From Rhodopseudomonas sp. BR0M22 (GTDB lineage Bacteria > Pseudomonadota > Alphaproteobacteria > Rhizobiales > Xanthobacteraceae), in contig NZ_QUMK01000063.1 in assembly GCF_010907035.1 (NCBI RefSeq), positions 1 to 34,917 of the forward strand: a stretch of 34,917 nucleotides of DNA, in the 5' to 3' direction. The position numbers were made by a program, and so were the translations under genes. Shown here one piece after another: positions 1 through 34,917 of the stretch. The notes below the pieces were generated by a model. The model searched no databases. It was given only the letters and a program-made list of their open reading frames with translations, and had not been told where the DNA came from. The number at the start of each line of letters is the position of its first letter. The first letter of the stretch is position 1.

Positions 1-297
1 TTCTTCTACGAGGCTACCGACGAGGTGTGGGACATCGTCCGCGCCGGCGACAAGCCGTCGGTCGAGACCACGACGGTGCTGCGGCTCGCCGCCAGCCATG
101 CGGCCAAGACCGGCGCCACCGTGGCCCGCATTGCGACCGAGCTCACCGGCACTACCTCGATCTATCAGGGCCATCCGCTGGCCCGCGCGCTGACCGACAG
201 CTTCGTCGTGGCGCAGCACGCCTTCCTCAACGAGGGCACGCTGCAGAGCGCCGGCCGCGTGCTGCTCGGCCTGCCCTCGGTCCCCGGCTTTCCATGA
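1..297 (+). CDS. Flavin-dependent monooxygenase of the acyl-CoA dehydrogenase fold, C-terminal part only
   Basis: The reading frame is open from the first base and ends at TGA 295-297, so only about the last 98 residues are present. The segment is helical and Ala/Leu-rich, ending SVPGFP, with a TSIYQGHPLARALTD motif followed by VVAQHAFLNEG. This matches the C-terminal four-helix domain of type-2 acyl-CoA dehydrogenase-like proteins (HsaA, DszC and IacA relatives), which are FMN/FAD-dependent monooxygenases rather than true dehydrogenases. A flavin reductase at 2888-3415 in the same operon could supply reduced flavin, as expected for a two-component monooxygenase. The Rieske alpha gene begins 52 bases downstream. 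The substrate cannot be read from this fragment. A true acyl-CoA dehydrogenase is the alternative, less likely in this context. Confidence 0.7.
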   Translation, partial: FFYEATDEVWDIVRAGDKPSVETTTVLRLAASHAAKTGATVARIATELTGTTSIYQGHPLARALTDSFVVAQHAFLNEGTLQSAGRVLLGLPSVPGFP

Positions 298-349
298 TGC
301 CGCGCCTCGATCTGCTTCCGCCGATTTCCCAGCGACAAGGACCTAACCG

Positions 350-1621
350 ATGACCAGCCTCGCGGAGCTCACCAGCAATCCGGACGAATTGATCCGCCAG
401 GATCGCGTCCGCACGCCGCTCTACACCGACCCGGCGATCTTCGAAGCCGAGATGACCAAGATTTTCCACAACACCTGGGTCTGGGTCGCGCATGTCAGCG
501 AGATCCCGAACAACGGCGACTTCAAGATGGCGCAGGTCGGCCTCGATCCGGTGATCGTGGTGCGCGACCGCAAGGGCGAGGTCCACGTCCATCTCAACCG
601 CTGCCGCCACCGCGCCGCGACGCTGTGTGAAGTGCGCAAGGGCAAGACCTCGAGCTTCGTCTGCCCGTATCACGGCTGGGGCTACTCGCTCGACGGCAAG
701 CTGCGCGGCGTGCCTTACGAGAACGGCTACAACGAGGAGCAGATCGACCGCAGCAAGCTGTCGCTGAAGTCGCTGCGCGTCGAAGAATACAACGGTCTCT
801 TGTTCGCCACCTTCCGCGACGACATCGAGCCGCTCGCCGACTTCCTGGGGCCGGCGAAGAAGTGGATCGACCTGTTCATGAAGCAGGGCGGCGGCTATCC
901 GGTGAAGACGCTGGGCGAGCACAAATTCCGCTTCCCCGGCAACTGGAAGATCCAGCTCGAGAACACCACCGACGCCTACCACTTCCCGCTGGTGCACAAA
1001 TCGTTCCTCACCGCGGTCGACAAGGAAACCGAGCAGCAGCTCGACATGCTGAACAATGGCGGCTTCGTCGAGGACCTCGGCAACGGCCACAGCGTGATGG
1101 TGATGATCCCCGAACTGATCGACCTCGACGACAATCTCGAAGCGCCGATCCCGGAAAAATTCGCCGATCTCGCCAAGGAGCTGGCGGCCGAGGGTTACTC
1201 CGACACAGAAGTGCGCCGCATCGTCCGCGCCGTCGGCGGCTCCGGCTTCAACATCAATCTGTTTCCCAATCTCGCCTGCTCGATGGCGTTCTTCCGCGTG
1301 CTGCAGCCGGTGTCGGTGAACGAGACCGAGATCCGCCACATCGCGATCGGCATGGACGGCGGTCCGGCGGCCGCCAACCGCGCCCGCATCCGCCTGCACG
1401 AATTCTTCCAGGGCCCGATGGGCTTCGGCAGCCCGGACGACGCCGAAGTGTGGGACCGTGTCCAGCACGGCGCCAAGGGCGGCGAGGACATGTGGATCAT
1501 GCTCCACCGCGGCCTCAACAAGGAAGAAAGCCTGCCCGACGGGCGGCACCGCAGCGACGTCAGCGCCGAAACCGGCATGCGCGCCGCCTATGATCAGTGG
1601 AAGCGGATGATGGCGGTCTGA
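350..1621 (+). CDS. Rieske non-haem iron ring-hydroxylating dioxygenase, alpha subunit
   Basis: This is the catalytic large subunit of an aromatic ring-hydroxylating oxygenase, 423 residues, normal for the family. The N-terminal Rieske [2Fe-2S] domain has ligands C85-x-H87 and C105-x2-H108 (CRHRAA and CPYHGW). The catalytic domain has the mononuclear iron motif ENTTDAYHFPLVHKS with D208, H211 and H216; the third ligand is probably an Asp of SPDDAEVWDR near residues 363-364. The start is supported by AAGGA at 337-341, 8 bases before ATG. The beta-subunit gene starts two bases after the stop, so the two are cotranscribed. No ferredoxin or ferredoxin reductase is visible, so the electron donor must be encoded upstream of the window or elsewhere. 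It resembles benzoate/anthranilate and IacC-type oxygenases; the substrate is inferred only from context. Confidence 0.93.
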   Translation: MTSLAELTSNPDELIRQDRVRTPLYTDPAIFEAEMTKIFHNTWVWVAHVSEIPNNGDFKMAQVGLDPVIVVRDRKGEVHVHLNRCRHRAATLCEVRKGKTSSFVCPYHGWGYSLDGKLRGVPYENGYNEEQIDRSKLSLKSLRVEEYNGLLFATFRDDIEPLADFLGPAKKWIDLFMKQGGGYPVKTLGEHKFRFPGNWKIQLENTTDAYHFPLVHKSFLTAVDKETEQQLDMLNNGGFVEDLGNGHSVMVMIPELIDLDDNLEAPIPEKFADLAKELAAEGYSDTEVRRIVRAVGGSGFNINLFPNLACSMAFFRVLQPVSVNETEIRHIAIGMDGGPAAANRARIRLHEFFQGPMGFGSPDDAEVWDRVQHGAKGGEDMWIMLHRGLNKEESLPDGRHRSDVSAETGMRAAYDQWKRMMAV

Positions 1622-1623
1622 CC

Positions 1624-2133
1624 ATGAACATGACGATGACGATCCCCACCACCACCGCATCGACTATCACGCTCGCCGAGGCGATGGAATTCGTCTGGAC
1701 CGAGGCCGACCTGCTCGACCATGCCGTCTATGACGAGTGGCTGTCGCTGTGGACCGCGGATGCCCGCTACATCGTGCCGATCGAGCCGGGCGTCACCGAT
1801 TTCGGGAACGCCGTGAACTACGCCTATGACGACCACGAGATGCGCAAGAAGCGCGTCGAGCGGCTGCTCAGCGGCCAGTCGGTCTCGGCCTCGCCGGTCG
1901 CCCGCACGGTCCGTTCGCTGTCGCGCTTCCGGATGCTGAAGACCAGCGAAACCGCGTGCGAGCTGCGCTGCGCGCAGATCATCACCGAATTCCGCCGCGG
2001 CCGCGAGCGGACCTACACGGGCGATGTGGTGTTCGAGCTGGTGCGCAGCGAGTCCGGCCTGAAGATCCGCCGCAAGGTGATCTGGCTGATCAACTCGACC
2101 GAGGCGCTCGGCGGCATCGGCTATATCCTATGA
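1624..2133 (+). CDS. Ring-hydroxylating dioxygenase, beta subunit
   Basis: The 169-residue protein has the cystatin/NTF2-like fold expected of the small structural subunit of Rieske dioxygenases. Typical features are an N-terminal helix that begins the fold (LAEAMEFVWTEADLLD), the YDEWLSLWTADARYIVPI segment, and a C-terminal strand region (KIRRKVIWLINST). It partners the alpha subunit just upstream, probably as an alpha3beta3 complex. ATG 1624 lies two bases after the alpha stop; in-frame ATGs also occur at 1630 and 1636, so the first few residues (MNMTMT) are uncertain. A longer frame from 1597 would overlap alpha and is not preferred. The stop overlaps the next start as ATGA, indicating translational coupling. 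Confidence 0.9.
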   Translation: MNMTMTIPTTTASTITLAEAMEFVWTEADLLDHAVYDEWLSLWTADARYIVPIEPGVTDFGNAVNYAYDDHEMRKKRVERLLSGQSVSASPVARTVRSLSRFRMLKTSETACELRCAQIITEFRRGRERTYTGDVVFELVRSESGLKIRRKVIWLINSTEALGGIGYIL

Positions 2134-2891
2134 GCACTGCGGCCCCCCAGAGCGGGCGCGTCGCGCTGGTCACCGGCGGTGGCGGCGGCCTCGGCGCCAT
2201 CATCGCTGAGGCGCTACATGGCGCCGGTTATCGGGTGGCGATCGGCGATATCGACGAGGCGGCAGCCAAGGCCGTCGCGACGCGGCTGGACGCCGGAGGG
2301 ACGACGGCGTTCGGGCTGAAGCTCGACGTCCGCCGCAAGAGCGACTTCGATGCCGCGCTGGCGGCAATGCTGGCGCGCTGGAACGACGCGCATGTGCTGG
2401 TCAACAACGCCGCCGTCACGGTGGCGCGGCCGGTGATGGAGATCTCGCCGGAAGAATTCGACGAGGTGATCGCCGTCAATCTGCGCGGCACATTCCTCGG
2501 CTGCCAGGTGTTCGGCGCGTATTTCCGCGACGCCGGCCATGGCCGCATCGTCAACATGGCGTCGCTCGCCGGCCAGAACGGCGGCACCGCAACGGGTGCG
2601 CACTACGCCGCCTCGAAGGGCGGCATCGTCACGCTGACCAAAGTGTTCGCGCGCGATCTCGGCAAGTCGGGCGTCACCGTCAACGCCATTGCACCGGGCC
2701 CGCTCGATCTGCCGATCGTGCACAGGACGGTGCCGGCAGAGCGTTTCGCCGAGTTCAAGGCCAACATCCCGGTCGGCGATATCGGCGATCCCGGCTTCGT
2801 GGCGCAGATCGTGCTGCAGCTGGCTTCCCCCGAATCCGGCTTCGTCTCCGGCGCGACCTGGGACGTCAACGGCGGCCTGTTCATGCGATGA
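2130..2891 (+). CDS. Short-chain dehydrogenase/reductase in the dioxygenase operon
   Basis: A classical SDR of 253 residues, NAD(P)-dependent. The nucleotide-binding motif TGGGGGLG is at 15-22, NNAA at 92-95, Asn at 117 (VNLRG), and the catalytic Ser145, Tyr159 and Lys163 (YAASK). Asp40 at the end of strand 2 (AIGDID) suggests NAD(H) preference. In ring-hydroxylation pathways such an enzyme often oxidises the cis-dihydrodiol or a hydroxylated intermediate; IacE of iac clusters is also an SDR. ATG 2130 overlaps the stop of the beta subunit, and the SDR stop overlaps the flavin reductase start, so the genes form a tightly coupled string. The exact substrate is unknown. Confidence 0.9.
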   Translation: MSTAAPQSGRVALVTGGGGGLGAIIAEALHGAGYRVAIGDIDEAAAKAVATRLDAGGTTAFGLKLDVRRKSDFDAALAAMLARWNDAHVLVNNAAVTVARPVMEISPEEFDEVIAVNLRGTFLGCQVFGAYFRDAGHGRIVNMASLAGQNGGTATGAHYAASKGGIVTLTKVFARDLGKSGVTVNAIAPGPLDLPIVHRTVPAERFAEFKANIPVGDIGDPGFVAQIVLQLASPESGFVSGATWDVNGGLFMR

Positions 2892-3415
2892 GGGCGGCAA
2901 TGATGACCACGGTGGAACGGAGCGAGTTTCGCGAGGCGATGAGCCGGCTGGGCGCAGCCGTCAACATCATCACCACTGACGGAGCGGCCGGGCTGCACGG
3001 CCTGACCGCCTCGGCGGTGTGCAGCGTCACCGACGATCCGCCGACGCTGCTGGTCTGCGTCAATCGCGCCTCCAACGTCCACGCCGCGCTGTCCGCCAAC
3101 GGCGTGCTATGCGTCAATGTGCTGGCGAGCCGGCACCAGGAACTGTCCAATCTGTTCGGCCGCGGCGGCATTCCGGTGCACGAACGCTTCGCCGGCGCGG
3201 AGTGGCACACGCTGAGCACCGGCGCGCCGGCACTCGCCGATGCCGTGGTCGGCCTCGACTGCAGCATCGCGCAGGTCACCGAGGTCGGTACCCACAGCGT
3301 GTTCTTCTGCCGGGTGCAGGCGATCGCGCTCAGCGCGCATCCCGAGGGGCTGATCTATTTCAACCGCGCCTATCACGACATCGCGCCGCGCGCGCACGAC
3401 GTCTGCCATTCGTAA
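2888..3415 (+). CDS. Flavin reductase (HpaC/RutF-like), likely partner of the flavin monooxygenase
   Basis: The 175-residue protein belongs to the flavin_Reduct family. Features are the N-terminal FREAMSRLGAAVNIITT stretch, GLTASAVCSVTDDPPTLLVC (flavin phosphate-binding region), NVLASRHQELSNLF, and a C-terminal GLIYFNRAYH. Such enzymes use NAD(P)H to make FMNH2 or FADH2 for a diffusible-flavin monooxygenase, here most simply the truncated protein at 1-297; IacG has this role in iac clusters. The 2888 start overlaps the SDR stop (ATGA). ATG codons at 2900 and 2903 are better placed behind GAGGG (2890-2894), so the mature N-terminus may begin at MMTTVERS. Confidence 0.88.
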   Translation: MRAAMMTTVERSEFREAMSRLGAAVNIITTDGAAGLHGLTASAVCSVTDDPPTLLVCVNRASNVHAALSANGVLCVNVLASRHQELSNLFGRGGIPVHERFAGAEWHTLSTGAPALADAVVGLDCSIAQVTEVGTHSVFFCRVQAIALSAHPEGLIYFNRAYHDIAPRAHDVCHS

Positions 3416-3428
3416 TGAGGCCCGCATC

Positions 3429-3995
3429 ATGACCATCGACCAACTCGCCGCGACCGTGCAGGCGCTCCAGGACCAGGTCGCGACGCTGACCGCCGAAGCG
3501 GAGATCCGCCGCATCCAGGCACGCTACATGTTTCTGTGCGATACGCCCTGCCCGGAATTCGGCGTCGAGGACGACGCCGAGCGGATCGAGCGCATCGTCG
3601 ATCTCTACGCCGAGGATGCGATCTGGGAAGGCGTCGGCGCCTATTACGACAATCAGTTCGGCCGCAGCGTCGGCAAGGACGCGATCCGCAAGCACTTCCA
3701 GGGGTTCTGGGGGCAGAAGCGAGATCCCGCGCTGGTGCTCAACGTGCACTATCTGACCTCGGAACAGATCCATGTCCGCGGCGACGAGGCCGACGGCCAA
3801 TGGGTGCACTGCCAGCCCTGGATCTTCAGCGACGGCTCGTCGCTGCTGCGCTCCAGCCGGCTCAACAATCTGTTCCGCAAAGAGGCCGGCGTCTGGAAGA
3901 TCGCCCGCACCCGCACCGAGAACCTGTTCGTGGCGCCGCTCAAAGCGGGCTGGGCCGAAAGCGTGCCCGAAAAGTCCGTGCTGATGCGGCCCTGA
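3429..3995 (+). CDS. NTF2/SnoaL-like protein with N-terminal coiled coil
   Basis: The 188-residue protein starts with a short heptad-like helix (QLAATVQALQDQVATLTAEA) followed by a SnoaL-type cone fold: EIRRIQARYMF, DLYAEDAIWEG, GKDAIRKHFQGFW, and a terminal NLFRKEAGVWKIARTR. Members of this fold include isomerases, cyclases, dehydratases and dioxygenase small subunits. It lies 13 bases after the flavin reductase, with GAGG upstream of ATG. Genes of this type accompany Rieske and flavin monooxygenase genes in aromatic catabolic operons, and one is part of iac clusters in my recollection. It is not a second beta subunit by obvious sequence match. Its reaction is unknown; an auxiliary isomerase or hydrolase step is an inference. 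Confidence 0.75.
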   Translation: MTIDQLAATVQALQDQVATLTAEAEIRRIQARYMFLCDTPCPEFGVEDDAERIERIVDLYAEDAIWEGVGAYYDNQFGRSVGKDAIRKHFQGFWGQKRDPALVLNVHYLTSEQIHVRGDEADGQWVHCQPWIFSDGSSLLRSSRLNNLFRKEAGVWKIARTRTENLFVAPLKAGWAESVPEKSVLMRP

Positions 3996-4035
3996 GCGAT
4001 CACGCTTCCTTCGACGATTGATAAGGACTTTCTCG

Positions 4036-4449
4036 ATGACCACACCGCCGACTTTGTCATTCGCCGACGCCGTGCCGCTCGAGGCCGACGCGCTGCACCG
4101 TCTGCTGCAGGCCTGGTTTCGCGCCGAGGGCAGCGACGATCCGGCTGCGATCCGCGCCCGCTTCGACGACGGCTTCAACATGGTGAGCCCCGCCGGCAAG
4201 GTGCTGCCGTTCGCGCAATTCTCCGCCGGCCTGCCGACGATGCGCGGCTCCCGGCCGACGCTGATCATGGAGATCAGCGAGGTCGTGGTGCGCTATCAGG
4301 ATGACAAGACGGCGGTCGTCACCTATCGCGAGCGCCAGATCCAGGACAGCGGCACCACCGACCGGCTCTCCACCGCGCTCCTGATCCAGCGCGACGACCG
4401 GCCGACGCCGGTGTGGCGGCATCTGCAGGAGACCTGGATCACGCCGTGA
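4036..4449 (+). CDS. Second small NTF2-like (SnoaL/DUF4440-type) protein
   Basis: A 137-residue protein with the pattern of an NTF2-like fold: DALHRLLQAWFRAEGSDDPA, then FDDGFNMVSPAGKVLPF, a central strand TLIMEISEVVVRYQDDKTAVVTYRE, and VWRHLQETWI at the end. The start at 4036 is supported by AAGGA 4023-4027 with an 8-base gap; an upstream in-frame ATG at 4018 lacks such a site. It shares little sequence with the upstream SnoaL-like protein, so this is not a recent duplication. It sits 40 bases downstream in the same operon. No catalytic residues can be named, and the function is unknown. Confidence 0.65.
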   Translation: MTTPPTLSFADAVPLEADALHRLLQAWFRAEGSDDPAAIRARFDDGFNMVSPAGKVLPFAQFSAGLPTMRGSRPTLIMEISEVVVRYQDDKTAVVTYRERQIQDSGTTDRLSTALLIQRDDRPTPVWRHLQETWITP

Positions 4450-4490
4450 CCGCCGTCACGCCCGACACGACAGAGCTGCAGGAACGCCCG

Positions 4491-4670
4491 ATGGCCGAGG
4501 CCGAGATGTGGAAGACCTATCGCTACAACGGCTTCCGGGTGATGGTGATCCAGCAATGGGACGACCCGTTCGGTCGCCGCATGGTCCGCATCGAATCGGT
4601 CGACGACGGCGGGCAGCACGCCACCGGCCTGTTCGAGGACGATTTTTTGCGGGATGCCGAAGCCGAATAG
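4491..4670 (+). CDS. Small uncharacterised protein, last gene of the dioxygenase operon
   Basis: The frame encodes 59 residues from ATG 4491 (MAEAEMWKTYRYNGFRVMV), with AGGA at 4480-4483 seven bases before it. An alternative GTG at 4446 overlaps the previous stop as GTGA and would give 74 residues. The protein is acidic at its C-terminus (LFEDDFLRDAEAE) and has a compact beta-like core (GFRVMVIQQWDDPFGRRMVRIESVDD). Third-position GC bias and operon position argue that it is real. I do not recognise the family. A small unknown protein (IacB) also occurs in iac clusters, but homology was not tested. Confidence 0.6.
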   Translation: MAEAEMWKTYRYNGFRVMVIQQWDDPFGRRMVRIESVDDGGQHATGLFEDDFLRDAEAE

Positions 4671-4678
4671 GCTTCGGC
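4656..4678 (+). terminator. Hairpin overlapping the operon's last stop codon
   Basis: GCCGAAGCC (4656-4664) and GGCTTCGGC (4670-4678) form a perfect 9-bp stem with a 5-base loop that contains part of the TAG stop. There is no T-run after it, so classical intrinsic termination is uncertain; it may instead protect the mRNA 3' end. Confidence 0.45.
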
Positions 4679-4740
4679 GATCCGCCGCGGGCCGACGCAG
4701 TCGTCAGGACAGCCAGGAGCGGAGGCTTCTTCTGTCAGTT

Positions 4741-4769
4741 GCGCGTCGCAGCGTCGACTTGCGACGCGC
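4741..4769. terminator. Perfect 10-bp hairpin between convergent genes
   Basis: GCGCGTCGCA (4741-4750) pairs exactly with TGCGACGCGC (4760-4769) around a 9-base loop. It lies between the + strand dioxygenase operon and the - strand SDR that ends at 4811, where a bidirectional terminator is expected. No T-run is seen on either strand. The rest of 4671-4810 shows no gene. Confidence 0.45.
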
Positions 4770-4810
4770 CAAACGACGACGACAAAGAGGCGTGAGCGCC
4801 TCCCGGCACC

Positions 4811-5584
4811 TTATCGTCCGCGCTCCGCACCGCCATTGATCTGGACAATCTGTGCGGTGATGTGAACAGCTTCGGCGGAAGTCAGCCATCCCACGGCGTT
4901 CGCAACGTCGCTTGGCAAGCCTGCGCGGTTGTTGAGGGTCTCCGCGAGTTTGGCTTGGTACTGATCTTCGCTGAGTGCGGAGCCGAAGAATTCAGTGTCT
5001 GCAATGTAGCCGGGCGCGATCGTGTTGACCGTAATCCCCTTCGCGCCGAGGGTCTTGGCGAGATCGAAGCAGTAGGGATGCAGCGCAGCCTTGGCAGCAC
5101 CGTAACATCCGGCGCCGGAGCCGCGATAGGCTGCGATCGAACTCATGAAGAGGATACGCCCCCCCGGTGTCCGCATCTTCGGGAGAAGTGCTTCGGTCAA
5201 CAGCACGGCCGACAGCGTATTCATGGCGAAGTTGTCCGTCCAGCGGCGAGCAATGCCTGCAAGGCCATCCGCATAGGTGGATGATGGAAAGCGGCGTTGC
5301 ACATGGCCGCCGGCGGCATTGATCAGCACGTCGATGTATTCAAATCGCTCGTCGATCTCGCCACGGAGGGCTTCCACCTGCTCGGCGGATGTAAGATCTG
5401 TCGCAAATGGCAGCACCTTTGGCGCATCAGGAAATTCGTGCTCAATGGCCGAAGCCGCATCGCGCAGAACTTGCTCGCGCCGGCCGATGATGGCGACTCG
5501 CGCATTGCGGGCGGCGAAATACTTGGCGCAGGCCAGCCCGATCCCGGTTCCGCCGCCGCTGATCACGACATGCTTCGACATCAT
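4811..5584 (-). CDS. Short-chain dehydrogenase/reductase (FabG-like)
   Basis: A 257-residue classical SDR. The coenzyme motif is GGGTGIG at 10-16, with Ser in place of the usual preceding Thr; NAAG is at 89-92, and the catalytic set is Ser148/149, Tyr161, Lys165 (YGAAK). An Arg-Arg after strand 2 (IIGRREQ, about 34-37) suggests NADP(H). The C-terminus ends QIVQINGGAERGR as in FabG-type 3-oxoacyl reductases. It is read from ATGATG at 5584/5581 behind GGAG. It follows the CoA-transferase gene by 18 bases on the same strand, so the pair is an operon, probably acting on an acyl-CoA or its hydroxy/keto form. The substrate is not identifiable. Confidence 0.88.
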   Translation of the reverse strand: MMSKHVVISGGGTGIGLACAKYFAARNARVAIIGRREQVLRDAASAIEHEFPDAPKVLPFATDLTSAEQVEALRGEIDERFEYIDVLINAAGGHVQRRFPSSTYADGLAGIARRWTDNFAMNTLSAVLLTEALLPKMRTPGGRILFMSSIAAYRGSGAGCYGAAKAALHPYCFDLAKTLGAKGITVNTIAPGYIADTEFFGSALSEDQYQAKLAETLNNRAGLPSDVANAVGWLTSAEAVHITAQIVQINGGAERGR

Positions 5585-5602
5585 TTCAACTCCATCGAAA
5601 AA

Positions 5603-7021
5603 TTAGGCATCCACCGTCGACCAAGCGGCCGGAGAAGAGCCGAGCAGTGGCGCAGGCAGATCCCACGCCATCGGTGCGCCATCGATTGTGACAGGCGGAC
5701 ACAGGCGCTTGGCTGGACCCCAGCCGGTCTGCTCGATTGCATCGGCGAGGTCCGCTTCGCTTTCCGCCGCGAGGCGGGGCGCATCGATCGACTGACTTCC
5801 GCCGGAGATCAGCAACTTCGCTGTCCGCGCAAGCGATGCACGCGCCTCGCTTCCATGTCCGGTCTTCTGCCGCTCCGTCAGGCCGCGGATGGCTGCTGAA
5901 GCCATCAGATAACCCGTGGCGTGGTCGATGGCCTGGCCGGGAAGCGGCGTCGGCCGATCTTTCTGCAGCACACGCATGCCACCGTCGGCGATGCCGGTGC
6001 TCATCTGGATCAGGCTGTCGAAACCGCGCCTGACGCGCCACGGACCGGTCCAGCCATAGGCGGCAAGGCTGACATCGATCAGGTCGGGCTTGATCGCGCG
6101 GCGACGTGCTGCGTCGAGGCCGAGGCGTGCGAGCGCATCGGGACGATAGCCATGGACGAAGACGTCTGCCTCGGAGAGCAGCGTCTCGAGCACATGCATG
6201 CCGTCCCGCGACTTCAGATCGAGGCGCGCGCAGCGCTTACCGAGAACGACTTCGGGCACTGTGCCCGGCTCTTCCCAGCCATACGGGTCGATGCGCAGAA
6301 CCTCGGCGCCGAAACCGGCAAGAAAGCGCGTCGCCACCGGCCCTGCGAGAATGCGCGTCAGGTCCAGCACACGGACACCTTCGAGCGGCCGATGCGCGGG
6401 AATTGGCCGGCGCGGCCTGGCGTCTGCGGCGAAGCCTGTACGGTGCAGCAGGGGCTCGCTGTTGACCGCGAGACCCTGCGGATGATCGCCCCACTCATCG
6501 ATCGTGCGCATCGATGCGGCACAGCCATTCGCTGCGACGATTGCGGCCTCCAATGGGTCCGACTCCCATTCCGCCACGGCGTTTGCCACGGCATTGCGGT
6601 CGATGGCCGTCTTCAGAACCGACATCGCCGCGTCGCGATGATGCGGCGCATTGGTATGCAGGCGGATCCAGCCGTCTGCGGTCTCGTAGTCGCCGGCAAC
6701 CGCATCCCATTGCGGCGGCATCGACCAGCCTTGCGGCCGCAGCGACGTCTGGAACCAGAATGACGCGAGCCGTCGATCGATCACCACCGGCGGGACAGCG
6801 CCCGCTCGCAGCGAGATCAATTCAGCGACAGCCAGCGACGCGGCCCCGATCGCCGCGTTCGCCAGATCGCTGACGTGAAACGCCGATGGCAACGATCCCG
6901 ATCCGGTCTGCGAGAGATGCGGCAGGAAATCCGGATCGCCTCCTGCGGCTGTCCAGATATCGCGCAAGTACACGTTGAACGGCGAGTTGTCCTGCTTGTC
7001 GATCGACGTATACTTGTTCAT
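5603..7021 (-). CDS. Class III CoA-transferase (CaiB/BaiF family) with unusual domain order
   Basis: A 472-residue protein. The second half, from about residue 212, carries the CaiB/BaiF Rossmann-type start (PLEGVRVLDLTRILAGPVA, then GFGAEVLRIDP) and RGFDSLIQMSTGI, whose Asp sits where the family's catalytic Asp is expected. The first half, about residues 95-195, looks like the small domain normally found after it: ADGWIRLHTN, then a segment ending SMRTIDEWGDHPQG. Canonical members (about 400 residues) have the reverse order, so this appears permuted. ATG 7021 (MNKYTSIDK) has AGG upstream; a longer frame from 7078 would run into the divergent promoter. It heads a two-gene operon with the SDR and likely moves CoA between carboxylic acids. 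Substrate unknown. Confidence 0.85.
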   Translation of the reverse strand: MNKYTSIDKQDNSPFNVYLRDIWTAAGGDPDFLPHLSQTGSGSLPSAFHVSDLANAAIGAASLAVAELISLRAGAVPPVVIDRRLASFWFQTSLRPQGWSMPPQWDAVAGDYETADGWIRLHTNAPHHRDAAMSVLKTAIDRNAVANAVAEWESDPLEAAIVAANGCAASMRTIDEWGDHPQGLAVNSEPLLHRTGFAADARPRRPIPAHRPLEGVRVLDLTRILAGPVATRFLAGFGAEVLRIDPYGWEEPGTVPEVVLGKRCARLDLKSRDGMHVLETLLSEADVFVHGYRPDALARLGLDAARRRAIKPDLIDVSLAAYGWTGPWRVRRGFDSLIQMSTGIADGGMRVLQKDRPTPLPGQAIDHATGYLMASAAIRGLTERQKTGHGSEARASLARTAKLLISGGSQSIDAPRLAAESEADLADAIEQTGWGPAKRLCPPVTIDGAPMAWDLPAPLLGSSPAAWSTVDA

Positions 7022-7073
7022 GGTGCACCTACTTTGCAAACGTATTGCGGAAGTTGGCTCCCAGGAAACGAAT

Positions 7074-7098
7074 GTCAACGTTGACTATATAAATCAAC
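7074..7098. promoter_or_regulatory. Divergent promoter with a perfect 12-bp palindrome (candidate operator)
   Basis: GTCAACGTTGAC at 7074-7085 is a perfect palindrome, and TCAAC at 7094-7098 repeats a half-site in inverted orientation to 7080-7084. The palindrome holds a -35-like TTGACT on the + strand (7081-7086) and TTGACA on the - strand (7083-7078), so one bound protein could block both divergent genes. The -10 elements are weak: ATAACG at 7104-7109 for + with a 17-base spacer. The likely ligand is the adjacent HTH-citrate synthase protein or the LysR regulator (inference). Confidence 0.5.
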
Positions 7099-7116
7099 CA
7101 ACAATAACGGCGCACG

Positions 7117-8301
7117 ATGACGATCTACCTCTCTTCGAAAGAAGCTGCGACGCGTCTCGGCGTCTCGCGACAGACACTCTACGCTTATGTCAGTCGCGGC
7201 CTGCTGCGGTCGCAGGCGAAGGAGACCCATCGCGAAAGCTTGTATCTCGCATCGGATGTCGAGAAGCTCGCGCTCCAGCGGGCGACAGGCCGCAGGCCGA
7301 AAGAAATCGCCAAGGCCGCATTGAACTGGGGCACGCCGGTTCTCGAATCCGCGATCACGCTGATCGAGCATGAACGCATGTTCTACAGGGGCGTCGACGT
7401 GCTGGCGCTTGCGGAAACGCACCGGCTCGAGGATCTCGCAGCGCACCTGTGGTCCTGCGACAGGGACGCCGGATTCAACGCTCCGGCTCCGACATTCCCT
7501 GCGGCGATGCTCGCCGTCATGGACGCGTATCGCGGTCGTCGGGCGGAGCAGGCACTGCTGCCGCTCTTCACCGTGGCAAGTGACGACGATGGCACGTCGC
7601 TTCGGCAGACGTCGTCGCGGCATCTGATCGAAGGATGCGCGGCGATCGTCCGGACGCTTGCGGCCTGCCTGCTGGGAACAATCCCCGATGCGGCGCCCAT
7701 TCACCAACAATGTGCTGTTGCGTGGCGCGTCGACCGGGACGGCGCCGAACTGATCCGGATGGCGCTCGTATTGTGCGCCGATCACGAACTGAATGCGTCG
7801 AGCTTCACCGCCCGCTGCATCACATCAGCCGGCGCCAGTCTACGGGCTGCCGTGATCGGCGGTCTTGCGGCGCTCACCGGCGCCCGCCATGGCGCCACCA
7901 CGGCGCGCGACGAGGCGCTCTGGGACGACATCGGCAGCAGCGATATCGAAAGAAAAATGCGCGAGCGGATTGCTGGAGGCCTGGACATTCCAGGCTTCGG
8001 GCACCCGCTATATCCGGGCGGCGACATCCGCGCCGATGCACTGCTTCGCCGGATCATGCCGCATCATCCGGAATGGCAGGATTTCGTCAAAGCCGCATTT
8101 ACGCTGACCGGGCAGCACCCGTCCGTCGATTTCGCGCTGGTCGCACTTCGGCGACATCTGAACCTGCCGATCGGCGCCGCATTCGGCATCTTCGCTTTGG
8201 GGCGCTCGGTCGGCTGGCTCGCGCATGGCCTCGAGCAGCGCAACAGCCCGGATATTATCAGGCCGCGCGCGTCCTATGCCGGCAACCGGCCCACGTCATG
8301 A
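7117..8301 (+). CDS. Citrate synthase-family protein with N-terminal helix-turn-helix domain
   Basis: A 394-residue fusion. Residues 3-60 form a MerR/excisionase-type HTH (YLSSKEAATRLGVSRQT, then SRGLL and a DVEKL wing). Residues about 70-394 are a citrate/2-methylcitrate synthase domain with the expected active-site positions present: His223 (ADHELN), His258 (RHGA), His296 (GFGHPLY), Asp338 (SVDF), Arg363 (GRSVGW) and Arg382/Arg384 (RPRASY). It could therefore bind DNA and also bind, or turn over, an acyl-CoA plus oxo-acid. The gene is divergent from the CoA-transferase/SDR operon with a palindrome between them, which suggests ligand-responsive control of that operon. No clear Shine-Dalgarno precedes ATG 7117; a leaderless transcript is possible. 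The family is known from genomes, but its function is not established to my knowledge. Confidence 0.88.
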   Translation: MTIYLSSKEAATRLGVSRQTLYAYVSRGLLRSQAKETHRESLYLASDVEKLALQRATGRRPKEIAKAALNWGTPVLESAITLIEHERMFYRGVDVLALAETHRLEDLAAHLWSCDRDAGFNAPAPTFPAAMLAVMDAYRGRRAEQALLPLFTVASDDDGTSLRQTSSRHLIEGCAAIVRTLAACLLGTIPDAAPIHQQCAVAWRVDRDGAELIRMALVLCADHELNASSFTARCITSAGASLRAAVIGGLAALTGARHGATTARDEALWDDIGSSDIERKMRERIAGGLDIPGFGHPLYPGGDIRADALLRRIMPHHPEWQDFVKAAFTLTGQHPSVDFALVALRRHLNLPIGAAFGIFALGRSVGWLAHGLEQRNSPDIIRPRASYAGNRPTS

Positions 8302-8311
8302 GGGGGGCGAG

Positions 8312-8467
8312 ATGACGGAAGCGCGATGGATGTCCCATCTGCCCGGCAAGGCCTTCACCCTCCCGATGCCGGCGGAAGCCATCAAGACAGCGCCGCTGCG
8401 ACTGGCCCTCCCGATCTGCGATCAGCTCGTCGGCACAGGCGGACACTGGATAATGGAGGGCTCGTGA
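8312..8467 (+). CDS. Possible small protein coupled to the LysR gene
   Basis: A 51-residue frame starts at ATG 8312 behind a purine-rich GGGGGG tract (8302-8307) and ends at TGA 8465-8467, overlapping the GTG start of the LysR gene. The product (MTEARWMSHLPGKAF, ending GGHWIMEGS) has no recognisable domain, signal peptide or membrane segment. The good ribosome-binding site and stop/start overlap are the only support. It may be a leader peptide for LysR translation, or a chance frame. Confidence 0.35.
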   Translation: MTEARWMSHLPGKAFTLPMPAEAIKTAPLRLALPICDQLVGTGGHWIMEGS

Positions 8468-9390
8468 GCGATTGGAACGAATTCAGGATAGTGCTGGCCA
8501 TCGCACGGGCGGGCTCCCTGGCAGGAGCGGCCAAGACCCTGGGGCATGACCATTCGACGATCTTCCGCTGGCTGAACCTTCTGGAGAAGCGGCGAAGCGT
8601 GCAACTGTTCGATCGCACCTCACCCGTCTACACGCCGACCGACGCCGGGCTTCAAATGGTGATGGTCGCCGAGCGGCTCGAGGCCGAGATCATGGCGCTT
8701 GATCGATCGATCACAGGACAAGACGCCCGTCTTTCGGGAAAGCTCAAGATCACCTCGTCGGAGACCCTGGCCTATCGAATTCTCAATCAGGTGCTCGCCG
8801 ACTTCTGCGACACGCATCCCGTCATCGAGATCGAGCTTCTCGTCGACAACCGCCAACTCGATCTTTTGCGGCGAGAAGCGGACATCGCTATCCGCGCGAC
8901 ACGCCCGCACGAGGGCGAACTGTTCGGACGGAAGATCGCATCGACGCCGTGGACGTTCTACGGAAGCCACGCATATTTCGCGAAACGCGGTCGACCCGAC
9001 GATATGAATTCACTAACGGGGCATTCCATCATCGGCTGGGACAGTGCCGCTTCGGCTGCTGCGGCCGTGTGGTTGACGGACAGCATCGCCGCGAGTGCCT
9101 TCGCATATCGGTCGAGCAGCCTGATCAATCAGCTCATGGCGGTGAAGGCCGGCGTCGGATTGGCTCTGCTGCCGTGCTACTTGGGTGATCTCGAACCCGA
9201 TATCGACCGCATTATCGATCCGTTAGATGAGCTGACACGCGAATTGTGGCTTATCACGCACAAGGATCTGCGCAACACGGCTCGTGTACGAGCATTCTTT
9301 GACCACGTTGGCGCCGGCCTGCTCGCGCGGCGTCCGCTGCTCGAGGGCGACTTGAGCCACCGGGCGACATCGACCTCCGCACTCCCGTAG
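8464..9390 (+). CDS. LysR-family transcriptional regulator
   Basis: A 308-residue LTTR. The N-terminal winged HTH spans about residues 2-62 (WNEFRIVLAIARAGSLAGAA, then LFDRTSPVYTPTDAG); the C-terminal periplasmic-binding-like effector domain follows (LSGKLKITSSETLA, READIAIRATRP, VKAGVGLALLPCYLGD). The start is GTG 8464 behind GGAGGG (8455-8460), a slightly short gap, with the stop of the small frame 8312-8467 overlapping it. It probably controls the neighbouring CoA-transferase/SDR/citrate-synthase module or the downstream genes. LTTR sites (T-N11-A) were not assigned. The C-terminal tail after about residue 285 is variable in such proteins. Confidence 0.9.
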   Translation: MSDWNEFRIVLAIARAGSLAGAAKTLGHDHSTIFRWLNLLEKRRSVQLFDRTSPVYTPTDAGLQMVMVAERLEAEIMALDRSITGQDARLSGKLKITSSETLAYRILNQVLADFCDTHPVIEIELLVDNRQLDLLRREADIAIRATRPHEGELFGRKIASTPWTFYGSHAYFAKRGRPDDMNSLTGHSIIGWDSAASAAAAVWLTDSIAASAFAYRSSSLINQLMAVKAGVGLALLPCYLGDLEPDIDRIIDPLDELTRELWLITHKDLRNTARVRAFFDHVGAGLLARRPLLEGDLSHRATSTSALP

Positions 9391-9401
9391 ATCGTGGTGT
9401 T

Positions 9402-9424
9402 GCCGAGTGCGCCGAGCGCACGGC
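9402..9424 (+). terminator. Hairpin after the LysR gene
   Basis: GTGCGC (9407-9412) and GCGCAC (9416-9421) form a perfect stem with a CGA loop, extended by GCC/GGC (9402-9404 with 9422-9424) around a two-base bulge. It begins 11 bases after the LysR stop. No T-run follows. Confidence 0.4.
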
Positions 9425-9823
9425 CAGATCGTCGATAGGCCATAAACACGGGTGTCGGCGCGGCGCTCCGTTGATGGCGCTTGGCAAGCTGCAAGTCGGC
9501 ATTGCGGCACGGCAATGGCTCAAGGGAAGACCGACACCATTCTGATCCGGTAGACAGCATGTCGGCATTGCGCTCGCGCCGACCGGCGACGGTGCGGTCG
9601 CCGGCTCGCCGCTTCGCATCGGGGCACCGTCCCCTCGACACGAGCTTGGGAGTGGGCGGAGAAAACGGGCGAAGTCTCACCAGGCCTTTCCCATTGTCCA
9701 AGCCGGGCTGAACGGTTCGTCGAGCTCGGCTCGGGCCGCACGACACGTCACGTCGGCCGCGCCGTGACCAATGAGCGCTCGGACAAAACGGCGAGAATAG
9801 GCAAGACCAGAGGGACCTATCAG
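9425..9823. other. Gene-free stretch before maleylacetoacetate isomerase
   Basis: About 400 bases without a convincing gene. Frames on either strand have uneven codon bias. The 12-mer GTCGGCATTGCG occurs twice in direct orientation at 9495-9506 and 9561-9572. A - strand frame running over this region and the LysR 3' end shows no recognisable domain. It may be decayed DNA from a past rearrangement. The ribosome-binding site for the next gene is AGAGGGA at 9809-9815. Confidence 0.5.
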
Positions 9824-10474
9824 ATGGCAATTCAACTCTATGATTTCTGGCGTTCGAACGCCGCTTTTCGTGTGCGCGTTGCCCTCGAGCTGAAGCGCAT
9901 GCCCTTCGAAGCCATCGAGATCGATCTTCTTGCCGGCCGTCAGTTCGATCCTGCCTATGCTGAAGTGAATCCTGAGCTTGTCGTGCCGACGCTCGTTCAC
10001 AATGGAGACAGATTCTCTCAATCGCTGGCGATCATCGAATATCTCGACCATCTCCAGCCGGACCCGCGATTGATCCCGTTGGATCCCAGGGAACGCGCCT
10101 ACGCGCAATCGCTCGCGCTGGTCTCGATCGCCGATTCTCACCCGCTGACCGCACCACGCGTTCGCAAGCACTTGGGAGCGGCGTTCGACGCCGACGCCGC
10201 GACGGTCGAGGCCTGGTGCAGGACTTGGACCTCGGAGGGGCTGGCCGCCTACGAACGGCTGTTAGCAAAACGTCCCGCCGCGCCATTCGCGCTGGGCGCG
10301 GCTCCCACCATCGCCGATATCTGTATCGCCGGGCAGATTGTCCTGGCCGAACTCTATGACGCCAAACTCACACCCTTTCCAAACGTCATCGCCCTCGGCG
10401 AGCAATGCTTCGGGCTGGCGGCCTTCGCCGAGGCTCATCCATACCGCCAGCGAGGCTATGCAATTCAACACTGA
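9824..10474 (+). CDS. maiA: Maleylacetoacetate isomerase (zeta-class glutathione S-transferase)
   Basis: A 216-residue GST. The N-terminal thioredoxin-like domain has YDFWRSNAAFRVRVALELK, the PELVVPTLVHNGDRFSQSLAIIEYLD block with the glutathione-contacting VVP and QSLAI, then an all-helical domain ending FAEAHPYRQ. The family normally shows an SSC- or SSA-type catalytic motif near residue 10; here it is S-N-A, with the first Ser kept and the second replaced by Asn. The enzyme isomerises maleylacetoacetate (or maleylpyruvate) in tyrosine, homogentisate or gentisate catabolism with glutathione. The start is chosen for AGAGGGA with an 8-base gap; a longer frame from 9764 lacks family similarity. 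Fumarylacetoacetase and homogentisate dioxygenase are not nearby. Confidence 0.82.
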   Translation: MAIQLYDFWRSNAAFRVRVALELKRMPFEAIEIDLLAGRQFDPAYAEVNPELVVPTLVHNGDRFSQSLAIIEYLDHLQPDPRLIPLDPRERAYAQSLALVSIADSHPLTAPRVRKHLGAAFDADAATVEAWCRTWTSEGLAAYERLLAKRPAAPFALGAAPTIADICIAGQIVLAELYDAKLTPFPNVIALGEQCFGLAAFAEAHPYRQRGYAIQH

Positions 10475-10490
10475 AGCTGGTGCCGCATCG

Positions 10491-10925
10491 ATGATGCAAA
10501 GTCCTATCCCCGCGGTGATTTCAATCGTCATTCGACAGAACTTCGTCCTGCTTGTGCAGCGAGCCAACCCTCCCGATGCCGGCTACTGGGGCTTTCCCGG
10601 CGGCAAGATCGAATTTGGCGAGAGCATCGCGCAAGCTGCGGTTCGGGAGCTCTATGAAGAGACCGGAGTTCAAGCCGAAGCCGGGCCGATCGTCACGGCG
10701 ATCGATGCCTTCGATCGCCAGGGGGATGTCGTCTGCACACATCACATATTGATTGCAGTCCTGTGCGACTGGGTCTCGGGAGAGCCGATGGCGCGGGATG
10801 ACGCCCGTGATGCACGCTGGTTTACGCTCAACGAACTCGACAGATCAGAGCTTCCGATGAGTCAATCCGTCGTGGACGTTGCGCGTCAGGCGGACGCTTT
10901 GGCCATACGTCGCCGTTTGCCATGA
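10491..10925 (+). CDS. Nudix hydrolase
   Basis: A 144-residue protein with a perfect Nudix box: G-x5-E-x7-REL-x-EE-x-GV, seen as GKIEFGE, SIAQAAV and RELYEETGV. The preceding YWGFPGG is also typical. Nudix enzymes hydrolyse nucleoside diphosphates linked to another moiety, using Mg2+ held by the Glu residues of the box. The compact size and the C-terminal DARWFTLNELD resemble ADP-ribose pyrophosphatase or MutT-like members; the substrate cannot be fixed. The start is uncertain: ATG 10491 fits family length, while ATG 10458 would overlap the maiA stop by 17 bases. No strong ribosome-binding site is visible, so coupling to maiA is possible. Confidence 0.82.
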   Translation: MMQSPIPAVISIVIRQNFVLLVQRANPPDAGYWGFPGGKIEFGESIAQAAVRELYEETGVQAEAGPIVTAIDAFDRQGDVVCTHHILIAVLCDWVSGEPMARDDARDARWFTLNELDRSELPMSQSVVDVARQADALAIRRRLP

Positions 10926-11213
10926 TCCCTTGGGCTCGACTCCGATATCGATCTGCCGGCGGGTGGTCGACTGATCGCTCGGTACTTCGACGACGGTGCA
11001 GCTGGTCGCCGATGCTCCGCTGATGGCGGTGTCGTCCACGGAACCGGCAGCAGCTCAGGATCCGTCGCCTTCCAATAAGAGGCGGCCCGGCGACAAAAGG
11101 GACGGAAAGCCACGGTCTTCCGATACCCCAGCGTAGCAGCTGCGCGTCGGAGGGCTGTGTATCAGCCTCCGCCCGGTAATTTACCGCAATATTCTCAACA
11201 GGATAAATCGGTC
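10926..11213. other. Non-coding gap on the 3' side of tRNA-Gln
   Basis: About 290 bases with no supported gene. A - strand frame near 10845-11039 has moderately gene-like codons but a stop just before its start and no recognisable family; it may be a gene remnant. An AT-rich perfect inverted repeat, CGGTAA-T-TTACCG, lies at 11174-11186, about 28 bases past the tRNA 3' end, and could be part of tRNA termination or a protein site. Confidence 0.4.
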
Positions 11214-11288
11214 TGGCTGGGGCGGGAGGGATCGAACCTCCGCATGGGGGAATCAAAATCCCCTGCCTTACCGCTTGGCTACGCCCCA
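11214..11288 (-). tRNA. tRNA-Gln (anticodon TTG)
   Basis: On the - strand the gene begins TGGGGCG and ends CGCCCCA-G-CCA, a 7-bp acceptor stem, discriminator G and encoded CCA. The D-arm is GCCAAGCGGTAAGGC. The anticodon arm is GGGGA-TTTTGAT-TCCCC with TTG at positions 34-36, reading CAA (Gln). The T-arm is GGAGG-TTCGATC-CCTCC. All stems pair. The length of 75 bases including CCA is normal. Confidence 0.97.
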
Positions 11289-11521
11289 ACGGCCTGGTCC
11301 GGCCGGCTCGCGGCCGGTCGGCGGATTCGCCTCGGCTCCGCCGGTCTATCGACACAGAGGCGGCATTTCAACCGTCGAGAGCCGCAATCCCAGGGCGAAG
11401 GCCCGCAGGATCGCAGGGCCGCCCGGGATCGGTCCGGAGGGGCCGCGACGCGGCGGACGGTTGAGGGGAACGGCTTTTCATGGAAAAAGGCCGGCATCCT
11501 TCCGTCAGCCGGGACATTGTC

Positions 11522-13303
11522 ATGACCTATCGCGCACCGATCGACGACATCCTTCTTTCGCTGAACCATGGCGCGGGACTGCAGGCAGCGGTCGCCGCCG
11601 GCCATCTCGGCGACTACGACAGCGAGATCACCGCGCAGGTCCTGGACGAAGCCGGTAAATTCGCCAGCGACATCCTGGCGCCGCTGAACCGGGTCGGCGA
11701 CAAGCACGGCATCAAGCTCGAACACGGCAAGGTCACCACCGCGCCGGGCTGGCCCGACGCCTATCAGCGCTGGATCGGCGCCGGCTGGAACGCGGTGTCC
11801 GGACCGGAAGAATTCGGCGGCCAGGGGCTGCCGATGGCGGTCAACGCGGTGTGCACCGAGATCTGGGCCTCGTCCAACATGGCGTTCGGGCTGTGCCCGC
11901 TGCTGACGCTGTCGGCGATCGAAGCGCTGCACGCCCACGGCAGCGACGAGCTGAAGAAGATCTATCTCGGCAAGCTGGTATCCGGCGAATGGACCGGCAC
12001 GATGCAGCTCACCGAGCCGCAGGCCGGCTCCGACGTCGGCGCGCTGCGCACACGCGCCGAGCGCGCCGAAGGCGGCAGCTACAAGGTCTTCGGCAGCAAG
12101 ATCTTCATCACCTACGGCGACCACGACATGACCGACAACATCGTGCATTTCGTGCTCGCGCGGCTGCCGGACGCGCCGGCCGGCACCAAGGGCATCTCGC
12201 TGTTCCTGGTGCCGAAGTTTCTGGTGAATGCCGACGGCTCGCTGGGCGCACGTAACGACATCTTTCCGAGCGGCGTCGAGCACAAGCTCGGCATCCACGC
12301 CTCGCCGACCTGCACCATGACGATGGGCGATCATGGCGGCGCCGTCGGCTATCTGATCGGCGAGGAAAACCGCGGCATGCAGTGCATGTTCACGATGATG
12401 AATCAGGCCCGCCTCGCCGTCGGCCTCGAAGGCGTCGGCATCGCCGACCGCGCCTATCAGCAGGCGCTGGCCTATGCCCAGGAGCGCAAGCAGGGCCGCG
12501 CGATCGGCAGCACCGGCACCGGGTCCGATCCGATCATCAAGCATCCGGACGTCAAGCGCACGCTGCTGACGATGCGGGCGCTGATCGGCGCCGCCCGCAC
12601 GATATGCTACTCGACCGCGGTGGCGCTGGATATCGCAGCGCGCAGCTCCGATCCCAAGATCAAGGCTGCTGCCGCTGCCCGCGGCGCGCTGCTGACCCCG
12701 ATCGCGAAGGCGTTCTCCACCGACATCGGCATCGAGGTCGCCTCGCTCGGCGTGCAGATCCACGGCGGCATGGGCTTCATCGAGGAGACCGGCGCCGCGC
12801 AGCATTATCGCGACGCGCGGATCGCGCCGATCTACGAAGGCACCAACGGCATCCAGGCGATCGACCTCGTCACCCGCAAGCTCGGCGCGGCCGGCGGCGC
12901 CGCGGTGTTCGCGCTGCTCGACGAATTGAAGCTGATCGTCAAGGACGTCGAGGCGTCGAACGATCCGGGCTTCGGTCTCACCGGCCTGCGGCTGCGCGAG
13001 GCGCTGGAATCGCTCGATCGCACCAGCCGCTATTTGCTCGACAAGCTCGGCAGCGCCGCCAACGACGCTCTGGCCGGCGCAACGCCTTACCTGCGCCTGT
13101 TCGGTGCCACGCTGGGCGGCTGCGCACTGGCGGCCGAAGCGCTCGCGGCCCGCGACCTCGACGGCATCAACGATCCGTCGCGCTACGTCGCGCTGGCGCG
13201 GTTCTTCGCCGAGACCGTCGCGGTGCAGGCCCCGGCGCTGGAGCGCAGCGTGGTCGACAGCGCAGACGCGGTGGCCGGCGCCGAGGCGGTACTCACCGCC
13301 TGA
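11522..13303 (+). CDS. Acyl-CoA dehydrogenase, DmdC-type (about 600 residues)
   Basis: A 593-residue FAD enzyme that introduces the 2,3 double bond in an acyl-CoA. It has the short N-terminal family segment (MTYRAPIDDILLSL), the FAD/substrate signature TMQLTEPQAGSDVGALRT (about 160-177), MGFIEETGAAQHYRDARIAPIYEGTNG split across 417-443 with catalytic Glu439, and a C-terminal helical extension (about 465-593) as in DmdC and related 3-methylmercaptopropionyl-CoA dehydrogenases. Many members act on ordinary acyl-CoAs, so dimethylsulfoniopropionate use should not be assumed. ATG 11522 follows GGGA; a frame from 11480 adds 14 unconserved residues. A crotonase-family gene follows after 65 bases, consistent with a beta-oxidation pair. 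An ETF is not in the window. Confidence 0.9.
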   Translation: MTYRAPIDDILLSLNHGAGLQAAVAAGHLGDYDSEITAQVLDEAGKFASDILAPLNRVGDKHGIKLEHGKVTTAPGWPDAYQRWIGAGWNAVSGPEEFGGQGLPMAVNAVCTEIWASSNMAFGLCPLLTLSAIEALHAHGSDELKKIYLGKLVSGEWTGTMQLTEPQAGSDVGALRTRAERAEGGSYKVFGSKIFITYGDHDMTDNIVHFVLARLPDAPAGTKGISLFLVPKFLVNADGSLGARNDIFPSGVEHKLGIHASPTCTMTMGDHGGAVGYLIGEENRGMQCMFTMMNQARLAVGLEGVGIADRAYQQALAYAQERKQGRAIGSTGTGSDPIIKHPDVKRTLLTMRALIGAARTICYSTAVALDIAARSSDPKIKAAAAARGALLTPIAKAFSTDIGIEVASLGVQIHGGMGFIEETGAAQHYRDARIAPIYEGTNGIQAIDLVTRKLGAAGGAAVFALLDELKLIVKDVEASNDPGFGLTGLRLREALESLDRTSRYLLDKLGSAANDALAGATPYLRLFGATLGGCALAAEALAARDLDGINDPSRYVALARFFAETVAVQAPALERSVVDSADAVAGAEAVLTA

Positions 13304-13368
13304 ACCGGAACTGCGCTCGCCATCACACCGAAGCCCGCCATTGTGAGCGGGCAGCTTTGGGGGAAACC

Positions 13369-14130
13369 ATGTCGGAGCATCTGATCGTCACCCATGACGA
13401 GGGCGCGCGCGTGATCACCATGCGCCGGCCGGAGAAGAAGAACGCCCTGACGCAGGAGATGTATCGCCGCATGAGCGAGGCGATCCATTCGGCGCAGGAC
13501 GATTCCAACGTCCGCTGTCTGGTGATCACCGGCGGCTCCGGCGTGTTCACTGCGGGCAACGACCTCGACGACTTCCTCAAAGCCGGCACCGACCAGAGCG
13601 GCGCGCCGCGGGTGTCGGCTGCGACGGACTTCCTCTACGCGCTGGCGCGTAATCAGAAGCCGCTGATCGCCGCGGTGGACGGGCTGGCGATCGGCATCGG
13701 CACCACGATGCTGTTTCACTGCGACTACGTGTTGGCCTCGACCGCCGCGACCTTCTCGACGCCGTTCATTCAGCTCGGCCTGGTGCCGGAAGGCGCCTCG
13801 AGCCTGCTGGCGCCGCGCACCATGGGCCATCAGCGCGCCTTCGCGATGCTGGTGATGGGGCAGAAGTTCAGTGCCGAACAGGCGCGCGAAGCCGGCTTCG
13901 TCAACACCGTGGTCGAGCCCGGCCAGACCGAGGCCGAGGCGATGAAAGCCGCCCGCGACATCTGCGCCCTGCCGGCCGAAGCGGTGGCGATCTCGCGCAA
14001 GCTGATCAAGCCGCCGGCCGATGAACTGATCGCCCGGATCGATCAGGAGAGCAAACTGTTCGGCGAACGCATGAAGTCGCAGGAAGCGGTCGCCGCCTTC
14101 ACCAAGTTCTTTCAGCGCAAGAAGGGCTGA
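13369..14130 (+). CDS. Crotonase-family protein, probably Delta3,Delta2-enoyl-CoA isomerase
   Basis: A 253-residue crotonase fold. The oxyanion-hole regions are FTAGNDLDDF (about 60-69) and DGLAIGIG (104-111). The two Glu residues that catalyse hydration, in GGGCE and PEI of classical hydratases, are not present: here the segments read GIGTTMLFHCD and STPFIQLG. Instead TPFIQLGLVPEGASS carries Glu141 in PEG, the motif of ECI2-type enoyl-CoA isomerases. The protein therefore probably shifts double bonds (3-enoyl to 2-enoyl-CoA) rather than adding water, although most annotation would say enoyl-CoA hydratase. ATG 13369 has GGGGGAA upstream. It forms a likely operon with the acyl-CoA dehydrogenase and converges on the cytochrome gene. 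Confidence 0.88.
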   Translation: MSEHLIVTHDEGARVITMRRPEKKNALTQEMYRRMSEAIHSAQDDSNVRCLVITGGSGVFTAGNDLDDFLKAGTDQSGAPRVSAATDFLYALARNQKPLIAAVDGLAIGIGTTMLFHCDYVLASTAATFSTPFIQLGLVPEGASSLLAPRTMGHQRAFAMLVMGQKFSAEQAREAGFVNTVVEPGQTEAEAMKAARDICALPAEAVAISRKLIKPPADELIARIDQESKLFGERMKSQEAVAAFTKFFQRKKG

Positions 14131-14175
14131 GCGCATAGCGGCGCGGCCGGCCCTCCGTTCGGTCGTGCCTCTGCG

Positions 14176-14649
14176 CTACTTCTTCCCCGCCTCGAATTCC
14201 TGATCGCTGAACGGATTCGCGGTGGGCCGGCGGATCGAGACGAAACCGAGCTTTGCCGACTGGTGGCAGGAATTGCAGCCGGCGGTGAGTTCGTCATAGG
14301 CGCGGGCGAACTGGCGAGTGTCCTTTGCGGCGATCGCCGCCGAGATCGCATCGAGCGGCTTGGCCATGGTGGTGATGTCATTGACCGGCAGGCTTTGGTA
14401 GAGCTGGGCGGCATCTTCCAGTCTGGCCTTGAGCTGCCTGGTCTCGTAGGTCGCCAGCCCCCAATTGCCGGCCTTGCCGGCGAACCACAGCTTGATGTGC
14501 CCGACCTGCGCGCCCTGCATCAGATCCGTGAGACGTGGCTGGGGACGCTCCCCTCTCGGTTGCTGTGCAGCGGCAAAGGAGATCGTTCCGGCGAGCGCGA
14601 GCACGCCGATGATCCCGGCGACAGGCTTGGCGAGCGAGAAACTCTTCAT
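14176..14649 (-). CDS. Secreted monohaem cytochrome c, c'-like
   Basis: A 157-residue protein with a Sec signal peptide (MKSFSLAKPVAGIIGVLALA, cleavage near residue 28) and one haem motif C125-N-S-C128-H129 close to the C-terminus. The helical body with C-terminal CXXCH resembles the four-helix cytochrome c' / c-556 fold. Met44 or Met95 could be the sixth ligand, but this is not determinable; c' proteins may lack one. It would act in the periplasm in electron transfer or NO binding. The start has a GGGGG tract upstream. It is a single gene between a convergent crotonase gene and a divergent nucleotidase gene. Confidence 0.8.
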   Translation of the reverse strand: MKSFSLAKPVAGIIGVLALAGTISFAAAQQPRGERPQPRLTDLMQGAQVGHIKLWFAGKAGNWGLATYETRQLKARLEDAAQLYQSLPVNDITTMAKPLDAISAAIAAKDTRQFARAYDELTAGCNSCHQSAKLGFVSIRRPTANPFSDQEFEAGKK

Positions 14650-14872
14650 CCGTATCCCCCGATCCTGGTCGCGCGCCGCGACTCGACGGCAGGCGCGCGA
14701 TTGAACGTCATCAGTAACGCGGCGCCGACGTCCTGTTCAATCGGGGCAGCGGCAAGGTTGGTATTCGGCGACCCATCGCCTTCGCCATGCGGCAAACCGA
14801 CGCCATGGCACGCTTGCATTCGAACCCGCGACGGGCGATGCGAGGCTTCCAACAGCTCTGCTCGGATCGCCG

Positions 14873-16555
14873 ATGATCACGCTCCGCCCTCGCCTGGCCT
14901 CGCTCGTCACCGTTGTGGCGCTCACTGTAGCCTCGAGCTCGGCGGGGCGCGCGGCAGAATTGCTGCCGCCGCCGGTCGATCTCCGTATCCTTGCGATCAA
15001 TGACTTCCACGGCAATCTGAAGCCGCCGCCCGGCGGCATCGCGATCGACGATCCCGCCGATCGGACCAGGAAGATTCACGTCCCTGCCGGCGGCGCCGAG
15101 CACATGGCGACGCTGGTGAAGGCGCTGCGTAAGGACCATCCCAATGCGATCTTCGTCGCGGCGGGCGATCTGATCGGCGCCAGCCCGTTTCTGTCGGCGA
15201 TGTTTCACGACGAGCCGACCATCGAGTCGCTGTCGTTGATGGGGCTGGCGCTGTCCTCGGTCGGCAATCACGAGTTCGACGAGGGCAAGACCGAACTGCT
15301 CCGGATGCAGAACGGCGGATGCCATCCGGTCGACGGCTGCCGGGGGCCGCATCCGTTCAAGGGCGCAAGGTTCAACTACCTCGCCGCGTCCACGGTCGAA
15401 AACGCGACCGGCAAAACCATCTTTCCTGCTTACGCAATCCGCACCTTCGGCGGCGTGCCGGTGGCGTTCATCGGGCTGACGCTGAAGAACACGCCCAACA
15501 TGGTGTCGCCGCCAGGCGTCGCCGGGCTGTCGTTCAAGGACGAGGCGGAGACGGTGAACGCTCTGATCCCGGAATTGAAGGCCAAGGGCGTCGAGGCAAT
15601 CGCGGTGCTGATCCACGAAGGCGGCTTTCCGACCGGCGACTACAACGAATGCCCCGGGATCTCGGGGCCGATCGTCGAGATCGTCAACAAGCTCGACCGT
15701 GCCGTCGACGTGGTGATCAGCGGCCACACCCACCGCGCCTACACCTGCCGGATCGACGGCCGGCTGGTTACCAGCGGCGACAAATACGGCACGATCGTCA
15801 CTGCGATCGATCTGAAACTCGATCCGACCACCCGCGACGTGATCAGCGCGGCCGCCAACAACACCATCGTCCGAACCGAAACGCTGGCCAAGGACCCGGC
15901 GCAGACCGAACTGATCGCCGCCTACGACAAACTGGCCAGTCCGATCGCGGCTCGGCCGGCCGGCGCGGTGACGGCGGCATTGTCGCGGATGCCGAATGCT
16001 GCCGGCGAGAGCGTGCTGGGCGATGTCGTCGCCGACGCCCAGCTCAAGGCCACATCGGATCAAGACAAAGGCGGCGCGGAGATCGCGCTGACCAATCCCG
16101 GAGGCATCCGCTCCGATATCCTGGGCGGCGAAGGCGGCGCAGTGACCTTCGGCCAGGTGTTCGCCGCGCAGCCGTTCCGCAATCAGCTGGTGACGATGAC
16201 GCTGACCGGCGCTCAGCTCAAGGCCGCGCTCGAACAGCAATGGGCGGAGCCGGCGCGGCCGCGGATTCTGCAGGTGTCGAACGGCTTCAGCTTCGCCTGG
16301 GATGCTGCGGGCGCCGAAGGGAAGCGCATACCGGCCGACAAGATCACGCTGAACGGCGTCCCGATCGATCCGGAGCGGGCGTATCGCGTCACGGTGAATG
16401 CTTATCTCGCCGCGGGCGGCGACGGCTTCGCGGCGTTCAAGAACGGTGCTGCACCGCAAACAGGAATTTACGACGTCGATGCGCTGTTCGCCTATTTCAA
16501 GTCGCGCAGCCCGGTGGCGCCGCCGCCCTCGAATCGGATCGTGCGGTTGAACTGA
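14873..16555 (+). CDS. Periplasmic 5'-nucleotidase / metallophosphatase (UshA family)
   Basis: A 560-residue protein with a signal peptide (hydrophobic stretch 8-22, cleavage near 28). The N-terminal calcineurin-like domain has the dinuclear metal motifs NDFHGN (Asp44, His46), AAGD (Asp99), GNHEFD (Asn132, His133), His248 and GHTH (285-288). The C-terminal substrate domain has the typical NPGGIRSD segment. It would remove phosphate from extracellular nucleotides, possibly also cleaving nucleotide sugars or cyclic nucleotides. It is monocistronic, divergent from the cytochrome c gene, with 223 bases between; only a weak ribosome-binding site precedes ATG 14873. Paired cysteines near 150-155 could form a periplasmic disulfide. 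Confidence 0.9.
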   Translation: MITLRPRLASLVTVVALTVASSSAGRAAELLPPPVDLRILAINDFHGNLKPPPGGIAIDDPADRTRKIHVPAGGAEHMATLVKALRKDHPNAIFVAAGDLIGASPFLSAMFHDEPTIESLSLMGLALSSVGNHEFDEGKTELLRMQNGGCHPVDGCRGPHPFKGARFNYLAASTVENATGKTIFPAYAIRTFGGVPVAFIGLTLKNTPNMVSPPGVAGLSFKDEAETVNALIPELKAKGVEAIAVLIHEGGFPTGDYNECPGISGPIVEIVNKLDRAVDVVISGHTHRAYTCRIDGRLVTSGDKYGTIVTAIDLKLDPTTRDVISAAANNTIVRTETLAKDPAQTELIAAYDKLASPIAARPAGAVTAALSRMPNAAGESVLGDVVADAQLKATSDQDKGGAEIALTNPGGIRSDILGGEGGAVTFGQVFAAQPFRNQLVTMTLTGAQLKAALEQQWAEPARPRILQVSNGFSFAWDAAGAEGKRIPADKITLNGVPIDPERAYRVTVNAYLAAGGDGFAAFKNGAAPQTGIYDVDALFAYFKSRSPVAPPPSNRIVRLN

Positions 16556-16673
16556 AGCAAGACGCTAGTCTCAACCTCACGCGGGCCTTTCGTTCGCGGC
16601 GGCGAATAACTACATTCGTTCGAATATATCGCACCCAATCGTACTCCTATGGATCGGCGGCGGACACTTTCGA

Positions 16674-17603
16674 ATGACCACGCTTTTTTTGACCCATTCC
16701 GCGTGCCTCGACCATCACACGCCGGAAGGACATCCCGAGCGCGCCGCGCGACTCGTCGCCATCAACAAGACGCTCGCTGAGGATCGTTTCGCAGCGCTGG
16801 CGCGCGCGGAATCGCCGATCGGCTCGCTCGAGCACATCGCGCTGTGCCACACCGATCATCACATCGTCGAGCTGCGCCATTTGTCGCCGTCGACCGGCAC
16901 CGTCTATGTCGACGGCGACACCTCGATGTCGCCCGGCACGTTCGAAGCCGCGTTGCGCGGCGTGGGCGGCTCGGTCGCAGCCGTCGACGCGGTAATGAAG
17001 GGCACGGCGGCCAACGCCTTCGTCGCCACCCGCCCGCCCGGCCACCACGCCGAGATCACCAAGCCGATGGGCTTCTGCTTCTTCGGCAATGCCGCGATCG
17101 CGGCGCGCTACGCTCAGCGGCAATACGGCATCGAGCGGGCCGCGGTGGTGGATTTCGACGTGCACCACGGCAACGGCACCCAGGACATCTTCTGGGGCGA
17201 TCGCACCGTGATGTATTGCTCGACCCACCAGATGCCGCTGTTCCCCGGCACCGGCTCAGCCGGCGAGCGCGGAGAATACGACAATATCGTCAACGCCCCC
17301 CTCGCCTCCGAAGACGGCGGAACCGAGTTCCGTTTCGCGTTCGAGCAGGCGATCCTCCCCCAGCTCAAACGGTTCGCGCCGGAATTGATCGTGATTTCAG
17401 CCGGTTTCGATGCGCATTATCGCGATCCGCTGGCCAGCCTGAACCTCCGCGCCGAGGATTTCGGCTGGGTCACGGAACGTTTGATGGAAGTGGCGGATCA
17501 GACCGCCGGCGGTCGCATTGTCTCGGTGCTCGAGGGGGGATATGACCTCGAGGGCCTGAGTGAATCTGTTGCGGCTCATGTGGGCGCCCTGATGGGCGCT
17601 TGA
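16674..17603 (+). CDS. Histone deacetylase-family amidohydrolase (class II-like)
   Basis: A 309-residue zinc hydrolase of the HDAC / acetylpolyamine amidohydrolase superfamily. Motifs: HPERAARL near 20-27, RPPGHHAE with His124/His125, DFDVHHGNGT with Asp162 and His164 as zinc ligands or their neighbours, SAGFDAH with the second Asp ligand, and EGGYD near the C-terminus. Bacterial members remove acetyl groups from polyamines, protein lysines or small amides; the substrate is unknown. It lies directly upstream of xseB (80-base gap) and two genes from dxs, a neighbourhood I recall from alphaproteobacteria. The start lacks a strong Shine-Dalgarno. The preceding 118-base gap is AT-richer, with TTCGAATATAT at 16619-16629. 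Confidence 0.92.
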   Translation: MTTLFLTHSACLDHHTPEGHPERAARLVAINKTLAEDRFAALARAESPIGSLEHIALCHTDHHIVELRHLSPSTGTVYVDGDTSMSPGTFEAALRGVGGSVAAVDAVMKGTAANAFVATRPPGHHAEITKPMGFCFFGNAAIAARYAQRQYGIERAAVVDFDVHHGNGTQDIFWGDRTVMYCSTHQMPLFPGTGSAGERGEYDNIVNAPLASEDGGTEFRFAFEQAILPQLKRFAPELIVISAGFDAHYRDPLASLNLRAEDFGWVTERLMEVADQTAGGRIVSVLEGGYDLEGLSESVAAHVGALMGA

Positions 17604-17683
17604 ACCAGCCGCTCCGCCGGGCGACCAAGAACAACAACCAAAACACGCCCACCGCGCAGCCGCGGTGCCGCCAGGAATGCGAA

Positions 17684-17935
17684 ATGGCCGAAGCCTCCAC
17701 CGCAGAAGTGAAAAAGCTCAGTTTCGAGCGCGCGCTCGAGGAACTCGAGGGGATCGTCAAGCGGCTCGAGGACGGCAAGGTTCCGCTGGAAGAGTCGGTC
17801 ACGATCTATGAACGCGGCGAAGCCCTGAAGCGGCGCTGCGAAGATCTGCTGCGCCAGGCCGAGGCCCGGGTCGACAAAATCACCACCGATGCCCAGGGTA
17901 CGCCGACCGGGACGGAACCCCTGGACGTACAATAG
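17684..17935 (+). CDS. xseB: Exodeoxyribonuclease VII small subunit
   Basis: An 83-residue protein with the XseB pattern LSFERALEELEGIVKRLEDG, then VPLEESVTIYERGEALKR and CEDLLRQAEARV. Several copies of this short helical hairpin bind the XseA large subunit to degrade single-stranded DNA in repair. ATG 17684 follows AGGAA; a longer frame from 17600 starts at the HDAC stop and is not conserved in type. The C-terminal tail (TTDAQGTPTGTEPLDVQ) is disordered-looking. In many bacteria xseB is followed by ispA and dxs; here no ispA is seen before dxs. XseA is not in the window. Confidence 0.93.
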   Translation: MAEASTAEVKKLSFERALEELEGIVKRLEDGKVPLEESVTIYERGEALKRRCEDLLRQAEARVDKITTDAQGTPTGTEPLDVQ

Positions 17936-18339
17936 CGCATGCAAAAGGTATCCGGCTCCTTCCGCACCGCGGCACGGCCGTGGTTGCGCCGCAACACCGA
18001 GACTCGAAAATCCGCCCCGTCAACCTTCTTGGCCGAAAGTCTGCGCTGCTCGACCAGGGCTTGGGCGTGCGGTGGTTGGCATTAAATGAGGGTTTGTGTA
18101 AAGGTATGAGCTTATGCGCCGAGCCTGACACCTGCCGGGATGGTACTGTCAAGTTCGGTGGACGTGTGCAGCCGCAATAAGTGATCCAGATCATGTCGTC
18201 GGTCAGGAGCACACACGCTTCGATCGTCGATCTCTCCTGATGCAGGAGTGCAGGAGCCGGGTGAGGCTCGTGCAGACCGAACACTCGGACCATTCGTCGA
18301 GGGACTCACCACCCTATAGTTATAGACTGGAATATCGCC
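17936..18339. other. 404-base gap between xseB and dxs with candidate control signals
   Basis: No convincing gene is present. CACGGCCGTG, a short palindrome, lies near 17973-17982. A possible promoter is TTGGCA (18076-18081) with TAAAGG 17 bases later. TATAGT at 18315-18320, 20 bases before the dxs start, is a good -10 match but has a poor -35. The FNR-like site at 18182-18193 is listed separately. The dxs mRNA may have a long leader if the upstream promoter is used. Confidence 0.4.
18182..18193. promoter_or_regulatory. FNR/FixK-like half-site pair upstream of dxs
   Basis: TGAT-CCAG-ATCA is an exact core of the FNR/FixK consensus TTGAT-N4-ATCAA; the two outer bases (G and T) do not match. 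It lies about 147 bases before the dxs start. FNR-type regulators (FixK, AadR) control anaerobic and photosynthetic genes in Rhodopseudomonas, and Dxs feeds carotenoid and bacteriochlorophyll synthesis, but binding here is inferred only. Confidence 0.35.
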
Positions 18340-20265
18340 GTGACCGAATTTAGTAAAACGCCGCTTCTCGACACCATTCGCACACCGGAAGATCTGCGCA
18401 AGCTGCGCATCGATCAGGTTCGTCAGGTCGCCGACGAATTGCGACTGGAGACGATCGATGCGGTCTCGGTCACCGGCGGGCATTTCGGCGCCGGCCTCGG
18501 TGTCGTCGAGCTGACCACCGCAATCCATTACGTGTTCGACACCCCGCGCGACCGGCTGATCTGGGACGTCGGCCACCAGGCCTATCCGCACAAGATCCTG
18601 ACCGGGCGCCGCGACCGCATCCGCACCCTGCGCATGGGCGGAGGCCTGTCCGGCTTCGCCAAGCGCACCGAGAGCGATTACGATCCGTTCGGCGCCGGCC
18701 ATTCCTCGACCTCGATCTCGGCCGGCCTCGGCATGGCGGTCGCCAGCGAACTCGCCGGCATCAAGAACAACGTCATCGCGGTGATCGGCGACGGCTCGAT
18801 CTCGGCCGGCATGGCCTATGAGGCGATGAACAACGCCGGCGCGATGAACTCGCGGCTGATCGTGATCCTCAACGACAACAATATGTCGATCGCCCCGCCT
18901 GTCGGCGCGATGTCGTCGTATCTGTCGCGGCTGTATTCGGGCAAGACCTACCGGTCGCTGCGCGAGGCCGGCAAGCAGATCGGCAAGCATCTGCCGAAGG
19001 TGATCGCCGATCGTGCCGCGCGCGCCGAGGAATATTCCCGCGGCTTCATGGTCAATGGCGGCACGCTGTTCGAGGAACTCGGCTTCTATTATGTGGGCCC
19101 GATCGACGGCCACAATCTCGATCACCTGCTGCCGGTGCTGCAGAACGTCCGCGACGCCGACACCGGCCCGTTCCTGATCCACGTCGTCACCCAAAAGGGC
19201 AAAGGCTACGGTCCGGCCGAAGCAGCCGCCGATAAATATCATGCGGTGGTCAAATTCGACATCGCCACCGGCGCTCAGTCCAAGGCCAAGTCGAACGCCC
19301 CGTCGTACCAGAACGTCTTCGGCCAGAGCCTGGTCAAGGAAGCCGAGAAGGACGACAAGATCGTCGGCATTACCGCCGCGATGCCGTCCGGCACCGGCAT
19401 CGACATCTTCGAAAAGTCGTTCCCCAAGCGCACCTTCGACGTCGGCATCGCCGAACAGCACGCCGTGACTTTCGCGGCCGGCCTCGCCACCGAGGGCTAC
19501 AAGCCGTTCTGCGCGATTTATTCGACCTTCCTGCAGCGCGCCTACGATCAGGTGGTCCACGACGTCTGCATCCAGAACCTGCCGGTCCGCTTTGCGATCG
19601 ACCGCGCCGGCCTCGTCGGCGCCGACGGCGCGACCCATGCCGGTTCGTTCGACAACGCCTATCTGGGCTGCCTGCCCAACATCGTGATCATGGCGGCCGC
19701 GGACGAGGCGGAGCTGGTGCACATGGTCGCCACCCAGGTGGCGATCAACGACCGTCCGAGCGCGGTGCGCTATCCGCGCGGCGAAGGCCGCGGCGTCGAA
19801 ATGCCCGACGTCGGCGTGCCGCTGGAGATCGGCAAGGGCCGCGTCGTCCGCCAGGGCAACAAGATCGCGCTGCTGTCGTTCGGCACCCGGCTCGCCGAGG
19901 CCGAGAAGGCCGCCGACGAGCTCGCCACGCTGGGCCTGTCCACCACCGTCGCCGACGCCCGCTTCATGAAGCCGCTCGACGTCGAGCTGGTGACCAAGCT
20001 GGCCCGCGACCACGACATCCTGATCACCATCGAGGAAGGCTCGATCGGCGGCTTCGGCAGCCATGTGATGCAGACCCTGGCCGAGCACGGCTTGCTCGAC
20101 GGCGAGGTCAAGATGCGGGCGATGGTGCTGCCCGACGTGTTCCTCGACCACGACACCCCGGCGGCGATGTACGCCCGCGCCGGCCTCGACGCCAAGGCGA
20201 TCGTCAAGAAGGTGTTCGAAGCGCTCGGCAAGGACGCCGCGACCGGGACCTCGAAGCTGGCCTGA
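18340..20265 (+). CDS. dxs: 1-Deoxy-D-xylulose-5-phosphate synthase
   Basis: A 641-residue thiamine diphosphate enzyme that condenses pyruvate with glyceraldehyde 3-phosphate, the first step of the MEP isoprenoid pathway. Key features: GGHFGAGLG with His48, [15 protein letters not shown] with His79, the ThDP-Mg motif [16 protein letters not shown] (150-165), [12 protein letters not shown], and [14 protein letters not shown] with the catalytic Glu that activates the cofactor. Length is as usual. Translation starts at GTG 18340 with a weak Shine-Dalgarno. Downstream, a 180-base gap holds a mosaic palindromic repeat that may also end transcription. Its proximity to tkt, gap and pgk is suggestive because its substrate is GAP, but they are separate units. 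Confidence 0.97.
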
Positions 20266-20271
20266 GTGTCG

Positions 20272-20431
20272 ACCCTCGCCCCGCTTGCGGGGAGAGGGTG
20301 ACGCGGCGAGCACAGCTCGTCGCGGCGGGTGAGGGGGCGTCTCCGCGCGGCTCAGACTCGTTGAGACGCCCCCTCACCCGGAATTCGCGCTGACGCGCCA
20401 ATTCCGACCTCCCCGCACGCTGGGAGAGGTC
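20272..20431. repeat. Mosaic palindromic repeat, type A (between dxs and the next gene)
   Basis: The centre is a perfect 18-bp inverted repeat: CGGGTGAGGGGGCGTCTC (20326-20343) and its complement at 20363-20380, 19-base loop. Flanking it are two smaller hairpins: ACCCTC-g-CCCCGC-TT-GCGGGG-a-GAGGGT (20272-20299) and GACCTC...GAGGTC (20406-20411 with 20426-20431). The outer segments are related to each other in inverted orientation. This looks like a dispersed palindromic element common in Bradyrhizobium-type genomes (recollection) and fills nearly the whole gap. Confidence 0.75.
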
Positions 20432-20445
20432 AAAGTCGCCTGACC

Positions 20446-21009
20446 ATGAAGATCTACCTCGCCGGCCCCGACGTCTTCCTGCCTGATGCCCGCGAGATCG
20501 GCCGGCGCAAGGCAGCGCTGTGCGCTGACCACGGGTTCCGGGGGTTATTCCCGCTCGACAATGCGGTGGCGCTGGCCGCGCACGACGCGTCGCTGCAGAT
20601 CTTCCGCGGCAACGAGGCGATGATGAACGACGCGGATGCGATCATCGCCAATCTGACGCCGTTCCGCGGCCCCAGCGCCGACGCCGGCACGGTGTACGAA
20701 CTCGGCTACATGGCCGGACGCGGCAAGCTGGTGCTTGGATATTCGAACGACCCGGCGAACTACGTCGCGCGGGTCAAGCAGTTCGAAACCGTCGAGAGCC
20801 GCGACGGCCTGCTGATCGGCGCCGACGGCCTGGCGGTCGAAGACTTCGGCCTCGCCGACAATCTGATGCTGATCCACTGCCTCGATCTGCACGGCGCGCC
20901 GCTGGTGACGCCGCGCCAGATGCCGGCCGATCCATGGCACGACCTCGCCAGCTTCACCGCCTGCGTCCGGATCGCGGCGGAGCGGCTGCGGCCGCATCAG
21001 GCGCGCTGA
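20446..21009 (+). CDS. Nucleoside 2-deoxyribosyltransferase family protein
   Basis: A 187-residue protein that begins MKIYLAGPDVF, the family's nucleotide-binding opening. DADAIIANLTPFRGPSADAG (63-81) and TVYELGY with Glu85 match the catalytic region, where the Glu attacks C1 of the deoxyribose. ADNLMLIH is a further conserved patch. Members transfer deoxyribose between bases for salvage or hydrolyse deoxynucleoside monophosphates; the substrate is not defined. It starts 14 bases after repeat A and is followed two bases later by tlyA, so these two genes are probably cotranscribed. Confidence 0.88.
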   Translation: MKIYLAGPDVFLPDAREIGRRKAALCADHGFRGLFPLDNAVALAAHDASLQIFRGNEAMMNDADAIIANLTPFRGPSADAGTVYELGYMAGRGKLVLGYSNDPANYVARVKQFETVESRDGLLIGADGLAVEDFGLADNLMLIHCLDLHGAPLVTPRQMPADPWHDLASFTACVRIAAERLRPHQAR

Positions 21010-21011
21010 CC

Positions 21012-21752
21012 ATGGCGAAGCCACCGGAGTCCACACCGCGCAAACGCGCCGATGTCGTGCTGGTCGAGCGCGGCCTGTTCGACAGCCGCGCGCGGGCGCA
21101 GGCGGCGATCGAGGCCGGGCTCGTAGTTGCGGACGGCAAGCCGGTCACCAAGGTCTCCGAACCGATCGCGCTTGACGCACAACTCGAAGCGCAGCCGGCG
21201 CATCCCTGGGTATCGCGCGGCGGCGTCAAGCTCGCCGGCGCGCTGGAACGCTATCCGATTCCGATCGAGGATCACGTCTGCCTCGATGTCGGCTCTTCCA
21301 CCGGCGGCTTCACCGAAGTGCTGCTGGCGCACGGCGCCGCGCTGGTGTTCGCGGTCGATGTCGGCCGCGATCAGCTCCACGCTTCGCTGCGCGGCCATCC
21401 CAAGATCGTCTCGATGGAAGAGACCGACATCCGCAAGCTCGAAGGCAGCCGTCTGCCGCAGCGGCCGGACGTGGTGGTGATCGATGCCAGCTTCATTTCG
21501 CTGAAGCAGGTGCTGCCCGCGGCGCTGTCGCTTGCCGCATCGCCGATGAGTCTGCTGGCGCTGATCAAGCCGCAATTCGAGGCTTCCTCGAAGCGCGGCA
21601 TCGTGCGCGACGCCAAGGTGCATCGCGCAGTGTGCGACGACGCCATCGCCCTCGCCGCTTCGCTCGGCTGCCGCGACATCGAGGTCTTTGCGTCCTCGAT
21701 CGCCGGCGGTGACGGCAACGTCGAATTCTTCCTCGGTGCAAAGCGCGGCTAA
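21012..21752 (+). CDS. tlyA: TlyA-family rRNA 2'-O-methyltransferase
   Basis: A 246-residue protein with an N-terminal S4 RNA-binding domain (about 12-70: RADVVLVERGLFDSRARAQA) and a C-terminal FtsJ-type Rossmann methyltransferase. The SAM motif is LDVGSSTGGFTEVLL (91-105). Likely catalytic residues are Lys73 (SRGGVKL), Asp158 (VIDAS), Lys186 (IKPQFE) and the Glu at 190. Characterised TlyA proteins methylate cytidines in 16S and/or 23S rRNA; older records call it haemolysin. ATG 21012 lies two bases after the preceding stop. The normal place downstream of dxs is kept, with the deoxyribosyltransferase gene between. Confidence 0.9.
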   Translation: MAKPPESTPRKRADVVLVERGLFDSRARAQAAIEAGLVVADGKPVTKVSEPIALDAQLEAQPAHPWVSRGGVKLAGALERYPIPIEDHVCLDVGSSTGGFTEVLLAHGAALVFAVDVGRDQLHASLRGHPKIVSMEETDIRKLEGSRLPQRPDVVVIDASFISLKQVLPAALSLAASPMSLLALIKPQFEASSKRGIVRDAKVHRAVCDDAIALAASLGCRDIEVFASSIAGGDGNVEFFLGAKRG

Positions 21753-21814
21753 GAGCTTCCAAGGCGCGACGTCTTGGCCGGAACCAAAGTCTTACTCCGG
21801 CCGCAACTTCCGCT

Positions 21815-23239
21815 ATGGTGCGCGCCATGACCGTACCTGGTTCCAACATCGCCGCCGGCGCGCTCGCGCCGGCGAAGTCGTCTGCGTGGCGGACAGAGCT
21901 GATCGAAACGCTGTGGCTCGCGTGGCCGATGGCGATGACTCAGCTCGGCCAGATCGCGATGATGACCACCGATCTGGCGCTGATCGGCCGGCTCGGCGAC
22001 ACCGCCGTGGCCGCGGCGGCGCTGGCGCATATCGTGCTGTTCTCCACCTTCACCATGGGGCTCGGCTTGGTTTCCGCGGTGACGCCGCTGGCCGCGCAGG
22101 CGTTCGGTGCCCGCGCGCCGCGGCAGGTCCGCGCGTCGCTCCGCGTCGGGCTGTGGGCGGGCGTGATCGCCGGCATTCCGCTGACGCTCGGCCAGTTGTA
22201 CGGCGAGGAGTTGCTGGTCGCGCTCGGCCAGGACGCAACGACGTCGCGCCTCGCCGGCGATTATCTCGACGGGTTGGCGTGGTCGCTGGTGCCGGGCTGG
22301 CTGTTCATCGCGCTGCGCGGCTTCATGGGCGCGGTGAACCGGCCTGAGCCGGCGCTGTGGATCATGCTGACCGCAATCCCGATCAATCTCGGCCTTGCTT
22401 ACGCGTTGATCCACGGCTCGCTCGGCCTGCCGCGGCTGGAGATCTTCGGCGCCGGCCTCGCTACCACCATCGTGTCGTGGGCGATGTGCATCGCCGCCGC
22501 AGTAGTATGCGTGACGATGCGCCCGTTCCGGAAGTACCAGGTGTTCGGCGAGCTGTTCCGGTTCGACGGCGAGCTGATGCGACGGCTGCTGCAGCTCGGC
22601 CTGCCGATCTCCGGCGCCTCCGTGCTGGAATACGGGGTGTTCGGCGCGGCCGCTCTGCTGATGGGGCTGTTCGGCACCACCGCGCTTGCGGCACACCAGA
22701 TCGCCCTGCAGGTCGCAGCGATCATGTTCATGGTGCCGATGGGGATTTCGGTGGCCGCCACGGTGCGGGTCGGCCACGCGGTCGGCCGCGGCGATCCGCC
22801 CGGCGCGCGGCGCGCCGGCTTTGCGGCGATCGGCCTCGGCTTTGCGTTCATGGCGGCGATGACGCTGCTGGTGGCGCTGACCCGGCACCAGATCCCGTAT
22901 CTGTTTCTCGGGGAATCCGACACCGCCGCCGCGACCGCGGCGCTCACTGCATCACTGCTGATCGTCGGCGCCAGCTTCTTCATTGCCGACGGCCTGCAGG
23001 TGGTCGCCAATGGCGCGCTGCGCGGGCGCAACGACACCAAGATACCGCTGCTGTTCGCGGTGCTCGGGTTCTGGCTCATCGGCTTTCCATTCTGCTGGGT
23101 GCTCGGCTTCCACACCGAGCTCGGCCCATTCGGTGTCTGGATCGGGCTGGCAATCGGCCTCATCGTCTACGCCGCGCTGCTGATGTGGCGCTTCCACAGG
23201 CTGACGCGTGACGCGATGGCAGCCGCGGTCGCCGCCTGA
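21815..23239 (+). CDS. MATE-family multidrug exporter (NorM-like)
   Basis: A 474-residue integral membrane protein with about 12 hydrophobic segments arranged as two repeated halves. [25 protein letters not shown] in the first helices (about 37-61, with the MTTD segment) and [20 protein letters not shown] at the start of the second half are typical of NorM-type MATE transporters. These export cationic drugs and metabolites with Na+ or H+ antiport. The ATG 21815 start has no clear ribosome-binding site; ATG 21827 (MTVPGSN) is an alternative. It stands alone between tlyA and an RNA methyltransferase gene, 62 bases after the former. Substrates cannot be inferred. Confidence 0.93.
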
Positions 23240-23285
23240 TCAGTTCCGGCTTTACGGCCTGCCGGCCGGAGACTATCGCATCGCC

Positions 23286-24524
23286 ATGATCCAGACCCTG
23301 ACGATCGATCAGCTCGGCCACCGCGGCGACGGCGTCAGCCTGTCGCCAGGCGGCGCGACTTACGTGCCGTTCGCGCTGCCCGGCGAAACCGTCGAGGCCG
23401 AACCGGTGCAAGGCCATCCCGATCGCCGCAAGCTGCTGCGCGTCGAGGAGCCGAGTCCCGACCGGATCACGCCGTTCTGTCCGCATTTCGGCGTGTGCGG
23501 CGGCTGCGCGATCCAGCATCTGCGCGACGAACCGTATCGGGCGTGGAAGCGCAATCTGGTGATCGAGACGCTGACGCAAGCGGGAATCGACGTTGCGGTC
23601 GATCCGCTGATCGATGCCCACGGCGCCGGACGCCGCCGCATCACGCTGCACGCCCGCAGGGGCACGCACGACATTCTCAAGGTCGGCTTCAGTGCCAACG
23701 CGAGCCACGACATCATCGCCATCGATCACTGCCCGATCCTCGATCCTGCGCTCGGCGGCGCGCTGGAAGCGGCATGGGCATTGGCCGAAGCGCTGACGCC
23801 GGTCGGCAAGCCGCTCGACATTCAAGTCACCGCCACCGAGAACGGCCTCGATATCGACGTGCGCGGCTCGGGACCGCTGCCGCCCAAAATGATCACTGCG
23901 CTGTCGCAGCTCGCCGAGCAGCACAAGCTGGCCCGGCTGACCAGGCACGGGGAACTAGTTCTGCTGCGCCGGCCGCCGGTGGTGACAATTGGCAAAGCCA
24001 AGGTGGTGCTGCCGCCGGGGGCGTTCCTGCAGGCGACCGCGCTCGGCGAACAGACGCTGGCGCAGCTGGCGATGGCGCATCTCGGCCGCGCCAAGCAGGT
24101 CGCGGATCTGTTCTGCGGCGTCGGTCCGTTCGCACTCCGTCTCGCCGAGAAGGCGCGGGTGTTCGCCTGTGACAGCGATGCGCCGGCCGTCACGGCGCTG
24201 CAGAAAGCCGCGCCGGGAACGCCTGGGCTGAAGCCGGTGAAGGCGGAAGCGCGCGATCTCTTCCGTCGCCCGCTCGCACCGCCCGAACTCCGCGACTTCG
24301 ATGCCGTGCTGTTCGATCCCCCGCGCCAGGGCGCGCAAGCACAGGCCGCACAGCTCGCGGCCAGCCGGGTGCCGCTGGTGATCGCCGTGTCGTGCAACGC
24401 CACCACCTTCGCCCGTGACGCCAAGCTGCTGATCGACGGCGGCTACAGGCTCGAACGCGTGACCCCGGTCGATCAGTTCAAGTACACGCCGCATGTCGAA
24501 TTGGTGGCGGTGTTGCGGAAGTAG
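23286..24524 (+). CDS. Class I SAM-dependent RNA m5U methyltransferase (RlmD/TrmA type) with [4Fe-4S] ligands
   Basis: A 412-residue protein. The N-terminus is TRAM-like (about 1-55, [14 protein letters not shown]). A four-cysteine [4Fe-4S] set follows: Cys65, Cys71, Cys74 ([10 protein letters not shown]) and Cys149 (DHCPIL). The C-terminal methyltransferase has FLQA (Gln249), [16 protein letters not shown] (272-287), FDPPRQGA (343-350) and the nucleophile Cys370 in [11 protein letters not shown]. These are the residues of RumA/RlmD enzymes that make m5U in 23S rRNA; a tRNA or unassigned target is possible in alphaproteobacteria. ATG 23286 gives the family start, although GGAGA lies 13 bases away. 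Mosaic repeat B follows the stop. Confidence 0.9.
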
Positions 24525-24534
24525 TAATTCAAAG

Positions 24535-24653
24535 CGTCATTCCGGGGCGCTCGCGAATGCGAGCGAACCCGGAATCTGGAGCTGTCGAGCAACCGGCATT
24601 TCAATATGTCGGGATTCCGGGTTCACGCGCTCTGCGCGTGCCCCGGAATGACG
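24535..24653. repeat. Mosaic palindromic repeat, type B (between convergent genes)
   Basis: Outer arms CGTCATTCCGGGGC (24535-24548) and GCCCCGGAATGACG (24640-24653) are perfect complements. Inside are AACCCGGAATC (about 24566-24576) against GATTCCGGGTT (24613-24623) and small hairpins GCTCGC-GAAT-GCGAGC and ACGCGC-TCT-GCGCGT. The element can fold into a branched cruciform. It exactly fills the gap between the RNA methyltransferase (+) and zapA (-) and may terminate both. Elements with this CATTCCGGGGC end are, from memory, widespread in Bradyrhizobium and Rhodopseudomonas. Confidence 0.8.
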
Positions 24654-24662
24654 GAGTAACAA

Positions 24663-25073
24663 CTACCCGATCGCGATGCCGCCGCCGATGGTGCGGTTGA
24701 GGACTTGGGTAGTTCGCTCGATCCGCTCAGCGGCGCTGTTCAGTGCGGCGGCGACGGCGCGGTTGGTGGTCACCGTGCGATCCAGCGAAGCCGCACGATC
24801 GTTGCGCAAGGCTTCCACTTCCTGCTGCAGGGCGGCGATGCGGCCATGCGCGTCGAGCAGTTCATCGGCCATCATCAGCGCCGCCATCACGGTGAGCCGC
24901 GCATCGCCGATCTCGCCGAACCGGCCGCGCAGACTCTGAATCCGCGTCTCGAGATTTTCAGCGAGCCCGAGCAGTTGCGGCTCCTGGCCCGGCTCGCAGG
25001 CCATCCGGTATTGCCGGCCGTTGATGGTCACGCTGACGTGGTTGGCGGATCCCGTGGAGTCGCTCGAGCTCAT
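24663..25073 (-). CDS. zapA: Cell division protein ZapA
   Basis: A 136-residue protein: N-terminal globular part (HVSVTINGRQYRMACEPGQE), then LLGLAENLETRIQSLR and a long helix with VMAALMMADELLDAH that forms the coiled coil. ZapA binds FtsZ and bundles filaments at the septum. The C-terminal tail after about residue 105 is an alphaproteobacterial-type extension. It overlaps the upstream coiled-coil gene as ATGA, so the two are translated together. In many proteobacteria 6S RNA and 5-formyl-THF cyclo-ligase lie next to zapA; neither lies on its downstream side here, only repeat B. Confidence 0.9.
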   Translation of the reverse strand: MSSSDSTGSANHVSVTINGRQYRMACEPGQEPQLLGLAENLETRIQSLRGRFGEIGDARLTVMAALMMADELLDAHGRIAALQQEVEALRNDRAASLDRTVTTNRAVAAALNSAAERIERTTQVLNRTIGGGIAIG

Positions 25074-25414
25074 GACTCCTCCTCGGCTGGCTGTAGATCG
25101 CCCGCTTCGGCGTCGAGCACCTGACGGATGGTGTCGATGGCCGAGTCGAGCCGCTGCGCGATCTCGCGGTTGACCCGTTCCAGCTTACGGCTGCGCACCA
25201 GCGCACCGTCGAGTTCGTCGGCGAGCCGCGACCGGTCGGCACCGAGCGCCTGAATCCGCGACGCCAGCTCGTCCTCGTCGCGATCGGCTTCGGCACGCCG
25301 TTCCACCGCGCTTTCCAGCGCTTCGAGCGCCGCGGCGAGGCGACGCGCCGCCGCAACGATCTCGGCCGGCGCCTGATCGGTAGCGATGGAACCGTGGGCA
25401 GGACGATCCGTCAT
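25070..25414 (-). CDS. Coiled-coil protein of DUF4164 type
   Basis: A 114-residue, highly charged, almost wholly helical protein ([59 protein letters not shown]). It resembles the DUF4164 proteins that precede zapA in Rhizobiales. It overlaps zapA by four bases, and cotranscription suggests a link to cell division, perhaps as a ZapB-like helper (inference). The start at 25414 (MTDRPAHGS) is chosen over a longer frame from 25489 that would extend into the divergent tkt leader. No strong ribosome-binding site is seen. Confidence 0.75.
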
Positions 25415-25516
25415 GCTCGTTGCGCGCCCCCTCGCAATCTCCCACACCCAGGGCCTTGCCGACCCCAAACAAAAGCCACGATTGAACAAGCCTTTAGAGC
25501 GCGAAATTTACGTGGC

Positions 25517-25649
25517 GAGGAAGCCCAGCGCAACGCTGCCGCGAACCTATGCACTGCAAAGCGCCGGTTTCGGCCCCGATTTCGGGCTGCCGTATTGGCC
25601 TCAACGGTATGCGGGTGCTATGCGGGCTGGCTTCCCCGGCTGTTCAGCC
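25517..25649 (+). ncRNA. Candidate structured RNA or long leader upstream of tkt
   Basis: The 327 bases between the coiled-coil gene and tkt (25415-25741) hold no supported gene but can form a rod-like fold on the + strand. Helix 1 is GGAAGCCCAGC (25519-25529) with GCTGGCTTCC (25626-25635), ten pairs with one bulged C. Helix 2 is 25539-25547 with 25606-25614, one mismatch and one G-T pair. Between them is an internal bubble of 9 and 11 bases. GGCT-GTTC-AGCC (25638-25649) follows. TATGCGGG is repeated at 25608 and 25619. The shape and the nearness to zapA recall 6S RNA, but no sequence match was made; a tkt leader is equally possible. Confidence 0.25.
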
Positions 25650-25741
25650 CCATCTGTTCTGTTCATCGCCTTGCCATGGAGGCAGGGCACGTTCCGATTC
25701 CATCGGACCACCGACACCCTCATTCTCAGGCGGATTCAATC

Positions 25742-27727
25742 ATGGCGCAGGTCGATCATTCCCGTATGGCAAACGCAATCCGGGCGCTGGCGATGGATGC
25801 GGTGGAGAAAGCCAAATCCGGCCATCCCGGCCTGCCGATGGGCGCCGCCGATGTGGCGACCGTGCTGTGGTCGCAGTTCCTGAAGTTCGATGCCGCCGAT
25901 CCGCACTGGCCGGACCGCGACCGCTTCATCCTGTCGGCCGGCCACGGCTCGATGCTGCTTTATGCGCTGCTGTATCTGACCGGCAATGAAGAGCTGACGC
26001 TCGATCAGATCAAGAATTTCCGCCAGCTCGGCTCCAAGACCCCGGGCCATCCTGAGAACTGCATCACGTCGTCGGTCGAGACCACCACCGGTCCGCTCGG
26101 CCAAGGCGTGGCGTCCTCGGTCGGCACCGCGCTGGCTGAGCGGCTGCTGCAGGCCGAATTTGGCGACATCGTCGACCATTACACCTACGTGCTGTGCTCC
26201 GACGGCGACCTGATGGAAGGCGTCAGCCACGAGGCGATCGCGCTCGCGGGGCATCTCAAGCTGTCGAAGCTGATCTTCCTGTACGACGACAACGGCATCT
26301 CGATCGACGGCCCGCTGTCGCTCACCGACAATGTGGACCAGGTCGCACGCTTCCAGGCGCACGGCTGGAATTCGTTCCGGATCGACGGCCACGACCACAA
26401 CGCGATCGCCGATGCGATCCGAAAGGCCCAGGCGTCCGACCGGCCGACCATGATCGCCTGCAAGACGACCATCGGATTCGGCGCGCCGCACAAGGCCGGC
26501 ACATCGAAAGCGCATGGCGAACCGCTCGGTGCCGAAGAACTCGCCGGCGCCAAGAAGGCACTCGGCTGGGATTACGGGCCGTTCGAGATTCCCGACGACG
26601 TGCTCAGCGCCTGGCGCAATGTCGGCAAGCAGGGCGCCTCGGCACGCACCGACTGGCTGGCGCGATTCGAAGCCCTGCCGGCCGACAAGCGCGACGAATT
26701 CAAGCGGCGGGTGATCGACCGCAAGCGGCCCGCAGCGATTGCGGACGCGATCCGCGCGCTGAAGGACAAGCTCGTCGCCGAACCGCAGACCATCGCCACC
26801 CGCAAAGCCAGCGAACTCGCGCTCGAGGCGCTGACGCCGGTGGTGCCGGAATTGCTGCTCGGCTCAGCCGACCTGACGCCGTCCAACAACACCCGCGTCA
26901 AGCAGGCCAAGGACGTCACCCCGGACGATTTCTCCGGCCGTTACATCCATTACGGCATCCGCGAGATGGGTATGGCGGCGGCGATGAACGGCCTCGCGCT
27001 GCACGGCGGCTTCGCGCCCGCGGGCGGCACCTTCCTGTGCTTCACCGACTACGCCCGCCCGTCGATGCGGGTCGCGGCGCTGTCGCATGTGCCGGTGGTG
27101 TACATCATGACCCACGATTCGATCGGGCTCGGCGAAGACGGGCCGACCCATCAGCCGGTCGAGCATCTGGCGGCGCTGCGGGCGATGCCGAACATGCGGG
27201 TGTTCCGTCCCGCCGACGCAGTGGAAACCGCCGAGTGCTGGCAGCTCGCGCTGGAGAACACCAACGGGCCGACCGTCCTGGCGCTGTCGCGGCAGAACCT
27301 CGCTCAGGTGCGCACCGCGACGTCCGAGGCCAACCTCAGTGCCACGGGCGGCTATGAGCTGATCCCGGCGCCCGGCAAGGCGCAGGTCTCGATCTTCGCC
27401 ACCGGCTCCGAAGTCGAGATCGCCGTCGCAGCGCAGAAGCTGCTCGAAGTGCAGGGCGTCGCCGCCCGCGTCGTTTCGGTGCCGTCGCTCGATCTGCTGC
27501 TGGCGCAGGACGATGCCACCCGCGCGGCCATCATCGGCGATGCGCCGGTCAAGGTCGCAGTCGAAGCTGCGGTGCGGTTCGGCTGGGATGCGGTTATCGG
27601 TCCGGACGGCGGCTTCGTCGGCATGACCGGGTTCGGTGCCAGCGCACCTGCCAAGGAGCTCTACAAACATTTCGGCATTACCGCCGAAGCTGTAGCGGAC
27701 GCCGCTAAGCGTCGACTCGCAGCCTAA
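25742..27727 (+). CDS. tkt: Transketolase
   Basis: A 661-residue ThDP enzyme, the usual length. Residues seen: His28 (GHPGLPMG), His68 (AGHGSMLLY), His103 (PGHPE), the cofactor motif [13 protein letters not shown] (154-166), [10 protein letters not shown], the catalytic Glu in [15 protein letters not shown] (about 409), and [20 protein letters not shown]. It moves two-carbon units between sugar phosphates in the pentose phosphate pathway and the Calvin cycle. ATG 25742 (MAQVDHS) is preferred over an open frame from 25394 on length and family start; AGGCGGA precedes it. Two TAA-type stops follow in tandem, then a strong hairpin at 27774-27811 before gap. Confidence 0.97.
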
Positions 27728-27773
27728 TAACGCGGCGCTCGCAGGCCAGCGATTAAAGATCGCGCAATTTTGT

Positions 27774-27811
27774 CAGGCGCGGCAGTTCACCGCATCGGTG
27801 AGCCGCGCCTG
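27774..27811 (+). terminator. Strong hairpin after tkt
   Basis: CAGGCGCGGC (27774-27783) pairs exactly with GCCGCGCCTG (27802-27811); inside, TCACCG-CAT-CGGTGA (27787-27801) extends the stem after a 3-base bulge, giving 16 pairs. There is no T-run after it. It probably separates tkt from gap transcription, leaving gap with its own promoter. Confidence 0.6.
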
Positions 27812-27821
27812 CGGTAAGTCT

Positions 27822-27835
27822 TTGATCTGAATCAT
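27822..27835. promoter_or_regulatory. FNR/FixK-like box upstream of gap
   Basis: TTGAT-CTGA-ATCAT matches the FNR/FixK consensus TTGAT-N4-ATCAA at nine of ten defined positions. It lies 107 bases before gap. A possible -10, TATTTT, is at 27861-27866, which would put the box near -44, close to the -41.5 of activated FNR promoters. Function is inferred. Confidence 0.45.
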
Positions 27836-27838
27836 GAA

Positions 27839-27859
27839 CGAGCGGATTGCAACCGCTCG
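27839..27859. promoter_or_regulatory. 21-bp near-perfect palindrome in the gap promoter
   Basis: CGAGCGG (27839-27845) and CCGCTCG (27853-27859) are perfect inverted repeats around ATTGCAA, whose core TTGCAA is itself palindromic though slightly off-centre. It lies three bases after the FNR-like box and just before the possible -10, where a repressor site would be expected. The binding protein is unknown; a sugar-phosphate-responsive regulator would make sense. Confidence 0.5.
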
Positions 27860-27942
27860 GTATTTTGGGCATGAAACCGCGCAAGAGTACGGGGATTGCT
27901 CCGTCATAGAACTGAAAATCATCTGCAGCGAGGAGAAATTGG

Positions 27943-28950
27943 ATGGCAGTCCGGGTCGCGATCAATGGGTTTGGCCGTATCGGCCGCAATGTTCTGCGGG
28001 CGATCTACGAGTCCGGCCGTAAGGATATCGAAGTCGTTGCGATCAACGATCTCGGCCCGGTCGAGACCAACGCCCATCTGCTGCGCTTCGACTCGGTGCA
28101 CGGCCGGTTTCCGCATGAGGTGAAGGTCGACGGCGACACCATCGATGCCGGCCGCGGCAAGATCAAGGTGACGGCGATCAAGGATCCGTCGGCGCTGCCG
28201 TACAAGGATCTGGGCGTCGACATCGCGCTGGAATGCACCGGCATCTTCACCGCGCGCGATAAGGCCGCCGCGCTGCTGACCGCCGGCGCCAAGCGCGTTC
28301 TGGTTTCGGCTCCGTCGGACGGCGCTGACGCGACCATCGTGTATGGCGTCAACCACGAGACCCTGACCAAGGACCACATGGTGGTGTCGAACGGTTCGTG
28401 CACCACGAACTGTCTGGCTCCGGTCGCCAAGGTGCTGAACGACACCGTCGGCATCGAGACCGGCTTCATGACCACGATCCACGCCTACACCGGCGACCAG
28501 CCGACGCTGGACACCATGCACAAGGATCTCTACCGCGGCCGCGCCGCGGCGATGTCGATGATCCCGACTTCGACCGGCGCCGCCAAGGCGATCGGCCTGG
28601 TGCTGCCCGAGCTGAAGGGCAAGCTCGACGGCGTCGCGATCCGCGTGCCGACCCCGAACGTGTCGGTGGTCGACCTCAAGGTTATCGCCAAGAAGGCCAC
28701 CACCAAGGAAGAAATCAACGACGCCATCAAGCGCGCCGCCGAGCAGGAGCTGAAGGGCATCCTCGGCTACACCAACGCGCCGAACGTCTCGATCGACTTC
28801 AACCACGATCCGCACTCGTCGACCTTCCACATGGACCAGACCAAGGTGCAGAACGGCACGCTGGTGCGCGTGATGTCGTGGTACGACAACGAGTGGGGCT
28901 TCTCCAACCGCATGGCCGACACCGCCGTCGCGATGGGCAAGCTGATCTGA
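27943..28950 (+). CDS. gap: Glyceraldehyde-3-phosphate dehydrogenase
   Basis: A 335-residue [18 protein letters not shown] (8-20) is the nucleotide-binding start, [12 protein letters not shown] has the catalytic Cys153, HAYTGDQ holds the substrate-region residues with the catalytic His expected nearby, and [12 protein letters not shown] is the family C-terminal signature. It interconverts GAP and 1,3-bisphosphoglycerate. The INDLGP segment after strand 2 keeps the Asp at residue 36 typical of NAD binding, but cofactor choice in the Calvin cycle cannot be settled here. A strong GAGGAGA precedes ATG 27943. It sits between tkt and pgk, with its own complex upstream region and repeat C after it. 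Confidence 0.97.
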
Positions 28951-28968
28951 CGGCCTGTTACTTGTGAA

Positions 28969-29101
28969 CTCATGGTTCGAGACGCGGGCTTTCGCCCGCT
29001 CCTCACCATGAGGACTATGTCCGGCGCGAGGAGCTTGTCTCCTCGCCGCTTTGGAAGCCTCATCCTGAGGAGCCGAGCGCAGCGAGGCGTCTCGAAGGAT
29101 G
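28969..29101. repeat. Mosaic palindromic repeat, type C (between gap and pgk)
   Basis: The first module is CTCATGGT (28969-28976) with ACCATGAG (29005-29012), enclosing GCGGGC-TTTC-GCCCGC. The second is CATCCT (29061-29066) with AGGATG (29096-29101). The two modules are linked by TCGAGACGC (28978-28986) and its complement GCGTCTCGA (29087-29095). The element therefore can fold as two hairpins or one long structure. It fills most of the 173 bases between gap and pgk and would be transcribed if both genes share an mRNA. From memory, this is a common dispersed element of the Bradyrhizobium lineage. Confidence 0.75.
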
Positions 29102-29123
29102 GGCCCCACACACAGGGTTCATC

Positions 29124-30320
29124 ATGACAAAGACATTCCGCACCCTCGACGACGTCGATGTGAAGGGCAAACGCGTGTTGCTGCGCGTCGACCTCAACGT
29201 GCCGATGGACGCCGGCAAGGTGACCGACAGCACCCGGCTCGAGCGCGTTGCGCCGACCATTACCGAGATCGCATCCAAGGGCGGCAAGGTGATTCTGCTG
29301 GCGCATTTCGGCCGGCCGAAGGGACGCGACGACAAGAATTCGCTGAAGCCGGTCGCGGCCGCGCTCGCGGACGTCGTCAAGAAGCCGGTCGGCTTTGCCG
29401 ACGACTGCATCGGCGAGCCCGCCGCCAAGGCGATCGCCGCGATGGCCGACGGCGACATCCTGTGCCTGGAAAACACCCGCTTCCATCCCGAGGAAGAGAA
29501 GAACGATCCGGCGTTCGTGGAGAAGCTCGCCGAGCTCGGCGACATCTGGGTCAACGACGCGTTCTCGGCCGCGCACCGCGCCCACGCCACCACCGAAGGC
29601 CTCGGCCACAAGCTGCCGGCCTATGCGGGCCGCACCATGCAGGCCGAGCTGGTGGCGCTGAACAAGGCGCTGGAAGCGCCGACCAAGCCGGTGATCGCGA
29701 TCGTCGGCGGCGCCAAGGTGTCGAGCAAGATCGATCTTCTCGAAAACCTGGTCACCAAGGTGCAGGCGCTGGTGATCGGCGGCGGCATGGCCAACACCTT
29801 CCTGCATGCTCAGGGCGTCAAGGTCGGCAAGTCGCTGTGCGAGAAGGATCTGGCGGAAACCGCGCTGCGGATCATGAACAAGGCCGAGGCCGCCAACTGC
29901 GCCATCATCCTCCCCGTGGACGCCACCGTGGCGTATCACTTCGAGGCCAACGCGCCGTCGTTCGCCTATGGGCTCGACGCAATCCCGCCGGACAGCATGA
30001 TCCTCGATGTCGGCCCGCGCTCGATCGAGCGCATCCACGCCGCGATCGACGACGCCGCCACCCTGGTGTGGAACGGCCCGGTCGGCGCGTTCGAGCTGAC
30101 GCCGTTCGACAAGGGCACGGTCGAGGCCGCCAAGCACGCCGCCAAGCGCACCAAAGCGGGTAAGCTGGTGTCGGTGGCGGGCGGCGGCGACACCGTCGCG
30201 GCGCTCAACCACGCCGGCGTTGCCGACGACTTCACCTACATCTCGACCGCCGGCGGCGCCTTCCTGGAGTGGATGGAAGGCAAGCCGCTGCCGGGCGTGG
30301 AAGTGCTGCGGGTCAAGTGA
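29124..30320 (+). CDS. pgk: Phosphoglycerate kinase
   Basis: A 398-residue kinase of normal length. VLLRVDLNVPMDAGKVTDST, with the substrate Asp/Asn, opens the N-domain; LAHFGRPKG, ENTRFHPEE and NDAFSAAHRAHAT are further substrate-binding motifs. The C-domain has the nucleotide-binding GGAKVSSKIDLLENL, WNGPVGAFE and GGGDTVAAL. It transfers phosphate between 1,3-bisphosphoglycerate and ADP in glycolysis, or the reverse in carbon fixation. It follows gap after repeat C. A GC-rich hairpin at 30330-30353 follows the stop, before the toxin-antitoxin genes. Confidence 0.97.
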   Translation: MTKTFRTLDDVDVKGKRVLLRVDLNVPMDAGKVTDSTRLERVAPTITEIASKGGKVILLAHFGRPKGRDDKNSLKPVAAALADVVKKPVGFADDCIGEPAAKAIAAMADGDILCLENTRFHPEEEKNDPAFVEKLAELGDIWVNDAFSAAHRAHATTEGLGHKLPAYAGRTMQAELVALNKALEAPTKPVIAIVGGAKVSSKIDLLENLVTKVQALVIGGGMANTFLHAQGVKVGKSLCEKDLAETALRIMNKAEAANCAIILPVDATVAYHFEANAPSFAYGLDAIPPDSMILDVGPRSIERIHAAIDDAATLVWNGPVGAFELTPFDKGTVEAAKHAAKRTKAGKLVSVAGGGDTVAALNHAGVADDFTYISTAGGAFLEWMEGKPLPGVEVLRVK

Positions 30321-30329
30321 TCCGTCTCG

Positions 30330-30353
30330 CCGGCGCCCATCGCGGCGCCGGCT
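30330..30353 (+). terminator. Hairpin after pgk
   Basis: GCCGGCGCC (30330-30338) and GGCGCCGGC (30345-30353) form a perfect 9-bp stem with loop CATCGC, starting ten bases after the pgk stop. Only TTG follows, so it is a weak intrinsic terminator at best. It directly abuts the candidate -35 of the mazEF promoter. Confidence 0.5.
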
Positions 30354-30397
30354 TGCGACCACCTCCGCCGGAGCCTATCTTGCGTTACATGTAACGC
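30354..30397 (+). promoter_or_regulatory. Promoter and palindromic operator of the mazEF-type pair
   Basis: TTGCGA (30354-30359) and TATCTT (30376-30381) form a -35/-10 pair with a 16-base spacer. Directly after lies GCGTTACATGTAACGC (30382-30397), a perfect 16-bp palindrome covering the expected start site, 23 bases before the antitoxin ATG. Toxin-antitoxin operons are commonly repressed by their own complex at such a site; this assignment is inferred from position and symmetry. Confidence 0.6.
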
Positions 30398-30420
30398 TCC
30401 GGTTGGAGGGGATTGCCGCG

Positions 30421-30702
30421 ATGGACAAGCCGGTCGACAAGCCTGCGGGGGCAAAGCTCACGCGCCGCCCCGGCACAGCGGCTAAGCCGCGCAGCGCCAC
30501 CGCCGAGCGCGTCCGCCGCCACCGCGAGAAGATGAAGGCGATGGGGCTAAAGCCGGTGACGATCTGGGTCCCGGACGACTACAACTCGCCGGAATACAAG
30601 GCCAAGATCAGGCGGCAGTGCCTGCTGCTCAAGAACGATCCGCACGAACAACAGATCCTGGCCGAAACTGAAGACTGGTTTGATCCAGAAGGCTGGAAGT
30701 GA
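30421..30702 (+). CDS. MazE-family antitoxin (DUF3018 type)
   Basis: A 93-residue basic protein. The N-terminal 25 residues are Lys/Ala/Pro-rich, followed by AERVRRHREKMKAMGLKPVT and IWVPDDYNSPEY, the hallmark of DUF3018 antitoxins with a short DNA-binding region. The acidic C-terminus (AETEDWFDPEGWK) is the likely toxin-neutralising tail. A GGAGGGG precedes ATG 30421 by 10 bases. Its stop overlaps the toxin's GTG start as GTGA. It should bind the palindrome at 30382-30397 to repress the pair (inference). The module sits between pgk and fba, unrelated in function to its neighbours. Confidence 0.85.
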   Translation: MDKPVDKPAGAKLTRRPGTAAKPRSATAERVRRHREKMKAMGLKPVTIWVPDDYNSPEYKAKIRRQCLLLKNDPHEQQILAETEDWFDPEGWK

Positions 30703-31022
30703 CCCGAGGCGACGTCGTTCTGGTCGCGATGCAGGGCGACTACGGCAAGCCGAGGCCTGCCGTAGTCGTGCAGGTCGACGACTTCGAGGAGGTCCCCTCC
30801 CTCGCGATTTTGCCCCTTACCACTGAACTGCGCGATATCCCGGCGATCCGCCTTGCGGTCGAGCCGACCCCGGATAATGGCCTCCTGCAACGGTCGCAGA
30901 TCATGGTGGATAAGATCACGGCTGTCGCGCGGCGCCGGGTTGGCCAACGGATCGGTTCCCTCTCCACCGACGACATGGCCGCGGTCAATCGCGCCCTCGC
31001 CATCTTCCTCGGCATTGTCTAA
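30699..31022 (+). CDS. MazF/PemK-family endoribonuclease toxin
   Basis: A 107-residue protein with the PemK/MazF fold: TRGDVVLVAMQGDYGKPRPAV split at the opening (RGDVV and GKPRPAVVVQ), a central LPLTTELRDI, and LLQRSQIMVDKITAVARRRVG with the Ser/Gln/Asp/Lys block of the active face. Such toxins cleave mRNA at short sequences when the antitoxin is lost. It uses GTG 30699, overlapping the antitoxin stop, so it needs antitoxin translation, which keeps the toxin in lower amount. It ends 54 bases before fba, which has its own strong ribosome-binding site; the pair could be cotranscribed with fba. Conserved motifs suggest it is intact. Confidence 0.88.
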   Translation: MTRGDVVLVAMQGDYGKPRPAVVVQVDDFEEVPSLAILPLTTELRDIPAIRLAVEPTPDNGLLQRSQIMVDKITAVARRRVGQRIGSLSTDDMAAVNRALAIFLGIV

Positions 31023-31076
31023 GACCCTGTCCGAACGGCTTCCCACCTCAACAAGAACAGCCAAAGGAGAGACGCG

Positions 31077-32111
31077 ATGAACCTCGCTGACTTGAACCAG
31101 ATCGCTCGCGCCATGGTGGCGCCCGGCAAGGGCATTCTCGCCGCCGACGAGTCGTCGGGGACGATCAAGAAGCGGTTCGACGTGATCGGGGTGGAGTCGA
31201 CCGAGACCAATCGCCGCGACTATCGCGAGATGCTGTTCCGCTCCAAGGAAGCGATGAGCGACTACGTCTCCGGCGTGATCCTTTACGACGAGACGATCTG
31301 GCAGAACGCCGCCGACGGCACTCCGCTGGTGAAGCTGATCGAGCAGGCCGGCAGTATTCCCGGCATCAAGGTCGACGAGGGCACCCAGCCGCTGCCGAAC
31401 TGCCCGGGCGAGACCATCACGGTCGGCCTCGACAAGCTCGCCGAACGGCTCGCCAAGTACTACAAGCAGGGCGCCCGCTTCGCGAAATGGCGCGCCGTGA
31501 TCGACATCGACACCGCCCGCGGCGTACCGACCCATACCGCGATCATGACCAACGCCCATGCGCTGGCGCGCTACGCGGCGCTGTGCCAGCAGGCGCAGAT
31601 CGTGCCGATCGTCGAGCCCGAGGTGCTGATGGACGGCGCCCACGACATCGACACCTGCTACAACGTCACCGAATGGGTGCTGAAGGAAACCTTCCAGCAA
31701 CTCTACTTCCAGCGCGTCGCCCTCGAAGGCATGATCCTGAAGCCGAACATGGCGGTCCCGGGCAAGAAATCGGCTAAGAAGGCGTCGGTGCAGGAAGTCG
31801 CCGAGAAGACCGTGAAGCTGCTGAAGGCCTGCGTGCCGTCGGCGGTGCCGGGCATCGCCTTCCTGTCCGGCGGCCAGTCGGACGAAGAAGCGACGGCCCA
31901 CCTCGATGCCATGAACAAGATCGGCGGCCTGCCCTGGGGCCTCACCTTCTCTTACGGCCGTGCCCTGCAGGCCGCGCCGCAGAAGGCGTGGTCGGGCAAG
32001 GCCGAGAACGTCGCGGCCGGTCAGGCCGCGTTCACGCACCGGGCCCGGATGAACTCGCTCGCCGCCAAGGGCGAGTGGAGCGCCGAGCTCGAAACCAAGA
32101 AGGCCGCCTGA
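31077..32111 (+). CDS. fba: Class I fructose-bisphosphate aldolase
   Basis: A 344-residue Schiff-base aldolase of the animal/plant-like class I type. Residues seen: Asp24 (LAADESSGTIKKRF), Lys137 (GARFAKWRAV), Glu180 (IVEPEVLMDG) and the Schiff-base Lys222 (GMILKPNMAVPG); SGGQSDEEATAHLDAMN and WGLTFSYGRALQ follow. It cleaves fructose 1,6-bisphosphate to DHAP and GAP, or the reverse in gluconeogenesis and the Calvin cycle. It lacks the C-terminal Tyr of vertebrate enzymes. AAAGGAGA lies well placed before ATG 31077. It is followed six bases later by the ThiE-like gene. Confidence 0.96.
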   Translation: MNLADLNQIARAMVAPGKGILAADESSGTIKKRFDVIGVESTETNRRDYREMLFRSKEAMSDYVSGVILYDETIWQNAADGTPLVKLIEQAGSIPGIKVDEGTQPLPNCPGETITVGLDKLAERLAKYYKQGARFAKWRAVIDIDTARGVPTHTAIMTNAHALARYAALCQQAQIVPIVEPEVLMDGAHDIDTCYNVTEWVLKETFQQLYFQRVALEGMILKPNMAVPGKKSAKKASVQEVAEKTVKLLKACVPSAVPGIAFLSGGQSDEEATAHLDAMNKIGGLPWGLTFSYGRALQAAPQKAWSGKAENVAAGQAAFTHRARMNSLAAKGEWSAELETKKAA

Positions 32112-32117
32112 GCTGCA

Positions 32118-32777
32118 ATGAACGCCAAGCCCGCCCCATCGCGTCCGGCGCCGCGCCTGTATCTGGCGACGCCGGCGATCGCCGATCCCGCCGCCATTGT
32201 CGGGGCCCTGCCGAAGCTGCTCGCCGCCGCCGATGTGGCGGCGGTGCTGCTGCGGCTGGAACCGTCCGATCCGCGCACCCTGACGTCGCGGATCAAGGCG
32301 GTGGCACCGGCGGTGCAGGCGGGCGGCGCGGCGCTGCTGGTCGACGGCCACGCCGATCTGGTGGCCCGCGGCGGCGCCGATGGGGCGCATCTGACCGGCC
32401 TCGAAGCGATGCAGGAATGGCTGCCGCAATTGCAGCCGTCCCGCATCGCCGGGGTCGGCGGGCTCGAAACCCGCCATGATTCGATGATCGCCGGCGAAGC
32501 CGGTGCAGATTATGTGCTGTTCGGCGAGCCCGGCGCCGACGGAACCCGGCCCTCGGCCGAGGCGATTGCCGAGCGGCTGGACTGGTGGGCGGAGCTGTTC
32601 GAGCCGCCGTGCATCGGGTATGCGACCAGCCGCGAGGAAGTCCATCAATTCGCCACAGCAGGTGCCGATTTCGTGCTGGTCGGCGACTTCATCTGGAGCG
32701 CCGAAGATCCCACGGCCGCGCTGGCGGACGCCGGTGAAGCGCTCCGCCAAGGCTTCGCTGCCGCCCCCCGGCAATGA
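32118..32777 (+). CDS. Thiamine phosphate synthase-like protein with degenerate active site
   Basis: A 219-residue TIM-barrel protein of the ThiE/TenI superfamily: LYLATPAIADPAAI, AALLVDGHADLVARGGADGA, IAGVGGLETRHDSMIAGEAG and ADYVLFGEPGAD. In true ThiE the motifs carry a catalytic Lys (Q-x-R-x-K), ND, D in GQED, S in GVS and K in PT-x-TK. Here these positions read LLRLEP, VD, TGLEA, GVG and GTRPS, so most catalytic residues are missing. It is unlikely to make thiamine phosphate and may have another role, as TenI does. It follows fba by six bases and is probably cotranscribed. Automatic annotation would probably label it ThiE. Confidence 0.72.
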   Translation: MNAKPAPSRPAPRLYLATPAIADPAAIVGALPKLLAAADVAAVLLRLEPSDPRTLTSRIKAVAPAVQAGGAALLVDGHADLVARGGADGAHLTGLEAMQEWLPQLQPSRIAGVGGLETRHDSMIAGEAGADYVLFGEPGADGTRPSAEAIAERLDWWAELFEPPCIGYATSREEVHQFATAGADFVLVGDFIWSAEDPTAALADAGEALRQGFAAAPRQ

Positions 32778-32793
32778 CACATTGGATTCGACG

Positions 32794-33885
32794 ATGAAGG
32801 CGCTGCGCGCATTCGCGATTGTTGCGGCTTCGCTGCTGTTTGCGACCGGTGCCACAGCGCAGATCTCGCTGTCGCCGCCGTCTTCTGCGAACCCGTTCCC
32901 GAAGCCGCTGGAGCCGGAGAAGCCGAAGCCCAGGCCGCCGGCTCCTGCCAAGGCCCCCGCTGCGCAGGCCAAAGACAAGGACAAGAAGCCGGCCGACAAG
33001 TCCGACGCCAAGGCCGCCAATGGCGCCGGCGCGGCCGAAGCCGACGATCCCAATGTCGATCTGGTCTACGGCGCCTATCAGCGCGGCTTCTACAAGACCG
33101 CGTTCGAGCTGGCGCAGAAGCGCGCGGCCGACAACGACGCCAAAGCCATGACCATGCTGGGCGAGCTCTATGCCAACGCCCTCGGGGTCAAGCGCGACTA
33201 CAAGAAGGCGGTCGAGTGGTACCAGCGAGGCGCCGATCTCGGCGACCGCGAGGCGATGTTTGCGCTGGCGATGGCGCGGATGGGCGGCCGTGGCGGCCCA
33301 CCGAACCGCGAAGAAGCCGCCAAATGGCTGGCGCAGGCCGCCAAGCTCGGCGAGCCGAAGGCAGCCTATAATCTGGCGCTGCTGTATCTCGACGGCCAGA
33401 CCTTCCCGCAGGATGTGAAGCGCGCCGCCGAATTGCTCAGGATCGCTGCCGACGCCGGCAATGCGGAAGCGCAATATGCGCTGGCGACCTTCTACAAAGA
33501 GGGGACCGGCGTGCCCAAAAACGTCGAGCAGTCAGTGCGGCTGCTGCAGGCCGCGGCGCTCGCCGGCAACGTCCCGGCCCAGGTCGAATATGCGATCGCG
33601 CTCTATAACGGCACCGGCACCCCCAAGAACGAGCCGGCCGCCGTTGCGCTGCTGCGCAAGGCTGCGCGCGCCAACAACCCGATCGCCCAGAACCGCCTCG
33701 CCCATGTGCTGGTCACCGGCCAAGGGGCAACGCGCGACATCGTCGAGGCGATGAAGTGGCATCTTGTCGCCAAGACCGCCGGCAAGGGCGATCTGTTGCT
33801 CGACCAGACCCTGGCGCAGATGTCGCCCGAAGATCGTGCCAAGGCCGAAGAAGCGGCCCGCACCTGGATCGGCGGAAGCAAATGA
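32794..33885 (+). CDS. Exported Sel1-repeat protein
   Basis: A 363-residue protein with a signal peptide (MKALRAFAIVAASLLFATGA, cleavage near 22), a Pro/Lys/Ala-rich linker (about 30-85), then six or more Sel1-type helical repeats from about residue 90 to 335. Repeat signatures include AMTMLGELYANALGVKRDYK, AVEWYQRGADLGDREAMF, AAKWLAQAAKLGEPKAAYNL and EAQYALATFYKEGTGVPKN. Such repeats form a superhelical scaffold for protein contacts, often in envelope or exopolysaccharide regulation and cell division. The linker could span peptidoglycan. ATG 32794 is 16 bases after the ThiE-like gene. Partners are unknown. Confidence 0.87.
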   Translation: MKALRAFAIVAASLLFATGATAQISLSPPSSANPFPKPLEPEKPKPRPPAPAKAPAAQAKDKDKKPADKSDAKAANGAGAAEADDPNVDLVYGAYQRGFYKTAFELAQKRAADNDAKAMTMLGELYANALGVKRDYKKAVEWYQRGADLGDREAMFALAMARMGGRGGPPNREEAAKWLAQAAKLGEPKAAYNLALLYLDGQTFPQDVKRAAELLRIAADAGNAEAQYALATFYKEGTGVPKNVEQSVRLLQAAALAGNVPAQVEYAIALYNGTGTPKNEPAAVALLRKAARANNPIAQNRLAHVLVTGQGATRDIVEAMKWHLVAKTAGKGDLLLDQTLAQMSPEDRAKAEEAARTWIGGSK

Positions 33886-33903
33886 TCCGGGTTGACGCCG
33901 CCC

Positions 33904-33929
33904 GCCGCAAAGGGCACCCCTTCGGCGGC
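33904..33929 (+). terminator. Hairpin after the Sel1-repeat gene
   Basis: GCCGC (33904-33908) pairs with GCGGC (33925-33929), and AAGGG (33910-33914) with CCCTT (33918-33922) around loop CAC, with a small internal loop. No T-run follows. It lies in the 103-base gap before the monophosphatase gene. Confidence 0.35.
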
Positions 33930-33988
33930 AATCCCCTCACAATCCCTTCCAGACCGGACCCGTTCGCAGGTCGTCACGAGACCAGACC

Positions 33989-34777
33989 ATGATCCATTCC
34001 GCCCTCATCAACGTCATGGTCAAGGCCGCGCGCCGCGCCGGCCGCAGCCTCAAGCGCGACTTCGGAGAAATCGAGAATCTCCAGGTATCGCTGAAGGGCC
34101 CGGCGAACTTCGTGTCCCGCGCCGACAAGCGCGCCGAAGAGATGCTGTACGAAGACCTGTCCAAGGCGCGGCCGGGCTACGGCTTCCTCGGCGAGGAAGG
34201 CGGCGTGCGCGAAGGCGCCGACAAGAGCCATCGCTGGATCGTCGATCCGCTCGACGGCACCACCAACTTCCTGCACGGCATCCCGCATTTCGCGATCTCG
34301 ATCGGGCTCGAGCGCGAGGGCACGATGATCGCCGGCCTGATCTACAATCCCGCCAATGAGGAGCTGTACATCGCCGAACGCGGCAAAGGTGCGTTCCTCA
34401 ACGACACGCGGCTGCGCGTCGCCAACCGCCGTGAACTCCCCGACTGCGTGATCGGCTGCGGCCTGCCGCATCTCGGCCGTGGCAACTTTGCGCAGAACCA
34501 GCGTGAGATGGCGGCGCTGCAGCCCAAGGTCGCCGGCATGCGCCGGTTCGGCACCGCCTCGCTCGACCTCGCCGCGGTCGCGGCCGGCCGCTTCGACGGG
34601 TTCTGGGAGCGCGATCTGTCGCCCTGGGACATCGCGGCCGGCATCGTCATGATCCGCGAAGCCGGCGGCACCGTCGGCGACATCAACGGCGCCGATGTGC
34701 TCAAGACCGGCAACATCGTCTGCGGCAACGAGATCATTCATGCCGAACTGGTGCGGATCTTGAGGCCGCTGAGCTGA
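33989..34777 (+). CDS. suhB: Inositol-1-monophosphatase family protein
   Basis: A 262-residue Mg2+-dependent phosphatase. Motif 1 is GEEGG (68-72) with WIVDPLDGTTNFLHG (83-97), giving metal ligands Glu69/Glu70, Asp86 and Asp89; motif 2 is SPWDIAAG with Asp214. The length is as expected for SuhB/IMPase. It hydrolyses inositol phosphates and may act on related sugar phosphates; SuhB also takes part in rRNA antitermination in enterobacteria. ATG 33989 (MIHSALINVMVKAARRAG) lacks a strong Shine-Dalgarno. It is the last complete gene in the window. Confidence 0.92.
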   Translation: MIHSALINVMVKAARRAGRSLKRDFGEIENLQVSLKGPANFVSRADKRAEEMLYEDLSKARPGYGFLGEEGGVREGADKSHRWIVDPLDGTTNFLHGIPHFAISIGLEREGTMIAGLIYNPANEELYIAERGKGAFLNDTRLRVANRRELPDCVIGCGLPHLGRGNFAQNQREMAALQPKVAGMRRFGTASLDLAAVAAGRFDGFWERDLSPWDIAAGIVMIREAGGTVGDINGADVLKTGNIVCGNEIIHAELVRILRPLS

Positions 34778-34839
34778 GAGGCTCGATCGGCCGACGATCC
34801 CGACAACAGCCGTCATCGCCGGGCTCGACCCTACGAGAT

Positions 34840-34917
34840 TCACACATCTGGCCTTAGCTTCCAGCCTGCGAGCATGGCTCTGAGGGATTGGAGGCCGTGG
34901 AGGATCACGATGGGGCC
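34840..34917 (-). CDS. Possible C-terminus of a gene entering from the right edge
   Basis: On the - strand the frame is open from the window edge to TGA at 34842-34840, giving 25 residues: GPIVILHGLQSLRAMLAGW then KLRPDV. Codons are GC-rich and gene-like, but the piece is too short to assign a family. The 62 bases between suhB and this stop hold nothing clear. It could also be a chance frame or mobile-element remnant. Confidence 0.3.
   Translation of the reverse strand, partial: GPIVILHGLQSLRAMLAGWKLRPDV

Follow-up and report, generated by a model that had tools for sequence, protein, structure and literature searches.

What does a protein that joins a DNA-binding domain to a citrate synthase do beside a CoA-transferase operon? 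The question is raised by a locus in the window, a 34,917-nucleotide stretch of DNA from Rhodopseudomonas sp. BR0M22, where an earlier note had described such a fusion and had suggested either an enzyme that senses acyl-CoA and oxo-acid levels or a bifunctional enzyme and regulator. On comparative sequence evidence, and with a probability of roughly three in four, we read the protein, here called HTH-CS, as a one-component regulator in which a citrate-synthase fold serves as the sensor, and which binds a 24-bp element and probably represses both itself and its neighbor. The gene and its domains lie in the window as follows.

7117..8301, forward strand: HTH-CS fusion gene, encoding the proposed regulator of 394 amino acids (open reading frame, Pfam and model)
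7126..7278, forward strand: HTH_17/MerR-like DNA-binding domain, residues 4-54 (Pfam; helix-turn-helix and two-strand wing in the model)
7327..8268, forward strand: citrate synthase domain, the proposed sensor, residues 71-384 (Pfam and structure matches)

Pfam analysis recognized both domains. The Citrate_synt profile (PF00285) matched residues 71 to 384 with 177 bits against a cut-off of 27 (E 7.1e-52), and the match covered profile positions 3 to 357 of 357. At the N terminus, HTH_17 (PF12728) matched residues 4 to 54 with 32.4 bits, above its cut-off of 27, MerR_1 scored 23.4 bits, above its cut-off of 21.6, and MerR (PF00376) scored 24.5 bits, below its cut-off of 28.2. An AlphaFold2 model built on an 11-row alignment (mean pLDDT 81, pTM 0.75) contained a helix-turn-helix, a two-strand wing, and one more helix within residues 1 to 58, followed by a low-confidence linker at residues 57 to 77. 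The closest solved structure to the model was 1ixe_B (E 5.3e-12), and the best 50 structures listed were all citrate or 2-methylcitrate synthases. Pfam, together with alignment to the genome's own citrate synthase, bears out the fusion and the retention of active-site residues that the earlier note had described. The gene itself begins at 7117, and position 7074, where the range given in that note starts, is the left edge of an operator-like element.

The genes on the other side of that element are read in the opposite direction.

5603..7021, reverse strand: divergent CaiB-type CoA-transferase family III gene, with an ATG at 7021 (the longest open reading frame reaches 7078)
4811..5584, reverse strand: SDR gene (Pfam), after an 18-bp gap behind the CoA-transferase gene

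The coordinates of the CoA-transferase gene hold if the ATG at 7021 is the start. Because the gap to the SDR gene is 18 bp, the two genes probably form one operon. Open reading frames, Pfam, and the sequence itself agree with the earlier description of a CoA-transferase/SDR pair divergent from HTH-CS with a palindrome in between. The intergenic features are the following.

7074..7097, forward strand: operator-like element GTCAACGTTGACTATATAAATCAA, the sole genome copy at up to one mismatch and conserved upstream of homologues
7074..7085, no strand assigned: perfect 12-bp palindrome GTCAACGTTGAC, which makes up half-sites one and two of the 24-bp element

The 24-bp element has the general form RTCAAYNTTGAY-N7-RTCAA and consists of three TTGAY half-sites separated by spacers of N2 and N7. 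A genome scan allowing one mismatch returned a single site in the Rhodopseudomonas genome. That single copy, and the recurrence of the element upstream of homologues, indicate by sequence comparison that the palindrome is beyond chance. As coding sequence in the window the element was ruled out, as the HTH-CS frame has a TAA within it. Moreover, the distance from element to start codon was spread over all three frames among 84 homologues (40, 27, and 17), which makes a coding origin across the homologues unlikely.

The pattern RTCAAYNTTGAY-N7-RTCAA was first seen in the intergenic sequences of 11 loci. It was then counted at 101 distinct loci from the protein search, a set that leaves out four loci found by motif only (L121, L123, L127, and L130). 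A strict element lay within 300 bp upstream in 84 of the 101 loci, or in 73 of 90 once the first 11 were set aside, and neither count is blind, as the letters of the pattern had been fixed after upstream sequences had been viewed. Measured to the chosen start codon, the strict elements begin 23 to 98 bases upstream, in most cases no more than 60. Beyond the bases fixed by the pattern, position 24 was T in 68 of the 84 and position 26 was T in 72. The strict element was absent from the remaining 17 loci; 13 of these had a form with one to three mismatches, L149 has the element at its operon head, L150 has it with a shorter spacer, and nothing convincing was found upstream at L030 and L084. We note that a spacer shorter by one base was present at L169 and at the Deinococcus plasmid loci L150 and L199. 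Among seven further named plasmid loci, the strict element was present in three, Thioclava L201 had one mismatch, and L199 accounted for the shorter spacer. Embleya L200, from the Actinomycetota, had only a two-mismatch short form, and no element was found at Acidovorax L202 or, outside the 101 loci, at L173 and L179. Also outside the 101, L170 and L180, which come from two related genomes, carry a differing upstream repeat, TTTACA...TGTAAA, perhaps a putative operator that changed jointly with its regulator.

At E <= 1e-35, protein search detected an HTH-CS homologue in 37 of the 296 family genomes, 42 of the 385 class genomes, and 49 of the 398 phylum genomes sampled. Identity to the window protein was 64 to 66% in Achromobacter, 54 to 55% in Azospirillum, 44.6% on plasmid At of Agrobacterium fabrum C58, and 36 to 42% in Burkholderia, Comamonas, Ensifer, Thioclava, and Deinococcus. 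By tblastn, the partner gene at the 101 loci was a second citrate synthase without the HTH, here called CS2, in 70, CaiB in 14, and another or unrecognized gene in 17. The strict element accompanied each class: 60 of 70 CS2 loci, 13 of 14 CaiB loci, and 11 of the 17 others. Since the element stands upstream whatever the partner gene, the case for regulation does not depend on CaiB.

The less frequent partners were varied, and the heuristic gene caller used to find them overlooked genes at L163, L164, and L166. At L161, L162, L163, and L165 the partner was prpB-prpC, each time with scores above cut-off for both PrpB and PrpC; at L164 it was acnD (1,782 bits against a cut-off of 1,420), and L107 also faces acnD, of the same pathway as prpB-prpC. 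Further partners were a D-2-hydroxyacid dehydrogenase with parts of a tripartite tricarboxylate transporter, a CitMHS transporter scoring above its cut-off (L170 and L180), an HMGL-like gene on two Deinococcus plasmids, and an MFS transporter. Many partners thus belong to citrate-type chemistry, namely citrate synthase, prpB-prpC, acnD, CitMHS, tripartite tricarboxylate transport, and the HMGL-like gene; DUF2332, methyltransferase, and, at L202, aromatic-ring dioxygenase partners fall outside that theme. By eye, the HTH-CS/CS2 pair of L009, L010, and L011 lies between genes resembling clpX and lon.

A quick-search tree of 78 rows less than 80% identical, with L030 left out, indicated that the partner gene has been exchanged several times. 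Four changes were required for CaiB as partner, and starred branches force three of these; among themselves, the four recurrent partner types required five. Counting all labels, with "none" and single-row labels included, gave 14 changes, or 15 with L107 taken apart. CaiB was the partner in all five rows of the clade that holds the window, Achromobacter, L095, L014, and Azospirillum, and CoA-transferases 58 to 67% identical to that of the window face the HTH-CS gene at six Achromobacter loci, L014, L095, and L146. The linkage to CaiB proposed in the earlier note therefore stands for the clade of the window but not as the theme of the family, where CS2 (70 of 101) far exceeds CaiB (14 of 101). 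The survey of HTH fusion and CaiB co-occurrence that the earlier note had called for gave a divided answer, as homologues were mostly unlinked to CaiB over the 101 loci and uniformly linked to it in the 5 rows of that clade. As the defining theme of the whole family, CaiB linkage was discarded.

The element also followed the gene when whole genomes were scanned, for which the form RTCAAYVTTGAY-N7-ATCAA was used in place of the pattern used for the locus counts. Seventy of the 113 identified HTH-CS genomes were scanned, and 55 sites were found in 54 of them, with one copy in 53, two in one, and none in 16; the reversed pattern was found in none of the 70. Among 385 genomes of the class, the element occurred in 28 of 42 with an HTH-CS gene and in 9 of 343 without (Fisher p 1.6e-24), these being the same genomes as in the homologue search, many of them already viewed. 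By coordinates, 27 of the 28 co-occurring sites adjoin the HTH-CS gene, which in G490 is divided between two contig ends. The remaining one (G620) and eight of the nine sites in genomes without HTH-CS lie inside long open frames, and the copies in the 9 of 343 genomes without a detected HTH-CS gene appear chance-like. When one mismatch was allowed, 8 of 10 genomes had a single site and two (G039 and G1067) each had one extra one-mismatch site; the control gave one match, in G1003. With a single site in 8 of 10 genomes, a wider regulon for the element was rejected.

The arrangement at one plasmid of Burkholderia cepacia (L149) separates the element from the start of the HTH-CS gene. There, HTH-CS is the last gene of an SDR-MFS-VOC-HTH-CS operon, and the strict element lies at the head of that operon, facing a 2-hydroxyacid (D-glycerate) dehydrogenase gene and not beside HTH-CS. 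A second copy with two mismatches lies closer to the SDR gene, and L166 too carries this pair of elements within a single divergent intergenic region. Because the element tracks HTH-CS over partners, layouts, and operon heads, which would otherwise be hard to explain, the HTH-CS protein is the likely binder. The regulatory role proposed earlier thus gains strong comparative support from a conserved element that is mostly the sole genome copy, and the CaiB linkage that accompanied it is confined to the clade of the window.

We infer the DNA binding, ligand, sign of regulation, and oligomeric state of HTH-CS, and the mechanism may be pictured as follows. The N-terminal winged HTH would bind positions 7074 to 7097, in the gap that separates HTH-CS from the CoA-transferase/SDR operon. 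HTH-CS would dimerize in the manner of citrate synthases and place its HTH heads on TTGAY half-sites, and the bound protein would block both divergent promoters, repressing HTH-CS and the CoA-transferase/SDR genes alike. Repression is suggested by the position of the element, 23 to 98 bases before the start codon. When oxaloacetate binds to a citrate synthase, the two domains of the enzyme close. In HTH-CS, the citrate synthase domains would likewise close on a citrate-like tricarboxylate, an oxo-acid, or an acyl-CoA, and closure would alter the distance between the two HTH heads of the dimer, such that the putative operator would be released or remodeled. The half-sites look like back-to-back -35 boxes, and in the MerR family the operator occupies a long spacer that separates the -35 and -10 boxes. 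A simple consensus scan found no sigma-70-type promoter in 7022 to 7116, and thus an overlap of element and promoter is at most suggested by the TTGAC half-sites.

If the citrate synthase domain is a sensor, its pocket should be weighed against its catalytic center. Residues H223, H258, H296, R305, D338, R363, R382, and R384 of HTH-CS align with their equivalents in the genome's own citrate synthase, and we take the roles of these pocket and catalytic residues from general knowledge of citrate synthases; the PrpC position that matches R384 is Ser. In an alignment of 114 rows (105 homologue loci and nine distant members), R305, R363, R382, and R384 were without variation in 114 of 114, and H223 was kept in 111, H258 in 108, H296 in 108, and D338 in 109. 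With the arginines invariant and the catalytic residues sometimes lost, the carboxylate pocket seems, from the alignment, to be under firmer selection than catalysis. Two of the catalytically degenerate members, L170 and L180, adjoin a CitMHS transporter gene. In the CS2 partners, Glu replaced the catalytic Asp in seven of seven inspected (L010, L147, L151, L153, L178, L183, and L184), and the solved chains 2c6x and 8gi7 likewise have Glu at that position.

The pattern of conservation bears on an alternative in which HTH-CS is a bifunctional trigger enzyme that condenses an acyl-CoA with an oxo-acid to citrate, 2-methylcitrate, or a related acid and also represses the locus that encodes it; its binding to DNA would then report the state of the active site. 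We regard this alternative as possible but on balance improbable; it overlaps the reading of HTH-CS as a one-component regulator, and the odds of the two are not exclusive. H223, H258, H296, D338, and all pocket arginines are present in the window protein and most homologues. A pure sensor would not need intact catalytic residues, which counts against that reading, and with every active-site residue in place catalytic activity of the window protein is possible. Against the trigger enzyme, five distant members (L169, L170, L173, L179, and L180), for which the alignment is less sure, have lost both H258 and D338 and kept the arginines. HTH-CS also fell below every NCBIfam citrate/methylcitrate synthase cut-off listed, its top score being 114.4 bits against the 332 required by NF009005, and the Rhodopseudomonas genome encodes one other citrate synthase, a full one at a separate site (465 bits), which makes HTH-CS an accessory copy.

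A further point against the trigger enzyme comes from Caulobacter crescentus. The CS2 protein of L113 had as its best match the chain 2c6x, named citrate synthase 1, over its full length with 223 bits, and the window HTH-CS matched the same chain with 65 bits, best over residues 214 to 392. We take 2c6x to be B. subtilis CitA. In the parts covered of Berge et al. 2020 (PMC7083601), citB and citC (CCNA_03757 and CCNA_03758) are adjacent extra citrate synthase genes whose products are 37% and 32% identical, respectively, to B. subtilis CitA, and an E. coli gltA mutant was complemented by CitB but not by CitC. HTH-CS and CS2 are likewise an adjacent pair of extra citrate synthase genes, and from the 2c6x matches and the CitA identities in the same parts of that paper we infer that CitC is an HTH-CS and CitB a CS2. 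Provided that CitC belongs to the HTH-CS family, its reported failure to complement argues against full citrate synthase activity. Those parts describe no regulatory role for CitC, and the term "helix-turn-helix" occurs zero times in the main text. In the portion covered of PMC11475020, the CCNA_03757 promoter served as a negative control for IscR binding.

In another alternative, HTH-CS would be an accessory citrate or methylcitrate synthase, with the HTH a structural add-on and the element the property of another regulator; this is very unlikely. The NCBI names given to such proteins ("citrate synthase family protein," "citrate synthase," and "citrate/2-methylcitrate synthase") agree with an enzyme, but the mostly single-copy element follows HTH-CS over partner changes, operon layouts, and two phyla, and a site of a separate regulator is not expected to move with the HTH-CS gene. 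Least probable is a regulatory subunit that contacts its partner enzyme (CS2 or CaiB) and uses the HTH for autoregulation only: mixed oligomers are conceivable where the partner has the citrate synthase fold, the commonest case (70 of 101), but the partners also include CaiB, prpB-prpC, acnD, transporters, and dehydrogenases, for which we know of no citrate synthase interface, and L166 and L149 hold two element copies in a single divergent intergenic region.

The one-component regulator favored here is of a familiar kind. Enzyme folds serve as sensors in MocR/GabR (aminotransferase fold), NrtR (Nudix fold), and the ROK repressors (kinase fold). Like these, HTH-CS combines an HTH with an enzyme fold that keeps its ligand pocket, and its local target adjoins the regulator gene; to our knowledge, none of the three uses the citrate synthase fold. 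By sequence and model, HTH-CS has the make-up of such regulators, with a DNA-binding domain, an enzyme fold, and a conserved ligand pocket, and by sequence alone it has a conserved cognate operator at its local target. In Bacillus subtilis, the gene of the minor citrate synthase CitA faces that of its LysR-family repressor, CitR. The CS2 gene similarly lies opposite a putative repressor gene, but unlike CitR, the candidate repressor is built from citrate synthase itself. On Agrobacterium fabrum C58 plasmid At, ATU_RS25370 belongs to the same family, at 44.6% identity, and faces a second citrate synthase gene in divergent orientation; the element begins 36 bp 5' of its homologous start codon. 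NCBI names it a "citrate synthase family protein," an enzyme label only, and its table gives neither an operator nor a regulatory role.

A literature search, mostly outside the subscription journals, returned no description of a citrate-synthase-fold regulator or of an HTH-CS relative as a regulator, and the citrate synthase fold thus appears undescribed in a sensor role within the literature searched. Suvorova et al. (2012) reportedly treat the regulators of propionate and malonate. The portion covered of PMC12153269 compares the PrpR of Xanthomonas citri with that of Salmonella and describes the former, the product of an upstream gene, as repressing prpB and binding the palindrome GTTGCAA-N2-TTGCAAC. 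HTH-CS is likewise proposed to bind a palindrome, but the PrpR site in that portion differs in sequence and was ruled out as the same element.

The presence of the same short element at most relatives, whatever the neighboring gene, suggests on comparative grounds that evolution has turned a citrate synthase into a metabolite-sensing gene switch. If so, regulators rather than enzymes may stand behind many entries labeled "citrate synthase family protein," and the family would offer an entry point to how bacteria read citrate, methylcitrate, or acyl-CoA at extra citrate synthase and methylcitrate-cycle genes. It would also explain why Caulobacter CitC resembles a citrate synthase and yet does not function as one. 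A wider proposal is tentative and less likely than not: HTH-CS may belong to a widespread, unrecognized family in which citrate synthase was made into a transcription factor, the operator was kept, and the target was exchanged, and whose members with an intact active site, that of the window included, are trigger enzymes at the entry to the citrate and methylcitrate pathways. Such a family would extend over the Alpha- and Betaproteobacteria, other families of the phylum, and the Deinococcota.

The surroundings of the locus include one further regulator gene.

8326-9390, forward strand: LysR-family regulator gene, 3' of HTH-CS and co-directional with it (Pfam)

No counterpart of the LysR gene was found in L003 to L012 by tblastn (E <= 1e-5). 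The stretch from 4811 to 9390, comprising the CaiB, SDR, HTH-CS, and LysR genes, had no full-length counterpart in 15 other genomes of the genus, where only short weak matches were found. Given this absence and the close protein relatives in Achromobacter and Azospirillum, the stretch was probably acquired by horizontal transfer. The CoA-transferases of the window (5603-7021, reverse strand), L003 (6461-7930), and L174 (6294-7694) share an unusual domain order. The first 200 or so positions of the Pfam CoA-transferase profile match residues of about 208 to 423 of these partners, and the N-terminal part of the L174 protein matches profile positions 159 to 314, an order that resembles a circular permutation of the domain; the N-terminal part of the window protein gave no match to the CoA-transferase Pfam profile. 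A tRNA-Gln lies at 11214-11288. On the other side, the forward-strand genes from 350 to 4449 include some that by eye resemble a ring-hydroxylating dioxygenase pair and an SDR gene. Behind these, Pfam recognized a flavin reductase gene and two SnoaL-like/DUF4440 genes, and the whole is perhaps an aromatic degradation cluster beside the HTH-CS locus.
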